Below are positions 1 through 64,000 of a DNA stretch of 64,000 nt, piece by piece. Positions within the stretch are counted from its first letter, which is position 1. Each line of letters starts with the position of its first letter. The notes under the pieces were generated by a model, which saw nothing but the letters and a program-made list of their open reading frames with translations, was not told the origin of the DNA and ran no database searches. The DNA comes from Methanobrevibacter sp. (GTDB taxonomy: Archaea > Methanobacteriota > Methanobacteria > Methanobacteriales > Methanobacteriaceae): positions 164,767 to 228,766 of the forward strand of contig NZ_JAUNXR010000001.1 in NCBI RefSeq assembly GCF_030539665.1. The letters are read 5' to 3'. The position numbers and the translations under genes are program-made.

Positions 1-331
1 ATACTAAGGTGACTGATGGTAATGGTGTTGCTAGTTTGCCTATTGGTTTGGCTGTCGGTACCTACACTTTAAGTGCGACTTACAATGGAGTTTCTGTTTC
101 AAACACTGTCACTGTTCAAAAAGAGGGAGCTTCCATTAGTTCCAAGCCAGTTTTAACTGGAAATAATGTGGTGATGACTTATAAGGATGGTTCTTCTTAT
201 TCTGTTAGGGTGACTGATGGTAGTGGTAAGGCTTTGTCTGGTGTTTCTGTTGTGTTTAAGGTTAAGTCTGCGTCTTATACTAAGGTGACTGATGGTAATG
301 GTGTTGCTAGTTTGCCTATTGGTTTGGCTGT
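1..331 (+). repeat. 276-bp tandem repeat encoding Ig-like domains
   Basis: Bases 1-55 and 277-331 are identical, which gives a period of 276 bp (92 codons). Divergence resumes directly after the shared block (gtcggtacc versus gtaggcacc). More copies are likely upstream of the window. Confidence 0.85.
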
Positions 332-401
332 AGGCACCTACACTTTATCTGCAACATACAGTGGAGTAACAGTTTCAAACACAGTTACAGTTAAAAAATA
401 A
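1..401 (+). CDS. Adhesin-like protein, C-terminal Ig-like repeats (5' end outside window)
   Basis: The reading frame is open from base 3 and continues upstream of the window, so only the C-terminus of a larger surface protein is seen. It consists of Ig-like (bacterial Ig/invasin type) repeats of about 92 residues; each carries the signature VTDGNGVASLPIGL followed by a YTLSATY strand. Bases 1-55 recur exactly at 277-331, a repeat period of 276 bp, showing a recent duplication or gene conversion. The protein ends shortly after the last repeat with VTVKK; no membrane anchor is visible. The same repeat family closes the adhesins at 554-4561 and 44585-49060. The function is inferred as cell-surface adhesion or stalk; the ligand is unknown. 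A GTG at position 9 is not the real start, because the repeat runs through it. Confidence 0.85.
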   Translation, partial: TKVTDGNGVASLPIGLAVGTYTLSATYNGVSVSNTVTVQKEGASISSKPVLTGNNVVMTYKDGSSYSVRVTDGSGKALSGVSVVFKVKSASYTKVTDGNGVASLPIGLAVGTYTLSATYSGVTVSNTVTVKK

Positions 402-553
402 TTTGGGAATTTCAAATTCTCATTTCTTCTTTTTTTTAAAGTTTATTTTAGAATTAATAAAATTTATATCATATTAATTAATAATATATTAATAGTCAAG
501 TTTAAATTATTTTTATTTAATAAATATTGACTATTTAGTATGGGGGAGTAACT
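402..553 (+). promoter_or_regulatory. AT-rich gap and promoter/leader of second adhesin
   Basis: This 152-bp gap between two adhesin genes is almost pure A/T, with TATA-like stretches such as aatatattaatag around 481-496. A Shine-Dalgarno-like run GGGGGAG lies at 542-548, five bases before the proposed ATT start at 554. No gene is visible. Confidence 0.45.
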
Positions 554-3500
554 ATTAAAAAATATAGTTTTTTTATTTTCTTTGCTATATTTTGCTTATT
601 TTTAGTTTCCATAAGTACAATATCAGCAACAGATGATATTAATCAAAATTTAACTCTTTCTAGTGAAGATTTATCAGTAGGATCTGTCTCCATTGTGGAA
701 GGTACATCTGGAAATACTCTAGTAAAGAGTGGTGTAGAAACAAATGTAACTGTAACAAATTCAACTTTCAATGATTATTTTGAAACTGACGGTACATTGA
801 AATCTGAGGTAACTGCAGATAAGATAATTTTTGAGGGTGAATTTTCAAACATTTCAAGTAATGTCATTAAAATTGATCGTCCTGTTCAATTAGTTTCCAA
901 TAAAGCAACATTGAATAATATTTCTATTAATGTTGCTGAAGGTGCTATTATAGATGGTTTTATTTTTAATACATCTCTTGAAAATGCCATAGAAATTTAT
1001 GCAAGCAATGTAACCATTGTAAACAATGTTTTCACCTCTTCTTTATCTCAGGGTAAAAATAATATAGTAATTAAAGCTAGTGAAGTTTCCAACTTAACAA
1101 TTAAAAATAATGAAATTAATATGAAAGGAACCAATACTGCTAGTACAATTAATGGTGTTATTGACTTAGAGGATGTAACTGCTGCGCAAATTGTAGGTAA
1201 TAAAATCAACGCAGAAATACCTTCTTCTGCAACTGTATATGGTCCAGCACCGGATTATAAAGCAACTTATGCTGCTTATGTTATTCAAGTAACTGGTGAT
1301 AACAATATTATTTCTGATAATGAAATTACTGCAAAATACAGTTGTGTTTTAGGTTCATACGATAGCTTATATTCAATTCTCATAAATGGGGACAAGAATG
1401 TCGTTTCCAAAAATTCAATAAAACTAAATGGAAACACTTATGTTTACGGTATTTCCGCTAATGGGGATGATGTAAACTTGACTGAAAATAACATAACTAT
1501 TTTAAGCAGCAATTACTGTGGAAACGGTATTTCCATAAATGATCCATTCAAAGGTGTTATTTCTAAAAACATTGTAAATGTTACCACAAAAAATGTCGCA
1601 TATGGAGTTAACGAATATTTTGAAGGGGATATTACTTCAGTATATGATGGCAATAAATTTATTTTAAACTCAAATTCCGTTTATGGAATGGAAATAATGG
1701 GTTATGATGCAACTATTATCAATAATGAGATAAATGCAACAGGTAATTATACATTAGGAATAGCTGTCTTTTTATATGAAGGCGAAGTTAAGATCTTAAA
1801 CAACAACATTTTCATCAACGGTACTGGATTGGGAAATGCAACTAAAGGGGATATGATTCCTTCAATGAATGTGGGCATGTATATTGCAGGTTCAATTGAC
1901 GAAACAACAGTTTCCGGAAATAATATAACTGCAATTATTCCATCTTGCGCATGGGGAACCGAATCCGAAGCGATTTATGTAACTGCTGATGATTGTTTGT
2001 TTAGTAACAATAAAATTAATGTATCTGTATCTAATCGTAAAGGCAATTGGGATTCTGTATTTGGTGTAAAAATCAAGGCTGATGGAGTAACATTTGAAAA
2101 TAATGATCTTGCTGTAAATGGTGTCTACTATGCATACGGACTTCAGGTTGATGGTGATGACATAACCGTAGACGGCAACAATATTACTGTAAACAATCCG
2201 AATTATTATTCCAACGGTATTGATGTCTCCACTATGGGTTCAGGTTCATTCAGTGGCGTAATCTCAAATAACAACATTACTTCAACTGCTAAGGATGTTG
2301 CATATGGTATTACAAGCTGGGGTGATGTGGAAGCTAATTATGATAATAATAAGATTGTCTCTAAAGCAAACTCAGTTTATGCATTAGAGGCAATGGGTAA
2401 AGAGGAAACTATTGCTAACAATGAAATCGATGCAAAAGGTAACTATACCATGGGTATTGTGGTTGGTGGAAGTGAAGCAACTCCTATTGTTAAGGATAAT
2501 AAGATCAATTTGGAAGGAAAAGGATTGGGAACTCCAACTGTTGGAGATACCATAGCTTCATGCAATGCCGGTATTTTCATAACTAAGGATATTGATTCAG
2601 CTCAAATAATTGGAAATGAGATCAATGCATCTATTCCTTCCTGTGATTGGACTTCCAATTCTGCAGGAATAATCTCTGATGCTAATGATGTTCTATTTGA
2701 CGGTAACAAACTTAACATATCAGTATCTAATGCTGTAGGAGCATATGATTCAATTTATGGACTTAAAGTTGCTGGTGATGATGTAACAATTCAAAACAAC
2801 GAAATCTTTGTTAATGGAACAAACTATGCTTATGGTTTAAAAGCATCTGCTGGTGAAAACTTTAAAATATGTTCTAACAATTTAACTGTAGTCAATAACA
2901 ATAACTATGCATCAGGTATTACTGTTGAAAATCCATTTAAAGGTATTGTAAATGATAACATCGTTGATGTAACTGCCAAAGAATGTGCATATGGTATCTA
3001 TTCCTCTTCATGGGGAAGTGATTTGGAATCAGAGTACAAAAATAACAATATCTCTGTTGACGGTAAAACATCATATGGTTTTGAGTTAATTGGTACCAAA
3101 GAAACAGTTTCAAACAATAATGTTGTTGCAAACGGTGAATATACCATGGGTATTGCAACTTCCACTCCGGAAATTTCAATTGTTGACAACTCAATAATCT
3201 CAAACGGTACTGGAAAAACTAATGCTACAACTATGGACATGTTTGGAGCTACCAACCAAGGAATATTGTTGATGGATAACTCCGTAAATGCGGAAATTTT
3301 GAGAAACAATATCTCAACAACTGGTGATTATACTGTAAACGTTTTAAAATCTGATGATAATCCTTCAACTGTTAAAGACAATTATTTGTTGGCTAATGAA
3401 TTATTTGGTGATGATTCCGTAAATAACATTACAGGAGTTGTTGTAAACAATACACCAGCATTTAATGATATTTTATCTGCAGAAAATGTAGTGAAATACT

Positions 3501-4561
3501 ATAAAAACGCAACACAATACTCTGTTGAGGTAGTTGATGTACGTGGCAATCCAATTTCTAACAAGAAGGTAACTATTGTTATTAACGGTCCTACATTTAA
3601 AGATCTTAAATATGATAGGCTAACTGATGAAAAGGGTGTTGCTACTTTACCAATTAATTTGGCGCCAGGAGAATATTCTATTGAAGCATTTACTAACGAT
3701 TCTGAAGTTATTGGAAACAATGTAACTGTTTTACCTATGACCTACTCATTAGAAGCAGAAGATATAGTAATGTTTGTCAAAAACGGAACAAGCTATGAGG
3801 TTTCCTTAACTGATGCTAATGGCAATCCTGTTGCTGGTGAAAAAGTAACCTTGACTCTTAATTGTAAAGCTTTCAAAGACCTTAAATATGACAGAGTCAC
3901 TGATCAAAATGGTATAGCAAGCTTACCAATCAATTTGGCTGTAGGTCAGTACACTGTTACTGCTAAATATGGTTCTGAAGCAATTACAACAACTGTAAAT
4001 GTTTTAGCAAAACAATACAATTTGGTTGCAGAAAATGTAGTGAAATACTATAAAAACGGAACACAATACTCTGTTAAACTTTTAGATGAGGATGGAAATG
4101 CTGCATCAGGAAAAACAGTGACTGTAATCTTAAATGGTGCTTCTTTCAACAATCTTAAGTATAATATTGTAACTGATGCTAATGGTATTGCTACATTGCC
4201 TATTAATTTGGCTGCTGGATCTTACACTATTGCTGCAAATTATGGTGAAGTGTCAACTACTAATACAGTTGATGTATTGCCTACTTTGACTGCAGAAGAC
4301 TTAACCAAGGCGGTTAACAAACCTGCTAGTTTCACAGCTAAACTTGTGGATGGCCAAGGTAATCCATTGTCCGGAGCAAAGGTGAGCTTTACAATAACTG
4401 GAAAAACCATAAAAACAGTAACTTATACCAAAGTAACTGATGCTAATGGTATTGCTAGTTTGCCTATCAACTTAGCTCAAGGAGACTATAAAATCACTGT
4501 AAGTGTTGATGGCGGAGCTAAAGCAACTGGAAATGTGAAAGTTACAAAAGCAACCGCTTAA
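554..4561 (+). CDS. Large secreted adhesin-like protein (beta-helix plus Ig-like repeats), apparent ATT start
   Basis: The product is about 1335 aa. An ATG/GTG-only search begins this ORF at GTG 695, but the frame is open back to a TAG at 536-538, and codons 554-631 encode a typical signal peptide: two lysines, a long F/I/L run, then SISTISA before TDD. No ATG, GTG or TTG lies before the signal peptide; an ATT at 554 sits five bases after GGGGGAG, so I place the start there. Residues from about 50 to 960 form a parallel beta-helix rich in N-N-x-I turns, built of at least three superrepeats of roughly 260-290 aa. Four Ig-like repeats of about 90 aa follow, ending in VKVTKATA. No transmembrane anchor is seen. 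It is probably a surface adhesin. Its C-terminus is nearly the same as that of the minus-strand gene ending at 44585. Confidence 0.82.
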   Translation: MKKYSFFIFFAIFCLFLVSISTISATDDINQNLTLSSEDLSVGSVSIVEGTSGNTLVKSGVETNVTVTNSTFNDYFETDGTLKSEVTADKIIFEGEFSNISSNVIKIDRPVQLVSNKATLNNISINVAEGAIIDGFIFNTSLENAIEIYASNVTIVNNVFTSSLSQGKNNIVIKASEVSNLTIKNNEINMKGTNTASTINGVIDLEDVTAAQIVGNKINAEIPSSATVYGPAPDYKATYAAYVIQVTGDNNIISDNEITAKYSCVLGSYDSLYSILINGDKNVVSKNSIKLNGNTYVYGISANGDDVNLTENNITILSSNYCGNGISINDPFKGVISKNIVNVTTKNVAYGVNEYFEGDITSVYDGNKFILNSNSVYGMEIMGYDATIINNEINATGNYTLGIAVFLYEGEVKILNNNIFINGTGLGNATKGDMIPSMNVGMYIAGSIDETTVSGNNITAIIPSCAWGTESEAIYVTADDCLFSNNKINVSVSNRKGNWDSVFGVKIKADGVTFENNDLAVNGVYYAYGLQVDGDDITVDGNNITVNNPNYYSNGIDVSTMGSGSFSGVISNNNITSTAKDVAYGITSWGDVEANYDNNKIVSKANSVYALEAMGKEETIANNEIDAKGNYTMGIVVGGSEATPIVKDNKINLEGKGLGTPTVGDTIASCNAGIFITKDIDSAQIIGNEINASIPSCDWTSNSAGIISDANDVLFDGNKLNISVSNAVGAYDSIYGLKVAGDDVTIQNNEIFVNGTNYAYGLKASAGENFKICSNNLTVVNNNNYASGITVENPFKGIVNDNIVDVTAKECAYGIYSSSWGSDLESEYKNNNISVDGKTSYGFELIGTKETVSNNNVVANGEYTMGIATSTPEISIVDNSIISNGTGKTNATTMDMFGATNQGILLMDNSVNAEILRNNISTTGDYTVNVLKSDDNPSTVKDNYLLANELFGDDSVNNITGVVVNNTPAFNDILSAENVVKYYKNATQYSVEVVDVRGNPISNKKVTIVINGPTFKDLKYDRLTDEKGVATLPINLAPGEYSIEAFTNDSEVIGNNVTVLPMTYSLEAEDIVMFVKNGTSYEVSLTDANGNPVAGEKVTLTLNCKAFKDLKYDRVTDQNGIASLPINLAVGQYTVTAKYGSEAITTTVNVLAKQYNLVAENVVKYYKNGTQYSVKLLDEDGNAASGKTVTVILNGASFNNLKYNIVTDANGIATLPINLAAGSYTIAANYGEVSTTNTVDVLPTLTAEDLTKAVNKPASFTAKLVDGQGNPLSGAKVSFTITGKTIKTVTYTKVTDANGIASLPINLAQGDYKITVSVDGGAKATGNVKVTKATA

Positions 4562-4577
4562 AAATAAAATTTTTAAA

Positions 4578-4610
4578 ATAGAGATTCATTTCTCTATCAT
4601 TTCTTTTTTT
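4578..4610 (+). terminator. Hairpin plus T-run after adhesin gene
   Basis: ATAGAGA (4578-4584) pairs with TCTCTAT (4591-4597) across a six-base loop, and a T-rich tract ending about 4610 follows, 17 bp after the stop codon. The rest of the gap up to 4828, between convergent adhesin and dnaJ genes, is AT-rich with no gene seen. Confidence 0.6.
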
Positions 4611-4828
4611 AAAATAATCCTAAAATTCACATTGGTTTCCATCTATTTTTCTTTAAAAAACAGTCAATTAAATTAAATGTTTTCTTGTTAAATACTTAAA
4701 TTTTAATCATATCTGTTAATATATTTGACATATGGGGAAGTTTATAAAAAAAGTTTGATAATATCTATATCAAATATTTATAAAATTAGAAAATAAAGAG
4801 GATATTTATCCCCTGTTTAAAAATAGCT

Positions 4829-5992
4829 TTAGTTTTCAATGGCATCCTTCACTTTATCGAAGAATCCCTTTTTAGGTTTTTTGATTTCATCGCCACTTAC
4901 TTCGGCGAATTCTTCGAGAAGCTTTCTCTGTTTGCTATTTATTTTGCTAGGAATTACAACAACAACCTTGACATATAGATTTCCACGGTTTCCTCCTCTT
5001 AAAGCAGGCATACCTTGGCCTCTAAGTTTAAATACGGTTTCACTTTGTGTTCCTGCTGGAATTTCAAATTCCAATTCCTTGCCTTCGATTGTTGGTATTG
5101 TTATGTCGTCACCAAGAGTTGCTTGTGGAAAACTGATGTGTTTAGTGTAATGCAGGTCTTTGCCATCTCTAGTAAAGTTTTTATCCTGTTTTATATGGAT
5201 GCTAACAATCAAATCTCCGCTTAATCCAGGAGCATCTCCACAGTTACCTTCTCCACCTACTCTCAGGCGATCTCCTTCGCTTACACCTGCAGGAATATCA
5301 ATGGTTATTGTTTTTGTTTCACGAGTTTTTCCTTTTCCTCTACAATCAGGACATGGGTCTGTAATTATTTTTCCAGTTCCTCCACACTCTCTACATGGTC
5401 TGAAGTTAATCATCTGTCCTAAAATAGAGTTTCTAACTTCTTTAACCTGTCCTGTACCATCACATGCCTTACAAACTTCAGGTTCTACTCCAGGTCTTGA
5501 TCTAGAACCGTTACATGTAGGACAGAGTTGTTCCTGTCTGATTTTGATTTCCTTTTCACAGCCTTCAAAAGCTTCCTTAAGGGTTATCTGTGTTTCGGTA
5601 TATATGTCTGAACCTTTTTCAGGACCTGCTGGCTGGCGTGAAAATCCACCGCGACGTCCTCCGCCTCCAAAACCAAACATTTCAAATATATTTCCTATAT
5701 CAAAACCCATTCCTTGGAATAGGTCATCAAAGTTTACGTTTTGATAGAAATCTTCAACATTGAATCCATCCATGCCTGCGTGACCAAATTGATCATATCT
5801 TTGACGTTTGTCTGAATCTGATAAGACAGCATAAGCTTCACTTATTTCTTTGAATTTTTCAGATGCATCTTCTTCTTCACTAACATCAGGATGGTATTTC
5901 ATAGCTAGTTTACGATATGCTTTCTTAATTTCTTTTTCATCTGCCCCTTTGTCAACTCCAAGGACATCATAATAATCTCGCTTTTCTGCCAT
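4829..5992 (-). CDS. dnaJ: Chaperone DnaJ (Hsp40)
   Basis: This 387-aa protein has the complete type I DnaJ layout. The J domain carries HPD at residues 34-36. A Gly/Phe-rich linker follows ([13 protein letters not shown]), then four zinc-binding CxxCxGxG units ([32 protein letters not shown]) and the C-terminal substrate-binding domain. It stimulates the ATPase of DnaK and delivers unfolded substrates in the cytoplasm. It is the third gene of a grpE-dnaK-dnaJ cluster. A strong stem with a T-tract separates it from dnaK, so it may be partly uncoupled. The start is supported by AAGGTGGC just upstream. In archaea this system is found mainly in mesophiles and is thought to have been acquired from bacteria. 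Confidence 0.97.
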
Positions 5993-6032
5993 TTAGCCAC
6001 CTTATAAAAATAGTATTAAAATAAAAAAATAA

Positions 6033-6122
6033 AAAATTGTTTTAAACATTTTATTCCTGTTAGTTGTTTTTGTTGATTCTGATTATTTAACCTATGGGAA
6101 TAAAACGTTTCTTAAACAATTT
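6033..6122 (-). terminator. Long stem-loop between dnaK and dnaJ
   Basis: Bases 6033-6057 and 6097-6122 are near-perfect inverted repeats of about 25 bp with one mismatch and a small insertion, around a loop of about 39 bases. On the minus strand the stem starts four bases after the dnaK stop and is followed by a T-rich run (complement of 6010-6032). It looks like a terminator or RNA-stabilising hairpin that sets the dnaK/dnaJ ratio. Confidence 0.65.
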
Positions 6123-6126
6123 TCAC

Positions 6127-8007
6127 TTATTCGTCTTTTACTTTGTAGTCTGCATCGATTGTATCGTCATCGTTGTCATTTGGTGCTTGTTCAGCTCCAG
6201 CATTAGGGTCTTGACCTGCTGCTTGTTGTTGAGCTGCTTCTGCTTGTTGGTAGATTTTTGCACCAATTTCTTGTACAGCTTTAGTTAAAGCTTCTGTTTT
6301 TTCTTTGATTTGAGCAATGTCATCTCCAGCTACAACTTCTCTTAAATCTTTTACAAGACCTTCAATGTTAGTTCTGTCATCATCACTAACTTGGTCTTTC
6401 AATTCGTCTAATGTTTTTTCAGCAGTATAGATCATTGAATCTGCATCGTTTCTAACTTGAATTTCTTCTTGTTTAGCTTTGTCAGCTTCAGCGTTCATTT
6501 CTGCTTCTTTTACTTTTTGTTCAATTTCTTCATCGGATAATTTGGTTGAAGAAGTGATTGTGATTGCTTGTTCTTTTCCAGTTCCTTTATCTTTAGCAGA
6601 TACATTAATAATACCGTTTGCATCAATATCGAAGGTTACTTCAATTTGAGGAACTCCTCTTGGTGCTGGTGGGATACCTACTAATTGGAATCTTCCAAGA
6701 CTAGTGTTGTCTGCAGCCATTGGCCTTTCACCTTGTAACACATTGATGTCTACGGAAGGTTGGTTGTCTGCTGCAGTTGAGAAGATTTGACTTTTCTTAG
6801 TTGGAATTGTGGTGTTTCTTTCAATTAATGTGGTTGATACTCCACCAAGGGTTTCAATACCTAAGGATAATGGAGTTACATCTAAAAGAACTAAGTCTTT
6901 GATTTCTCCTGCTAATACTCCTCCTTGGATGGATGCACCCATAGATACACATTCCATTGGGTCAATTCCTCTTTCGATTGGTTTTCCTATGAAGTTTTCA
7001 ACGTATTTTTGTACGATTGGCATTCTTGTAGGTCCACCAACGAGAATGATTTTGTCAATGTCATTTTTGCTCATTTTAGCATCATCTAATGCTTGTTGCA
7101 TTGGACTTCCGGATTTTTTAACGATGTCATCTACTAATTCTTCTAATTTAGCTCTGGTAAGTGTGATGATTAAGTTTTTAGGGGATCCGTCAGTTCCCAT
7201 TGCGATAAATGGTAAGTTTACTTCAGTGGTTAGCACTGTGGACAATTCGATTTTTGCTTTTTCTGCTGCTTCTCTTAATCTTTGTACAGCTTGATCGTTA
7301 TCCATAAGGTTAATGCCATTTTCTTTTTCAAATTCGGAAGCTAAATAGTTGAGAATTGCATTATCCATATCGGTTCCACCAAGTTGGGTATCTCCGCTGG
7401 TAGCTTTTACTTCAAATACTCCTCCACCGAATTCCATAATGGTTACGTCTAATGTTCCTCCACCTAAATCGTATACCATGATGTTTAGGTCATCGTCATC
7501 TTGTTTGTCAATACCATATGCAAGACTTGCTGCTGTTGGTTCGTTTACGAGTCTTACTACATCTAATCCTGCAATGGTTCCTGCATCTTTGGTTGCAGTT
7601 CTTTGGTTATCGTCAAAGTATGCTGGTACGGTAATAACAGCCTTTTCAATTGGTTCTCCTAAAAATGCTTCTGCATCTTTTTTAATTTTTTGTAAGATGA
7701 ATGCGGAAATTTCTTGTGGGGAATATTCTTTTCCATTTGCTTTTACTTTTTGGTTTGTTCCCATTAATCTTTTGATTGCACTAATTGTGTTTTCAGGGTT
7801 GGTAACTGCTTGTCTTCTTGCAGGTTCTCCTACGAGCATTTGTCCGTCGTCAGTAAATGCCACATAACTTGGGAATGCTTTACCATATTGGCTTGCTCCT
7901 TCTGCTGATGGGATTACGGTAGGTTTTCCTCCTACGAGTACGGATGCTGCTGAGTTACTTGTTCCTAAATCAATACCTATAATTTTTTCTTTTTTTGAAT
8001 CTGCCAT
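6127..8007 (-). CDS. dnaK: Chaperone DnaK (Hsp70)
   Basis: This 626-aa protein has the full Hsp70 arrangement: an N-terminal ATPase domain with [14 protein letters not shown] at the phosphate loop and [13 protein letters not shown] near residue 180, a beta-sandwich peptide-binding domain, and an alpha-helical lid with a Gln/Ala-rich tail ending in acidic residues. It binds exposed hydrophobic segments of unfolded proteins in an ATP-driven cycle with DnaJ and GrpE. It lies 12 bp after grpE, in the same operon. The length fits the family. Expression is probably controlled by the divergent HSR1-like regulator through the palindromes at 8673-8826. Confidence 0.98.
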
Positions 8008-8019
8008 TCTATCACCTAT

Positions 8020-8589
8020 TTATTTTTTACAAACTTTCACTTTTGAATATTTAATAACTTTATCTTTAAGAGTATAACCTTTCATTAGCTCTTCAATGAT
8101 GTATCCGTTTTCAACGTCATCATTTGCTTCAGCCATAAGAGCTTCATGCTTAAACGGATCGAATTTTTCTCCTTTTGTAGGAATTTCTTCGAGGCCCTCT
8201 TTTTTAAGAGCGTCATGTAGCTTGTTATTTATTAATTCGATTCCTTCTTTTAACTCATCATAATTTGATGAATTTTCCAAAGCTCTTCCTAAGTCTTCAT
8301 AGCTATCTAATATATTTTTAATTAGATTTTCATTGGCATACTTGATAACTTCCTGCTTTTGCTTTTCATTTATTTTTTTGAAGTTTTCAAAGTCTGCCTG
8401 AAGTCTTTGGCTGTATGATATGTATTCGTTAGTCTTTTCTTCTTGGGATGCGAGTTCTTCCTTGAGAGTTTCTATTTCTTCTTTTAGTTTAGTCACTTCA
8501 TCATTTTCAGAACTTTCTTCTTTTGTTGTGTCGTCATCCTGAAGATCTTTTTCTTCTTCTTCAATTTTTTCTTCTTTATCACTAGCCAT
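8020..8589 (-). CDS. grpE: Nucleotide exchange factor GrpE
   Basis: This 189-aa protein begins with a very acidic, low-complexity stretch (residues 1-30), then a long coiled coil, then the compact beta-domain ending in [17 protein letters not shown]. The closing motif corresponds to the conserved GrpE signature in which the beta-domain contacts the DnaK ATPase. It releases ADP from DnaK. It is the first gene of the minus-strand chaperone operon. The start ATG is preceded by TAGGTGACC, the usual ribosome-binding pattern here. The promoter lies in the 258-bp divergent region shared with the regulator at 8848. Confidence 0.95.
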
Positions 8590-8635
8590 TTGGTCACCTA
8601 CAAAAGTTTTTTATTATTCGATAAATATTATTTTT

Positions 8636-8755
8636 AAATCATCTAATAATCGTTGTAATTGAGAATGTATTGTTGGTTACTTTAATTTTTTGGATTTGGG
8701 GAATTTATGGACATATAGGAAAATGGTTCGAACAACGACTATTTTTAGATGATTT
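8636..8755. repeat. Inverted repeat in the grpE/regulator intergenic region
   Basis: Bases 8636-8656 are an imperfect inverted copy of 8732-8755: the shared core is ACAACG, a T/A-rich stretch, then TTAGATGATTT. It is interleaved with, not nested inside, the 13-bp operator pair 8673-8685 and 8771-8783. It could be a second protein-binding element or the remnant of a duplicated control region. Confidence 0.55.
8673..8685 (-). promoter_or_regulatory. Operator-like site A upstream of grpE
   Basis: TTGGTTACTTTAA at 8673-8685 is the exact reverse complement of TTAAAGTAACCAA at 8771-8783. It lies about 85 bp upstream of the grpE start codon. It is an inferred binding site for the divergent HSR1-like regulator. 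Confidence 0.55.
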
Positions 8756-8770
8756 TGTTTCAACCAAATA

Positions 8771-8789
8771 TTAAAGTAACCAAAGGTTA
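8771..8789 (+). promoter_or_regulatory. HSR1-type operator B
   Basis: The palindrome TAACCAAAGGTTA is centred near 8783. It shares 15 identical bases, AGTAACCAAAGGTTA, with site C at 8812-8826. The TAAC-N5-GTTA layout matches the CTAAC-N5-GTTAG element I recall for the HSR1 heat-shock regulator of Archaeoglobus fulgidus. Confidence 0.65.
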
Positions 8790-8811
8790 GGTTTCTCGTA
8801 TATTATATTAT

Positions 8812-8831
8812 AGTAACCAAAGGTTATATAA
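8812..8831 (+). promoter_or_regulatory. HSR1-type operator C overlapping TATA box
   Basis: AGTAACCAAAGGTTA at 8812-8826 runs into a TATA box, TTATATAA, at 8824-8831. The start codon of the regulator follows at 8848, about one archaeal promoter distance downstream, so the transcript is probably leaderless. Overlap of operator and TATA predicts self-repression. Confidence 0.65.
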
Positions 8832-8847
8832 ACCTTTCGATATAATA

Positions 8848-9435
8848 ATGTATATTATGAAAGATATTAGCAAAAATAAAAAATCTTCTGATAAATCTGT
8901 TAATACTATTTCACATTCAAAAGGCGGTATTGAAGTTAATAGAAACATCAATCCAGATATAGAAGATATTGATATTGAAGATATCTTTGATGTAATGGGG
9001 TGCAAAACACGTAGGGATATAATTAATCTTTTAAAGGATGAACCGATGTTCGTAAGTGAAATATCCAGCGAATTAAACATTGGTCAAAAAGCAATTATTG
9101 CACACCTAAGGGCAATGGAGGAAATGGGAATCTTAAATTCCTCTTACAAAAAAATCATGAGGGGAAGGCCAAGGAAATATTATGACTTGGAACATGATGT
9201 AACAATTAATGTAACAATCAACAAAATAGGTTTTGAAGCCAATATTCCTGAAGATCTTCTGTTAACTCCACAATTACCATCTGGAGATGAATGGTCAAAA
9301 CTGCTCGAGATTGAGAAAAAGATAGATAATGGACAATTAGAAGCTATAGAAGAACTTAAAAATCAGATAAGATTATATTCAAATCTTAAAGAAAGAGCTG
9401 AATATATTCTTGAAAGAACCTTGAAAAATAGATAA
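8848..9435 (+). CDS. HSR1-like winged-helix heat-shock regulator
   Basis: This 195-aa ArsR-like DNA-binding protein has a charged N-terminal tail (about 40 aa), then a winged helix-turn-helix: VMGCKTRRDIINLLKDEPMF, a recognition helix near LNIGQKAIIAHLRAMEEMGI and a basic wing RGRPRKYY. The rest is a C-terminal helical region that is probably for dimerisation. It lies divergently from grpE-dnaK-dnaJ, the arrangement known for HSR1-type regulators in Methanobacteriales, and palindromes of the expected type fill the gap. It probably represses the chaperone operon and itself at normal temperature. ATG 8848 and ATG 8857 are both possible starts; neither has a Shine-Dalgarno sequence, which fits a leaderless mRNA. 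Confidence 0.85.
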   Translation: MYIMKDISKNKKSSDKSVNTISHSKGGIEVNRNINPDIEDIDIEDIFDVMGCKTRRDIINLLKDEPMFVSEISSELNIGQKAIIAHLRAMEEMGILNSSYKKIMRGRPRKYYDLEHDVTINVTINKIGFEANIPEDLLLTPQLPSGDEWSKLLEIEKKIDNGQLEAIEELKNQIRLYSNLKERAEYILERTLKNR

Positions 9436-9459
9436 AATTCTATTTTTCATTATTTTTTA

Positions 9460-11727
9460 TTATTTTTTAACTTTCGCTACAATGGCCTGCCCAACGGAAA
9501 CTGATCCGTCTCCACTACAGCTATTTTTATGTTGTATAAAATTAAATCCATTTTTAGTTATATATTCCTTACAGGTCTTACTAATGGATTCATTGTAGAA
9601 TACTCCTCCGGTTGCACCTATTGTATCTACATTTCCCGCATTTTCAATTGCCAATTCACTTAATCCTTTTGCAACAGCGATTTGTGCTCCTGCAGCAATG
9701 TCTTTTTTATTTTCTCCATTAATATAATTTTCAACAACATCTTTTAGGATTTTTGAAGTAATCAGTTTATTATCTTTTATTTCAAAGTCAATAGCTATAG
9801 GATTGGAGGATTTATATGCTGCACTTTCAAGTTTCATGGAACATTCTCCTTCATAGGTTCTCTCACCACATATGTCTAAAGCTACTGCAACGGAATCAAG
9901 CACACGTCCGGTACTTGAACTTAAACCGACATTCAAATTAGCATCAATTTGTTTTAGAACCATTTCAACTTCTTTTTCACCGTATTTAAATAGGTGTGAA
10001 TAGTTTTCTTTTAAAATACGCTCCAATTCTTCATTTGAATACTGTGTTGAAAGTATACTTGCAAGCATACGTGCAGGATATTTTGTAGCCTGATCTCCTC
10101 CAGGCATTTTATGGGCCTCAAGACTTGCTAGCCTTTTATAGCTCTCAACGTTGCTGTATAGGATTTCTCCGCCCCAACTGGTATTGTCGTCACCATATCC
10201 AACACCATCAGCAGCAATCACAACTGCTTCAGGGCATTTATTGTCATTCATTAGACTTACTGCATGTGCATAGTGATGCTGAACCTGCAGTAGCTGGGCA
10301 TCATATTTATCACTATATTCCTTAGCCAATTTTGTTGTAAAGAAGTTAGGGTGGAGATCACATGCAATAACATCATAATCATTGATTTTCAAAATGTTTT
10401 CCAAATGAGTGATGGCTGTTTTTAAGAATTCCAATGTCTTGAATTTGTTGGTGTTTCCAATATGCTGTGAAGGATAAACAAGGTTCTTTGTAGCTATTGA
10501 AAAGGTAACGTCAAGTTCAGGACCTAATGAAAGGACGTCATAATCATTAATATCATAATTGTCGGATATTTCTACAGGTGTTGGGGTATATCCTCTTGAT
10601 CTTCTGATGAAGGACAATTCATCGTTCCTGAATCTTACGACAGAATCGTCACAACGGTTTAGGATTTCCCTATTGTGAACCAAGCTGTAATCTGCAATTT
10701 CCAAGTTTATAATCTCATCGGAATCAATCATCATTGGTTCTCCTGGGATATTGGCAGAAGTCATGACCAAAGTGTCGCTTTCACTTTCATCAAACAACAG
10801 GTAGTGCATTGGGGAATATGGGAGCATAACGCCAATAGTATGAAGTCCTCCAGTAAGATTTTCTGGAAACGGATAGTCTTTATTAGCTTTAACAACCACA
10901 ATTGGTCTTTCACGGGATTTCAATGTTTTCTTTTCATTTTCAGACAGTATTGTATAATCCTCGACTGTTTCAAGGTCTTTACTCATAACTGCAAAGGCCT
11001 GATTTGGCCTATTTAACCTATCCCTTAAGGTTTGTATTGCTTTTTTGTTATATGCATCTACAACCAGATGTGTTCCACCAATTCCTTTTATTGCTATTAT
11101 TTTTCCTTTACCCAATTGTTTGGCTGCTTCTTTGATGGGATCATCAGTGTTGACCAGTTTGGAGTTGCTATAAAGCATCATTTCAGGTCCGCATTCTTCA
11201 CAGCAAATCGCTTCACCGTGATAGCGCCTGTCCATAGGTTCTTTATACTCTTCAAGGCAGTCATCACAAAGGGGAAACTCATTCATTGAAGTGTTGATTC
11301 TATCATAGGGTACGGAGTCGATTACAGTAAAACGAGGACCGCAATCCGTACAGGCATTAAATGGATATTTGTAGCGGCGATTGTTTGGGTCTCTAATCTC
11401 CTCTAAACATTTATCGCAAATACTCACATCAGGAGGTATGACAGATACTCCGTCTGAATAGTCATCACTTTCAAGGATTGTAAAGTCACTAAAGTTTTGG
11501 TCAGGAATTTCTTCAGATTTTATGGAGTTTATGCTAGCTATTGGAGGAAGTTCATTCACCAAACGTTCTTTAAATTGGTCAAAATTAGAATCGATATTTA
11601 TTTCAACGATATTTCCTAAATTACGAACATTTCCATTGATGCCCATATCTTTAGCTAGTCTATAGACAAAAGGTCTAAAACCCACTCCCTGTACAATTCC
11701 TTCAACTAATAATTTTTGACTTGCCAT
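9460..11727 (-). CDS. hypF: Carbamoyltransferase HypF
   Basis: This 755-aa protein matches full-length HypF. It has an N-terminal acylphosphatase domain (EGIVQGVGFRPFVYRLA), two paired zinc-finger blocks (CDKC, CTDC, CDDC, CCEEC, residues 105-180), a YrdC-like domain and a C-terminal Kae1-like domain with a metal-binding HHYAHA. It converts carbamoyl phosphate to carbamoyl-adenylate and passes the group to HypE, making the cyanide ligands of NiFe hydrogenases. Likely clients are Ehb, encoded at 33.6-43.5 kb, and the other methanogen hydrogenases. It stands alone on the minus strand, divergent from larB with a 57-bp shared promoter region. Confidence 0.97.
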   Translation of the reverse strand: MASQKLLVEGIVQGVGFRPFVYRLAKDMGINGNVRNLGNIVEINIDSNFDQFKERLVNELPPIASINSIKSEEIPDQNFSDFTILESDDYSDGVSVIPPDVSICDKCLEEIRDPNNRRYKYPFNACTDCGPRFTVIDSVPYDRINTSMNEFPLCDDCLEEYKEPMDRRYHGEAICCEECGPEMMLYSNSKLVNTDDPIKEAAKQLGKGKIIAIKGIGGTHLVVDAYNKKAIQTLRDRLNRPNQAFAVMSKDLETVEDYTILSENEKKTLKSRERPIVVVKANKDYPFPENLTGGLHTIGVMLPYSPMHYLLFDESESDTLVMTSANIPGEPMMIDSDEIINLEIADYSLVHNREILNRCDDSVVRFRNDELSFIRRSRGYTPTPVEISDNYDINDYDVLSLGPELDVTFSIATKNLVYPSQHIGNTNKFKTLEFLKTAITHLENILKINDYDVIACDLHPNFFTTKLAKEYSDKYDAQLLQVQHHYAHAVSLMNDNKCPEAVVIAADGVGYGDDNTSWGGEILYSNVESYKRLASLEAHKMPGGDQATKYPARMLASILSTQYSNEELERILKENYSHLFKYGEKEVEMVLKQIDANLNVGLSSSTGRVLDSVAVALDICGERTYEGECSMKLESAAYKSSNPIAIDFEIKDNKLITSKILKDVVENYINGENKKDIAAGAQIAVAKGLSELAIENAGNVDTIGATGGVFYNESISKTCKEYITKNGFNFIQHKNSCSGDGSVSVGQAIVAKVKK

Positions 11728-11784
11728 TATAGAATAATTAATTTTAGCTATATTTATATTTAATACAATCCAAACTATTAATCT

Positions 11785-12558
11785 ATGAGAAAGATTTTAG
11801 AAGAATTTAAAAATAATGAAATTTCACTTGAGGAATGTGAAAAACTTCTTAAGGCAGACAATGTTTTGGAATTTGAGGGGGTTGCTAATTTTGACACTTC
11901 AAGAACTAACAGAACAGGTTTTCCAGAAGCGGTTTATGCTGAAAGCAAGTCCTATGATGATTTGCTGACAATCATTGAAAATTATTTTAAAAATTCTAAA
12001 GAGAATCTCATTGTAACTAGGCTTTCTGAAGAAAGATTCAATAGGTTAAGGGAAGATTTGAGATATCTGATGGATGAGGGCGTGGTTTTCGATTATAACA
12101 AGCAAGCACGAATCCTTATTTTAAGAATAGAACCTAAAACATCAAAACCATTGGCAAACATTGGAATCATAACTGCTGGAACTTCCGATATTGAAGTTGG
12201 TGAGGAGGCCAAAGTCATCGTTGAGGAAGGTGGATGTGCAGCGATTACCGCATATGATGTTGGGGTTGCAGGAATTCATAGGCTGTTTCCAGTCATTGCG
12301 GACATGATTAAGGAGGATGTAAAGGTTTTGATAGTGTGTGCTGGTATGGAAGGGGCACTTCCAACTGTAATTGCAGGCCTTGTGGACATTCCAATCATAG
12401 CTGTTCCAACTTCTGTGGGATATGGTGTTGGGGAGGGAGGCTTTGTTGCTTTAAATTCAATGCTTCAGTCCTGCGCTCCTGGAATCTCTGTAGTCAACAT
12501 TGACAACGGTTTTGGAGCGGCAATTTTTGCACTTACAATAATAAAGAGTTTTTTATGA
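11785..12558 (+). CDS. larB: Nickel pincer cofactor biosynthesis protein LarB
   Basis: This 257-aa protein belongs to the LarB/PurE-like family. The C-terminal half has a PurE-like Rossmann fold: NIGIITAGTSDIEVGEEA, a glycine-rich stretch around ICAGMEGALP and VPTSVGYGVGEGG near the end. LarB carboxylates nicotinic acid adenine dinucleotide, the first step to the nickel pincer nucleotide used by lactate racemase and relatives. Many archaeal genomes annotate it as an AIR carboxylase-like protein. It overlaps the next gene by four bases. LarC and LarE are not in this window, so cofactor production is inferred. HypF next door is also nickel-related. Confidence 0.88.
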   Translation: MRKILEEFKNNEISLEECEKLLKADNVLEFEGVANFDTSRTNRTGFPEAVYAESKSYDDLLTIIENYFKNSKENLIVTRLSEERFNRLREDLRYLMDEGVVFDYNKQARILILRIEPKTSKPLANIGIITAGTSDIEVGEEAKVIVEEGGCAAITAYDVGVAGIHRLFPVIADMIKEDVKVLIVCAGMEGALPTVIAGLVDIPIIAVPTSVGYGVGEGGFVALNSMLQSCAPGISVVNIDNGFGAAIFALTIIKSFL

Positions 12559-13121
12559 AATTTGAAAAGTTTGACCCTCAAGGACATTCGGTTGAAAAAG
12601 TGGCTTCCCTGCTTTATGACGTGGACTTCAGGACATTCAATCAGCTTTATAAAAACAAGGACTTGGCCATTAAAGACATTTCCAAAAGTCTTTTTAAAGG
12701 TGGTTCTGAGGATTTCTATGTGATTTTGGATGGGGGAAAAATAATTGGAATTATTGTCTTCTGGATTCGTAAAAAACCTTCATTTATTCATTCACTTTCT
12801 AAATTTACTTCTTTTAAATTGCTAGCTATTGATATTTTGGATTACTTTGTTTTATGTGATGTTGAAAAGGATGATTTGCATGTAGCTGACTTGGCAATTT
12901 CAAGTGAATGTCGTGGAAAAGGAATTGGAAAAAAAGTCCTGGACACGGTAATAGAATATGCACGAAAAAACAATTTCAAAAGAGTCACTCTTGACGCGGA
13001 TTTTAGAAACGAAGGAGCCAAAAGACTTTATGAAAAAATAGGATTTGAAGTTTTCAATAAAAAGGAATTTTTAAAAAGAGGAATGTTTAATATGGAGTAT
13101 GTTTTAGAAAAAGAAAAATAG
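12555..13121 (+). CDS. GNAT family N-acetyltransferase
   Basis: This 188-aa protein carries the acetyl-CoA-binding GNAT core. Strand beta4 is seen at LHVADLAISSECRGKGIGKK, including the R/QxxGxG/A-type pyrophosphate loop RGKGIGKKVL, followed by LYEKIGF near the C-terminus. It resembles the RimI/ribosomal-protein acetyltransferase group, but the substrate cannot be read from the sequence. Its start overlaps the larB stop by four bases, so the two are translationally coupled. It ends at 13121, directly beside the hisE stop on the other strand. Confidence 0.85.
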   Translation: MKFEKFDPQGHSVEKVASLLYDVDFRTFNQLYKNKDLAIKDISKSLFKGGSEDFYVILDGGKIIGIIVFWIRKKPSFIHSLSKFTSFKLLAIDILDYFVLCDVEKDDLHVADLAISSECRGKGIGKKVLDTVIEYARKNNFKRVTLDADFRNEGAKRLYEKIGFEVFNKKEFLKRGMFNMEYVLEKEK

Positions 13122-13409
13122 CTATTTTCTTCTTCTTTCAAACTCTTCAAAGATTTCTTCAATTGTAATTCCCTGATAAACACAATTGAGTAATGTGAAA
13201 AACAACAGGTCTACGGATTCGTAAACTAAATTTTCTTTGTTTTTGGTAGCTATTAATACTTCTCCAGTTTCTTCGGCTATTTTTTCAAGAATTTTATCCT
13301 CAGCTTTTTTGTCGCTGTCTTGCATAATATTGGAGGTGTAAGAGTCAATAGGATTGTCTCTTCTTGATTCAAGCACTTCATAAACTGCTCTTATTACTTC
13401 ATCTGACAT
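13122..13409 (-). CDS. hisE: Phosphoribosyl-ATP pyrophosphatase HisE
   Basis: This 95-aa all-helical MazG-like protein has the usual HisE length. The motif [15 protein letters not shown] contains the paired glutamates that bind magnesium, and [11 protein letters not shown] supplies the helix with the conserved Asp. It hydrolyses phosphoribosyl-ATP to phosphoribosyl-AMP, the second step of histidine synthesis. It is the last gene of a minus-strand group gatB, CBS-ParB, hisE, with one base between it and the gene before. No other his gene is in the window, as is common in methanogens. Confidence 0.93.
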
Positions 13410-13410
13410 T

Positions 13411-14217
13411 TTAATCCTCTTTGTTTTGTTGGTCTTTAATAGTTTCAGTAAGAGCTATTAATGGATGTTGGTCGTCATCAATAATTTCAATATCTTCAAA
13501 AGTCTTGATTCCAGCTTCATCAGCAGTTCTTTCCATTCCTAAACGGATGTCCCGACCCAAATCAATAACATATGAATCTACTTCTTTACATCCTAACTCT
13601 TTTGAAGCTACAGATCTATGATGTCCGTCTACAAGAATCCATCTGTCCCCAGTTTTAACGACAATTGCAGGTTCAGCCAGTCCTCTTTTAAGTTCATAGA
13701 TTCTGCCTTCTAACTCATCAGCATAAACTCTATCTTGTGTTGGTCTAAGCTTCTCTGTTTCCACTTTCATATGTTTTAAAGTGGTTTTGATTCCATATAA
13801 TTGTTCTAAAGTATTTTTAAAGTATTCTACTTTATTTGGAGTTGATCTTTCAATGTGGGAACGTACCATATCCGTATTTGTGATAATTCCAACAAGTCTG
13901 CCTTCTCTATTGATGACAGGCATTCTTGATATTCCTCTTCTGAACATCACTCTTGAAGCATCATTAATGCTTAGCTCTTCATTTGCAACTACAAGATCAG
14001 TTGTCATTAAATCTTTTACTTCATCAGCCCAATCTTTAAGTAGAATATCGAAGGAAGTTACAATACCAACCAATCTTTCATCTTCATTAACCACTGGATA
14101 ACTGTTATGATTACTTTCTTTCATTATTCGAATTACTTCTTCAGTAGGGGTGGAAGGGCTTACGCTTATAACATTTTTTGTCATATAATCTTTTACAAAA
14201 GATTTCTTTTTAGCCAT
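13411..14217 (-). CDS. CBS-pair protein with C-terminal ParB/SerK-like domain
   Basis: This 268-aa protein has two N-terminal CBS motifs (residues 8-125; [16 protein letters not shown] and [11 protein letters not shown]) that bind an adenine nucleotide. The second half is a ParB/sulfiredoxin-like fold with [16 protein letters not shown]. The VDGHHR signature occurs in archaeal ParB-like proteins, including the free serine kinase SerK, so an enzymatic rather than DNA-binding role is possible. It sits between gatB (13 bp gap) and hisE (1 bp gap), an amino-acid-metabolism context. A nucleotide-sensing regulatory role is inferred; the substrate or target is unknown. Confidence 0.8.
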
Positions 14218-14230
14218 TTTTACCCCTCAC

Positions 14231-15583
14231 CTATTGAATGTTTTCTTTTAATAATTTTACAGTTTCTCCAGGATCAGCTTTTCCACGAGTTATTCTCATT
14301 ACTTGACCTACAAGGAAGTTTAAAGAAGCTTCCTGGCCTTCAAGATAGTCATTCACAGCTTTTGGATTTTGTTCTATTGCTTCTTTTACAGCTGATAATA
14401 CTTCATCGTCTCCAGCCACACCAATCAATCCTAATTCTTCAGCAATAGCTTTTGGTGATTTGTCATTGTTAGGCATTTGTTCAATAACTCTTTGCCCTGC
14501 TTTTGTAGTGATTTCTTTATTCAATAAAAGGTTTAAGAATTCTACCAATTGGTCTACGGTAATTCCACTTTCACCAAATGATAACTTATTGTATGATAAA
14601 ACTCTTTTAAGTTCGTCTCTCATCCATTTAGCGGCAAATTTTGAGTCGACTTGTTTTGCCACTTCTTCATAAGCTATAGCCAAATCCAATTCGGAAGTCA
14701 ATACCTTTGCAGTTTCTTCATCAACATTATATTCTTCAACAAACCTTTTCACCTTGTTGTGTGGAGCTTCAGGCATTGTTTCAAGAATTTCATCAATTTT
14801 TTCTTGTGATATTTCCATTGGAGGTAAATCAGGGTCAGGAATAAATCTGTAATCGTCAGCATCTTCTTTTAATCTCATTCCCACTGTTATCATTTGAGAT
14901 TCAAGGTATGCACGGGTTTCTTGTTTAATTTCAGCTCCTCTTTTCATAAGGTTTTTTTGCCTCACAAGTTCAAATTTCAAAGCTCTGTAAGCACCTTTAA
15001 TTGAGTTTACGTTTTTCATTTCTACTCTGTTTCCACCTTCAATAGAAATGTTTACGTCTGCTCTCATTGTACCTTCACCACGTGCTCCTCCACTGTATTG
15101 AAGAACACGAATCAATTCATTTAAAAAGCTTCTTGCTTCTTCAGGAGACTTTATGTCAGGTTCGGTTACGATTTCCACCAAAGGAATTCCAGAACGGTTA
15201 AAGTTCACGATACCTCTATCTGGTTTGTATTGACCAGGATCTTCTTCTACGTGAATTTCTCTAATTCTAACTCCATTCAATTCTCCTTCATATCCGATTG
15301 GTACTGAAGTTCTTTGGTATCCTGAAGGCAAATCCGGATAGTCATAATGTTTTCTCATGAAATAAGTGAATCCTTTATCAATTTTACAGTTGAGCATTAA
15401 AGCTATCATCAATGCATTTTCTAAAGCTTTTTCATTAGTTGGATGAGGCTTTGCACCAGGTTGGTTTAAACATACTGGACAAATATTTGAGTTTTCAGGA
15501 GCCTCTTGATAATTTGTTGGACAATCACAAAATAATTTGGACTCTGTTTCTAATTGTACGTGGATTTCAAGCCCACATTTCAT
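14231..15583 (-). CDS. gatB: Asp-tRNA(Asn)/Glu-tRNA(Gln) amidotransferase subunit B
   Basis: This 450-aa protein starts with the standard MKCGLEIHVQLETESKLFC. It has the GatB catalytic core with DYPDLPSGYQRTSVPIG and the signature RSGIPLVEIVTEPD. The helical and YqeY-like tail ends at GKADPGETVKLLKENI. In archaea GatCAB amidates Asp-tRNA(Asn), while GatDE serves Glu-tRNA(Gln). Zinc-type cysteines CDCP and CPVC are present near residues 19-39. It heads the minus-strand group gatB, CBS-ParB, hisE. gatA and gatC are not in the window. Confidence 0.97.
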   Translation of the reverse strand: MKCGLEIHVQLETESKLFCDCPTNYQEAPENSNICPVCLNQPGAKPHPTNEKALENALMIALMLNCKIDKGFTYFMRKHYDYPDLPSGYQRTSVPIGYEGELNGVRIREIHVEEDPGQYKPDRGIVNFNRSGIPLVEIVTEPDIKSPEEARSFLNELIRVLQYSGGARGEGTMRADVNISIEGGNRVEMKNVNSIKGAYRALKFELVRQKNLMKRGAEIKQETRAYLESQMITVGMRLKEDADDYRFIPDPDLPPMEISQEKIDEILETMPEAPHNKVKRFVEEYNVDEETAKVLTSELDLAIAYEEVAKQVDSKFAAKWMRDELKRVLSYNKLSFGESGITVDQLVEFLNLLLNKEITTKAGQRVIEQMPNNDKSPKAIAEELGLIGVAGDDEVLSAVKEAIEQNPKAVNDYLEGQEASLNFLVGQVMRITRGKADPGETVKLLKENIQ

Positions 15584-15704
15584 ATTTACACTAATAATAA
15601 TTCCTCCAATAATTTTAGAAAATTATATAATAAATAAATTTTAATATTATGTTATTTATTTATATAAATTTATTAATAAATATTTCTTAAAGGGAGATTT
15701 TTAA

Positions 15705-16049
15705 ATGCCAAAATCTAAAATTAAATTTTATCAGGAAGCACCAAAATCCTTTGGCGAAGGTGATAAAATAGAAATAAAATGGATTGTTGTTAACGATTCA
15801 GATTTTCATTTGGAAAAAGTAAAAGGATTTTCTCAAGAAATGGTGCATGAATTTGGAGAAATAAAAGCTCATAGTAAAGTTGAATTTAGTTTTCCATTTG
15901 TTTTACCTTCTATTGACTTAATTAAGGCGGACTTTGGAGAAGATGCAACCATATCCAACCCGTTTGTTATTGGTTCTGCTAGTCTAACATTTTCAATTAC
16001 TACAGATACATTTACAATAAGCTCAAATTCATTAGAGGTCTCTTTTTAA
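15705..16049 (+). CDS. Uncharacterised 114-aa protein, predicted beta-sandwich
   Basis: I do not recognise this protein. It is soluble, with no signal peptide or membrane segment. Alternating hydrophobic residues (FGEGDKIEIKWIVVNDSDFH, SLTFSITTDTFTISSNSLEV) suggest an all-beta, Ig-like or cohesin-like fold. It has a good ribosome-binding site (AAGGGAGA eight bases before ATG) and a TATA-like stretch about 40 bp upstream, so it is probably expressed on its own. It is single-standing between divergent gatB and a convergent radical SAM gene whose stop codon it overlaps by four bases. The regular start, codon pattern and promoter support a real gene. Confidence 0.7.
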   Translation: MPKSKIKFYQEAPKSFGEGDKIEIKWIVVNDSDFHLEKVKGFSQEMVHEFGEIKAHSKVEFSFPFVLPSIDLIKADFGEDATISNPFVIGSASLTFSITTDTFTISSNSLEVSF

Positions 16050-17026
16050 TACTTGTTTTTAAGGGACTCTTTTACATATCTTTTTATAAATTTATCCCAT
16101 TCTGGGTTAATGTTACTTTTTTCAGGTCCTAGCATGGCCTTGTCAGTAAATGTTCCTTTTAACTGACGCCCTGCTGCCTTTACTTCTTCCTCTACACGCT
16201 TTCCATACTTTGTCCCAAACATTTTAAATAACGGGAACTTTGTAATTCCTGTAGCTCCACTTAAAATAAGAATCCCGATATTGGCTAAATTGTCAATCCA
16301 GGTTCCACAAATGATTTCCAGAGATGGGAATTCAACTCTGATTCTCGCTACAACTTCCGCATAGTAAAGGGAGGCAGGCTGTGAACTTTCAGCATAAATT
16401 GTCTCTTTATGGGGATTTAAAGAATAAAAAATCACTCTGTCAATTTTGTATGTTTTTATGTAGTCTATAAGGTATTCCAAATCTTCCAATGTTTCTCCAA
16501 GCCCTAATATTATGGTGATTGCCTTTTTAAAACCCAAATCTCCCGCCACTTCTAACATGTTGCTTATGTCTTCAAGACTTTTGGATGGGCAAATTTCTTT
16601 ATGAAGTTTTTGGTTAGCTACTTCAACAGCACCGGTAATTCCTTTTATCTCATTACCATATTCATTTAATTCTTCTGTTATTCCAGTATTTAACCAAACT
16701 CCTTCTCCCATAATATTTTTTATGGTTGTAGCTATCTCTTTTATCTCTGGTGTTGTAAAGGATTCATATCCTCCTGAAAGAAATTCAATATTCCAGTGTA
16801 ATCTTCTGCACATTTCTGCTTCAGCATATATGTTAGGCACTTTTCTTCTAGCTTTTGCAGGATCTTTTATTTTATTTTTTTGAGTGCTCATATAACAAAA
16901 AGCACAATCTCCCTTATCACACCACCAGGAGAGAAAGACGGCCCTTTCCAAACTCACGGTATTTCCATGGTTTTTTAATGTAATATTATTGGCATCTTTT
17001 ATTAAATCAAATAGTTCTAAATTCAT
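16046..17026 (-). CDS. Radical SAM enzyme, BioB/LipA-like, unusual CX4CX2C motif
   Basis: This is a protein of about 326 aa. The iron-sulfur cluster motif is WWCDKGDCAFCY, that is C-x4-C-x2-C instead of the canonical CX3CX2C. Further radical SAM elements follow: FLSGGYESFT (GGE-like second strand), a glycine-rich IILGLGETLEDLEYLIDY and FYSLNPHKET. The architecture resembles biotin synthase and lipoyl synthase relatives, often labelled biotin synthase-related in methanogens; the actual product is unknown. I prefer ATG 17026 over TTG 17035, although neither has a clear ribosome-binding site. It stands upstream of a tRNA cluster with no metabolic neighbour and shares TTAA stop bases with the gene at 15705. 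Confidence 0.8.
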   Translation of the reverse strand: MNLELFDLIKDANNITLKNHGNTVSLERAVFLSWWCDKGDCAFCYMSTQKNKIKDPAKARRKVPNIYAEAEMCRRLHWNIEFLSGGYESFTTPEIKEIATTIKNIMGEGVWLNTGITEELNEYGNEIKGITGAVEVANQKLHKEICPSKSLEDISNMLEVAGDLGFKKAITIILGLGETLEDLEYLIDYIKTYKIDRVIFYSLNPHKETIYAESSQPASLYYAEVVARIRVEFPSLEIICGTWIDNLANIGILILSGATGITKFPLFKMFGTKYGKRVEEEVKAAGRQLKGTFTDKAMLGPEKSNINPEWDKFIKRYVKESLKNKY

Positions 17027-17252
17027 ATCAATCAATAATTTAATTTTGTTTTTTCCCGTTTAAATAGTTAAAGTTATATATTAGTTTGTTCTAATCTATT
17101 AATAGATGTTGTCATGTTACATGGCACGAAATATATGATAATTATAAAATCAAAAGCTTTATATAGTATTAGTTATAGATTATTTATTACTGTTTGAAGT
17201 CTTTGAATTTTAAACATGGGTTATTTATTTGGTTAAGAATTGGGTATCTTAT
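17027..17252 (+). promoter_or_regulatory. Promoter region of tRNA cluster and radical SAM gene
   Basis: This 226-bp AT-rich gap lies between divergent units. A TATA-like element, TTTATATAG, sits at 17158-17166 upstream of the plus-strand tRNA genes. No gene is seen. Confidence 0.4.
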
Positions 17253-17325
<73 letters not shown>

Positions 17326-17331
17326 CTTTTT

Positions 17332-17408
<77 letters not shown>

Positions 17409-17434
17409 TAAAATTTCATTTTGTTTGTACATAT

Positions 17435-17515
<81 letters not shown>

Positions 17516-17564
17516 AAATTTTGTTAAGATTTTTAATGGTTTCTATGTATCCTTTCTTTCGTAA

Positions 17565-17647
17565 GCGGGGGTGCCCGAGAGGCCAAAGGGGACAGGCTTA
17601 GGACCTGTTGACGCAGGTCTACCAGGGTTCAAATCCCTGCTCCCGCA
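17565..17647 (+). tRNA. tRNA-Leu (TAG)
   Basis: This class II tRNA of 83 nt has a long variable arm (TTGACGCAGGTCTACC region), acceptor GCGGGGG/CTCCCGC with discriminator A, anticodon loop CTTAGGA and T-arm TTCAAAT. Confidence 0.95.
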
Positions 17648-17684
17648 TTAACATTATTTTTTTTAGTTTTATATCATTTATTAT

Positions 17685-17757
17685 GCCGGGGTAGGGTAGG
17701 CGGTCATCCTACGGGACTGTGGATCCTGTGACTCGGGTTCAAATCTCGGCCCCGGCC
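17685..17757 (+). tRNA. tRNA-His (GTG), CCA encoded
   Basis: The 73-nt cloverleaf has acceptor GCCGGGG/CCCCGGC, anticodon loop CTGTGGA and discriminator C, as expected for tRNA-His. CCA follows in the DNA at 17758-17760, unlike the neighbouring tRNA genes. The base before the first acceptor G is T, so the extra G(-1) would be added after transcription. Confidence 0.94.
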
Positions 17758-17849
17758 CCATTTATAAACTTTTTTTAAATTATTACTTTTCAAATGCTCT
17801 AACAGAATTATTTAATATATTATTTTATAAACATAATAATGGTGTTAAT

Positions 17850-18260
17850 TTGGCAAAAAAAGGTTCAGCTGAAGAAAGAGATTTAGTGCATAAATTATGG
17901 GAAAGAGATTTTGCAGCTATGAGGGCTCCAGCATCAGGAGGAGCTACTAAAAGGCCATTGCCTGATGTTATTGCTGGAAACGGTAAGATTTATCTGGCCA
18001 TTGAAGTTAAAACTACTACAAAAGATAAGATATATATTGATTATCCTCAAATTGATGATCTGCATGAATTTTCTGAGAAATTTGGAGCTAAATGTTATAT
18101 TGGTGTAAAATTCAAGTATACCAAATGGTTGTTTTTAGAACCCAAGGATGTAGAAAGAACCAAAAAGAACAATTATAAAATTGAGAAAAACTTTGCTCTT
18201 GAAAAAGCTTTAGAAATTGATGAAATTACTGGAATTGACAAACAAGTTAAATTTGATTAA
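17850..18260 (+). CDS. hjc: Holliday junction resolvase Hjc
   Basis: This 136-aa protein matches archaeal Hjc in length and motifs. RDLVHKLWERDFAAMRAP gives the conserved N-terminal Glu and Arg, LPDVIAGNGKIYLAIEVK the PD...ExK nuclease active site, and a C-terminal strand-helix region follows. As a dimer it cuts four-way DNA junctions symmetrically during recombination and repair. The start is TTG 17850; no ATG lies nearby in frame and the protein begins with the normal MAKKGS. It sits between the five-tRNA cluster and the tRNA-Cys/Trp pair. Confidence 0.95.
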   Translation: MAKKGSAEERDLVHKLWERDFAAMRAPASGGATKRPLPDVIAGNGKIYLAIEVKTTTKDKIYIDYPQIDDLHEFSEKFGAKCYIGVKFKYTKWLFLEPKDVERTKKNNYKIEKNFALEKALEIDEITGIDKQVKFD

Positions 18261-18285
18261 TTGGAGCTATTTCGCATAATAGCAA

Positions 18286-18297
18286 TATTTATATATG
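18286..18297 (+). promoter_or_regulatory. TATA box for tRNA-Cys/tRNA-Trp
   Basis: TATTTATATATG at 18286-18297 lies about 27 bp before the first base of tRNA-Cys, the normal archaeal TATA-to-start distance. Confidence 0.65.
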
Positions 18298-18323
18298 ATG
18301 TTTAATTAATATAATATCAAGAT

Positions 18324-18395
18324 GCCAAGATAGCTTAGAGGCGAAGCGGTTGGCTGCAGACCAATTACACGGGAGTTCAAATCTCTCTCTTGGCT
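18324..18395 (+). tRNA. tRNA-Cys (GCA)
   Basis: The 72-nt cloverleaf has acceptor GCCAAGA/TCTTGGC with discriminator T, as expected for tRNA-Cys. The anticodon stem-loop is TTGG-CTGCAGA-CCAA and the T-arm carries TTCAAAT. Confidence 0.95.
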
Positions 18396-18414
18396 TTTCA
18401 TTTGTTAATCATGT

Positions 18415-18561
<147 letters not shown>

Positions 18562-18564
18562 CTT

Positions 18565-18573
18565 TTTATATAC
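18565..18573 (+). promoter_or_regulatory. TATA box of MBL hydrolase gene
   Basis: TTTATATAC at 18565-18573 lies 23 bp before ATG 18596, which predicts a leaderless or near-leaderless transcript. Confidence 0.55.
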
Positions 18574-18595
18574 TACTTTTTTTATAACTTATTTT

Positions 18596-19216
18596 ATGAT
18601 TATTGATAATGTTATTTGCATTCCTAGCGCATCTGAAGATTCTAATTACTTTGTAATTGATAAGGAAATATTGGTTGATACAGGTACAGGACAACATACT
18701 GATTATTTATACTCAAAACTTAAGGAATATGGTATTGAAGTGGATGATATTAAAATGATTGTCAATACTCATTGCCATTATGATCATGTTGGAGGCAATA
18801 AAGATTTTCCTAATGCGAAAGTGGCTATTGGAGATATTGATGGTCGTTCCATTATGAAAGATGATGAAAATACCTGTTCAAGATTATTTGGCCATGATAT
18901 TGAACGTTGTGATGTTGATATTTTCTTAAAGGAAGGAGATAAAATTAGTACTTTTGAAGTAATTGATACTCCAGGTCATTCTGCAGGAGGAATCTGCTTA
19001 TGGGATGGCAAAACCCTCATAAGTGGAGATACAATTTTTGCTCATGGGGGAATCGGTAGAATGGATATAGGGGGCAGCTATGAAGACATGAAAAAGTCCG
19101 TTGGAAGATTGAAAGAATTAGATGTTGAAAATATTCTTCCAGGTCATGGGCCTATTGTTGAGGGAAATGGTAAGGCTCATATCAATGCTTCTTACAATTA
19201 TATTAATTCGATTTAA
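18596..19216 (+). CDS. MBL-fold metallo-hydrolase
   Basis: This 206-aa metallo-beta-lactamase-fold protein has the diagnostic zinc motif NTHCHYDHVGG (HxHxDH), then DTPGHSAGGICLWDG supplying the next His, a bridging Asp in ISGDTIF and a last His in PGHGPIVEG. This resembles the glyoxalase II-like branch; hydrolysis of a thioester or similar small substrate is likely but the substrate is unknown. It has its own TATA box and meets trkA tail to tail. Confidence 0.88.
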   Translation: MIIDNVICIPSASEDSNYFVIDKEILVDTGTGQHTDYLYSKLKEYGIEVDDIKMIVNTHCHYDHVGGNKDFPNAKVAIGDIDGRSIMKDDENTCSRLFGHDIERCDVDIFLKEGDKISTFEVIDTPGHSAGGICLWDGKTLISGDTIFAHGGIGRMDIGGSYEDMKKSVGRLKELDVENILPGHGPIVEGNGKAHINASYNYINSI

Positions 19217-19218
19217 CT

Positions 19219-19869
19219 TTATTTTTCGAACTTTTTACCTACTTTTTTAAATGCTCCCTGTTTTACAAGAATTGAAATCTTTTCTCCTCTTGATAGGACG
19301 GTATCATTTTGAGGTATCATCAATTCTCCATTAGGATAAGTAGCTATTATAATATAGTCTTTAGTTGGTGATATTTCAGATATTTTCTTACCGATTACCT
19401 TGTCATTTGTTACAGTCATATCTAAAATCTCTGCATTTCCTTCTCCAAGGGTTATCAAATCTGCAACATTAGGACGGCTGATAAGCTTTTCTAAAAATCC
19501 TGAAGCAGTTCTTTCAGGACTTATTACGTTATCGATTCCCACTTCAATGAATGCCTCTTCATTGTCAGGGTTACTTACTCTAGCAATAATGTTTGGAACG
19601 TTATATTTTTTTACAATAATACAGGATAAAAGGTTTGCTTCATCGTTTCCGGTTGTTGCAACGAAGAAATCCGCTTCATCAATATTGACTTCCTCTAATA
19701 GCTTGGAATTAGTTCCATTTCCACATATTACTAATGCATCTAACTCTGCAGCGGCGTTTCTGCATAATTCTTCGTTACTGTCAATTACGGTTATATCATA
19801 TCCATCTTCAATTAATAAATTTGCAAGTGAAAGACCAACACGTCCAGCACCCATTATAATAACATACAT
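19219..19869 (-). CDS. trkA: Trk K+ uptake regulatory subunit TrkA
   Basis: This 216-aa protein has one RCK unit. The Rossmann domain begins [18 protein letters not shown] (GxGxxG, NAD-binding), with DSNEE closing the second strand. The C-terminal TrkA-C domain (about 140-210) is seen as the beta-rich [20 protein letters not shown] region. It gates the membrane subunit TrkH in response to NAD(H) or nucleotides. It follows trkH by 70 bp on the same strand, so the two form a potassium uptake unit. Confidence 0.94.
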
Positions 19870-19939
19870 TATAATCCCTCTAAATAAATATTTATATTAT
19901 TTGAACAATATTCATTTTAAATCTTTCTAATATTTGTCA

Positions 19940-21373
19940 TTATATTTTAAGTACTTCGAAGCATGTTTTTAATAAAACCAGTACTGGAAAGATTTCCAGC
20001 CTTCCGATCCACATGTGGAATATTGAAACTATCTTTAAAAACCAATGCAAATCAAAATTGATAATTCCCAATTCCAAACCGTTGTTACCCTGGAGGGAGA
20101 CTATTCCAAATAGGCTTTTAAACGGATCGTATCCGAATGCACAGAATAGAGCCCATCCGATAAGAACGAATACCATAAATAGAGTAATGTAGGTTCCACT
20201 TTCCGTCACTGCTTTTGTTGGAATTATATGATTTGATATTTTTATTACCATTACCCTTCCTTCAGGGGACATGATTTCCTTCAAGTGTTTATAAACTCCT
20301 TTGAAGAACATTATGACACGTAAAAGTTTAATTGAACCTACGGTAGATCCGCTAGAACCACCAATGAGCATAAATGTCATAATTACGATTAAAGGAAATA
20401 TCGGCCAAGCATTGAATATTTTATCAGGTTCAACAGAAGCTCCTGTTGTGGTAATCGCTGATACCACAGTAAACAATGTTTCTATTGGAATAAAATGATA
20501 TATTGTTGTAATCAGGATAAATCCTATTGCAACGATTATGAGCATGATTTGAAATTGCAAATCCTTAATGAGTGACATTCCACGTGTTTTAATAATTCTA
20601 TAATGGGCTGTAAAACTTGTAGCTCCCAATATCATAAGGATGATTGTGATAAGGTAAATCCAGTCGTTGTGGTAAAAGCCCATGTTTGCATTTTTTATTG
20701 ACATTCCTCCAGTGGATATGGATGTGAATGAGGCATTTATGGAATCGAACAAAGGCATTCCTGCTATTAAATATAGTATGATTCCACCGACTGTATAAAT
20801 CAAATAAATGTGGAATGTTTTTTTAAGAGTACTTTTTATACTTGGTTCCAAACGTTCTTCACGAGCTTCGGATTGGTATAATTTTGCAGTAGCTGTTCCT
20901 GGTCGGGTCATTACTCCAATAACCAGAATAATTACTCCCAATCCTCCAATCCATTGTTCGAATGATCTGAAAAATAGAACTGATAAAGGCAATGATTCAA
21001 CATTTCGGAACATTGTTATTCCAGTACCAGTCAATGCGGACATATTTTCAAAAACACATGACAGATAATCTAGATTTGTAACTAAACAGAGAGCTACTCC
21101 ACCAATAATACTTGCCCACATCCATATGAATGCGGAAACGATCATAGCATGTTTCAATCTCATGCGTTTCCTATATTTCGAAAATCCCTTGTCGAAAAGA
21201 ATTCCAAAAGTAAATGAAATAAGTCCGGCGATAACATAGCCCATAACATTAAATTCCAATGAAATAAATTCAAAAACTATAGGTAATAAACACATTATTC
21301 CTATAACTTCCATCATCTGTCCGGAATAGCTTAAGATAGAAATAATGTCGTTTTTATTTATGTATCGCATCAC
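19940..21373 (-). CDS. trkH: Trk K+ transporter membrane subunit TrkH
   Basis: This 477-aa integral membrane protein has four repeated membrane-pore-membrane units typical of TrkH/KtrB. Filter-like glycines are visible at ALTGTGITMF, SISTGGMS, TTTGASVEP and SLQGNNGLE. It transports K+ (possibly with Na+) driven by the membrane potential, gated by TrkA, whose gene follows. The N-terminus starts MMRYINKND; either of the first two methionines may be used. The length is normal for the family. Confidence 0.95.
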   Translation of the reverse strand: MMRYINKNDIISILSYSGQMMEVIGIMCLLPIVFEFISLEFNVMGYVIAGLISFTFGILFDKGFSKYRKRMRLKHAMIVSAFIWMWASIIGGVALCLVTNLDYLSCVFENMSALTGTGITMFRNVESLPLSVLFFRSFEQWIGGLGVIILVIGVMTRPGTATAKLYQSEAREERLEPSIKSTLKKTFHIYLIYTVGGIILYLIAGMPLFDSINASFTSISTGGMSIKNANMGFYHNDWIYLITIILMILGATSFTAHYRIIKTRGMSLIKDLQFQIMLIIVAIGFILITTIYHFIPIETLFTVVSAITTTGASVEPDKIFNAWPIFPLIVIMTFMLIGGSSGSTVGSIKLLRVIMFFKGVYKHLKEIMSPEGRVMVIKISNHIIPTKAVTESGTYITLFMVFVLIGWALFCAFGYDPFKSLFGIVSLQGNNGLELGIINFDLHWFLKIVSIFHMWIGRLEIFPVLVLLKTCFEVLKI

Positions 21374-21447
21374 TTTAATAATTTGGATAAATCAATATAT
21401 AAATATTAATAACACATATGTAATAATGTTAATATGGAGAGATGAAA

Positions 21448-22560
21448 ATGAAGCATAAATCTGTAATTTTTTTAGGAATAAGTTTGATTATCCTTGCGGT
21501 AATGCTTTATATAGTTGGTATTGATAACATTATTTCAGCATTGGAAAAGGCTGACATGTATTTAATTTTATTGGCCGTTGTAGTGCAAATTTTTATCTGT
21601 TATATGTATGCTTTGAGATGGCATATTATTAATAAGGTAGCAGATATTGACGTGTCAATTAAAAACTTGCTTCCAATGACATTTGTAGGTCTTGCATTTA
21701 ACAATATTACTCCTGCTGGAAGAGGTGGGGGAGAACCTGTAAGGGCATACATATTGGCTAGGGATTCAGATTATCCGATGGAAGAGACATTTGCAACAGT
21801 TGTGGCCGATAGGGCTTTAGATACATTCCCGTTTATTGTATTAGCTATTTTGACAATTATTGGCGCTACATTCTACTTTAAAATTGCTACCTGGTTGATT
21901 ATAGCTATGATTATAGCAGTAATTGCAATCGTGGCCGTTCTCGCAATTTTAATTTACATGGTATTAAATGAAAAGTTTAGTGAAAAGGTTTCAAATTTCA
22001 TTATATCATTGCTTAGAAGATTTTATAAGAAGAATTCAGAGGCTCTTGAAAAGAAAGTTTTCGAAACAATAGCTGGTTTTCAGGATACCTTGAAATTGAT
22101 GCTTGATAAGAACAATATAGCTAAATATGCACTTCCATTGTCATTCATTATTTGGATTTTTGAGATTCTTCGTGTGTACATTGTATTCTTGGCATTTGGA
22201 GCCAATATAAGTCCTATTATTATTGGTGAAGTATTCATCATGGCTTCATTGGTAGGTATGATTCCTGCACTTCCAGGTGGAATCGGTGCAGTTGACGGAA
22301 TCATGATCATATTCTATTCAATGGCAGGCATCTCAACATCTATCAGTGCTGCAGCTACCGTTGTGGAAAGACTAATTTCCTTCTGGATGGTTACCATTAT
22401 AGGAATGTGCATTGTTCCTTATTATGGTAAGTCAGTATTCGATAAGATTTCATTCAATCCGAAGGCAGATCAAACATTTGACGAAATAACTGATGAATTT
22501 GAAGATATTGGTGAAGATGGTAAAGTTTTCGATAAGGACTATGATGAAAAAAATAAATAG
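21448..22560 (+). CDS. Flippase-like/UPF0104 integral membrane protein
   Basis: This is a protein of about 370 aa with some eight transmembrane segments and a charged cytoplasmic tail rich in Asp/Glu after residue 340. It belongs to the UPF0104 (lysylphosphatidylglycerol synthase transmembrane, AglD-type) family. Signatures include NITPAGRGGGEPVRAYILAR and, later, LPGGIGAVDGIMI. Family members move or modify lipid-linked molecules; a role in lipid or glycan export is inferred. An ATG lies at 21442, but GGAGAG ends directly before it, so ATG 21448, six bases further, gives better spacing. Confidence 0.8.
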   Translation: MKHKSVIFLGISLIILAVMLYIVGIDNIISALEKADMYLILLAVVVQIFICYMYALRWHIINKVADIDVSIKNLLPMTFVGLAFNNITPAGRGGGEPVRAYILARDSDYPMEETFATVVADRALDTFPFIVLAILTIIGATFYFKIATWLIIAMIIAVIAIVAVLAILIYMVLNEKFSEKVSNFIISLLRRFYKKNSEALEKKVFETIAGFQDTLKLMLDKNNIAKYALPLSFIIWIFEILRVYIVFLAFGANISPIIIGEVFIMASLVGMIPALPGGIGAVDGIMIIFYSMAGISTSISAAATVVERLISFWMVTIIGMCIVPYYGKSVFDKISFNPKADQTFDEITDEFEDIGEDGKVFDKDYDEKNK

Positions 22561-22626
22561 AAAACTTTATTTTATTTCTTTACTATAAATTTCATTATAT
22601 CAAAATTTTTTTGATAAGGTGAAATA

Positions 22627-23520
22627 ATGGAAATTAACGGTGTAGAAATTAAAGATAATTACGCAGAAGCTTTCGGAATTAAAGTTACAAGATTACTCGT
22701 TACTGCAGCTACTAAAAAATTAGCTAAAGTTGCAGCTACTGAAGCTACTGGATACGGAACTTCTGTAATCGGATGTCCTGCTGAAGCAGGTATTGATTGT
22801 TACATGCCTCCAACCGAAACTCCTGACGGAAGACCTGGTTACGTTATCATGATCTGTAACGGTTCTAAAAAGAAATTAGACCACGAACTTCTTGAAAGAG
22901 TAGGAATGTGTATTTTAACCGCACCAACCACTGCAGTATTCAACCTTCTTGACGATGAGGATGACTTACTCAAAACCGGTTTCAAATTAAAATTCTTCGG
23001 TGACGGATATGAAGAAACCTTAGAAATCGCTGGTAGAAAAATGCACGCTATCCCAATTATGTCTGGTGACTTCTTAGTAGAAGACAAATTCGGATACAAA
23101 GACGGTGTAGCTGGAGGAAACTTCTTCATTATTGCTGACAGTAAAATGTCCGGTTTAATAGCTGCTGAAGTAGCTGTAGACGCTATTGCTGCTGTACCTA
23201 AAGTAATTACTCCATTCCCTGGAGGTATGGTTGCTTCCGGTTCAAAAGTAGGTTGTAACAGTTACGAATTCTTAGACGCATCCACCAACGAAAAAATGTG
23301 TATCAGCTTAAAAGAAAAAGGTATGGAATCCAACATCAGAGAAGATGCACACGGTGTATTTGAAATCGTAATTGACGGTGCTGACGAAGAATCCGTACGT
23401 GCTGCTATGAAAGCAGGTATTGAAGCTGCTTGTACCGTTGACGGTGTTTTAGAAATCGACGCTGGTAACTTCGGTGGAAACTTAGGAGCTTACAAAATCA
23501 ACTTACAAGACTTATTCTAA
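22627..23520 (+). CDS. ftr: Formylmethanofuran--tetrahydromethanopterin formyltransferase
   Basis: This 297-aa protein is a full-length Ftr with the expected start [19 protein letters not shown] and blocks [19 protein letters not shown] and [15 protein letters not shown]. It transfers the formyl group from formylmethanofuran to tetrahydromethanopterin, the second step of CO2 reduction to methane, in the cytoplasm as a tetramer. It is rich in Lys and Glu and uses preferred codons strongly (GCT, GAA, TTC, AAC), unlike neighbouring genes, which signals high expression. The ribosome-binding site is AAGGTGA, and a stem-loop terminator overlaps its stop codon, so it is a single-gene unit. Confidence 0.99.
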
Positions 23521-23548
23521 GGGTTCTGCCCTTATCTTTTTTTTTATT
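23518..23548 (+). terminator. Terminator of ftr
   Basis: TAAGGG (23518-23523) pairs with CCCTTA (23529-23534) around TTCTG, followed by a run of about ten T. The stop codon is part of the stem. Confidence 0.8.
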
Positions 23549-23708
23549 TTAAAATTTCAGTGTTTTTCTCAATGCAATGAGATTTATTTAATTTAATGCA
23601 TATTAAATGATTATTTTTATAAAATAATGCAAATTGGTTTTATGATTTAAAAATTAAAAGATTTATTGAGCCATATAATAGTTTAATCCATTAAATGAGT
23701 TTTAAATT

Positions 23709-24863
23709 TTAATCATCATGATGGATATATTTTGATGTGATTTCAGCTATTTCTTCATTGGTAAGGTCAATTCCAATGATTTTGTCCTTCTTTTCAATCT
23801 CCTTGATCAGCCTGTCGATATTGGCCTTGTCTGAGCCGGAAATCCAGTGTGAATGTATTTCATGAACTGAATCATAAAGGTTTTTCAGTGAACTTCTTTT
23901 TTGAGGATTGTTTTTCAGCTTTTCTTCAAACTCCTCAATCTCTTCAAGGGTCAACACTCCAATCTTACGTGTCAAAGGAGCTCTGATTCCTGGGAAATGA
24001 TAGTCAATGTTTTCCAATGTGCATTTGTGGTCTATTATCATTTTCATTTCACGGGTGATGTCTTCTACATTGTGTCTTAGGGTTATCCTAATCAGATGGG
24101 GCTTTGCAGCTTCAAAGTAAAGGTCGGCTCCACCTATTATTTCCGGAGACACGATTTTGTTTGCCCCTGCCTTGTAAAGCCTTTTTATGTTTTCTGTCTT
24201 GCTGCATCTTGAAACGACCCATGCGTTTGGCTGAAGTTCCCTGATTGTCAATACGATAAACAGGTTAGTGACATCGCTACCGGTTGTGACTATAATGCTT
24301 CTGCACTTGTCAAAGATTATCTGGCTTAGAAGGGAGTCTTCAGTTGCGTCCCTATTTATGATTACTGTGGAATCGTCAGGATCGATGTCCTGTGTGGCCT
24401 GAATGTCTTTTTCTATTATTATCACATTCTGATTTCTTTGCTTAAGCTCTTCAAAAACAACCTTTCCCACACGACCATATCCGCAGAGGATGTAATAGTC
24501 TCTCATTTTCTTGATTTTCTTATACATTTTTGCCCCTTTTGAGTATTCGCTCATTCTTTTTGAGAAGTTTTCAAGAATTATGCTGAACATGTATGTTATT
24601 ATTCCAACACCGCCCAATGCAAGAGTCATGGAAAATATCTTTTGAATGAAAGTTTTAGGCACGATATCCCCATATCCTACAGTGGCCATTGTGATTATGC
24701 TGTAATACAATGAGTTAAAAAAGTCCAGGCCCATTATAATTCTGGAACCGATAATGCCATATATCAATAGCCCAATGACAAGGATGCTTCCGTTCCTTAT
24801 GTAGTTTAGCGGAAGCTTACTCATTATCTGTCTTGCAAATTTTCTTAAAGTTATTCTCATCAC
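23709..24863 (-). CDS. Potassium channel with RCK domains (MthK-like)
   Basis: This 384-aa protein has two transmembrane helices near the N-terminus around a pore loop with the K+ selectivity filter TMATVGYGDIVP. A cytoplasmic RCK domain follows, with a Rossmann start YYILCGYGRVGKVVFEELK and a second TrkA-C-like half. The build matches archaeal calcium-gated channels such as MthK. The C-terminus (about 300-384) is charged and helical. It probably adjusts K+ flux and complements trkA/trkH three genes away. The gaps on both sides are short (188 bp and 77 bp) and contain no gene. Confidence 0.93.
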   Translation of the reverse strand: MMRITLRKFARQIMSKLPLNYIRNGSILVIGLLIYGIIGSRIIMGLDFFNSLYYSIITMATVGYGDIVPKTFIQKIFSMTLALGGVGIITYMFSIILENFSKRMSEYSKGAKMYKKIKKMRDYYILCGYGRVGKVVFEELKQRNQNVIIIEKDIQATQDIDPDDSTVIINRDATEDSLLSQIIFDKCRSIIVTTGSDVTNLFIVLTIRELQPNAWVVSRCSKTENIKRLYKAGANKIVSPEIIGGADLYFEAAKPHLIRITLRHNVEDITREMKMIIDHKCTLENIDYHFPGIRAPLTRKIGVLTLEEIEEFEEKLKNNPQKRSSLKNLYDSVHEIHSHWISGSDKANIDRLIKEIEKKDKIIGIDLTNEEIAEITSKYIHHDD

Positions 24864-24940
24864 CTATTAAAATTAGTATTGGACTACATATTATATTAAT
24901 TTATATTATATTTTAGACAAATTTATAAAAAGGTGTTATA

Positions 24941-26503
24941 ATGATTTCTCCTTTAGATATGAAAATTACTGACATTAACTGCGAGTGCTTGGGTCTTTCA
25001 AGATTATGTTTAATGGAATCAGCTGGAAAATCATTGGCTGAAGAGGTTGGAAAGATTGCGGTCTATACCTTTTCAAAGCCAGTTAAGGTAGCTATTTTTA
25101 CAGGTTCTGGTGGAAATGGGGGGGATGGTTTTGTAGCTGCTAGATATTTGCTGAACAGAGGATATGAGGTTGACATATATAATTTAAATCCAACCATCAA
25201 GGATGAAAACGCTAGGATAAATTATGAAATCCTTCTTAGCATGAAACCGAGGCTTTCTCACTTGAATATCTATAATCTGGATAGTGTGGAAGATATTGAA
25301 AATACTCAGATTGCCCAAAGCGAAAGTTTTTCCGAGTTTATAATAATTGATGCCATTTTGGGAACTGGAATTAGGGGAAAATTAAGGCCTAAAGTAAGAA
25401 AAGCCATTGAGGTGATAAACGAATCTAATGGTCTTACAATTTCTGTAGATGTTCCTTCAGGCCTCAATCCTGAAAATGGTGAAATTTCAGATATTGCAGT
25501 AGATCCTGAATATACTGTCAGTTTTCATAAAATCAAGGATGGTGTGGAGCTTGCAGGAGAGGAACTCACTGGAGGAAGTGTAATTTGCGACATTGGAATT
25601 CCCATCGAAGCGGAATACTTTACAGGTATTGGGGACCTCCTAAGGCTCAAAAACAGATCAGACGCATCTCATAAGGGGAACAACGGAAAGCTGCTAATTG
25701 TTGGAGGAAGCAAGGATTATTTTGGAGCGCCCGCCATTGCAGGCCTGTCAGCCATTTCTGCAGGTGCAGATTTGGTTTATATTGCAACACCCACACCTGC
25801 AGCGCTGCCGGTCAAATTGACCTCTCCCGACTTTATCGTTCGTGAACTTGAAGGGGATTATCTGGGCTTGGAACATTTGGATGAAATCATGGATCTTGTA
25901 GATTCGGTGGATGCCGTGTTGATAGGTCCTGGAGCCGGAAGGTGTGAGGGCACTTCAAAATTATTCAACGTTCTTGCAGCAAAAATCAAAAAGCCAATGG
26001 TAATTGATGCTGACGCATTAAAGGAGGTAGACATCAATCTGGTTAAAAACAATGAGAATCTTATTCTGACTCCTCATTTGTTTGAATTTAAGGCATTCTT
26101 CGATAAAGTCATTAAAGAGCTTGGAATCAGGTCAAATGATTTCAAAATAGCTGATGCAACTAATTTCAACATGGTTGATGGAACCGTAACTGCATTTCAG
26201 AGGATTGTAAGGGAGATTAAGGGAACTGTCATCATCAAAGGGGAATATGATTTCATAGTCAATAGGAAAAGGTTTAAAATTAACAAGACTGGAAATCCTG
26301 GAATGACTGTTGGAGGAACCGGAGATGCCTTGGCTGGTTTAACTGCAAGTCTGTTTTCACAGGGTTTGGATGCTTTTGACGCTTCTATTGTAGCTGCTTA
26401 TGTCAATGGTAGGGCAGGTGATGTTGCATTTGAAAAGGATGGCTATGGCTTTTCAGCTACAGATTTAACTAAAAATATTGGTTCAATATTGCTAAATGGA
26501 TGA
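24941..26503 (+). CDS. nnrD: Bifunctional NAD(P)H-hydrate epimerase/dehydratase
   Basis: This 520-aa fusion repairs damaged NAD(P)H. The N-terminal YjeF-N epimerase domain (about 1-215; FTGSGGNGGDGFVAARYL) interconverts R- and S-hydrates. The C-terminal ribokinase-like dehydratase (about 225-520; KLLIVGGSKDYFGAPA, VGGTGDALAGLTASLFSQG) removes water using ADP or ATP. The fused layout is normal for archaea and bacteria. The gene ends eight bases inside the start of sfsA, so the two are coupled. The start follows AAAAAGGTGTTATA. Confidence 0.96.
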   Translation: MISPLDMKITDINCECLGLSRLCLMESAGKSLAEEVGKIAVYTFSKPVKVAIFTGSGGNGGDGFVAARYLLNRGYEVDIYNLNPTIKDENARINYEILLSMKPRLSHLNIYNLDSVEDIENTQIAQSESFSEFIIIDAILGTGIRGKLRPKVRKAIEVINESNGLTISVDVPSGLNPENGEISDIAVDPEYTVSFHKIKDGVELAGEELTGGSVICDIGIPIEAEYFTGIGDLLRLKNRSDASHKGNNGKLLIVGGSKDYFGAPAIAGLSAISAGADLVYIATPTPAALPVKLTSPDFIVRELEGDYLGLEHLDEIMDLVDSVDAVLIGPGAGRCEGTSKLFNVLAAKIKKPMVIDADALKEVDINLVKNNENLILTPHLFEFKAFFDKVIKELGIRSNDFKIADATNFNMVDGTVTAFQRIVREIKGTVIIKGEYDFIVNRKRFKINKTGNPGMTVGGTGDALAGLTASLFSQGLDAFDASIVAAYVNGRAGDVAFEKDGYGFSATDLTKNIGSILLNG

Positions 26504-27203
26504 TATGATGGATTATGTTAAGGGCATCTTTAAAAATCGTCCCAACAGGTTTGTTGCGGAGGTGGAAGTTGATGGGAATATTGAAATAGCCCACGTGCCG
26601 AATACTGGAAGGTGCAAGGAGCTGTTGGTGGATGATGCTGAGGTTTATTTGGCTCCTTCGGACAATCCCAACAGAAAAACCAAATTCACATTGCACTTTG
26701 TTGTCAATAGAAATGAATTGGTATCATTATACTCTCAAGAAGCTAATCGCATTGTATATGAAGCTATTGAAAATAATCAAATTAAAGAACTTTCAGGTTA
26801 TTCTATTCTTCAAAGAGAAAAAACAATTGATAATTCAAGAATTGATATATATCTTGCAAATGAAAATGAAGAATGTTATGTTGAAGTCAAAGGGGTAACT
26901 TTAATAATTGATGATGAAGCAAGATTTCCAGACGCTCCAACCGAAAGGGGAACAAAACATCTAAAGGAACTTATAAAGCTCAAAAAACAGGGAATCCGTA
27001 CAGTCGTATTTTTCCTGATTCAACATCCTGCAGGAGATAAATTTAGACCTAACTGGGATAATGATCCTAAATTTTCAAAAACATTAAATGAAGCACATGA
27101 TGCAGGTGTTGAAATTTTGGTCTACAAAACTGAAAATACATTGGATGGAATAAATTTTGTTGAAAGGTCTCTTGAATTTGAACTGTCCAAAAAGGAAGAT
27201 TAA
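26496..27203 (+). CDS. sfsA: SfsA family nuclease-like protein
   Basis: This 235-aa protein matches SfsA. The N-terminal OB-like half has VPNTGRCKELLVDDAEVYL, and the C-terminal PD-(D/E)XK-like nuclease half has SRIDIYLANENEECYVEVKG followed by FPDAPTERGTKHLKEL. First named for sugar fermentation stimulation in E. coli, it is now described as a DNA/RNA-binding nuclease-like protein; its role in archaea is not established. Starts at 26496, 26508 or 26511 are possible. It overlaps nnrD by eight bases and the sirtuin stop by four. Confidence 0.92.
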   Translation: MDDMMDYVKGIFKNRPNRFVAEVEVDGNIEIAHVPNTGRCKELLVDDAEVYLAPSDNPNRKTKFTLHFVVNRNELVSLYSQEANRIVYEAIENNQIKELSGYSILQREKTIDNSRIDIYLANENEECYVEVKGVTLIIDDEARFPDAPTERGTKHLKELIKLKKQGIRTVVFFLIQHPAGDKFRPNWDNDPKFSKTLNEAHDAGVEILVYKTENTLDGINFVERSLEFELSKKED

Positions 27204-27907
27204 AATTTGATCTGTGAGAAAACTTCCCCTATTGGTTCAGCTATTGTGAGACTTGCAAAGGAATCATAATCAGTAGGACTTTTATTGATCAAAACGAGGT
27301 TTTCCCCATTGAAATATTGAATAAGTCCTGCTGCAGGATATACAACAAGAGAGGTTCCGCCAACTATTAAAGTGTCTGCCTGGGAGATATATTTAATCGA
27401 ATCGCTGATAATATCATTTTTTAAAGGCTCTTCATACAGAACAACATCTGGCTTTATAAGCCCATCACATTCGCAATAGGGAATGCCGGGGGTTGTTAAA
27501 ATTTTATTTACCTCATATTCCCGTCCACAGAATTGACAATAGTTCCTATTGACGTTTCCATGAAGTTCAAGGACATTTTCACTTCCTGCTTTTTGATGAA
27601 GGCCATCAACATTTTGTGTGATGACTGCTTTAATTTTACCTGCCTTTTCTCCTTCAGCCAACTTTAAATGGGCAGGATTTGGTTTTGCATTGTTAAATAT
27701 TAAATGATTTCTATAATAGTCAAAGAACTCTTCTGTGTGGTTTTCAAAATAAGTGTGTGAGAGCACTTCTTCAGGAGTATAATTGTAGATTCCAGTATCG
27801 CTTCTAAAATCAGGAATTCCACTTTCTGTAGACACTCCAGCGCCACCGAAAAAGACGATATTTTCTGACTTATCGATAATCTCTTGAAGTTTGTTGATTT
27901 TTGACAT
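27200..27907 (-). CDS. cobB: Sir2-type NAD-dependent protein deacylase
   Basis: This 235-aa sirtuin has FFGGAGVSTESGIPDFRSD for NAD binding, QNVDGLHQKAG, then LELHGN with the catalytic His, and a zinc site made by CQFC and CEC. It removes acyl groups from lysines using NAD. Its arrangement fits bacterial/archaeal CobB; archaeal targets include chromatin proteins such as Alba in some species, but targets here are unknown. It sits 34 bp downstream of argG on the same strand and may share its transcript. Confidence 0.94.
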   Translation of the reverse strand: MSKINKLQEIIDKSENIVFFGGAGVSTESGIPDFRSDTGIYNYTPEEVLSHTYFENHTEEFFDYYRNHLIFNNAKPNPAHLKLAEGEKAGKIKAVITQNVDGLHQKAGSENVLELHGNVNRNYCQFCGREYEVNKILTTPGIPYCECDGLIKPDVVLYEEPLKNDIISDSIKYISQADTLIVGGTSLVVYPAAGLIQYFNGENLVLINKSPTDYDSFASLTIAEPIGEVFSQIKF

Positions 27908-27941
27908 AAAAAAAAGAAAGAAATGATAGCTAATTTAATAG

Positions 27942-29111
27942 CTATAATTTTTGATAGTTTGCAGCTTGAAGACCGTGGTATTTAATCATACCTTCAACTT
28001 CTCTTTGATCGGTTTCTTTGTCTTCAAAGGTGATTTGTTCAATGCTGTGTAAACTGTAAGGGGATTTTCTGGATAATACTGTAATATTTCCTTTGAAAAG
28101 TCTTAAGGTTACTTCTCCGCTTACTCTTCTTTGCATTTGATCAAATGCTTGGTCAAGGTCTTCTCTTAAAGGTTCTTGCCATAATGCCCTGTATACCAAG
28201 TCAGCATAGAGGGTACTCATGTATTCTGCAAATCTTAATTCATCAGTTGTTAAAACCAATTCCTCTAAGTATTGGTGAGCAGCTATTAACAATTTTGCAC
28301 CTGGAACTTCATAGATTTCCCTACTTTTAAGTCCGATCATTCTGTTTTCGATGGTATCTACTCTTCCAATACCGTTTTCACCAGCAATCAAGTTTGCTTT
28401 TTTGATGATGTCTATTAAAGGCATCATTTCACCATTGATTGCTACTGGAATACCTTCTTCAAACTCAATGGTGATTTCTTGAGGTACGTTTAGTGCAGAT
28501 TCCCATCCTGCAGTCCATTCGTAAATGTCTTCGTCTGGTGCATTTGCAGGGTCTTCGAGGTTTCCTCCTTCAATACTTCTTCCCCAAATGTTTTCATCTA
28601 CACTGTAAATCTTATCTGTTTTAAGTTGAATTCCTTTTGAAGCAGCATATTCTTGTTCTTCAGTTCTGGTAAGGTTAAATTCACGAACTGGTGCAATGAT
28701 ATCGAAATCAGACATTGCTAAAATTACAGCTTCAAATCTGAATTGGTCGTTTCCTTTTCCAGTACATCCGTGTGCAATAGCTTTTGCTCCTTCTTTTTCA
28801 GCTATTTCAATAATTTTTTTAGCGATTAAAGGTCTTGCAAGAGCAGTACTTAAAGGATATCCTTCGTATTCTGCATTTGCTTTGATAGCTCTTGCGATGT
28901 ATTCATTTGCGAATTCTTCTTTTGCGTCTATGTTGTAATGTTTTGAACTTCCAATCTGTTCAGCCATTATTTCAGCTTTTTTCATTTCTTCTTCGCCTTG
29001 TCCAACATCTACACATACTGAAATTACTTCTAAATCGTATTCTTCCTGTAATAATTTAACACAAACAGAGGTATCTAATCCACCACTGAATGCAAGAATG
29101 ACTTTATCCAT
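27942..29111 (-). CDS. argG: Argininosuccinate synthase
   Basis: This 389-aa protein starts [20 protein letters not shown], whose SGGLDTS is the ATP pyrophosphatase loop. It also has [14 protein letters not shown] and [14 protein letters not shown]. It joins citrulline and aspartate into argininosuccinate with ATP, the next-to-last step of arginine synthesis. The length is normal. The upstream region holds a perfect 15-bp inverted repeat about 95-170 bp before the start codon, which might be a control element. Confidence 0.98.
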
Positions 29112-29204
29112 TTATATTCACCAAAAATAAATTTTTATAAGAATAAATATTCATGAAATATTTTTATTGTTAATACTATTTAATAGTTAGATAAAATAAG
29201 GGTT

Positions 29205-29278
29205 TCTTAATTAGGTGGTGGTATTTTAAATTTGATTTTGGTGTTTCATATAGAGGATATTTAACCACCTAATTAAGA
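29205..29278. repeat. Perfect 15-bp inverted repeat upstream of argG
   Basis: TCTTAATTAGGTGGT at 29205-29219 is exactly complementary to ACCACCTAATTAAGA at 29264-29278, with a 44-base AT-rich spacer. It lies in the 249-bp gap between argG (start 29111, minus) and the hypothetical gene ending at 29361 (minus). It might be paired operator half-sites, a stem-loop or terminal repeats of a tiny element. The rest of the gap holds nothing recognisable. Confidence 0.75.
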
Positions 29279-29360
29279 CAAGATTAAAACGACTTTAGTT
29301 CACCTTAATCTGCAAACACTTATTAGGGAATGATATTATTTAAAGGTATGTTTTTAGGGC

Positions 29361-29867
29361 CTAATTTGTTACATTCAAGTAATCCTTAACCAGGTCGGTC
29401 ATAGGAATTGATGAGTCCACAAGTCTTGATATTGTAATCATAAGGGTTTCGTTGTTAAGCAGATATGTAAACTTCTCCCATTTTTTATCGGATTCAGTTA
29501 TGATTCCGTAAAACCCATTTTTTCCATTTATGGTCTTTCTATAAAAACCTTCATTCAGATAATTCCCTTCATTTTTGTGTTTTTGAAATTCTGTTGTAGG
29601 TTTATAGCTAAATGTGACTATGATGATATCATCGTCATTCTTTTTGAATAAACAGTTTATGGTTCCAGGTTCTATTTCAAGAGTCTTCAAAAATTTATAA
29701 GAATAAGATTCAAGTGTCTTTGCTATGTTTTTCAAAAGCACTTTTTTGTATATTTCGCTCATGCTATTACCTGGTTTTAATCTTTTATGGAATGGAGGTG
29801 AGGAGAAATGATTTTCCCCCTCATAAATAATGATTTGAACTCTGTGTTTCGTTTTTCTAATAGCCAT
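29361..29867 (-). CDS. Hypothetical protein (168 aa)
   Basis: I do not recognise this protein. It is soluble and basic at the N-terminus; alternating beta-strands and helices suggest an alpha/beta fold (IIIVTFSYKPTTEF, GFYGIITESDKKWEKFTY, ETLMITISRLVDSS). Residues 1-35 may not belong to it: ATG 29762 (residue 36, MSEIYKK) follows AGGTAATAGC, a better ribosome-binding layout than the long-spaced AAGGTTT before ATG 29867. It lies just downstream of the helicase on the same strand with a 19-bp gap, so a functional link to nucleic-acid metabolism is possible but unproven. Confidence 0.7.
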   Translation of the reverse strand: MAIRKTKHRVQIIIYEGENHFSSPPFHKRLKPGNSMSEIYKKVLLKNIAKTLESYSYKFLKTLEIEPGTINCLFKKNDDDIIIVTFSYKPTTEFQKHKNEGNYLNEGFYRKTINGKNGFYGIITESDKKWEKFTYLLNNETLMITISRLVDSSIPMTDLVKDYLNVTN

Positions 29868-29886
29868 TTATACTATTTAAACCTTT

Positions 29887-31872
29887 TTAAATAGACACAA
29901 CAGCATCATTTTCGTAGGCATATTCAATTAGTCTTTTATAGGTTGGATTCACTTTCAGTGTTTCCTTATTTCCTATTACGATTAATTTTCTTTTAGCTCT
30001 TGTTAGGGCAACATTCAACCTTCTCAAATCACTTAAAAAACCAATCCTTCCTTTATCATTGCTTCTTACAGTGGATATTATTATAATTTCTTTCTCACGG
30101 CCTTGGAATCCATCGACAGTTTTAACTTCAAATTCTGATCTGCTTTTTATTAGATTTACTTGATCCGCATAAGGACTTATGATTCCAATGTCCTTGTCTG
30201 CAACTCCTAATTTTTGATAAAACTCGGCAATGTCCAATGTAACTTCCGCCTCTGCAAGATTTATGATGGATTTGGAATCTTTCAATTGTTTTTCTCTGTT
30301 TTTAGAAAGCTTTGAGGTATCCACAAATATCAATGGCTGCTTTGTTGATAGTAATTGGTCTTCAATATTAACATCCTCAATCTCAGACAGCTTATTTTCT
30401 TCAATAATATCGGTTATAAGAATGTTTTCCACATTTTCTGCACTATTAAGCTTTGAATTGTAGAATTCTGAGTTTGGGAACTCCATCAATAGGTTGTTCA
30501 TCCTGTATTGGATGTTCAATAAGGCAGACTTGTCGGGATATTTGTTTATAAGGCTTTCAAACAATGTGTCTTCTAACTCCAGTGCCTTTTTACTGATGAT
30601 TGTTGGTGGGAGCTGTTTATGGTCTCCTGCAAGCACAAACTTGTCCGCTTTGGCTATTGGAATCAAAACGCTTGGAATTGTTGCCTGTGATGCCTCATCA
30701 ATGATTGCCACATCAAATTTTGTTTTTGCAATTGATTCTAGGGCTGCTGATGAGTTTGTAGATAAGATAACATCACTTTTGTTTATGATGTCTTTTATGA
30801 TGTTCTCTTCAATTTTTTTGATGTTGTCAAGGATTTCATCAACATTTTTATTTTGTTCAATCCATTTTGCCATTGAATTCATGATGGCAGGACTTATTCC
30901 ACGTCCTCCTTTTCTCATTACTCCCAGACGGTAGATTTCGCTGTCGCTATATCCTCTCTTATATCTAGGACTTGGTTTTGTAAACTCGTCACGCTTTTCA
31001 ATAAGCTCATCTGCCTTTTGTCTAAGCTCTATTATTCTTTCATTCAACGGATGGTTTTCCACTTTGTAAGCTAATGTAAATCGGATGTTTTCTTTATCAA
31101 CCCTTTGAGGGTGTCCTAATCTTGTTAGGTTAATTTTGTCATTGCTTTTGGCCAGTCTTTCCAGAATGTTGTCAATGGCGTTATTGCTTTCTGATGTAGC
31201 CAATATCTTAGACCCCATAAAATATTCCTGATTGATCAATTCAATCAATGTTCTTGTTTTTCCTGTTCCAAAAGGCCCATGTATCAAAAAGAAGCTTCTG
31301 GATGCCAATGCTTTTCTTACAGCTATCTTTTGAGATTCGTTTAAGGAATCATCTACATAATCTAGTTTCTTATTTAGAATGGTTTCATCATCCTTTTTAG
31401 GTTTTCTCACATGTAGGCTGTATTCTAATGCATCTTTACCTTTAATTGAGAGATTTGCAAGATTTTCTTCCATTCTTTTGAAAGTGACGTCATTTGCATA
31501 TAAGTCAATGCGAACATGCTTTTTCAATGCCCATCTAGGAACGTTTTCAATAGCTACTTTTATGAATCTGCCACCTTTTTCGGTGACTGTTCCTGTCAAA
31601 TCACTTTTCAAAGGGTTCCCTATACTTATTAATACAATATCTCCAACACTAATCTCCGTATCTATAGGTTCTCTTCTTCCATATTGTATTATGTTGAAAC
31701 CTAATTCTTTTCCAAGATTTTTTCCTTTTACCTTATTTATTGCCCTTCCTAATTGCTCTCTTTTTCCAGGGGATAAACGTTTTATTTCATTTATCATTAG
31801 CTCCATTTCAGCTTTTCTTTCCTCGTCAACAAGGGCAGTTAGCTTTTTGATATATTTTTTCACTGAAATCAT
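29887..31872 (-). CDS. Superfamily 1 (Upf1/IGHMBP2-like) helicase
   Basis: This 661-aa protein has the full set of SF1B helicase motifs: Walker A HGPFGTGKTRTL near residue 200, motif II IDEASQATIPS, motif III AGDHKQLPPT, motif V VDGFQGREKEIIIISTVRS and motif VI NVALTRAKRKL. The N-terminal region has a beta-barrel insert before motif I, like the DNA2/IGHMBP2 branch. It is predicted to unwind RNA or DNA with 5'-to-3' polarity; the archaeal cellular role is not known. It is divergent from the gene at 31930, with 57 bp between. Confidence 0.93.
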   Translation of the reverse strand: MISVKKYIKKLTALVDEERKAEMELMINEIKRLSPGKREQLGRAINKVKGKNLGKELGFNIIQYGRREPIDTEISVGDIVLISIGNPLKSDLTGTVTEKGGRFIKVAIENVPRWALKKHVRIDLYANDVTFKRMEENLANLSIKGKDALEYSLHVRKPKKDDETILNKKLDYVDDSLNESQKIAVRKALASRSFFLIHGPFGTGKTRTLIELINQEYFMGSKILATSESNNAIDNILERLAKSNDKINLTRLGHPQRVDKENIRFTLAYKVENHPLNERIIELRQKADELIEKRDEFTKPSPRYKRGYSDSEIYRLGVMRKGGRGISPAIMNSMAKWIEQNKNVDEILDNIKKIEENIIKDIINKSDVILSTNSSAALESIAKTKFDVAIIDEASQATIPSVLIPIAKADKFVLAGDHKQLPPTIISKKALELEDTLFESLINKYPDKSALLNIQYRMNNLLMEFPNSEFYNSKLNSAENVENILITDIIEENKLSEIEDVNIEDQLLSTKQPLIFVDTSKLSKNREKQLKDSKSIINLAEAEVTLDIAEFYQKLGVADKDIGIISPYADQVNLIKSRSEFEVKTVDGFQGREKEIIIISTVRSNDKGRIGFLSDLRRLNVALTRAKRKLIVIGNKETLKVNPTYKRLIEYAYENDAVVSI

Positions 31873-31929
31873 CTCCTTCTAATACAATTATAAATAACTT
31901 GCATATATAAATAATTAATGAGGGCTTAA

Positions 31930-32670
31930 ATGATTTTTAAAAATGCGGATGATTTTGGTGATTTGACTTATTCTTACATATCCGAAGATTCTGGAGGATA
32001 TATCTCCAAAAACAAAAATATTTTTAATTACATAGAATTGACTCCATTAAATCAATTTGTTCTGGAAAAAGCTGTTATGGGAACTCCCATTTTTAAAAAA
32101 GGGAGTGGTGGAAGCAGTATATTGGTTTTATCTGGAATTCATGGTAATGAACTTTCCTCTCAAATCGCTAATCTAAAGCTTTTAAATGAGTATAATAACA
32201 AAAAGTTTAACCATACTCTTTATTTCATCCCTTTCGCTTCTCCGTTTTCCACAATGAGGAACGAAAGACAGTATATGTATAATGATTTAAATCGTTCAGC
32301 CCATATTGCCAATTCTTTGTCTTATAGGATTTTAGAGGCCATTATCAATTTGGAAATCGATTTCGTTGGGGATTTTCATACTACTGCCGTTAACAGCAAT
32401 CCTGGGTTTGAATCTATTTTTTCATCAAAGTATCCCACTTCTGAAAGTTTTATAATTTCCAGATTCGTATCTCAGGATGTTGGCTGTAAAAGTATTGTCT
32501 TTCCTCAAGCAGGTGCTTCTTATAAGGGGGCTATGGAGGATGAATGCAATCTATTGGGCATTCCTGCCATTACTGGTGAAGTTGTTTCCCCTTTCGGTGC
32601 TGTTGGTAAAGGCAGTGTCGAGAGATCTTATGGTCAGATGAAAAGTTTTCTTAGTTATTTTGGTTTATAA
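31930..32670 (+). CDS. Succinylglutamate desuccinylase/aspartoacylase-like protein
   Basis: This 246-aa protein is an M14-like zinc-dependent deacylase. VLSGIHGNELSSQ gives the His and Glu of the first metal motif, NDLNRS the substrate-binding Arg region, and DFHTTA the third zinc ligand. The later TGEVVSPFG may hold the general base Glu. The family removes acyl groups from amino acids or amides; the substrate is unknown. It begins a plus-strand run and ends 60 bp before the membrane hydrolase gene. Confidence 0.85.
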   Translation: MIFKNADDFGDLTYSYISEDSGGYISKNKNIFNYIELTPLNQFVLEKAVMGTPIFKKGSGGSSILVLSGIHGNELSSQIANLKLLNEYNNKKFNHTLYFIPFASPFSTMRNERQYMYNDLNRSAHIANSLSYRILEAIINLEIDFVGDFHTTAVNSNPGFESIFSSKYPTSESFIISRFVSQDVGCKSIVFPQAGASYKGAMEDECNLLGIPAITGEVVSPFGAVGKGSVERSYGQMKSFLSYFGL

Positions 32671-32729
32671 TTACTTTTCAAATGCTCTTGCCAATTCTTT
32701 TTATATTTTAGTGATAATATTTTATTAAG

Positions 32730-33470
32730 GTGATGTCATTGTCTTCATATAAAGGCCATACCATTTTTGCCCTTATTTTATCATTGTTGTTTTTTCAAAA
32801 TCCAATTTTAATAGCTTTGACAATTATTGGAGCTAATCTTCCGGATTTTGATCATAAGTTCAAAAAAGAAAAAGTATATCAAATGATTATAATTGGTTTA
32901 ATAATCTTTATAGGACTTTATATATTTAATTTGCCTTATTATTTGGGTTTGATTATTGTATTTTTAGGGGCAGTATTCTTTTTTTCAGACCATAGAAGTT
33001 TAACACACTCTATTTTTGGTTTGTTTATCCTAACAGCAGCAGTTTCTTTAATCTTGATTTTTTCATATAATCTGGTTGTTAATTTCATTGCATTTCCAAA
33101 ATTTAATCATTATTATGTCATGCTGCTGATAGTGATTTTATTGGGTTTCTTATTCTTGAATAAGAAAGTTTTTTTAGTATTTTTGCCTTTGTTGGTTATT
33201 GGAGCATTGCTTTTACCTAGGGGTGGATTGGACTATATTCAATTAAGTTTCGCAATATTCATTGGAATCTTAAGCCATATAATATTGGACTGTTTCACTC
33301 CCGCAGGAATAAAACCATTGGCTCCACTTTCTTCTAGAAAGGTTCATAGGAAATTTGCAATTGTTTGCATCTGTCTTCTTTTACCTATAGCTATCCTTTA
33401 TTATTTTAATTTTGGAAACTTGTTCGTAGATTTGATTTTAAACTCTCTGAACACTTATAAAATTTCATGA
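32730..33470 (+). CDS. Membrane-bound metal-dependent hydrolase (YdjM family)
   Basis: This 246-aa protein has about six transmembrane segments. It carries the YdjM/DUF457 metal-binding motifs: a His near the N-terminus (SYKGHTIFA), GANLPDFDHKF, SDHRSLTHSIFG in a loop and GILSHIILDCFTPAG near the end. The family is predicted to be phospholipase-like but its substrate is unknown. Three starts compete: GTG 32730, ATG 32733 and TTG 32739. TTG 32739 is five to six bases after GGTGAT, the usual spacing in this window, and would give a protein three residues shorter. Confidence 0.85.
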   Translation: MMSLSSYKGHTIFALILSLLFFQNPILIALTIIGANLPDFDHKFKKEKVYQMIIIGLIIFIGLYIFNLPYYLGLIIVFLGAVFFFSDHRSLTHSIFGLFILTAAVSLILIFSYNLVVNFIAFPKFNHYYVMLLIVILLGFLFLNKKVFLVFLPLLVIGALLLPRGGLDYIQLSFAIFIGILSHIILDCFTPAGIKPLAPLSSRKVHRKFAIVCICLLLPIAILYYFNFGNLFVDLILNSLNTYKIS

Positions 33471-33622
33471 TATTTTTTTAAATCATGTTGATTTTTTCAT
33501 TATTTTGGTGTAATAAGGAAAGATTTATAATAAATAATCATGTTAAATATAATTATAAAATTATATAATTTATCTAGTCATATTTTTATGGCTTAACTTA
33601 TCGATGAGATGGAGCTTATTTA
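33471..33622 (+). promoter_or_regulatory. Promoter region of the ehb operon
   Basis: This 152-bp gap is extremely AT-rich, with overlapping TATA-like stretches at 33545-33572 (for example TTATATAATTTAT). The first ehb gene starts at 33623, so a long 5' leader of about 30 to 50 bases is likely. No gene is seen. Confidence 0.5.
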
Positions 33623-33937
33623 ATGTTTTTTACTAGAATTAGTTATGGAATTATTTATTTCTTTGATTTAATTTATGAAATTATAAAAGCAACAGTTTCT
33701 GTTGCATTTAATGGTGTTATTGGAAGAAATATTGATCCTGTAGTTGTGGATGTAGAAACAATTTTAGAAAGACCTGTTTCACAAACAATCTTAGCTAATA
33801 GTATTTCTTTAACTCCTGGAACTTTATCTGTGGATCTTGATTCTGAAAATAAAATTATTAAAGTAGCTACTATTTCTCCAAGAAAAAAAGAAGAGATCAT
33901 TCCTTTTGAAAAATACATTAAAAAGATGTTAGAATAA
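33623..33937 (+). CDS. ehbA: Energy-converting hydrogenase B subunit A (MnhE-like)
   Basis: This 104-aa protein resembles MnhE/MrpE: an N-terminal membrane helix (ISYGIIYFFDLIYEIIKATV) and the family motif LANSISLTPGTLSVDLD. It is the first gene of a 17-gene ehb operon in the order known from Methanothermobacter. Ehb is a membrane complex that uses the Na+/H+ gradient to drive ferredoxin reduction by H2 for anabolism, and this subunit is part of its Mrp antiporter-like ion module. Confidence 0.9.
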   Translation: MFFTRISYGIIYFFDLIYEIIKATVSVAFNGVIGRNIDPVVVDVETILERPVSQTILANSISLTPGTLSVDLDSENKIIKVATISPRKKEEIIPFEKYIKKMLE

Positions 33938-33992
33938 TTCTTTTTTTCTTTAAATCTTTTTTAGAGATTATTTAACGTAAAAGTGGGATAGT

Positions 33993-34256
33993 ATGGATAT
34001 TTTATTTATTTCAAAATATGTTGTGGTAATTGCATTAATTATTATGATGTTTGCTGCATTAAGAGTGGGAGCATATAGAACATCTTCTATGGCTCTTTTG
34101 GGGAGCTCAGTAGCAGTCGTCGCCTTTGCTATAGCATTACTTTTCGTTGGGGACATGTACGCTATTGAATTTTACAAAGATATTTCAATGGCTTTAATAT
34201 TCTTTGGTTTTGTAGGTACAGTTGCCTTTGCTATGACAATGGGGGGAGATAATTAA
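33993..34256 (+). CDS. ehbB: Energy-converting hydrogenase B subunit B (MnhF-like)
   Basis: This 87-aa protein has three transmembrane helices like MnhF/MrpF, with the loop ALRVGAYRTSSMALLGSSV. It is the second gene of the ehb operon; its stop overlaps the next start by one base (TAATG). It is part of the ion-translocating antiporter-like module. Confidence 0.88.
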   Translation: MDILFISKYVVVIALIIMMFAALRVGAYRTSSMALLGSSVAVVAFAIALLFVGDMYAIEFYKDISMALIFFGFVGTVAFAMTMGGDN

Positions 34257-34690
34257 TGTATATAGAATATATACAGTCAATTCTTCTTATAATCTCAGCT
34301 ATTTTTATTATAATAGCTGCGATAGGTATTGTAAGTTTAAACAGAAATGGGAAAAATGTTGATTATGCTAGAATCCATATTGTAGGTGTTTTCGATATTG
34401 CAATAATTTTGGCAATGCTTGCAATTGGGCAGTGGCTTTTAGCAGGAATCTACTTCATTTTAGCACCTTTTACTGCACATGCAATCGGATATGCATTTTT
34501 CAAAAGTGAAGATAGTTTAAACAATCCAAATATTGAAAAGACTGATGAAGAAGAAGATGTGGAGATTGAAAGTCCTTTCATTCATCCAAAATCCAAAATT
34601 CAGGAATTGGAACAATCAACAGTTTTTGTTGACGATAGTGATGATATGGGATTGTCAGTAGCTACATTAGAGATAACTGAGGGGGAGTAA
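34256..34690 (+). CDS. ehbC: Energy-converting hydrogenase B subunit C (MnhG-like)
   Basis: This 144-aa protein has three transmembrane helices followed by an unusual acidic cytoplasmic tail of about 50 residues ([18 protein letters not shown]). The membrane part resembles MnhG/MrpG, including the central [17 protein letters not shown] helix. Position and order identify it as EhbC. The tail may help dock soluble subunits; this is inference. Confidence 0.85.
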
Positions 34691-34691
34691 G

Positions 34692-34925
34692 ATGTTAGAT
34701 TATGTATTGATGATTATTACTGTTTTAAGTGCGGTTCTTGCTCTTGTCCAATCTGATTTATTAAAGGCAGCTATTTTAACTGGATTTTCTGGTGGAGCTT
34801 TAGCAGTTTTATTCCAAATTTTACTAGCTCCTGATGTTGCTTTAACACAAGCAATTGTGGGTGCAGCTATTATACCAGTATTTATAGCGTTAGCTGTTAA
34901 AAAAACTCAAAGGGAGGATAACTGA
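34692..34925 (+). CDS. ehbD: Energy-converting hydrogenase B subunit D
   Basis: This 77-aa protein has two to three transmembrane helices of the DUF4040/MbhD type, with [20 protein letters not shown] as the recognisable centre. It is related to the C-terminal part of MrpA. It follows ehbC by one base and overlaps ehbE by one base. Confidence 0.87.
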
Positions 34926-35311
34926 TGGCATCTACACAATTGGCAGTTTTGATTACTGCGGGATTATTGGTAATTGTCGGATTATTTGCAGCTATTTTCC
35001 TTGACAACATTATTAAAAAGGTAATTGGAATTAGCTTTATTGAGGAAGGAGTTAATCTGTTTATTATTGGTATTGGATATAAAGCAGGAGGGGTAGTTCC
35101 TATTTTAATGCCTGGAATGGATAAAGGTTGGTTTGCAGCAAATGCAGCATATCCATTGCCATTCGGTTTAGTTTTAACAAGTATCGTAATCGGTGCAAGT
35201 ACATTGGCTGTAATGCTTGCTCTGGTAATGGTACTTTACAAAAAATACGGAACTTTAAGTACTTCTGTAATGCTTGCCGACAATTCAAAAGGAGATGGTA
35301 TTGATGAATGA
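34925..35311 (+). CDS. ehbE: Energy-converting hydrogenase B subunit E (MnhC/NuoK-like)
   Basis: This 128-aa protein has three transmembrane helices and resembles MnhC/NuoK. The second helix carries the conserved membrane Glu in [16 protein letters not shown], and [20 protein letters not shown] forms the third. It belongs to the ion-pumping chain of Ehb. Its end overlaps the start of ehbF by eight bases. Confidence 0.9.
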
Positions 35312-36758
35312 GTTTATTCCACTTATGGTAATCATTCCTTTGATTTGTGCTTTACTTGTAAGTTCATTTTCAAAATTCAACAAGACAATTAAAGCCATAG
35401 CTATTGTCGTTGCGATTATAGTGCCTATAATTCCAATTATATCAAATTACGGTCTTCATTTCTTTGGCGGATATCCTCCAATGATTGATAATTTAACTGG
35501 AATTGTTTACCATCCGGCAATTACATATTCATTTGATATTTTACAAAAAATATTCATTGGTCTTTTAGGAATATTGGTCTTCCTTGTGGTTTTAATCTAT
35601 ATTAACAAATACAAGAAAGCATCTGGGCCATATGTATTCCTATTGTTTATGGGTATTGCCGCTGTAACTGCATTGCTATTGACAGACGATATTTTTAACA
35701 TGTTCGTATTCTTCGAAATACTTGCATTGGCTCAAGTGGGTATTGTGGCAGCTTCCCCTATAGAAAACCATTATGAAATGGCTTTAAAATATATGATTTT
35801 AGGGGCTATTGGCAGTCCAATGATTCTATTGGGTATCGGATTTTTACTTGCAATTACTGGATCTGTAAACATAACTGATATTGTAATGGCAATCAAGGCA
35901 GGAAGAGTAGTAGTTAATTCTCCTGTATTCTTAATGAGCTGTGGTTTAATATTCTTCGGATGGTTATATGCATCTGGTTTACCACCATTCCATACCATAA
36001 AATCAGGTATGTACAGTAAAGCAGAGCCTCATGCTTCTGCATTGCTTCAGGCATTTACTGTAATTTCAATGGTTTCAATTGTTTTAATCATGTTTAGAAT
36101 TTATAGTGTCGTACCATTCTTTGAAGTATTGCTTGTAGTATTTTCAGCTATTGCTATGATTTTAGGAGTAACAATGGCATTGACACAAACAGATTTCAGA
36201 AGAATGATAGGATTTTTAGCTGTTGGTGAATTGGGTTTCATTGGTTTAGGTATTGGTCTTGGAACTGAATTCGCTATTACTGCTGGTCTTTTCCAGGCTA
36301 TAAATGAAATGGTTGTAACAGCTTCATTGTTCATAGGATTTGGTTTAATCGCATACTTATCTGGTGAGACAGACACTCGCAGGATGGGTGGTTTAATAGG
36401 TTATCATCCGAAAATTGCAATTTTGGTTTTAATTTCCGGTCTGGCTATGGCTGGTGTACCTCCGTTAAACGGTTTCCAAAGTAAATTAATGCTTATTCAA
36501 GCTTCATTAAGTTGCGGATATCCTGAATTGTCCTTGCTTGCTATTATTGTAAGTATTGCTACATTTGTAGTGTTCATTAAAACATACTATACAATGTTTT
36601 TAAGACCAAAACCAAATACTCTTCAAATTCCAGACAAGAAAGCTCCAAAATCAATGGTATTTGCGTTGGTAATATTCTTAATCATTATTGTGTTATTAGG
36701 TTTATTCCCTGGAATTGTAACAAATGGGATTTCACAGTTTGTAGGAGGTATGTTATAG
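35304..36758 (+). CDS. ehbF: Energy-converting hydrogenase B subunit F (NuoN/MnhD-like)
   Basis: This is a protein of about 484 aa with roughly 14 transmembrane helices, the large antiporter-like subunit. Charged residues expected for ion pumping are present in helix 5 ([10 protein letters not shown]) and after [21 protein letters not shown] chose ATG 35304 ([12 protein letters not shown]) instead of an earlier ATG at 35274, which falls inside ehbE; it has GGAGAT upstream. It conducts the ion flow coupled to the hydrogenase arm. Confidence 0.93.
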
Positions 36759-37094
36759 ATGTGGTTGTATGATAAATTCTTTGATGTAGTTAAAAAGTTC
36801 AGACAGCTATTTGCTGGAGGTCCAGTAACAAATATTGAGGTTTCTGGAACTTTAACAGCTGAATTCCTTATTATTGTGTCTTTCTGTTTGGTGGCACTTT
36901 TACTAAGACATGTGAATGTTTTGGTTGCAGGTATGGTAACTTTAATTTTAGCTGTTATTTTAGTAATTAACATGCCTTTGATTCCGAAATTTAAAATAGA
37001 GCAGGAAGATTCTTTAAATAAGATGGTGTTCTATGCCATTCTAACTTTGGCAATAATTGTTGTATTTATCTATTGGGGGGCTCAATATGTCTAG
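36759..37094 (+). CDS. ehbG: Energy-converting hydrogenase B subunit G
   Basis: This 111-aa membrane protein starts directly after the ehbF stop. The first 35 residues are amphipathic; three transmembrane helices follow, with [19 protein letters not shown] in the middle. Identification rests on operon position and size; it has no enzymatic motif. Its end overlaps ehbH by eight bases. Confidence 0.85.
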
Positions 37095-37365
37095 AGGAAT
37101 TAGAAATTTGATAGCTAGTGTGGCTACTGTAATATTTAGTATTACTCTTTTAGACTCATTGTTCCATTTAAGCAAAATGATTGTTCCAGGTGTAAGCAAT
37201 ATTTATAATGCTTTAGGAACTCAAATAGCTCCAAACTTAGTTACAATCGTAATTTTTGATTTTAGAGGGTACGATACTCTTGGAGAATCATTAATTCTAT
37301 TGACTGCTGGTTTAGTGGTTTTATTAGTATTTGGTAAAGGTAAATTAGGAGGTAAAGAAGAATGA
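37087..37365 (+). CDS. ehbH: Energy-converting hydrogenase B subunit H
   Basis: This is a 92-aa membrane protein with a start at ATG 37087 ([15 protein letters not shown]), preceded by GGGGGG; an earlier TTG at 37057 in frame is inside ehbG. It has two hydrophobic helices, with [20 protein letters not shown], a motif of MnhB/MbhE-like proteins, between them. It overlaps ehbI by four bases. Confidence 0.87.
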
Positions 37366-37832
37366 GTCAAGGAAGTGTAATTTTAAAAATTATTGCTTTA
37401 CCTATAGCAGTTATATTGTTTTGTTTAGGTATAATGACTGTTCTTGGTGGACATATAACTCCTGGAGGTGGATTCCAGGGGGGTGCAATGATTGCAGCAG
37501 GTGTGATTCTTTGTATTCTTGTCTACGGTCTTGAAGAATCTCCTATTAAATTTTCACATCTTTATATTGAAGTTTTGGAAAATTTCGGAGCGTTAATGTT
37601 TATCATATTTGGATTGGTTGGTCTGTTTGTTGCCGGATCATTTTTATACAATGTCGGTGCAGATATTTCCAATCTTGTTCCTGCAATGATTCAGGAAATT
37701 TTCCATTATCCTGATGTGACTAATGCGGGAATAGTGCCTTATTTAAATATATTTGTAGGTTTGAAAGTGTTTGTAGGATTGAGTGCAATTGTAATAGCTT
37801 TTGCAGGATTTAAAAAAATTACAGAGGAATGA
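37362..37832 (+). CDS. ehbI: Energy-converting hydrogenase B subunit I (MnhB-like)
   Basis: This 156-aa protein has four transmembrane helices and the MnhB/MrpB signature [19 protein letters not shown] in the first loop. It is part of the antiporter-like module of Ehb. It starts inside the end of ehbH. Confidence 0.92.
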
Positions 37833-37841
37833 GGTGAAGTT

Positions 37842-38099
37842 ATGTTAGTATTAGGGCCAATTATATTTGGATTTATATTAGGTTTGATTCTAGGTTCACA
37901 AGTTAAGAAGAATCCTGAAAGTGGCATTAATTTCACCATATCATCATTTGTAGTTATTTTAATTGCTGGAATTGTTGCTGCTTGGCAAATTGGGCAATTC
38001 CCATTCTATAATGATTTGCCTATTGCAACCGCATTTGTATCTGCATTGATCGGAATTTTAATCGGAAAAATTTTATTTGCAAGAGGGAGTGCTAATTAA
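37842..38099 (+). CDS. ehbJ: Energy-converting hydrogenase B subunit J
   Basis: This 85-aa protein has three hydrophobic helices and no recognisable motif (LGPIIFGFILGLILGSQVKK at the N-terminus). It is named from its position in the conserved operon. The ribosome-binding site GAGGTGA lies seven bases before ATG. Confidence 0.84.
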   Translation: MLVLGPIIFGFILGLILGSQVKKNPESGINFTISSFVVILIAGIVAAWQIGQFPFYNDLPIATAFVSALIGILIGKILFARGSAN

Positions 38100-38116
38100 T
38101 TTGTAGGAGTTTTATT

Positions 38117-39526
38117 ATGTTTTTATCAACTAATACATGTGATGGAATAGGAGAATGTATTAAACAATGTCCTACAAAAGCTATTAAGCTTATTGGAGGT
38201 AAGGCATTCAGTTGTCTTACTTGTGGAGCTTGTTATAAAAATTGTCCTAATGATGCAATTTTCATTAATAGCTATGGAGGATATGTTGTAGACAAAACAA
38301 AATGTAATGCATGTGGTATTTGTATGTATAACTGTCCTACAAATAACATTAGCATTATTGACGGTACCGTTTATGGAATTTGTTCTCGTTGTGGAGTTTG
38401 TGTTGATGCATGCCCGACACATTCTAGAATTGATGGTTTTGAAGCAAACGAAGAAAAACAGATGGACTTTATTAAATCATTAAATGTTTCCCTACCGACC
38501 TATAAAAAACCGGAAAAATCATCTAAAAAAGAAGTAACAAGAGGATATTTCGGAACCAATTTTGATGATTGCATTTTCTGCGGTAGATGTGAAGACTATT
38601 GTCCAACAGAAGCCATCGTTGTTAAGAATGAAAGGGAAGAGGGAATTTGTACTGAATGTAGGCTTTGTGTTGATGCATGTCCAAACGGATCTATAAACAA
38701 ACATTTGATTGTAAATCATGGAACTTGTACTCTTTGTCTGAACTGTGTTGATGCTTGTCCTCATGATGCAATTTCTGTTGGGGACTTTGAAGTTAACATT
38801 AACAAAATCAATACTGCACAAGAAGGAACAATTGTTAGCTGTGTTAACTGTGGATTATGTGCTGAAACATCTGAAAACGGATCAATGGTTAGGATTGACG
38901 GTAAACAAAGATATGATCCAACTAAGGATGTTGCAGATGTAGCTAAAAGTCATGAAAATTCAATTGAAATATGTCCAGTTTCTACTCTTAAAGAGGATTG
39001 CGGAATGGTTGTTTTTGATGAAGTTACAGGCATTGAGCATCCGACTTTGAAAGGATTTTGTGTAAGCTGCGGTTTATGTGTTCAGGTATGTGATGTAACT
39101 CATGCGAGACAGTTCAAAGTGGATGTCTGGGACGGCTATATCTCCGATGACTGCATTTCCTGTGGAACTTGTGTTAATGTATGTCCTGAGGATGCAATGA
39201 GTCTTCATAGGGGAGATGTTTCAGTAGACTTGGACAAATGTATTTTATGTGGTAAATGTGCTGTTTACTGTCCTGTTGATGCGATTCCAAGAACCACTAT
39301 GGATAAAAAATTCATTGTAGGTGGATTCAATGCTATTGATCAAAGAACATGTATCAAATGTGGTTTATGTTATAAAGCATGTCATTATGATGCTATTGAA
39401 GAAAATAACGGCTGCTTTGAAGTTAATGAGGAAAACTGTACTTATTGCAGCGCATGTGTAAATGCATGTCCTGCTAATTCATTTATCTTTGAGAGAAAAT
39501 TTAAAGATTCCACAGAGGGGATTTAA
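38117..39526 (+). CDS. ehbK: Energy-converting hydrogenase B polyferredoxin subunit K
   Basis: This 469-aa polyferredoxin has about twelve or thirteen Cys-rich units of the type CxxCxxCxxxCP, for example CLTCGACYKNCP, CNACGICMYNCP, CISCGTCVNVCP and CILCGKCAVYCP, spaced along the whole chain. It can hold around twelve [4Fe-4S] clusters and act as an electron wire between hydrogenase and ferredoxin or other partners on the cytoplasmic face. One or two units depart from the pattern (near residue 240, C-C-C then S). Internal repeats suggest growth by duplication. Confidence 0.94.
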   Translation: MFLSTNTCDGIGECIKQCPTKAIKLIGGKAFSCLTCGACYKNCPNDAIFINSYGGYVVDKTKCNACGICMYNCPTNNISIIDGTVYGICSRCGVCVDACPTHSRIDGFEANEEKQMDFIKSLNVSLPTYKKPEKSSKKEVTRGYFGTNFDDCIFCGRCEDYCPTEAIVVKNEREEGICTECRLCVDACPNGSINKHLIVNHGTCTLCLNCVDACPHDAISVGDFEVNINKINTAQEGTIVSCVNCGLCAETSENGSMVRIDGKQRYDPTKDVADVAKSHENSIEICPVSTLKEDCGMVVFDEVTGIEHPTLKGFCVSCGLCVQVCDVTHARQFKVDVWDGYISDDCISCGTCVNVCPEDAMSLHRGDVSVDLDKCILCGKCAVYCPVDAIPRTTMDKKFIVGGFNAIDQRTCIKCGLCYKACHYDAIEENNGCFEVNEENCTYCSACVNACPANSFIFERKFKDSTEGI

Positions 39527-40012
39527 ATGAAGGATTTACTTAAAATAGCTTTAGATGGAGCATTCACTAACTTTAAGAGAATATTTTTTGCAGCTGATAG
39601 GGTAACTGACATGGAGTTGCGTAGGCAGATAGCTACAGGAAATGTTGTTCAAGAGGAAACATTAGACACAGATGCATGTATCGGATGTGGGGGTTGTGCT
39701 AACGTCTGTCCAACTGATGCTATTGAAATGAAGGCTTTGGCAACACCGGTTTCATTAACTGATGACTGGGTCAAAACAGAAATTCCAGAAATCGATTCTT
39801 TAAAATGCATCGTTTGTTATTATTGTCATGATTTCTGTCCGGTTTATGCATTGTTTGGTCTTAAGGGTACCATTCATCCAAATTCAGTTGGAGAACAGCA
39901 TATTGAAGTTTCAGATTTGATTGATAAACCTATTAAGATATCTGAAGATAAGCTTAAAGTCATTTCTAAATATTTGTCAGATAAAACTATTGTTAAAAAT
40001 AAAAAGGAATAA
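39527..40012 (+). CDS. ehbL: Energy-converting hydrogenase B ferredoxin subunit L
   Basis: This 161-aa protein has two [4Fe-4S] sites, CIGCGGCANVCP and CIVCYYCHDFCP, as in NuoI-type subunits. It starts directly after the ehbK stop. It probably passes electrons from the NiFe small subunit towards the polyferredoxin or soluble ferredoxin. Confidence 0.93.
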   Translation: MKDLLKIALDGAFTNFKRIFFAADRVTDMELRRQIATGNVVQEETLDTDACIGCGGCANVCPTDAIEMKALATPVSLTDDWVKTEIPEIDSLKCIVCYYCHDFCPVYALFGLKGTIHPNSVGEQHIEVSDLIDKPIKISEDKLKVISKYLSDKTIVKNKKE

Positions 40013-40024
40013 AGGGAGGATTAT

Positions 40025-40471
40025 ATGGGAATTAAATCATTTGCAAGGAAAAGAGCAATACATCTCATGTTGGTTTATACTGGGGGATGTAATGGTTGTG
40101 ATATTGAGATTGTAAATTCTGTTTTATCACCAAAATTTGATGCAGAACAATATAAGGTTTTTTTAACATGGAATCCTCGTGAAGCTGATGTATTGGTAGT
40201 TACAGGTCCAGTAACAACTTTAAACAGAAAACCTTTAGAGGCAATTTATGAAGCTATTCCTGACCCAAAAATTGTAATAGCTGCTGGTGGTTGTGCATTG
40301 ATGGGTGGAGTCTATAAAAATATTCATGGAGATATCCCTTCCGAAGAGATTGAAGGGCCTGTAGACAATATCATTCCTGTTGATGCAAAGGTTCCGGGTT
40401 GTGCTGTAAGGCCACAAGACGTTTTGTCAGGTTTGGTATCAGTTTTACCAAAATTATTGGAGCAAGATTAA
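40025..40471 (+). CDS. ehbM: Energy-converting hydrogenase B small subunit M
   Basis: This 148-aa protein is the NuoB-like small subunit of a group 4 NiFe hydrogenase. Ligands for the proximal [4Fe-4S] cluster are seen in [22 protein letters not shown] and PGCAVRP. It links the NiFe site of EhbN to the ferredoxin chain. The ribosome-binding site is GGGAGGA. Confidence 0.95.
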
Positions 40472-40488
40472 TTTAAGGGAGGTTAAAA

Positions 40489-41616
40489 ATGGAAGAAAAA
40501 ATACCAAATAGTAAGGTTATTGAAACAGAAATTCCATTGGGTACTGTTCATCCTGCAGCTTTGGAACCCTATAGGGTAAGATTATTTGTTGAAGATGAAA
40601 TAGTTCGCGAAGCTGAAATTACCATTGGTGTAAACCATAGGGGTGTTGAAAGAATAATGGAAGGTTTGCCTGTTGAGAAGGCAAATGCACTTACTGAGAA
40701 AATTTGTGGAATCTGTTCTAATGCACATATATGGAACTCCTGTAGGACTGGGGAAATAGGCATAGGTATTGAAGTTCCAGAGAGAGCTCAATATATTCGT
40801 GTACTTATGGGCGAACTTGAACGTTTGCACAGCCACTTCCTTTATTTGGCTCATGGTTGTGAAGTACTGTCTCACGAAACATTTTCCATGAGGGTGTTCT
40901 ACTTAAGGGAAACCGTAATGGAACTCTTGAACATGATTGGGGGAAACAGGGTTCAATATGGTTGTTCCGTTCTTGGAGGAGTGCGTCCTAGATGTGATTT
41001 GGATGACAATAGAATCAGAAGGGTTATTGAAGGAATGGATGCAATTGAAGCAGGACTTACTGATTTTGTTAAAAGATTCACATCAGACAATATCATAATG
41101 AGTAGGATTACAGGAATAGGAGTGCTTCCACAAAAGCAAGCTTTAAAATTAGCTGTTACAGGACCTTCCCTTAGGGCGACTGGAGTTCCAAACGACTTAA
41201 GGACTCGTATGATTGAATATGAGCCTTTCGACTTTAATGTAATAACTCAGCCAGATGGCGATGTAAAATCTAACCTAATAATGAGGGCATTGGAATCATT
41301 TGAATCCATCAAAATCATTAGGCAAGTGATTGAAGGTTTGCCTGAAGGTAAAGTTGTCAATCATGACTGGGATATGATTGACACAGACATTATAGATAGC
41401 TATATTGAAGTTCCAAGAGGTACATTATATCATTCCTATGCTTTGGAAAAAGGAAAAGTAAGGCATTCCGTTATCAGAACTCCATCAATGGCGAATATTG
41501 GTGCAATGCAATATGCATGTATCGGCGATCAAATAACTGATGCTCAATTATGTATTGTTCAATGCGACCCTTGTTTTACATGTACTGATAGGGCAATAGA
41601 AATAATTAGGAGATAG
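40489..41616 (+). CDS. ehbN: Energy-converting hydrogenase B large subunit N (NiFe centre)
   Basis: This 375-aa protein is the catalytic large subunit. It has [15 protein letters not shown] near residue 70 and [10 protein letters not shown] near the C-terminus, giving the four cysteines that hold the NiFe(CN)2CO centre. It lacks a long C-terminal extension after the last cysteine motif (only about nine residues, ending IEIIRR), so whether it is proteolytically matured is uncertain. HypF, encoded at 9.5 kb, would supply the cyanide ligands. Confidence 0.96.
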
Positions 41617-41619
41617 AAA

Positions 41620-42618
41620 ATGACAATCGAAACAATTTTATTTGCTATCATTGCAGTAATAATTACTGTGCTTGTATGTTTTGTTGTAAGTACATTTTTG
41701 CCGGGTGTTGAAAGAAAGTATGTTCATGCAAGAATTCAGCAAAGGATAGGGCCTCCAGTAACATCTCCTGGGATAATGGCTCCAATTAAGTTTGCATTTA
41801 AGGAAAACGTTAAAATTTCCTCTCCTGTTCCAGGATTATATAAGGCATTGCCTATTGTATGCTTTATAGTTATTTTAGTTATTTTAATAGCAATTACACC
41901 ACAAGCATTTTATATTCCTGCTTTATCCAGTTTAATAGCTATCATTGGATTGCTTAAGGTTGAAGAAATTTGCTATGTGTTGATGGGAGCATTGTCCAAG
42001 TCTGTAATGTCTGTTAGAATGCCTTTCCCTGATGTTGTAAAGGGAGCTGTAAATCCTGATGTTACAAGGTCATTTATTGAAGATTTAAGTGCTAAAAGAT
42101 CATTGAGAATGATTACTTACGGTTCATTTCCATTGTATTTGGCATTATTTGGTCCTGTAGCTCAATCCGGAACAATTTTCATAAGTGGAATTGTCGCATA
42201 TCAACAAGCTCACGGTCCTTATTTGTTCACAATATCAGGTATGATTGCCGCAGTAGTGTTCTTCATTGGATACATGGTTGTCTTAAACGAATATCCATTT
42301 TCATTCATCAAGGCAAAATCTGATGTTATTGAAGGGCCATACATGGAATATGCAGCTAAGTATAGAGGTATTGTCTACATTTCAAGAGGATTTTTAATGT
42401 TTGTACTTGCAGCATTATTCTCAGTGCTTTTCATTGGAATTCCAACAACCATCTTGTCATGGAGTATAATTTTAAACATAATTGTAGCTTTAATCTTCGT
42501 ATTGGCTATGGGAATATTTTCAGCATTCTCACCAGTATTTACAAACAGGCAATTGTTGCCAGTATCTATTGCAACAAGCTTGCTTGGAGTTTTAGCTATT
42601 GCACTTGGAGTATTATGA
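41620..42618 (+). CDS. ehbO: Energy-converting hydrogenase B subunit O (NuoH-like)
   Basis: This 332-aa protein has about eight transmembrane helices and the NuoH/HycD signature ERKYVHARIQQRIGPP near residue 30 and DVIEGPYMEYAAKYRG later. It connects the catalytic arm with the antiporter-like subunits and anchors the complex in the membrane. It follows ehbN by three bases. Confidence 0.95.
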   Translation: MTIETILFAIIAVIITVLVCFVVSTFLPGVERKYVHARIQQRIGPPVTSPGIMAPIKFAFKENVKISSPVPGLYKALPIVCFIVILVILIAITPQAFYIPALSSLIAIIGLLKVEEICYVLMGALSKSVMSVRMPFPDVVKGAVNPDVTRSFIEDLSAKRSLRMITYGSFPLYLALFGPVAQSGTIFISGIVAYQQAHGPYLFTISGMIAAVVFFIGYMVVLNEYPFSFIKAKSDVIEGPYMEYAAKYRGIVYISRGFLMFVLAALFSVLFIGIPTTILSWSIILNIIVALIFVLAMGIFSAFSPVFTNRQLLPVSIATSLLGVLAIALGVL

Positions 42619-42627
42619 GGTGATTAT

Positions 42628-42882
42628 ATGAAATTCGTAATGAGGCCTTATCATATGGTAGCTCTTGGAGGTTATATTGTTGAATGGGATTTCCCTTACA
42701 GAAACCTCATAGTCGTTAACAAAACTGCAGAGCCTATTAAAATTCAAATTCCGGTATTTGAAGAAGAATGGATTCAGGAACAAAGGGAATTGGGAGTTGA
42801 AGTTATTCCAGTTTCAAGGGAGGATAACTTTTTAGCTTTATGGAAAAGAGCTCATGCAGAATTAGATAAAGTAAGGCCGTAA
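42628..42882 (+). CDS. ehbP: Energy-converting hydrogenase B subunit P
   Basis: This 84-aa soluble protein, starting MKFVMRPYHMVALGGYIV, has no recognised motif. Size and position identify it as EhbP. GAGGTGATT lies upstream. It ends one base before ehbQ. Confidence 0.88.
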   Translation: MKFVMRPYHMVALGGYIVEWDFPYRNLIVVNKTAEPIKIQIPVFEEEWIQEQRELGVEVIPVSREDNFLALWKRAHAELDKVRP

Positions 42883-42883
42883 T

Positions 42884-43543
42884 ATGACAGATTATGCAAT
42901 TACAATTAAAACCGATGAGGAAAAGCATGTTTTAAATGATATAACTCAAATGTTGAGTAATCATGACGTAAACATCTCTTACACTCATCTTTTCATTGAT
43001 TCAAAGGACACTGCAACAATTGATTTTGAAGTGGAGGACGTTGAGGACATTGATAAATTGATTGAGGACATTAAAAAGATTCCTGAAGTAATTTCTGTAG
43101 AAACCAACGTCTCTTCCAATGACATTTATGGGAAGCGCATAGTTGTAATGGGTGGTGGAGCCCAAGTGTCTCAAGTAGCTTCTGGGGCAATCAGTGAAGC
43201 AGATAGGCACAATATACGTGGTGAAAGGATAGGTGTGGATACCATTCCTTTAGTTGGGGAACAGGATATTGCAGAGGCAGTTGCAGGTGTTGCAAGATTG
43301 CCTAGGGTTCATGCATTGGTTCTTGCAGGCTCTCTCATGGGTGGAAAAATTACAGAATCTGTTAAAAAATTAAAAGAGGAAAATGATATTAAAATCATTT
43401 CACTGAATATGCCTGGAAGCATAACTGAAGCTGTTGATTTGGTTGTTACCGATCCAACACAAGCGGGAGTTATGGCAGTGATGGCTATTGCGGATACGGC
43501 TGTTTTTGATATTGACAGATTAAAAGGTAAAAATAAATTTTAA
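42884..43543 (+). CDS. ehbQ: EhbQ, ACT-domain regulatory-type protein
   Basis: This 219-aa protein has an N-terminal ACT domain (residues 1-75; YAITIKTDEEKHVLNDITQM) and a C-terminal alpha/beta domain with KRIVVMGGGAQVSQVASGAI and VLAGSLMGGKITES. It closes the ehb operon and might sense an amino acid to tune this anabolic hydrogenase; this is inference from the ACT fold. Its stop overlaps the stop of the Cas4-like gene on the other strand by four bases. Confidence 0.87.
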   Translation: MTDYAITIKTDEEKHVLNDITQMLSNHDVNISYTHLFIDSKDTATIDFEVEDVEDIDKLIEDIKKIPEVISVETNVSSNDIYGKRIVVMGGGAQVSQVASGAISEADRHNIRGERIGVDTIPLVGEQDIAEAVAGVARLPRVHALVLAGSLMGGKITESVKKLKEENDIKIISLNMPGSITEAVDLVVTDPTQAGVMAVMAIADTAVFDIDRLKGKNKF

Positions 43544-44352
43544 ACCTTTTTTTCTAAACATATATTTTCATATTCGCACATCTCACACTTTTTCTTATTT
43601 ATTTTCACATTTGGGGCCTTTTTCATTAATTTCAGTTGATTCATTTCATGCAGGACATCAAAGACTCCTTTTCTAATATTTACATCCATAACCACAGGTC
43701 TTCTTTCTCCTATTTTTTGATATTCCACAAAACCTACATATACGTCACAATCGAATTCCTGTTCTATTAGAATTGCTTGGGCAGCTAGTTCCAATGCATC
43801 CTGGTTCCAAACTCCTTTTATTGGGGGAGTGTTGTTTTTAAAACTGATTGGATAATAAATTCCATCAATTATTTCAATTTTATCACACATTCCAGTTAAA
43901 TCAAGCTTATCGTCTTTTATGTAGTAGGAACACATTGAACTTGGAAAAAACATTTCTGATATTCTTGCCCCGTCCTTTTTCAATAGTCTCATTGCCTTTT
44001 TGGACTTTAATGACAGTATTTTCACACTGTACTTGATTTGATTGTTTAAATCATCATAAATCTCTTCTATTTTTTTGTCGCCGATTTTATTCTCGCCAAT
44101 CATTATTTCTTCAAATGTTTTGTCTACGCATCTGCGGGTTCCATGGGAAAGTGTTTTTTCAATTTCTTCAAGAGTCATTTCTTTTTTTATTTTGCGCATG
44201 TTCTTATTTAGGATGTCGCTGATGTCATTTTGAAGCAGTTTTATTTCCGTATAAAAAGGATTTGCCTGTGTTTTTTCCTGTGCAATGTTTTCTTGTATGT
44301 AGACTTTTCTTGGACAATACATGTAGGTTTTTATTGAAGATATATTTGTCAT
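43540..44352 (-). CDS. Solo Cas4-like nuclease
   Basis: This 270-aa protein is a Cas4/RecB-family PD-(D/E)XK nuclease. Cys13 (YCPRK) and C256-x2-C259-x5-C265 (CEMCEYENICLEKK) form the four-Cys [4Fe-4S] site. The nuclease core is seen at DLTGMCDKIE and YYPISFKNN, where SFK stands in place of the usual EVK, so the second acidic residue is not clear. QDALELAAQAILIEQEF fits the QhXXY-like helix. No CRISPR array or other cas gene is in the window. It might be a genome-maintenance nuclease or a domesticated adaptation gene. Confidence 0.82.
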   Translation of the reverse strand: MTNISSIKTYMYCPRKVYIQENIAQEKTQANPFYTEIKLLQNDISDILNKNMRKIKKEMTLEEIEKTLSHGTRRCVDKTFEEIMIGENKIGDKKIEEIYDDLNNQIKYSVKILSLKSKKAMRLLKKDGARISEMFFPSSMCSYYIKDDKLDLTGMCDKIEIIDGIYYPISFKNNTPPIKGVWNQDALELAAQAILIEQEFDCDVYVGFVEYQKIGERRPVVMDVNIRKGVFDVLHEMNQLKLMKKAPNVKINKKKCEMCEYENICLEKKV

Positions 44353-44548
44353 TTAATAACCTCTAAACTTTGTAGTTATACTTAGATTAAGATTATATAA
44401 ATAATTAGGCTTGTATTTAAGATAAATAGTTTTTAATGAGGTTAAAATTGTTTTTTGACTGTAATTTGTTTTTCAAAAGAAGAAATATTTTTTAATGGGG
44501 TCAAAAATGATTTTGAAGAGTAAAATTTATTTTAAAAATAGAAGGTCA
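44353..44548. repeat. AT-rich gap with degenerate 60-bp direct repeats
   Basis: Two imperfect copies of an element beginning TTTTTAATGRGGTYAAAA occur near 44429 and 44490, each followed by a run ending near TTTTTCAAAAGAAG or TTTAAAAATAGAAG. They lie between the Cas4-like start and the adhesin terminator, both on the minus strand. No gene is seen. Confidence 0.4.
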
Positions 44549-44568
44549 TAGGGATTTTGGAATCCCTA
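44549..44568 (-). terminator. Terminator of the 1491-aa adhesin
   Basis: TAGGGATT (44549-44556) pairs with AATCCCTA (44561-44568) with a four-base loop; the minus strand continues into T-rich sequence. It begins 16 bp after the adhesin stop codon. Confidence 0.7.
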
Positions 44569-44584
44569 CTTTAAAATTTTATTT

Positions 44585-47500
44585 TTATGCGGTTGCTTTT
44601 GTAACTTTCACGTTTCCTGCTGCTTTTGCTCCGCTATTGTCACTTACAGTGATTGTATAGTCTCCTTGAGCTAAGTTGATAGGTAAGCTAGCAATACCAT
44701 TTGCATCTGTAACTTTGGTGTAGGTTACGGTTTTAATGGTTTTTCCAGTTATTGTGAAACTTACTTTTGCGTTAGCCATCGGTTTACCTTGTTGGTCTAC
44801 AAGTTTAGCTGTGAAACTTGCAGGCTTGTTTACTGCTTTGGTTAGGTCTTCAGTAGTTAATGTTGGTAAAACGTTTATTGTGTTTGTGGTTGACATTTCA
44901 CCGTAATTTGCGGTGATTGTGTATGCTCCAGGTGCTAAACCGATATTTAAGGTAGCTACTCCATCATTGTTGGTTACAATGTTGTACTTGAGATTTTTGA
45001 AGGATGCTCCGTTTAATGTTACGGTTATTGTTTTTCCTGCAGCTGGTTTTCCATTTTCATCTAAAAGTTTCACGTTGTACTGAGTTCCGTTTTTGTAGTA
45101 TTTTACTACATTTTCAGCAATTAAAGCACTTTCTTTAGGTAAAACGTTTACATTTGTTGTAATTGATTCTGATCCGTATGTAGCGGTGATTGCGTATTGG
45201 CCTACTGCTAAGTTTATTGGCAAGCTTGCTACACCGTTTGCATCAGTGATCCTATCGTATTTAAGATTTTTGAACGATTTACCGTTAAGGGTTAATGTAA
45301 CTTTTGTGTTGGCAACTGGGCTGCCGCTAGCATCAGTCAATGTTACTTCATATTTGGTTCCGTCTTTTACAAACATGTCAATGTCTTCTGCTTCTAAAGA
45401 GTATGATTGTGGTAAAACAGTAATTGTGTTTTCAATCTCTTCGGAATTGTCAGTGAACGCATTGATTGTGTATTGTCCAGGTGCTAAGTTAATCGGTAAT
45501 GTTGCAACACCTTCGCTGTTTGTTACAATTGTGTATTGTAAGTTTTTGAAGGAAGGTCCATTAAGTACAACAGTAACTTTCTTGTTAGCTACCGGAACTT
45601 TGTTGTTTAAAACAGTCACTGTATATTGGGTTCCGTTTTTGTAGTATTTTACAAGATCTTGGGATACCAATATGTCTTTAATAGGTGTGTTGTTTTCAAT
45701 TTCACCAGTTATGTTGTTTATAGCGTCATTACCGGTTAATTTTTCTGCGACCAAATAATTGTCTTTGACTGTTGAGACACTATTTTCTGTTTTTAGGACA
45801 TTAACAGCATATTCTCCTGTAGTGGTTACATTGTTTCCGGTTATTGTTGCTTTGGTTGCATTGTTATAGATTAATATACCTTGGTTTGTTGCACCGAACA
45901 TGTCATAGGTTGGTAAACTGGTTTTTCCAGTACCTTCTGCAGTGACATTGTTATCTTTAATTTCAATTATTGGTGTGTTGGTGGTTATACCCATGGTATA
46001 TTCACCGGTTACAGCAACATTGTTGTTGGTTGCATTTTCTTCAGTTCCTAACAATTGTAATCCGTATGCGGTTTGTCCGTCAACGGTTACATTGTTGTTG
46101 TCGTAGGTTGCTTCCACGGTTGTGGATCCCCATGCTGAAGAGATAATTCCATAAGCAGATTGATTGCCTTTTACATTTACTTCATTGTTTGCAACAGTTC
46201 CACTGAATCCAGTATTTACCTGTATACCGTCAGCATAGTTCTTGTCATTGTTAACAGTGATTTTGTTGGAATCGATGTTTACATCGTCACCGGATACGGA
46301 GACACCATATTCGTATGGAGCTTTGTCTCCTTCTACTGTTATGGTGTTGTTCTTGATGGTTACATCGTTACCAGTACTGGATAATCCGTATATTGAATCA
46401 TAGCCTGATCCGGCAGTTGGAGTTACTGTTATGGTATTGTTTTCAACTAATGTATTTGATGAAGCCAATTTCATACCTGCAGTCAAGTTACCCATTGGTT
46501 TTGCAGGAATGTTTGCTATTATGGTGTTTCCTGTAATGGTTGCTGAGGTAGGATAGTTGGTAACTAAAATTCCAGCATTTGTTGGTTTGATCAAATCGCC
46601 GGTAGTTGGTTCTCCCAATCCTTCACCGTCAACTTTGATTTGGTTGTCCTTGATAGTAACAGGACCATTGGTACTACTTGCAATTCCGATTGTGTAATTT
46701 CCTTTTGCAGTAATATTGTTTTCAATTACTGTTTCATTGTTTCCAATCACTTCAATAGCATATAGGGTGCTGGAAGCAATGTCAACATTGTTTTCCTTAA
46801 TGGTTGCATTCACATCACCATAGGTGAAAATTCCGTATGCAACATCCTTTGATTTGATTGTGACATTGTTTTCACTTACTGTGCCTGCATATGGGGAATT
46901 GATTTGAATTCCTCCTGCATATTTGCCAGGTGTGGTAACATTTATATTGTTTTGTGTCACATTGCTGTTTTTACCGCTGATGGTTAGTCCGTAGATATAA
47001 CTGTTTCCTTCTGCAGTAATATTGTTGTTGGCAAAACTGGCATTGTCAGCATTTAAGATGAAGCCGTATATGGTATCGTAAGCGCCGGAGCTTTCTCCAG
47101 TCTTTACTTTTAAATCATTGTTTTCCACATTTATGTCAGTTCCGGACATGTAAACTCCTTGACTAAAAATGGTTGCTGTCCAAGGAGGTAATGGCTCGTA
47201 GCTAACAGGAACTGAGTCCAATGTTGCAGAAATATTATTTCCGGTCATGCTGATATTTTTTCCATTTTCAATAAAGATAATCGCATTTACAGGACCATTT
47301 TCCTCAGTTGCTCCGATGTAGTTGATGGTATTGTTTGCAACTGTCATGTTCTCAACGGATGATGCATAAATTCCATATCCGTCTTTGTCAGCGGTTGCAT
47401 TGAAATTGATGGTGTTGTTAACTAAAGTTACGTTGTTTTTGGAGATAATTTCAATTGCACTTTCCAAATCATTGATGTTGAATGTAAAGTTTTTAACTAA

Positions 47501-49060
47501 AACATTATCAGAATCAATCACCAATCCAATATTGTTCAAGACAGTCTCTTTTCCATAAATTGTTATTGGCTTGTTGATGGTAACGGTTTCTACACCCAAA
47601 TTACTGAATATGCCGTTGAAAGTCAAGTTGTTGTAGCCATATTCTTCCTTCAAGGTACCGTCTTGGTTAAAGTAAGAGAAGAAGGTGTCATTGGTTAGGT
47701 AATTGTTAAAACCAACAGCAAAGTTTGCTACCTTGGTGGCAGGTGTGTATTTGTCGTCACCTGAATAGTCAACATGAGCAGCATAGTTTCCATAATCCAA
47801 AGGATCCGCATTAATGGTTGCAGCTCCGTTGGAGACTTTTCCCTTGTAGGTTTTTCCATTGATGGTGACGGTAACGTTTCCAGTAGCATCCGCTGGAAGG
47901 GTGATAACGACAGGGTTAGGTTCTCCGATTTTGCTATCTCCTACGGTCACGTTCAATTTAGGTTTGTAGGTGATTGAAACGACACCATTATCATCACTAT
48001 CCAAACCAGGTATTTCTGCGTTTACAAAAGTGTTATAAGTACAGTCAATTATAGTTGGGTTAACAATGTTGATTCTTTCGTCTCCTCTTCTCTGGATTAA
48101 CATCATGTAAATAATATCATCTGCACTTACAATATTTTCAAATGTACAGTCAATTATATTGAGAGTAGCTAAACAATCGGAAAATATTACTGCTTTAATT
48201 GAATCTCCATAATAAGCTGGATTACCTGACCATACTTCAGGTTGATCAGTACCATTCTCAAAATAAAAATGACAATTTATAAATGAATAACTTGCATTTT
48301 GGAAATCATAAGGCCCTATATTTGACACCCCATTTCCAAAACTTTTATATTCCACATTAAATTGGAAAGCAATATCGCTATTTAGATTAAAAAAAACATT
48401 AATAAATGTACAATTTATGAATTTCACATTAGAATTAAGGGGCAACTCTAATGGATATTTTCCATTTTCCTTAATTGTCATGTTTATAAAAGTATAATTT
48501 CCAAATTTTCCAGTTTGACCATCCGGATTTATCTCCATTTCTTTAAAAATGACTCCATCACGACTTTCACCTATTAAAATAAGGTTTTCACCCTCATGAT
48601 AATAAATTGAGTTATAAGTACCATTTTTCTGATAAATGACAGTGGGAGTATCCTCTGAATCTTCATTGGATGTAACCAAAGCTGCACTTGCCATTAAAAG
48701 TGGAATATTTCCTGCAGTGTTTTGTTGAGGAATATTCTGTACACTGTTTATGAATACATTGTTTTCAAACAAGTAGGTTCCATTTTGGATTTCTACGGTA
48801 TTGGATGAACCTGTCAAATTTATAACATAATTAACATCAGTTTTTTTACAATAGTCCTTTAAATCAGCATAATTATTTGCATTTACATTTACGCTTGAAA
48901 CCCTCGCTGGAGAATCATCAAGCATTAGATCAACATCAGTGTCTGCAGTCATGTTGTCAGCGGAAATGTCTGCTGCACTAACTGCTCCGATACTCAGAAT
49001 CAGGAGTATCATTAAAAATGAAATTTTTGTAATTTTATTAATTTCTAACACCTTTGTCAT
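44585..49060 (-). CDS. Very large secreted adhesin-like protein (1491 aa)
   Basis: The N-terminus is a signal peptide: KITKISFLMILLILSIGAVS followed by AADISAD, so cleavage near residue 30 is likely. Residues 80-350 form a first beta-helix; an Ig-like domain (about 355-440, PKLNVTVGDSKIGEPNPVVI) follows, then a second, longer beta-helix (445-1120) built of superrepeats and finally four Ig-like repeats (1125-1491). The end, VKVTKATA, and most of the Ig repeats are almost the same as in the adhesin at 554-4561, so the two are paralogs in inverted orientation 40 kb apart. No membrane anchor or sorting motif is visible. Adhesion to other microbes or host surfaces is inferred. Confidence 0.9.
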   Translation of the reverse strand: MTKVLEINKITKISFLMILLILSIGAVSAADISADNMTADTDVDLMLDDSPARVSSVNVNANNYADLKDYCKKTDVNYVINLTGSSNTVEIQNGTYLFENNVFINSVQNIPQQNTAGNIPLLMASAALVTSNEDSEDTPTVIYQKNGTYNSIYYHEGENLILIGESRDGVIFKEMEINPDGQTGKFGNYTFINMTIKENGKYPLELPLNSNVKFINCTFINVFFNLNSDIAFQFNVEYKSFGNGVSNIGPYDFQNASYSFINCHFYFENGTDQPEVWSGNPAYYGDSIKAVIFSDCLATLNIIDCTFENIVSADDIIYMMLIQRRGDERINIVNPTIIDCTYNTFVNAEIPGLDSDDNGVVSITYKPKLNVTVGDSKIGEPNPVVITLPADATGNVTVTINGKTYKGKVSNGAATINADPLDYGNYAAHVDYSGDDKYTPATKVANFAVGFNNYLTNDTFFSYFNQDGTLKEEYGYNNLTFNGIFSNLGVETVTINKPITIYGKETVLNNIGLVIDSDNVLVKNFTFNINDLESAIEIISKNNVTLVNNTINFNATADKDGYGIYASSVENMTVANNTINYIGATEENGPVNAIIFIENGKNISMTGNNISATLDSVPVSYEPLPPWTATIFSQGVYMSGTDINVENNDLKVKTGESSGAYDTIYGFILNADNASFANNNITAEGNSYIYGLTISGKNSNVTQNNINVTTPGKYAGGIQINSPYAGTVSENNVTIKSKDVAYGIFTYGDVNATIKENNVDIASSTLYAIEVIGNNETVIENNITAKGNYTIGIASSTNGPVTIKDNQIKVDGEGLGEPTTGDLIKPTNAGILVTNYPTSATITGNTIIANIPAKPMGNLTAGMKLASSNTLVENNTITVTPTAGSGYDSIYGLSSTGNDVTIKNNTITVEGDKAPYEYGVSVSGDDVNIDSNKITVNNDKNYADGIQVNTGFSGTVANNEVNVKGNQSAYGIISSAWGSTTVEATYDNNNVTVDGQTAYGLQLLGTEENATNNNVAVTGEYTMGITTNTPIIEIKDNNVTAEGTGKTSLPTYDMFGATNQGILIYNNATKATITGNNVTTTGEYAVNVLKTENSVSTVKDNYLVAEKLTGNDAINNITGEIENNTPIKDILVSQDLVKYYKNGTQYTVTVLNNKVPVANKKVTVVLNGPSFKNLQYTIVTNSEGVATLPINLAPGQYTINAFTDNSEEIENTITVLPQSYSLEAEDIDMFVKDGTKYEVTLTDASGSPVANTKVTLTLNGKSFKNLKYDRITDANGVASLPINLAVGQYAITATYGSESITTNVNVLPKESALIAENVVKYYKNGTQYNVKLLDENGKPAAGKTITVTLNGASFKNLKYNIVTNNDGVATLNIGLAPGAYTITANYGEMSTTNTINVLPTLTTEDLTKAVNKPASFTAKLVDQQGKPMANAKVSFTITGKTIKTVTYTKVTDANGIASLPINLAQGDYTITVSDNSGAKAAGNVKVTKATA

Positions 49061-49354
49061 TTCTAATAAAGTATTTTTAATTAATATTCAAATTTACTTT
49101 ATTGATTGTTTATTTTGTATTCATAATATATATAATATTGTTTTTTTACAATTTCTTTATTTTTTTAATTTTCAATTATTAATTCATTATATTTTAAAAA
49201 AAATTTTAATTAAACCCCAATTCCTTTCTAAAACAATTTTAAAAACACTTTATCAAAAGTAATTTTAGCAAACATTTTATATTATAATAAGGCAAATATA
49301 AGAATTAGTCAAGTAATTTTTAATTATTTGGCTATCAAATTAGGAAAAATTTGT
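49061..49354. promoter_or_regulatory. Divergent promoter region between two adhesins
   Basis: This stretch is nearly pure A/T with several TATA-like runs: TATATATAATATTG around 49127-49140 suits the minus-strand gene and TTTTATATTATAATAAG around 49274-49290 the plus-strand gene. No operator-type palindrome or gene is apparent. Confidence 0.5.
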
Positions 49355-51511
49355 ATGGTTTTGAAAAATTATTTCAATAAAAAGCTACTGCTGGGTATTG
49401 TTTTCATTTTTCTAATCTGTATCAATTGCAGTTTTGCAAATCCTACAGATGACTTGAACAATGTTTCAATGCTTAGCAGCAATGTTCAGAATTTTTCTAA
49501 TAACCATGTCATAACCAATGAGAATTTCGCAGACTACTTTGCAAATAACGAATTGAAATCTGAATATGAAAACCAGAGTATTTCATTTTCAGGCAATTTC
49601 ACTGATTTGGGCACTTTGAAAATAGCTAATTCAAATGTCAATATCAATTGTAATGATTCATATTTCATTAATACTGGATTTCATTTGAAAGGGGAAAACA
49701 TAACATTGGCCAACGGAATCTTTTTGGCAAATGTTTCTTTTCCAAACAGTGATGATTCATTGATTCTAATAGAAAACAATGGAATCAAGGTTTCCAACAA
49801 CAAGATTAGCTACATCACACCGAACTCTACTGCTCATGGAATCTATTTGAAGGGTAGCAAAACAGATTCTTTCGAAAATGTTAGCATAAGCAACAACGAT
49901 ATCTATTTCGAATCTCACAATCTTGAAAACGGATACAATTATGCTCTGGCAATCACTTATGCTGACGATGTAATGGTTTATGGCAATAAAATCAATACTT
50001 CACTTCCCTTAAGGCCGGTAAGTTGGAATCAGGGAATATATGGTGGAATAGGAATGGAATTCGTTGCAACAATAGCATTCGGACAATGTGAACATCTAAC
50101 AATGTCCGGCAACTACATTTACACATCCGGAAATGGAAGGTTCGGTCAATACCCTACATTGGACGCTTGTCTGCTTTACAAGTGTGATTACTCCCTTATA
50201 GAAAACAACACAATAATAGAGGTTGACTACGACACTCCAATTGATGTGGACAATTATCTTTATGCTATTGATATGTTCCTCTGTGACGATACAACAGTTG
50301 TTTACAACAACGTCCATGTCAGAACTACTGGGGGACAAATGTCACATGGAACTGCATATCCTATGCAGGTCACAGGACCATCTAACAATCTCAAGCTTGC
50401 TTTCAACAACATCAGTTCAGTAAGCAACGGTCCAAACATCGGAATATATTCCTCCAACTTCTATGGGGAAACTCATATTCATCTTGTAAGCAACCACATC
50501 AACATCACTGGCCGTGCTGGAGGGGACTCCTGGGCATTGGTTGCAGGAATTGAAGTTCAGGATACCAATGATTTGATACTGAACAATACCATAGAGGTTC
50601 ACAACACCTTAAACAGCAGTTTAGGAAACCTTTATGGAATCAGCTATTCACAACCGACAAACTATGATCATGCATACAATATTCAATATAATACTGTAAT
50701 CTCCGAAGGGCAATATGCAGTAACCTTGAAAGGTCAGCCTAATGGTATGGTTGTGGATACAATCGTTGCAAACAATCAGATAGTGTCCAGCAAAGGTGAA
50801 GGAAACAAGGCAGTTATGGTTGGAGGATCCCTCCGTAACGTAACAGTCAAGAACAACACAGGACTCAAAGTGGATAAGAAGGTCATGTCTGAAGAATTAT
50901 ATCCAGACTGGTTAAAAGATTATCTTGAAGATTTAAACAATAGGATTGAAGCTAACAAGGAATCAGGTAGTGGCACTCCCTCAACTAATAATACGAACAC
51001 CGAAGTTAATAACAACACTTCTGTAGAGTTGCCAAACAATTCCACTAGTGGAAATTCATCAATTGCTGGAAATCAGACAGGTAATGGAACCGGAAACGTA
51101 ACCGGTAACAACACAATATCTGGAAATGCCACCACAGACATTGAAAACAGTAACTCTTCAGAGAATGTTGATTCTAACTTAAATGGGGACAGCAGCAATA
51201 ATTTCGAAAATAATGGTAATATTGTTAACGACATTGTTGACAATGCAAACATCAGCAATTCCACAGTAACAAATAGTACCTTGATATTGAGAAATAATGT
51301 TACATCTTCAATTAGTCCGGGATTGACAAGCCAATTGTTATCTTCAGAAAGTCCTGCAGAGTCTGCTAGTGCTTCAAAAGCTCATGAAGTTTCAAAAACA
51401 TCCAAGAAAGTTAAATCAGATGATTTAAAACCTTACTTCATAGTAGGTATTGTTGTTTTATTGGCATTGCTATTAGTTGGTTATAAGCGATATGGTTCAA
51501 AAGAAGATTAA
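49355..51511 (+). CDS. Membrane-anchored adhesin-like protein (718 aa)
   Basis: The start is placed at ATG 49355 (MVLKNYFNKK), because it directly precedes the signal sequence LLLGIVFIFLICINCSFA; a TTG at 49328 would add nine residues. A right-handed beta-helix covers about residues 80-540, a low-complexity Asn/Ser/Gly/Thr-rich linker about 540-660, and the end is a transmembrane helix (YFIVGIVVLLALLLVGY) followed by a short basic tail KRYGSKED. It is therefore anchored in the cell membrane, unlike the other adhesins here. It is divergent from the 1491-aa adhesin. Confidence 0.88.
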   Translation: MVLKNYFNKKLLLGIVFIFLICINCSFANPTDDLNNVSMLSSNVQNFSNNHVITNENFADYFANNELKSEYENQSISFSGNFTDLGTLKIANSNVNINCNDSYFINTGFHLKGENITLANGIFLANVSFPNSDDSLILIENNGIKVSNNKISYITPNSTAHGIYLKGSKTDSFENVSISNNDIYFESHNLENGYNYALAITYADDVMVYGNKINTSLPLRPVSWNQGIYGGIGMEFVATIAFGQCEHLTMSGNYIYTSGNGRFGQYPTLDACLLYKCDYSLIENNTIIEVDYDTPIDVDNYLYAIDMFLCDDTTVVYNNVHVRTTGGQMSHGTAYPMQVTGPSNNLKLAFNNISSVSNGPNIGIYSSNFYGETHIHLVSNHINITGRAGGDSWALVAGIEVQDTNDLILNNTIEVHNTLNSSLGNLYGISYSQPTNYDHAYNIQYNTVISEGQYAVTLKGQPNGMVVDTIVANNQIVSSKGEGNKAVMVGGSLRNVTVKNNTGLKVDKKVMSEELYPDWLKDYLEDLNNRIEANKESGSGTPSTNNTNTEVNNNTSVELPNNSTSGNSSIAGNQTGNGTGNVTGNNTISGNATTDIENSNSSENVDSNLNGDSSNNFENNGNIVNDIVDNANISNSTVTNSTLILRNNVTSSISPGLTSQLLSSESPAESASASKAHEVSKTSKKVKSDDLKPYFIVGIVVLLALLLVGYKRYGSKED

Positions 51512-51536
51512 ATTTGTTTTTTTTTAAAATGCCTTA

Positions 51537-51566
51537 GGGCATTTTTCTTTATTTTTAGAGTTTTGG
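51537..51566 (+). terminator. Terminator of the anchored adhesin
   Basis: AAATGCC (51537-51543) pairs with GGCATTT (51548-51554) around a four-base loop and is followed by T-rich sequence. Confidence 0.75.
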
Positions 51567-51702
51567 AGATATTATCTTTTTTATATATTTTGCACCCAGC
51601 AATAAATATTGTATTTGAACTGGAAAATTTAGCTCTCTTCTAACATTAAATTTATCTGGAGTTAATAATAACATAATTATTAAATAATTAGGGTGTTTTA
51701 GA

Positions 51703-51945
51703 ATGGTGGTTATCGCAACAACTAAGGTTTATCTAAATAAACAAACAGCAATTCCCAGACAAATAATTGAAACATTGGAAATTGGTGAAAATGATGTTAT
51801 TGAATGGGATTTAGATAAAGACAATAATGTAAAATTAAATTTTAGAAAAAGAGAAAAAGAGTGGACTTTCGATGACATTGTAGGTTTGATGAAAACAAAA
51901 GAAAAAACCAATGCGGTTGAGCTGGAAATGGAGCCATATCAATAA
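51703..51945 (+). CDS. AbrB/SpoVT-type DNA-binding protein (orphan antitoxin-like)
   Basis: This 80-aa protein has an N-terminal swapped-hairpin AbrB domain: VYLNKQTAIPRQIIETLEIG, with DVIEWDLDKDNNVKLNFRKR forming the second half. The tail has short helices. Such proteins are transcription regulators or antitoxins. No toxin (PIN, Fic or other) is found beside it: downstream lies 138 bp without a gene and then an opposite-strand nucleotidyltransferase. It follows GGGTGTTTTAGA upstream of ATG 51703. The adjacent adhesin ends 191 bp earlier, so it may regulate surface genes, but that is a guess. Confidence 0.75.
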   Translation: MVVIATTKVYLNKQTAIPRQIIETLEIGENDVIEWDLDKDNNVKLNFRKREKEWTFDDIVGLMKTKEKTNAVELEMEPYQ

Positions 51946-52077
51946 AACTTGTTTTTATGCCAAATATTCTCCATAAAAGAATCAGTATTTAAAATAAAAT
52001 TAGTTATGATAAGCAATTTGAAAGATGTGATAATGTAGTGTTGATAAACAATCTTTGACTTTTAAAAATAGAAAATT

Positions 52078-52097
52078 AAAGTCCTAGGCAGGACTTT
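52078..52097 (-). terminator. Hairpin at the end of the nucleotidyltransferase gene
   Basis: AAAGTCC (52078-52084) is complementary to GGACTTT (52091-52097). The stem includes the stop codon and the last codons of the minus-strand gene and is followed on that strand by T-rich sequence. Confidence 0.6.
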
Positions 52098-53148
52098 CCT
52101 TAAGTTTAATGTATTCGTCTATGGACTCTCTAGTGGTTCCGACAACAAGTCTGTAGCTGATGTCAGTTCCGTTTTTAATTACCTTTTCAACCTTTCCGCG
52201 AGCTACAACTTCCTCTTCGTCTTCCACTTCTCCGGCATAGGTGTGGGTAAACGATACCAATTCTGTAATTGGAGCCTCTACTCCGTCAATTATCTTCAGG
52301 TCTTCAATGGTATAAAGTGATGGGTTGTCAAAGGCTCCCAATGCACTTACAATCTTGCATTCGACGCTTGCCACTCCTATAGGTTCATAAACTGTATCTC
52401 CCCATTCACCTTCAATCTCATCATAGTCCTTGGTGGCCAATATGTCAAATAATGTTCCATCGATGGTTCCACGGTTTCCTTTTCTGTTTTCATACCATCT
52501 GAATTCCTCTTTGGATAGGCTATCATCCTTTATTCTTTTATCGTAAAGGAAATCCCAGTAGTCATCAGTAATTCCCATTACCTTTATTGATTTTCCGATT
52601 TCATCAATATAAACGTCCTTTCCTTTGTTTTCCCTAAATGCTTTCATGGCTTTTCTATGATTTTCAAGGCCGAAAATTACAAAATCAATGTCTGAAACAT
52701 CACTTTTATGAAGTCCTGGAAGGATTGAGCCTGAAATTCCAAGATGGTCATAATCAATGCCTGCCACATAATGGAAAAAGTCAGCAACATCCAGAAGCTT
52801 AGCAACGATTTCGGGATTTTTGCTTTCCCCATTTTCCCTTATGTCCCTAAGACGATTCTGTGGCCTTATGATTTGCTCTACCTTTTCAAGTGGAACCCCC
52901 ATCATGTTTTTGACCTTGGTTACATCACAATCATAAAGGTAATCAGGATAATTTTCAGTCAAATATTCATAAGCTTCATCAGAACTTACTTTTCTGTATT
53001 TTGTGCCGTTCTTTTCACGATCGCCATTTTCATCGGGAACATATCTTAAAAATGAAATATAACGACCCTCAGGATGAACATAATTTGTTGAAGCAAAGAA
53101 TAATCCGTCAGTGGTATAAATAAAATCTCTTGTTCTTACCTTTTCCAT
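52084..53148 (-). CDS. Predicted nucleotidyltransferase (354 aa)
   Basis: The middle has a polymerase-beta-like nucleotidyltransferase core: GISGSILPGLHKSDVSDIDF, with the G-S turn and a D-x-D pair for metal ions (near residues 145-165). The N-terminal 90 residues are a separate domain (DGLFFASTNYVHPEGRYISF) and the C-terminus an extra beta-rich segment. It resembles archaeal proteins annotated as DNA polymerase beta-like predicted nucleotidyltransferases; the substrate is unknown. It stands alone between an orphan AbrB gene and a 760-bp noncoding stretch. The start follows GGGAGTG (53155-53161 on the minus strand). Confidence 0.82.
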   Translation of the reverse strand: MEKVRTRDFIYTTDGLFFASTNYVHPEGRYISFLRYVPDENGDREKNGTKYRKVSSDEAYEYLTENYPDYLYDCDVTKVKNMMGVPLEKVEQIIRPQNRLRDIRENGESKNPEIVAKLLDVADFFHYVAGIDYDHLGISGSILPGLHKSDVSDIDFVIFGLENHRKAMKAFRENKGKDVYIDEIGKSIKVMGITDDYWDFLYDKRIKDDSLSKEEFRWYENRKGNRGTIDGTLFDILATKDYDEIEGEWGDTVYEPIGVASVECKIVSALGAFDNPSLYTIEDLKIIDGVEAPITELVSFTHTYAGEVEDEEEVVARGKVEKVIKNGTDISYRLVVGTTRESIDEYIKLKESPA

Positions 53149-53281
53149 AAAAACACTCCCTAATATATAAATTGTCGATTTTTATATAAAAATCATTTTC
53201 TTTTGAGCATTCATGTCATTATTGATTATTTTAGTAAAGGCATTAAACAAAAAGTGGATTTCATAAAAAATAAATTAAATA

Positions 53282-53331
53282 AAGAATATCGCAATATCTA
53301 GAAAATCCAGACAGTCCCATTTGATATTCTT
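53282..53331. repeat. 9-bp inverted repeat
   Basis: AAGAATATC (53282-53290) is complementary to GATATTCTT (53323-53331), with a 32-base loop. Confidence 0.55.
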
Positions 53332-53342
53332 CATTACTCATT

Positions 53343-53395
53343 AACAAAGGATTGATATAAAATATGTGAATACATATTCTGTAATCCGATTTGTT
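53343..53395. repeat. Two-level hairpin
   Basis: AACAAAGGATT (53343-53353) pairs with AATCC (53383-53387), a two-base bulge, and TTTGTT (53390-53395). Inside lies a second perfect hairpin, AATATGT-gaat-ACATATT (53361-53378). Confidence 0.7.
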
Positions 53396-53648
53396 GAAAA
53401 AACTATAAATAGTTTCTCTTGCAAATGAAAGCAATATTATTGATTTAAACTATTGTTCGTTATTTTCAATATTCATGTCTTTAAACTATTCAATTTTTAA
53501 ATAAAACAATTATTATTAATTAAATCAATATTTCAGATTAATACAATATTCAAAATGTGGAAGAATCAGATATAGAAAAGACTTCCTTAAAACAGATTAA
53601 TATGGAAATTTTAAGTTAAGATAAAAATAAATTCTTCATTATTGATTC

Positions 53649-53704
53649 ATTAATGCTAGTTGCATATAGCAAATTGTCATATGCAACTTCCTTGTAGCAT
53701 TAAT
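53649..53704. repeat. 19-bp bipartite inverted repeat
   Basis: ATTAATGCTA (53649-53658) pairs with TAGCATTAAT (53695-53704), and directly inside GTTGCATAT (53659-53667) pairs with ATATGCAAC (53679-53687). The only interruption is a seven-base bulge TTCCTTG on the 3' side; the loop has 11 bases. Confidence 0.8.
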
Positions 53705-53717
53705 TTATTTTCATTAG

Positions 53718-53780
53718 AATTAATATTGTAGTGTCTAATAAAGACTTCGAATATAGTTTCTATATTCTTGAATATTAATT
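53718..53780. repeat. 10-bp plus 8-bp nested inverted repeats
   Basis: AATTAATATT (53718-53727) pairs with AATATTAATT (53771-53780); inside is a tight hairpin GAATATAG-TTT-CTATATTC (53749-53767). Confidence 0.65.
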
Positions 53781-53907
53781 AAGAGTTTTATTTGTTATAA
53801 ATATGTGCTATCCTGTCAATTTCACGCATGAATATATTTTTTCACTATCTCTCTTCAATGAACATATTTAATAAAAATAATGCCCATATCTTTAATTAGG
53901 AGATTTT

Positions 53908-54501
53908 ATGAGTATTGAACACAAACATGTTGCAGAAATTTTTCCATATGATGGAAGTCAAATTGATGCTTCTTGGGCTTTTAGGGAATTTGGAATTTAC
54001 GGATCATCCATCATAACATGGGTTGGTCCAGTAAACATAACTCCGGACAACCTGAAGGATTTTGCTGATGTAGGACTTGAAATCAAGTCTAATTATATGA
54101 TTAATTTTATTTGTGAATTTTTTGATTGTCAACCTGCCAATATGAGAATAGCTTATCTTCGCCAAAGACTTCTTGTGATGATATTTAGGGAAATATTGTT
54201 TGAAAAGGGAGTTGAAACCAAAAGGGAGGGTGATGATATCTTTGTGGATGGCAGAAAACTTAGCATATCAATCGCTACAGCCAGCTTAAGCAGTATGAAG
54301 ATTCATTTTGCTCTTAATCTTGAAGATAAGGGAACTCCTGATGATGTGGATACTATCGGTTTGTTTGACATTACTGATGAAGACAACAATCAGATATTTG
54401 ATGACGGCAATCTTGTAGATCTAGTTAACGAAACAGTCGATAGATTTATATTGGAGTTAGAAACAATTGAAAATGATATTTCAAAAACTAATTTATTATA
54501 G
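53908..54501 (+). CDS. DUF366 family protein
   Basis: This 197-aa soluble protein starts MSIEHKHVAEIFPYDGSQID and belongs to the archaeal DUF366 family. It has a central helix-rich part (MRIAYLRQRLLVMIFREIL) and a beta-rich C-terminal half with GRKLSISIATASLSSMKIHF. The catalytic role is not known. It is followed 13 bp later by queD and queE, so it probably belongs to the preQ0/archaeosine pathway or its regulation; this association is the main clue. The ribosome-binding site is TTAGGAGA. Confidence 0.83.
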   Translation: MSIEHKHVAEIFPYDGSQIDASWAFREFGIYGSSIITWVGPVNITPDNLKDFADVGLEIKSNYMINFICEFFDCQPANMRIAYLRQRLLVMIFREILFEKGVETKREGDDIFVDGRKLSISIATASLSSMKIHFALNLEDKGTPDDVDTIGLFDITDEDNNQIFDDGNLVDLVNETVDRFILELETIENDISKTNLL

Positions 54502-54514
54502 TAGGTGATTTAAG

Positions 54515-55036
54515 ATGAAAATTTTAATTAACGGTATTCAATCCAATTTAAGGTTCTCTTCAGCGCATATAATTCCAGGACATCCAACCTGCGGTCATAT
54601 CCATGGACATTCCTATTTTGTGGATGTTGAAATTGAAGGTGACCGTGCTGGGGAATTTGATTTTGTAGTTGATTTTAAAGATGTTAAGGCATATACAAAA
54701 GCCATTTGCGATACCTTGGATCACAGGCTTTTAATCCCAGTTCAAAATGATTTGATTGAATTCAAGGACTTTACCAAATGGGCGGACCCTATTGAAAAGT
54801 TGGAGGACGCAAAAACCGTTCATTTTAAGGTGGATGGTAAAGGATATAGCGTTCCTGCTGACGATTGTGTATTTTTAGACCTTCCATATACTTCAGCAGA
54901 GGAATTGTCCAAATATTTTGCAGATATTTTAGTCAAAGAGCTATCTAAGAAATATGATAATTTATTTACACTTTCAGTATGTGTTAATGAAGGCATTGGT
55001 CAAGGGGCAATGTATACAAAAGAATTTGTGGAATAA
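54515..55036 (+). CDS. queD: 6-carboxytetrahydropterin synthase-like QueD
   Basis: This 173-aa protein of the PTPS/QueD fold has zinc-binding histidines in [11 protein letters not shown] and [17 protein letters not shown]; the catalytic Cys is probably the Cys of TCGHIHGH. It converts dihydroneopterin triphosphate to 6-carboxytetrahydropterin, the second step in making preQ0 for archaeosine. It lies between DUF366 and queE, two bases before the latter. A small insertion relative to bacterial QueD (residues about 85-125) is visible. Confidence 0.92.
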
Positions 55037-55038
55037 AA

Positions 55039-55734
55039 ATGAAAGCTCCAATAATTGAAATATTTTCAAGTTTTCAGGGTGAAGGACCGTATATTGGTCA
55101 AAGGCAGATATTTGTCCGTTTTGCCGGATGCAATTTGGATTGTAGCTACTGTGATACAAACAAAAGCAAATCTGAAAAATCCGGCAAGTCAATGACTGTG
55201 GAAGAGGTTGTTGATGAAATCAATAGGCTAAAAACACCTGACTGTAAGGTGGTTTCATTTACTGGTGGGGAGCCAAGCCTATACCCAGATTTCATCTCAG
55301 AGGTTTCTGAAAGGATTGATTTGAAGACACTTCTGGAAACAAACGGTACTTTGCCAGATAATATAAATAGAATTAAAAATCTGAACATTGTTTCGTTAGA
55401 TATCAAACTTCCTGAACATTTTGATAATGATTATGATAAAACTATTTTTGATAATGAGATTAAATCATTACATTTATTAATGGCTAAGTCTATATTGGTA
55501 TATTGTAAAATCGTTACGTTGCCAACAACAAAAACGAATACGATTAAAGAGGTAATAGAAAAACTTTCTGAAAGTACAATAAATAATGAGCTTCAAATTG
55601 ATATTCAACCATCCAGTCCACTTTCAGACTGGAAGGGCAATACTTGGAAGTTATTTAAATTTTCAGAGATTGCAGGGGAATATTTTGAAGTTTCCACTAT
55701 TCCGCAAATTCATCCGATTTTGAATATTGAATAG
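55039..55734 (+). CDS. queE: 7-carboxy-7-deazaguanine synthase QueE (radical SAM)
   Basis: This 231-aa protein starts MKAPIIEIFSSFQGEGPYIG, a classic QueE N-terminus. The cluster site is GCNLDCSYCDT (CX3CX2C), followed by SFTGGEPSLYP for SAM binding. It turns 6-carboxytetrahydropterin into 7-carboxy-7-deazaguanine, on the way to preQ0 and archaeosine at tRNA position 15. Coupled with queD in the same operon. Confidence 0.96.
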   Translation: MKAPIIEIFSSFQGEGPYIGQRQIFVRFAGCNLDCSYCDTNKSKSEKSGKSMTVEEVVDEINRLKTPDCKVVSFTGGEPSLYPDFISEVSERIDLKTLLETNGTLPDNINRIKNLNIVSLDIKLPEHFDNDYDKTIFDNEIKSLHLLMAKSILVYCKIVTLPTTKTNTIKEVIEKLSESTINNELQIDIQPSSPLSDWKGNTWKLFKFSEIAGEYFEVSTIPQIHPILNIE

Positions 55735-55798
55735 TGATCTTTATTTAATGTTTTCATTGCCTTTCTGCTGTGGCAACTCTCGAAAGAGGTGTATACAA

Positions 55799-56740
55799 AT
55801 GAAAGATAAAAAAGCAATAAATGTAAGTAAATCAGGAAATAGAGGTTCAATTGAACATCAAACTAAAGCTGCAGACCATGATGGGGACATTATGGAAATG
55901 GCAAGCAGGGATGTTCTTTCAATACCACCATCAACCAGCATTAAAGAAACAACTGAAATTATGATGGAACATAAATTCAGAAGATTGCCTGTAACCGATC
56001 CGGGTTCAGGTAAAGTTTTAGGTATTGTTACTGTTATGGATGTCTTAAATTTCCTTGGTGGGGGAGATAAATTCAACATCATCGAGAAAAAATATGATGA
56101 TAACTTTTTAGCGGCTATCAATGTTCCTGTTAAAGAAATCATGTCAACTGGTGTAATTACCTTATCTAATAAGGCATCCGTTGATGAGACTATCAAAACC
56201 ATGCTGGACAATCAAATTGGTGCAGTTCCAATTATTGACCATGACGGAAACCTTGTAGGTATTATCACCGAAAGGGATGTTGCATTGTCTCTTGCAGGAG
56301 TATTGACCGAAGAGGAAGTACAAGACTACATGAGTACTAAAGTTTTCACTACCACTCCTGGAACCCCTGTTGAAGGAGCATGTAAAATAATGGTAAGAAA
56401 TAGCTTAAGAAGAATCCCTATTGTTGGAGGGGATGCAGACATTTCAAAAGCTAATAAAAAACTTTTAGGAATGGTAACTTCAACAGATATTGTAAACTTC
56501 TTAAACGATAAAGAACTATTCGGTAATTTAAAAGGCAATTCTGCAACAGAAGTATTGGACACTAAACTTTCTGAAATAATGGTTACTGATTTAGTGACTG
56601 TTGCACCAAATGAGAAATTAGGTGACTTATGCTTAACCTTCGCTGAAAAGAACATTGGTGGAGCACCTGTTGTAAAAGATGGCAAAATTGTAGGTATTAT
56701 TACCGAAAGAGATGTTATCAAAGCTATTAAAAAATTCTAA
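55799..56740 (+). CDS. Four-CBS-domain protein
   Basis: This is a protein of about 313 aa consisting of two CBS pairs (four motifs). Examples are MASRDVLSIPPSTSIKET, VKEIMSTGVITLSNKASVDE, VQDYMSTKVFTTTPGTPVEG and LSEIMVTDLVTVAPNEKLGD, each closing with a GI(I/V)TxxD(V/I) strand. I place the start at ATG 55799, eight bases after GAGGTG; the frame extends back to ATG 55727 but the additional stretch has an unlikely Cys-rich composition. CBS pairs bind AMP, ATP or SAM and act as energy sensors. The following gene is a second protein of the same build. Confidence 0.87.
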   Translation: MKDKKAINVSKSGNRGSIEHQTKAADHDGDIMEMASRDVLSIPPSTSIKETTEIMMEHKFRRLPVTDPGSGKVLGIVTVMDVLNFLGGGDKFNIIEKKYDDNFLAAINVPVKEIMSTGVITLSNKASVDETIKTMLDNQIGAVPIIDHDGNLVGIITERDVALSLAGVLTEEEVQDYMSTKVFTTTPGTPVEGACKIMVRNSLRRIPIVGGDADISKANKKLLGMVTSTDIVNFLNDKELFGNLKGNSATEVLDTKLSEIMVTDLVTVAPNEKLGDLCLTFAEKNIGGAPVVKDGKIVGIITERDVIKAIKKF

Positions 56741-56765
56741 ATAACTATTTGTAGGAGATGAAGTT

Positions 56766-57587
56766 ATGAAAATTAAAAATTTAATGACAGAAGATTTAAT
56801 CACTATCGATAAAGATCAAAATTTAACAGACGCATTAAAATTGATGCATAAACATAAAATATCTAGATTGCCGGTTTTAAATGCAAATCATGAACACAAA
56901 AAGGAACTTGTAGGTATTATATCAGAAAGGGATATAGCTGATAAGATAGGCTCTGCAAAATTTGAGAAAAAGCCAATTTCAAGAATTCATGTTTCCTCTG
57001 TAATGGTTAAGGACATAATTACCGTTCCTGAAGATATGGATTTGATAGATGTAGCTAAATTGATGTTTGACAATGGAATAGGTTCTGTTCCAGTAATGGA
57101 TGATGAAAATAATCTTGTGGGAATTGTTTCAAAAGCAGACTTCTTAACATTAGCTAACGGAAAGGCTTTTGACAAATTATACGTAAAGGATGTAATGTCT
57201 AAAAATATAACTTCCGTTTCACCTGACGAAAGGGTGGTTCATGCAAGAAGATTGATGATTGATGCAAAAGTGGGCAGACTTCCTGTTATTGAAAATGATA
57301 AGTTAGTGGGTATGATTACTTATAAGGATTTGATTAGAGCATTCCTTGATATTAAGAAAAATGTTCCTGAAAATCATCAAAAAGTTCATTTAAAAGAACT
57401 TTTAGTGGATGAAATCATGACTCCAAATCCATTATCTGCTAATGAATATGAATCCGTTTCAAAAGTTGATAATTTGATGATTGAAACAGGATTCAATGGA
57501 ATTCCAACTATTAATGATAATAATTATGTAGTTGGTATTATAACTCAAACAGACATTTTAGGTTTGTTGATTGAGTTAGAATCTTAA
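56766..57587 (+). CDS. Four-CBS-domain protein
   Basis: This 273-aa protein consists of four CBS motifs, MKIKNLMTEDLITIDKDQN, VSSVMVKDIITVPEDMDL, VKDVMSKNITSVSPDERVV and VDEIMTPNPLSANEYESV, forming two Bateman modules. There is no additional catalytic domain, so it is probably a nucleotide-sensing regulator. It lies 25 bp after a related gene and 48 bp before pheA, in one transcription direction. The ribosome-binding site is GTAGGAGA. Confidence 0.88.
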   Translation: MKIKNLMTEDLITIDKDQNLTDALKLMHKHKISRLPVLNANHEHKKELVGIISERDIADKIGSAKFEKKPISRIHVSSVMVKDIITVPEDMDLIDVAKLMFDNGIGSVPVMDDENNLVGIVSKADFLTLANGKAFDKLYVKDVMSKNITSVSPDERVVHARRLMIDAKVGRLPVIENDKLVGMITYKDLIRAFLDIKKNVPENHQKVHLKELLVDEIMTPNPLSANEYESVSKVDNLMIETGFNGIPTINDNNYVVGIITQTDILGLLIELES

Positions 57588-57635
57588 ATATGGCTATTTT
57601 TTAGCTATATTATTATTTTTTTAGGAGGACTTTTT

Positions 57636-58445
57636 ATAAAACCAATATCATTTTTAGGACCTAAAGGCACATTCACCCATGAAGCGGCCAGCACAATATC
57701 TGACAATTTAGTTTCTTACTGCACAATTCCGGCAGTTTTGGAAAGTGTTGCAACAGGAGAATGCAATAGGGGTGTTGTTCCAATTGAAAATTCAATAGAG
57801 GGTGCTGTTTCCCAAACTCTTGACTTATTCGCACATAAATATGATTTAAAGATTCATGATGAAATCATTATTCCAATTAATCATAATTTGATCGTAAACA
57901 AGGGAGTGTCACTTGATGAGATTACTGATGTATATTCTCATTCACAGGCTTTGGGTCAATGTCAGGGTTTTATAAATGAAAACAATATTCAGCCTCATTT
58001 TGCAATAAGTACGGCAAATGCCGTTAAAAGCATAATGGGAAATGAAAATGCTGCAGCTATTGGAAATAAAAAGGCTGCCGAACTTTATGACATGGAAATT
58101 TTAATCAGTGGAATTCAGGATGTTTCAAATAACGAGACTCGTTTTGTAATAGTTTCCAATGACGATCATGCTCCCACAGGAAAGGATAAAACTTCAATCG
58201 CATTTTCTTTTTATGAAGATAATCCTGGGGAACTTTATAAGATTTTGGGAATTTTCTATAAGGCTAATGTAAACTTAACCAAAGTGGAATCCAGGCCATC
58301 TAAGGAAGGTTTGGGAAATTATATTTTCTTTTTGGATTTTTATGGTCATAGGACTGATGACAACATTAAGAATATTCTTGCGGAAATAGAGGAAAACACT
58401 TCTGTTTTAAAGGTCTTAGGTTCATACCCCATATTCAGTTATTAA
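57636..58445 (+). CDS. pheA: Prephenate dehydratase PheA, apparent ATA start
   Basis: This is a protein of about 269 aa. The first ATG in frame (57738) is 34 codons too late: upstream codons encode the family's universal N-terminus, ISFLGPKGTFTHEAA-like, starting at ATA 57636. A perfect AGGAGG (57623-57628) lies seven bases before this ATA, and no ATG, GTG or TTG occurs in frame in the preceding stretch. The substrate site NETRFVIVS and the C-terminal ACT domain with VNLTKVESRPSKEGLGNYIF, which binds phenylalanine for feedback control, are intact. It converts prephenate to phenylpyruvate. So the start codon is rare, not the gene broken. Confidence 0.93.
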   Translation: MKPISFLGPKGTFTHEAASTISDNLVSYCTIPAVLESVATGECNRGVVPIENSIEGAVSQTLDLFAHKYDLKIHDEIIIPINHNLIVNKGVSLDEITDVYSHSQALGQCQGFINENNIQPHFAISTANAVKSIMGNENAAAIGNKKAAELYDMEILISGIQDVSNNETRFVIVSNDDHAPTGKDKTSIAFSFYEDNPGELYKILGIFYKANVNLTKVESRPSKEGLGNYIFFLDFYGHRTDDNIKNILAEIEENTSVLKVLGSYPIFSY

Positions 58446-58506
58446 GTAAACTTTAAATTATTGTTTTAATATAAGTATTATTAATACAAATTAAAGGAGG
58501 GTATCA

Positions 58507-59193
58507 GTGCAGGACGAAAAACAACATATTCTAAATGTTATGAGAAGTCTTGAGGAAGACTATAAGGCCGGTAAAGTCTCACCTAAGAAATATAAATTTT
58601 ACATGGCTAAATATAATGATAGACTTAGATATTTGGATAAGAATGCAGCTACTAATAGGATTCGTTCAATGCAAGGCAAACCTGCTCCTGACACTCAACG
58701 CAGAAGAAAAAAATATAAGAAAGCTGCTGATAAAAGAAGAAAAGAAGAAAATGATCTTGTTCAAAAGTATATAATTGATCCTAAAAAAGGAGATAAGAAT
58801 TTAAATGCAAAAAAGAAAAAGGAAATGAAATCAGGAACTTATAAGTTGCTTATTGTCCTGATTTTGGTTATTGCATTTACCATAGGTATTAGTGCAGGTA
58901 TTTTTGTTTTTGATTTCCAGGAAATGTCTGTTGTAAATTCCAACGCACTTGTTGAAGACACTGCATTCCCTGATTTAGGTAATGTAACGGTAGATACTAA
59001 TGAGACTTCCAATTATACTGCCATAACCACAACCACTCCTGATGAAGATACTTATACTAGTGACGATTCTGATTATTCTACTGGAGATGATTACAGCGGT
59101 GATTCCAGTGGAGGTAGTTATGCACCTTCCCAGAGTCCAAGTCAAAGTCAAACTCCATCAACTCCTCAAACAGGCTCTGAAACTGGAGGATAG
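58507..59193 (+). CDS. Single-pass membrane protein with low-complexity tail
   Basis: This 228-aa protein is not in a family I know. Residues 1-105 are a basic, helical cytoplasmic domain (KYKKAADKRRKEENDLVQKY) that may be coiled coil. A single transmembrane helix follows (YKLLIVLILVIAFTIGISAG, about 113-133), then an extracellular tail that is Ser/Thr/Asp/Gly-rich and ends SPSQSQTPSTPQ. The start is GTG, preceded by AGGAGGG. Cell-surface or envelope function is likely, together with the next secreted gene. Confidence 0.78.
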   Translation: MQDEKQHILNVMRSLEEDYKAGKVSPKKYKFYMAKYNDRLRYLDKNAATNRIRSMQGKPAPDTQRRRKKYKKAADKRRKEENDLVQKYIIDPKKGDKNLNAKKKKEMKSGTYKLLIVLILVIAFTIGISAGIFVFDFQEMSVVNSNALVEDTAFPDLGNVTVDTNETSNYTAITTTTPDEDTYTSDDSDYSTGDDYSGDSSGGSYAPSQSPSQSQTPSTPQTGSETGG

Positions 59194-59227
59194 AATAATC
59201 CCTTTTTATTTTATTTAAGGTGATTTT

Positions 59228-59767
59228 ATGAAAAGACATGTAATTGTGATTTTAATTGTTATTGGAATGATATGTTCTATTGGATGTGTTATGGCTGATA
59301 ATCAGGCTTCTGGTAATCCTGGAGACATCCAATCTATATCTAAGGATGGAATTACAATTAGATTTCCATCAGATTGGGGTATTTCAAAAGCATCATCTAA
59401 CTATTCAATAATTGCTATTTCAGATTTAAGCTCTGTTGATTCAAATGGAGTTGCTGAAGTTAACATTAATATTGAAAGGGATAAGTTTGAGGGTTCATTC
59501 GAAACTTTTGTAAATGACACTTATGCTAAAATGAAAAAGATTGGGGATTATAATTTAACTTCCTCTGGTCAGGTAGCTGTTGGGGATATGGAAGGCCTTG
59601 AATATACCTATACATCTGATATTAATGGTACTCAAAGGGAACATAAGGCCATATGGCTTGAGCATGGCGACGAGGCTTATGTTATAATGTATAGTGCTCC
59701 TATAGATCAATTTGATTCAAATTTAAAAATATTTGATTATGTTATTCATAATATTCAAATAAACTAA
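59228..59767 (+). CDS. Secreted PsbP-like protein
   Basis: This 179-aa protein starts with a signal peptide: MKRHVIVILIVIGMICSIG followed by CVMADNQ. The Cys in SIGCVMA could make it a lipoprotein-like anchor, but an archaeal lipobox is only weakly fulfilled. The remaining about 150 residues match the PsbP/DUF1795-type fold often found in methanogens: ISKDGITIRFPSDWGIS, then a central beta-sheet and EHKAIWLEHGDEAYVIMYSA. Its role is not known. The ribosome-binding site AAGGTGA lies six bases before ATG, and the gene follows the membrane protein by 34 bp. Confidence 0.8.
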   Translation: MKRHVIVILIVIGMICSIGCVMADNQASGNPGDIQSISKDGITIRFPSDWGISKASSNYSIIAISDLSSVDSNGVAEVNINIERDKFEGSFETFVNDTYAKMKKIGDYNLTSSGQVAVGDMEGLEYTYTSDINGTQREHKAIWLEHGDEAYVIMYSAPIDQFDSNLKIFDYVIHNIQIN

Positions 59768-59799
59768 TTTTTTATTTTTTTAATTTTTGAGGTTTTATT

Positions 59800-60306
59800 A
59801 TGATTGTTTTATGTGTTACTGGAAGTATTGCTGCAACTGAAGCTATTAAATTAGCTCGTGAAATTAGAAGGAATGATGTTGAAGTTAAATGTTTTATGAG
59901 TCAGGCAGCATGTGATATTATAACTCCAAATGCAATGGAGTTCGCAACTGGTAATGAAGTTGTCACAGAACTTACAGGTAAAATAGAGCATGTTAAATAT
60001 AGCCAAGAGGATTTGATATTGGTAGCTCCAGCTACTGCGAATACAATCAGTAAATTTGCATATAAAATAGCGGACAATCCAATTTCCACACTTTTGATTA
60101 CTGCATATGGCCACAATACTCCAATTTTGTTCGTCCCATCTATGCATGACTCAATGTACACAGCAGTTAAGGACAATATTCAAAAAATTAAAGATGAAGG
60201 TTCTGCAAATTTCCTTAAACCAAGAATGGATGAGGGAAAGGCCAAATTTCCAGACAAGGAAGACATTGTTCTCGAATCATTAAGGTTAATAAATCAAAAC
60301 AAGTAG
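59800..60306 (+). CDS. coaC: Phosphopantothenoylcysteine decarboxylase (CoaC part of CoaBC)
   Basis: This 168-aa flavoprotein corresponds to the N-terminal half of CoaBC/Dfp. It shows MIVLCVTGSIAATEAIKLAR for FMN binding and the PASANT-like motif VAPATANTISKFA, and PSMHDSMY for the substrate clamp. It decarboxylates 4'-phosphopantothenoylcysteine in coenzyme A synthesis. In most archaea it is fused to CoaB; here a stop at 60304-60306 ends it, and the CoaB half continues in the next frame. Either a true split or a one-base frameshift between 60293 and 60306 explains this. Confidence 0.88.
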   Translation: MIVLCVTGSIAATEAIKLAREIRRNDVEVKCFMSQAACDIITPNAMEFATGNEVVTELTGKIEHVKYSQEDLILVAPATANTISKFAYKIADNPISTLLITAYGHNTPILFVPSMHDSMYTAVKDNIQKIKDEGSANFLKPRMDEGKAKFPDKEDIVLESLRLINQNK

Positions 60307-60310
60307 TGAT

Positions 60311-60952
60311 ATTATTAATAAGAAAGTTTTAATTAGTTTAGGCGGAACATTCGAACCTATTGATGCGGTAAGGGGAATCAGCAATAATTCTTCTGGAAAA
60401 ATGGGTTTGGAATTAGCTAAAGAAGCTTATATTCGTGGAGCTGATGTGACAGTGATTGTTGGAAACGTTTCCGTTAAAATCTCTTCACTTTTCAATTCAG
60501 TTCATGTTAAAACTACTCAAGATATGGCCGAAGCAGTTTTTGATTTAGTTCCCGAACATGATATTTTTATTTCGACCGCTGCTGTTTCTGATTTTAAAAT
60601 AAGCGAGTTCAAAGATTCCAAGGTTTCATCTGAAAATAATTTGGACATCATATTAAAACCTACAGTAAAAATCCTAAGCAAGGTTAAGGAGATTAATCCT
60701 TCAATCTTTCTAGTGGGTTTTAAAGCATTGTATAACGCCCAAAGAAGCGAATTGATAGAAAGTGCTAAAAATCAGATTAAAAACTCAAAGACGGATTTGG
60801 TGGTGGCTAATGATGTTGGGGATAGAAATTGCACCTTCGGATCTGACAATAACAAGGTTTTGATCATTGGCGATGAAATAATTGAAACACCTTTAAAATC
60901 TAAAAAAGAAATCTCTAAAATAATTTGGGATGAGATTTTGAGAAAAATTTGA
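60311..60952 (+). CDS. coaB: Phosphopantothenate--cysteine ligase (CoaB part of CoaBC), no standard start
   Basis: The frame from about 60293 to 60952 encodes the C-terminal half of CoaBC: KKVLISLGGTFEPIDAVRGI, SNNSSGKMGLELAKEAYIRG and a later KTDLVVANDVG, with the Asn of the catalytic NDV region present. ATG 60401 is too late because the nucleotide-binding LGGTFEPID loop lies upstream. Before that only ATT codons (60311, 60314) or ATC 60293 could start; GTGAT at 60306-60310 is a weak ribosome-binding sequence. It joins cysteine to 4'-phosphopantothenate using CTP. The upstream CoaC frame is plus one relative to this one, so a fused gene with one additional base is an equally good reading. 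Confidence 0.8.
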   Translation: MINKKVLISLGGTFEPIDAVRGISNNSSGKMGLELAKEAYIRGADVTVIVGNVSVKISSLFNSVHVKTTQDMAEAVFDLVPEHDIFISTAAVSDFKISEFKDSKVSSENNLDIILKPTVKILSKVKEINPSIFLVGFKALYNAQRSELIESAKNQIKNSKTDLVVANDVGDRNCTFGSDNNKVLIIGDEIIETPLKSKKEISKIIWDEILRKI

Positions 60953-61020
60953 TTTTTCCTTATTTTTTTAACAGTATTGAAGTTTTATTTCAAAAATAGA
61001 TAAATTATTTGCTCTTTTAT

Positions 61021-61099
61021 AAGTTCAATCCTCTAGGTAGTGTCCTTTTGGAGTTTTTTAAAAGAGTGAATGTCCCTAGAGGAGGTCGTTTTTGAACTT
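61021..61099. ncRNA. Candidate structured RNA or bidirectional terminator
   Basis: AAGTTCA (61021-61027) pairs with TGAACTT (61093-61099); inside, TCCTCTAGG (61029-61037) pairs exactly with CCTAGAGGA (61075-61083). The 37-base interior contains two smaller alternatives (TCC-tttt-GGA and CTTTT...AAAAG). The GC content of this arm is far higher than in the surrounding gap. It lies between the convergent coaB and flpA genes. The minus strand has a TATA-like TTTATATAAAG directly beside the outer arm (61094-61104). No family is recognised. Confidence 0.5.
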
Positions 61100-61181
61100 T
61101 ATATAAATTGCATTAACATATTAATTATTGTTTTTTATATTATAAATAGCTAATTATAATATATATTTTAACAATTTTTTA

Positions 61182-61826
61182 CTAAAAATTTTTCTCAACT
61201 AAAAAGCCGATGTGGTCTTTTTCATAAGGTTCTAGTTTGATTTTTTCAATAATCTTGAACCCTTTTTCTTTTAGCTTCTTTTCCTCTTCTTTGAAGATTT
61301 TTTTAGGTTTTTGGACTACATCAATACTTCTTGCCTTAAGCATTAACAATCCTATTCCATCTTCCTTGGCAAAAAGGTTCATGTTTTTCATAAATAGGCT
61401 TGTTTGGGTTGGCTGTGCAACATCACAATAAACCAAATCCACCTTTTCAACCAGATTCAAATATTGTTTGGGCTTTGTGGCATCTCCAAGTATTGGGGCA
61501 ATATTTGAACGTCTATTGGATAATCTTACAAGTTTTTTACAGGTCACAGGTGAAAATTCCACAGCATAAACCATTCCATTTATTGCGATATCTGAAATGT
61601 GGGAAACTGTAGTTCCTGTAGAAGCACCTAAATAGAGTATTTTTTCATCCTCTACAATGTCTAAATTTGATAGTCCATTCATTAGGCCTGCAGCTAATTT
61701 CGAACGGTAAGGATTCCAAAGCCTGTATTCTTTGTCATCTTCCTTGAGCAGTTTTTCACCATAGACTGAAATCCCTGGAACTAAATTTTCAGTAGCTATT
61801 TGGTCTTCTTTTAAATAAACTTTCAT
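61182..61826 (-). CDS. flpA: Fibrillarin-like rRNA/tRNA 2'-O-methyltransferase
   Basis: This 214-aa protein matches archaeal fibrillarin: an N-terminal domain with RLWNPYRSKLAAGLMNG, then a SAM-binding Rossmann fold with LYLGASTGTTVSHISDI, YAVEFSPVTCKKLV and VYCDVAQPTQTSLF. The family's K-D-K-H catalytic tetrad is partly visible near RSKLAAG, CDVAQP and LMLKARSID. With Nop5 and L7Ae it uses C/D guide RNAs to methylate rRNA and tRNA. It follows the nop5 gene by three bases on the same strand. Confidence 0.97.
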   Translation of the reverse strand: MKVYLKEDQIATENLVPGISVYGEKLLKEDDKEYRLWNPYRSKLAAGLMNGLSNLDIVEDEKILYLGASTGTTVSHISDIAINGMVYAVEFSPVTCKKLVRLSNRRSNIAPILGDATKPKQYLNLVEKVDLVYCDVAQPTQTSLFMKNMNLFAKEDGIGLLMLKARSIDVVQKPKKIFKEEEKKLKEKGFKIIEKIKLEPYEKDHIGFLVEKNF

Positions 61827-61829
61827 GTT

Positions 61830-63008
61830 TTACTTCCTTCTTCTTTTGTTTTTTCTTTTTTTACCTTTTTTAGCTTTTTTACGTCCTTTTGTTTTTTCCT
61901 CTTGACGTCTTTTGGTGGTTTTTGTTGGGAACGGATTTGCTTTTTCAATCTCTTCTACTTTCTGTTCAAATTTCTCATATATTTCCGGATCGATGTCCTT
62001 GGTATAGACGTCTTTACGTGTAGCTAATGATATTCTTGATGCAAGGGTTCTTGCTATTTTTCCCCTATTCCACCATTTTGAACCTCTTACTTTTGGATGT
62101 TGGTATATCAAACCATATTTTGGAGGCCTATCTCCACTTTTAAGATGTCTGAACAATGCTTTTTCAGCACCCATTATCTGCACTGTACTTGATGGGTATG
62201 TGGAAAGCCTTTTGATTCCTCCTGCATGGGATATTAGTTTTGCTCCAAGTGTTGGCCCTACAAGTGCCTTTAAGTTAGGGGCAATTGATTCCATTTTCAT
62301 TTCAATATATTTTTCAATGCTTTTTCTAGTGTTTTGAAGTTCATATATTGAATTTGCATAGTTGTTTATAATGTCCAGGTCTTCCTGATTAATGTCCTCA
62401 TCATCAAATTCATCAACATCAATCAGAAAAGCGTCAGGTTTCGCTTCAATGATTTTTGATTTTGTTTTATTTTCGGAGATTAGCTTTATGTAAGTCTCGT
62501 TATTTCTAATCATGTCCATTTCGGGGAAGTATAGTGCATACCATTCCCTTATTCTTTCAATCAATTTGCTGATGGCTTCGTCAATATCATCAATACTGTT
62601 GATGGCCTGTATCAGATGCTTGTCTTCTGATTTTGAAAGTTCCTTCATTTTATAGAGGCTTAGTTTCCTGTAATATTTGATAAATTCCTCTTTGGACATG
62701 TCAAAATCATCCATGTATTTGTCAAGATTTTCACGTAGTGTTTCTCCACCCAAATTTGGTGTTTTTATCTCGACATTTTTAAAATCCTTAAAATCAGAAG
62801 TTCTTTTGTTTGATTCTATTATGATGTTATCAAATTCATTTTCCAATTCTTCAATAATTTCTATCTCTTCAGCTACAAGCTCCTTATTTTCAAGAGAAAT
62901 CATTCTAGAAACTATCTCGTCTTTTGGAAATGGTTTTATTTTAATTAAATCTTGGTTGTCTTTAAAAGCTAGAAAACCACCAATAAAATATGTTATATAG
63001 CAATCCAT
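61830..63008 (-). CDS. nop5: Nop5/Nop56-like C/D RNP core protein
   Basis: This 392-aa protein has the Nop56/58 order: an N-terminal domain that binds fibrillarin, a long coiled coil (about 110-235) and the Nop domain with VGPTLGAKLISHAGGIKRLS and IMGAEKALFRHLKSGD, then RPPKYGLIYQHPKVRGSKWW. The C-terminal tail is very basic (K/R/T-rich). It forms the scaffold linking fibrillarin and the L7Ae-bound guide RNA. The arrangement nop5-flpA is conserved in archaea. The guide in the tRNA-Trp intron is one expected substrate. Confidence 0.96.
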   Translation of the reverse strand: MDCYITYFIGGFLAFKDNQDLIKIKPFPKDEIVSRMISLENKELVAEEIEIIEELENEFDNIIIESNKRTSDFKDFKNVEIKTPNLGGETLRENLDKYMDDFDMSKEEFIKYYRKLSLYKMKELSKSEDKHLIQAINSIDDIDEAISKLIERIREWYALYFPEMDMIRNNETYIKLISENKTKSKIIEAKPDAFLIDVDEFDDEDINQEDLDIINNYANSIYELQNTRKSIEKYIEMKMESIAPNLKALVGPTLGAKLISHAGGIKRLSTYPSSTVQIMGAEKALFRHLKSGDRPPKYGLIYQHPKVRGSKWWNRGKIARTLASRISLATRKDVYTKDIDPEIYEKFEQKVEEIEKANPFPTKTTKRRQEEKTKGRKKAKKGKKRKNKRRRK

Positions 63009-63106
63009 AGATTTATTATTAATTTTTATTTTTAAATATCTTTACATAATTATAAATGATTTAGCAAACAAAGTTATTATTTAATTAAATAATGTTGGTG
63101 TATTAA

Positions 63107-64000
63107 ATGTTGAAGACTAATGTTTGTGGTGTTGAATTGGAAAATCCTTTAATGTTAGCCGCAGGAATATTGGGAAGCAATTCATCTTCTCTTAATATGA
63201 TTTTAAACTCAGGAGCAGGTGGGGTTGTTACTAAATCTTTTTCAAAAGATCCTAATCCTGGTTACATAAACCCTACAACAGTAGGGGTTGATTGTGGAAT
63301 TATCAATGCGATTGGTTTGTCCAATCCAGGTGTTGATAACTTTTTAGAAGAAATTAAGAAAGTCAACGCTGATGAGGGAAAGGCAGTAATTGCTTCTATT
63401 TACGGATCCATGCCTGAGGAATTCAGTTATCTTGTTGAAGCAGTTCAGGAATATGTTGATATGATTGAATTAAATATTTCCTGTCCTCATGCAATGGCCG
63501 GTTGTGGGGCAGCTATTGGTCAGGACCCTAATCTTTCTCACAAAATAGTATCTGCTGCCAGTGAAGTGTCAGATGTTCCAATTTTAGCTAAATTAACTCC
63601 AAATGTTACAGACATCGCTGAAATTGCAAAGGCCTGTGAAGATGCAGGTGCAGATGGATTGACACTTATTAACTCATTAGGTCCTGGAATGGTAATAAAT
63701 ATTGATGTTGCAAAGCCTGTTTTGTCAAATAAGATGGGTGGAATGAGCGGTAAGGCCGTAAAGCCAATCGCTATTCGTGATGTGTTTGTAGTTTATGATG
63801 CGGTTGATATTCCAATTATAGGTGTTGGAGGAATTTCCAATTATCGTGATGTTGTTGAATTTATTTATGCTGGAGCAAGTGCAGTTCAAATAGGAACTTC
63901 TATTATGAATGAGGGCGTAGATGTTTTCAATAGGATTAACATTGGTTTAGAGGGATTCATGAAAGAAAAAGGATTTTCTTCAATTGAGGAAATGATTGGT
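63107..64000 (+). CDS. pyrD: Dihydroorotate dehydrogenase PyrD, type 1B (3' end outside window)
   Basis: The frame from ATG 63107 is open to the end of the window (298 codons); about two or three more codons are expected. The start MLKTNVCGVELENPLMLAAG is typical. FMN-binding and active-site blocks are visible: VTKSFSKDPNPGY, NAIGLSNPGVDNFLEE, ELNISCPHAMAG with the catalytic Cys, and IPIIGVGGISNYRDVVEF and AVQIGTSIMN near the end. It oxidises dihydroorotate to orotate in pyrimidine synthesis, with PyrK as the usual partner for NAD. GTTGGTGT lies upstream of ATG. Confidence 0.95.
   Translation, partial: MLKTNVCGVELENPLMLAAGILGSNSSSLNMILNSGAGGVVTKSFSKDPNPGYINPTTVGVDCGIINAIGLSNPGVDNFLEEIKKVNADEGKAVIASIYGSMPEEFSYLVEAVQEYVDMIELNISCPHAMAGCGAAIGQDPNLSHKIVSAASEVSDVPILAKLTPNVTDIAEIAKACEDAGADGLTLINSLGPGMVINIDVAKPVLSNKMGGMSGKAVKPIAIRDVFVVYDAVDIPIIGVGGISNYRDVVEFIYAGASAVQIGTSIMNEGVDVFNRINIGLEGFMKEKGFSSIEEMIG

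Follow-up and report, generated by a model that had tools for sequence, protein, structure and literature searches.

In methanogens, intergenic trans-acting small RNAs (sRNAs) are represented by sRNA154 and sRNA162 of Methanosarcina mazei, of which sRNA154 is conserved throughout Methanosarcina and is transcribed when nitrogen is limiting (PMC5867862). The same review of archaeal sRNAs makes no mention of the genus Methanobrevibacter (PMC5867862). The locus described here is a gene-free stretch of about 760 bp (53149-53907) between two divergent genes in the genome of a Methanobrevibacter sp. (G000), within the window, the whole 64-kb stretch of DNA that was analysed. Our preferred reading, held tentatively and at somewhat less than even probability, is that this is a fast-turnover intergenic zone with two promoter-plus-hairpin units, probably minus-strand sRNA genes or relics of them.

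The gene to the left has no Pfam or NCBIfam match, and its reading frame suggests a nucleotidyltransferase-like protein. The DUF366-queD-queE operon to the right belongs to the queuosine/archaeosine pathway. The promoter and leader of the left gene are separate from the hairpins, and the TATA box of the operon is located downstream of them. As noted earlier from the letters alone, no plausible protein frame spans the stretch; the sole listed open reading frame (ORF) wholly within it has 57 aa and a TTG start. Beside the region, at 44585-49060 and 49328-51511, are two large ORFs of adhesin-like or parallel beta-helix type, the former with Ig-like repeats at its C-terminus (both by eye). The features of the stretch and its flanks are listed below, with RNA fold z scores for the plus and the minus strand in that order.

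52084-53148, minus strand: left gene, a 354-aa ORF.
53149-53206, minus strand: left-gene promoter and leader, including a TATA box of its own.
53282-53331, minus strand: W1 bipartite hairpin, with a 9-bp outer stem, a one-sided loop with AUGGG and an inner stem (z -1.7 and -4.5).
53343-53395, no strand assigned: hairpin with an 11-bp outer arm, including a 2-nt bulge, around a 7-9 bp hairpin, ATATGTGAATACATAT (z -2.6 and -3.5).
53649-53704, minus strand: W2 bipartite hairpin, 10 + 9 bp with a one-sided 7-nt bulge (z -4.8 and -4.4).
53718-53780, no strand assigned: AT-rich hairpin, 10 bp around an 8-bp hairpin (z -1.9 and -3.0, tested over 53715-53785).
53854-53907, plus strand: promoter and leader of DUF366-queD-queE, with its own TATA box.
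To the right, plus strand: DUF366-queD-queE operon (Pfam DUF366, PTPS and Radical_SAM).

Sequence inspection and folding showed that the three inverted repeats named in the earlier note, at 53343-53395, 53649-53704 and 53718-53780, are all present. In addition, AAGAATATC and GATATTCTT make up a fourth pair at 53282-53331, and a further, imperfect inverted pair extends across 53788-53880. Eight perfect inverted repeats of at least 8 bp were observed, compared with 3.9 in dinucleotide shuffles (p 0.04), and total stem length gave p 0.03; the inverted-repeat count is raised only marginally over shuffled sequence (p about 0.03-0.05). When folding was compared with shuffles, as the earlier note had proposed, three single hairpins beat their controls. 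The stretch taken whole (20 shuffles per strand) beat chance on the minus strand (z -3.4) and did not do so on the plus strand (z -1.1). When 15 intergenic stretches of the window were scanned at 66 nt, W1, W2 and 53343-53395 ranked at or near the top, with best z scores of -4.1 to -5.3. The presence of unusually stable RNA-like hairpins in the stretch is confirmed. A reading by which such stems are AT-rich chance, expected at 22% GC and without function, would accommodate the marginal repeat count, the lack of relatives for 53788-53880 and for 53718-53780 (none anywhere searched), and inter-hairpin pieces (53149-53280, 53396-53640 and 53785-53907) that fold like shuffled sequence. We consider it quite unlikely, as it leaves unexplained the z scores of -4.5 to -5.3 of W1 and W2, their paralogues and their stem-biased conservation.

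The first of the two units, W1, has one copy elsewhere in the genome, and its parts are as follows.

53276-53440, minus strand: unit W1 (family A), with promoter motif, TATA box, two hairpins and T-run.
53418-53435, minus strand: promoter-upstream motif ATTGCTTTCATTTGCAAG, recurrent in Methanobrevibacter genomes.
53404-53411, minus strand: TATA-like box TATTTATA, identical in the copy L018.
53264-53281, minus strand: T-rich run after the W1 hairpin, a possible archaeal terminator.
G000:C2:119161-119321: L018, the W1 copy, upstream (5') of dprA, 83% identical over 77 nt.

Common to the minus strand of W1 and to L018 is ATTGCTTTCATTTG-AAG followed after 5-7 nt by TATTTATA; the bipartite hairpin also aligns between the two, and L018 likewise carries CTTTTCAAAACCTGTTTTTT after its hairpin. 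Of the 18 outer-stem sites one has changed, from A to G, turning A-U into G-U on the minus strand. The inner sequence is largely replaced, yet on that strand the inner part of each locus still folds. Taken alone, the inner part of W1 yields -6.8 kcal/mol on the minus strand and 0 on the plus strand, and its inner stem forms on the minus strand only. Of the hairpin at 53343-53395, L018 keeps AATATGTATTCACAT and not the outer arm, so that the inner part alone is conserved. A covariance model of the W1 family (R3), searched in 40 genomes, placed only W1 and L018 above 31.1 bits, with no further family member in the 39 relatives searched.

Against sRNA units stands the observation that L018 also reads as a 40-codon frame, and W1 and L018 might be relics of a short leaderless protein gene with an Rpn-type promoter, the hairpin being a by-product and W2 unrelated decayed DNA. 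In both loci an ATG follows the TATA box at a distance of 28 nt (24 nt for the leaderless starts of Rpn-like genes), the 40 codons open in L018 read MYSHFTLHYAGRISDGSASGLFPMLRYSFQNLFFQYLKIY, and W1 keeps RIS.G..LRYS..NLFF in frame, with several synonymous-looking changes. The frame is, however, open in L018 only, with three in-frame stops in W1; it has no Pfam match and no clear 40-aa homologue in 67 genomes beyond L018 (W1 at E 0.04, others at E of at least 0.1). An intact protein behind W1 and L018 was sought in the 67 genomes and in Pfam, and none was found. Such a gene relic would also leave unexplained both the persistence of the inner stem despite sequence divergence and the existence of a second family, and we judge it unlikely.

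This second family centers on W2. Because W1 and W2 could not be aligned together by MAFFT, separate covariance models were used for the two. Many blastn matches around 53457-53555 were left out as AT-rich stretches.

53647-53740, minus strand: unit W2 (family B), from covariance models R1 and R2 and alignment.
G000:C5:1715-1823, minus strand: L029, a W2 copy.
G000:C7:704-809, plus strand: L103, a W2 copy.

R1, a model built from W2 and L029, independently recovers L103 (E 6e-6) and had no credible match when 66 further Methanobrevibacter species were searched, and the extended model R2 returned the same three loci in 18 genomes, with no further copy in the 17 relatives searched. L029 and L103 share 78% identity over 114 nt, including a TATA-like box upstream of the hairpin. 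Between W2 and L029, 5 of 36 stem sites differ versus 12 of 23 other sites (Fisher p 0.003), and four of the five stem changes make up two fully compensatory pairs (simulated p 0.0025, or 0.013 if only transitions are allowed). Formal covariation across the three sequences was reached by 39 of 500 shuffles, is not clearly above them and is suggestive only. A pseudoknot pairing GGAU with AUCC in L029 and L103 was rejected, as it is absent in W2 and sterically doubtful. The box ATTATAA of both copies is ATTAGAC in W2, where the promoter looks degraded, and the outer stem is lost in L103; these changes would place the duplicated units at different stages of decay. W1 and W2 are each a member of a tiny dispersed family within one genome.

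The contigs of the W2 copies hold other duplicated material. In that of L029, three small ORFs of 178, 73 and about 98-190 aa form a block that is duplicated in tandem at 5013-7245 (L200), within a small-ORF-rich region and adjoining an ImmA-like ORF and a DUF4411 gene pair. At one end of the L103 contig, the C-terminal part of an Rpn-like gene is left as tandem remnants (DDIIECTGLSESRLSELKKT; L201, positions 1-520).

In the nearest relative compared, Methanobrevibacter sp. UBA586 (DAII01000108.1; L032), the first 58 bp (91%) and the last 55 bp (95%) of the stretch, which hold the two divergent promoters, are kept. The middle is mostly different: the hairpins are absent, and what remains is a vestige of the W1 promoter motif, 89% identical over 37 nt, and one short stretch of AT-rich sequence. 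In other loci (L034, L035, L106 and L131) the gap between the same two genes varies and is often only about 100-160 bp. As the middle is mostly different in UBA586 and the gaps are often short elsewhere, the hairpins are not a conserved leader of either gene, and as both genes keep their own promoters in UBA586, W1 and W2 are not needed as leaders. A cis-regulatory, riboswitch-like leader of DUF366-queD-queE or of the left gene, which the structured DNA and its position upstream of a queuosine/archaeosine-pathway operon might call to mind, is highly improbable: the hairpins are not kept ahead of these genes in relatives, the promoters of both genes sit between the hairpins and the start codon, and there is no match to preQ or any other riboswitch in Rfam. 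The missing conservation and the separate promoters led us to reject a riboswitch or leader of the que operon. The lack of conservation in relatives that the earlier note would have counted against structured RNAs applies to the position and does not extend to the paralogues inside the genome.

The expansion of this zone relative to relatives with about 100-160 bp is one of several points consistent with mobile or duplicating hairpins acting at the DNA level, MITE-like or transposase-bound, and inserted after the split from other species. The copies are dispersed in the genome, L103 adjoins Rpn-like remnants, L029 shares its contig with a DUF4411 gene and numerous small ORFs, and the folds are strong as single-stranded DNA too. 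By inspection, however, the ends of homology carry no common terminal repeats or target-site duplications, and the copies are few and only 72-83% alike. No match was found in phages or plasmids, and an origin from either was rejected. In viral contigs, the outer-stem pattern gave 61 hits, treated as chance without individual scoring, and the inner pattern gave 5, none above 20.6 bits with R1, by which the pattern hits are at chance level; the promoter motif is absent from the viral contigs searched. In addition, G-U pairing greatly improves the W1 inner stem, a point in favor of RNA over a DNA-level element. Mobile hairpins of this kind are, in our view, a doubtful explanation.

The promoter motif itself extends beyond W1. 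The motif-TATA arrangement recurs in several Methanobrevibacter genomes, with the motif 4-7 nt before the TATA box, and AATTGCTTTCATTTGAAAG was located at L006, L009, L080, L087, L209, L230, L240 and L246 in addition to 53404-53435 of the window. The genes behind it are of accessory type: Rpn-like, AAA-ATPase-like and an ORF reading DNREDNRICNAVQHY. It points towards the gene at L009 (an AAA-ATPase-like ORF) and at L230 and L240 (Rpn-like ORFs), the Rpn-like ORFs behind it having 314 and 269 codons; the L230 ORF matches TIGR01784 at E 2e-5, below the family cut-off. Because the motif points towards genes at other loci, in W1 it most likely reads into the hairpins. Its recurrence suggests a shared regulator.

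Under the sRNA reading, W1 and W2 would each encode a small non-coding RNA or be a recent relic of a gene that did so, and they would have decayed to different degrees. Transcription of W1 would proceed from the TATA box at 53404-53411, with the strand-specific predictions of a start near 53383 on the minus strand and an end in the T-run near 53270, producing an RNA of about 105-115 nt. W2 would be a related design with a degraded-looking promoter; W1 is probably transcribable, and transcription of W2 is doubtful. Any role of W1 would be exerted in trans, as a structured small RNA for which no target is proposed, and a trans-acting role of W1 and W2 is possible by analogy to methanogen sRNAs such as sRNA154 (PMC5867862).

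Several properties expected of archaeal sRNAs can be compared with these units. Stable structure under constraint is seen in the folds of W1 and W2 and in their stem-biased differences, stems being better kept than loops in comparison with the copies; because copies are few, this evidence of constraint comes from one sequence pair per family. As for promoter and terminator, W1 and L018 have motif, TATA box and T-run, and the box is degraded in W2. Conservation among related species, which is usual for archaeal sRNAs and not strictly required, was not found, R1 detecting its family in G000 only among 67 genomes of the genus. A further point against sRNA units is that the W1 and W2 families number only two and three copies, all in one genome. 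At the gathering threshold, Rfam 15 recognizes only tRNAs in the window and does not match the W1 or W2 hairpins, for which permissive searches gave chance-level results. The earlier note had offered undescribed structured RNAs or a decayed element. The former finds backing in two hairpins that belong to small families with structure-preserving differences and are absent from Rfam, and in the W1 promoter motif; the latter, in the replaced middle of UBA586, the outer stem missing from L103 and the altered TATA-like box of W2. The hairpin series is not one RNA and contains no more than two minus-strand units.

A separate observation in the window concerns the following feature.

61005-61140, minus strand: candidate structured RNA between a coaBC-like ORF and fibrillarin/Nop5.

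This candidate, which is absent from Rfam, sits 3' of fibrillarin and Nop5 (Pfam PF01269 and PF01798), with a conserved leader, UGCUAAUGCAAAU, a T-run at its 3' side, and conserved AUUCACUCU and UCACU(U/C)CA in its minus-strand loop. With a query from another species, 65 of 67 genomes of the genus gave a match at E of 0.01 or less; most matches are strong and at a place fitting the same gene neighborhood, and a few genomes have short, weak matches that are perhaps chance. Pairing in its stems reaches 99% across 12 sequences, and each of the two helices shows a paired change. It is a stronger RNA candidate than W1 and W2. UCACU(U/C)CA resembles the complement of GGAGUGA-like ribosome-binding sites, on which the RNA could act in the manner of loop 2 of sRNA154. 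Its bipartite outline (7-bp outer stem, one-sided loop of 8-9 nt, inner stem of 8-9 bp) is like that of W1 and W2, the minus-strand design of all three having an outer stem of 7-10 bp, an inner stem of 8-10 bp, a loop of 7-9 nt confined to the 5' side and hardly any 3' spacer. That the three form one undescribed class of Methanobrevibacter sRNAs, one member genus-wide and the others duplicated and fast-diverging, is a speculative proposal to which we give little credence.

To our knowledge, little is known about the small RNAs of gut methanogens of the genus Methanobrevibacter. Even as relics, W1 and W2 illustrate the origin, spread and decay of structured promoter-plus-hairpin cassettes in intergenic DNA, and they caution that a hairpin-rich gap beside que genes should not be taken for a riboswitch. 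With preQ1 and other riboswitches of queuosine genes in Rfam, the stretch has only the que-gene neighborhood in common, and it differs in having no Rfam match, no positional conservation and a separate downstream promoter. W1 and W2 resemble MITEs and the hairpin ends of IS200/IS605-type elements in being short, non-coding, multi-copy and strong as single-stranded DNA, but no terminal repeats, target duplications or transposase-borne copy were seen. Rpn family (TIGR01784) genes of the source genome have the same upstream motif and TATA spacing as W1 and L018, behind which, in contrast, there is no Rpn coding sequence. Finally, unlike sRNA154, W1 and W2 occur in a single species among the genomes searched and are candidate RNAs from sequence alone; compared by description, they share with sRNA154 and sRNA162 the form of a stand-alone, short structured RNA between genes with stable stem-loops.
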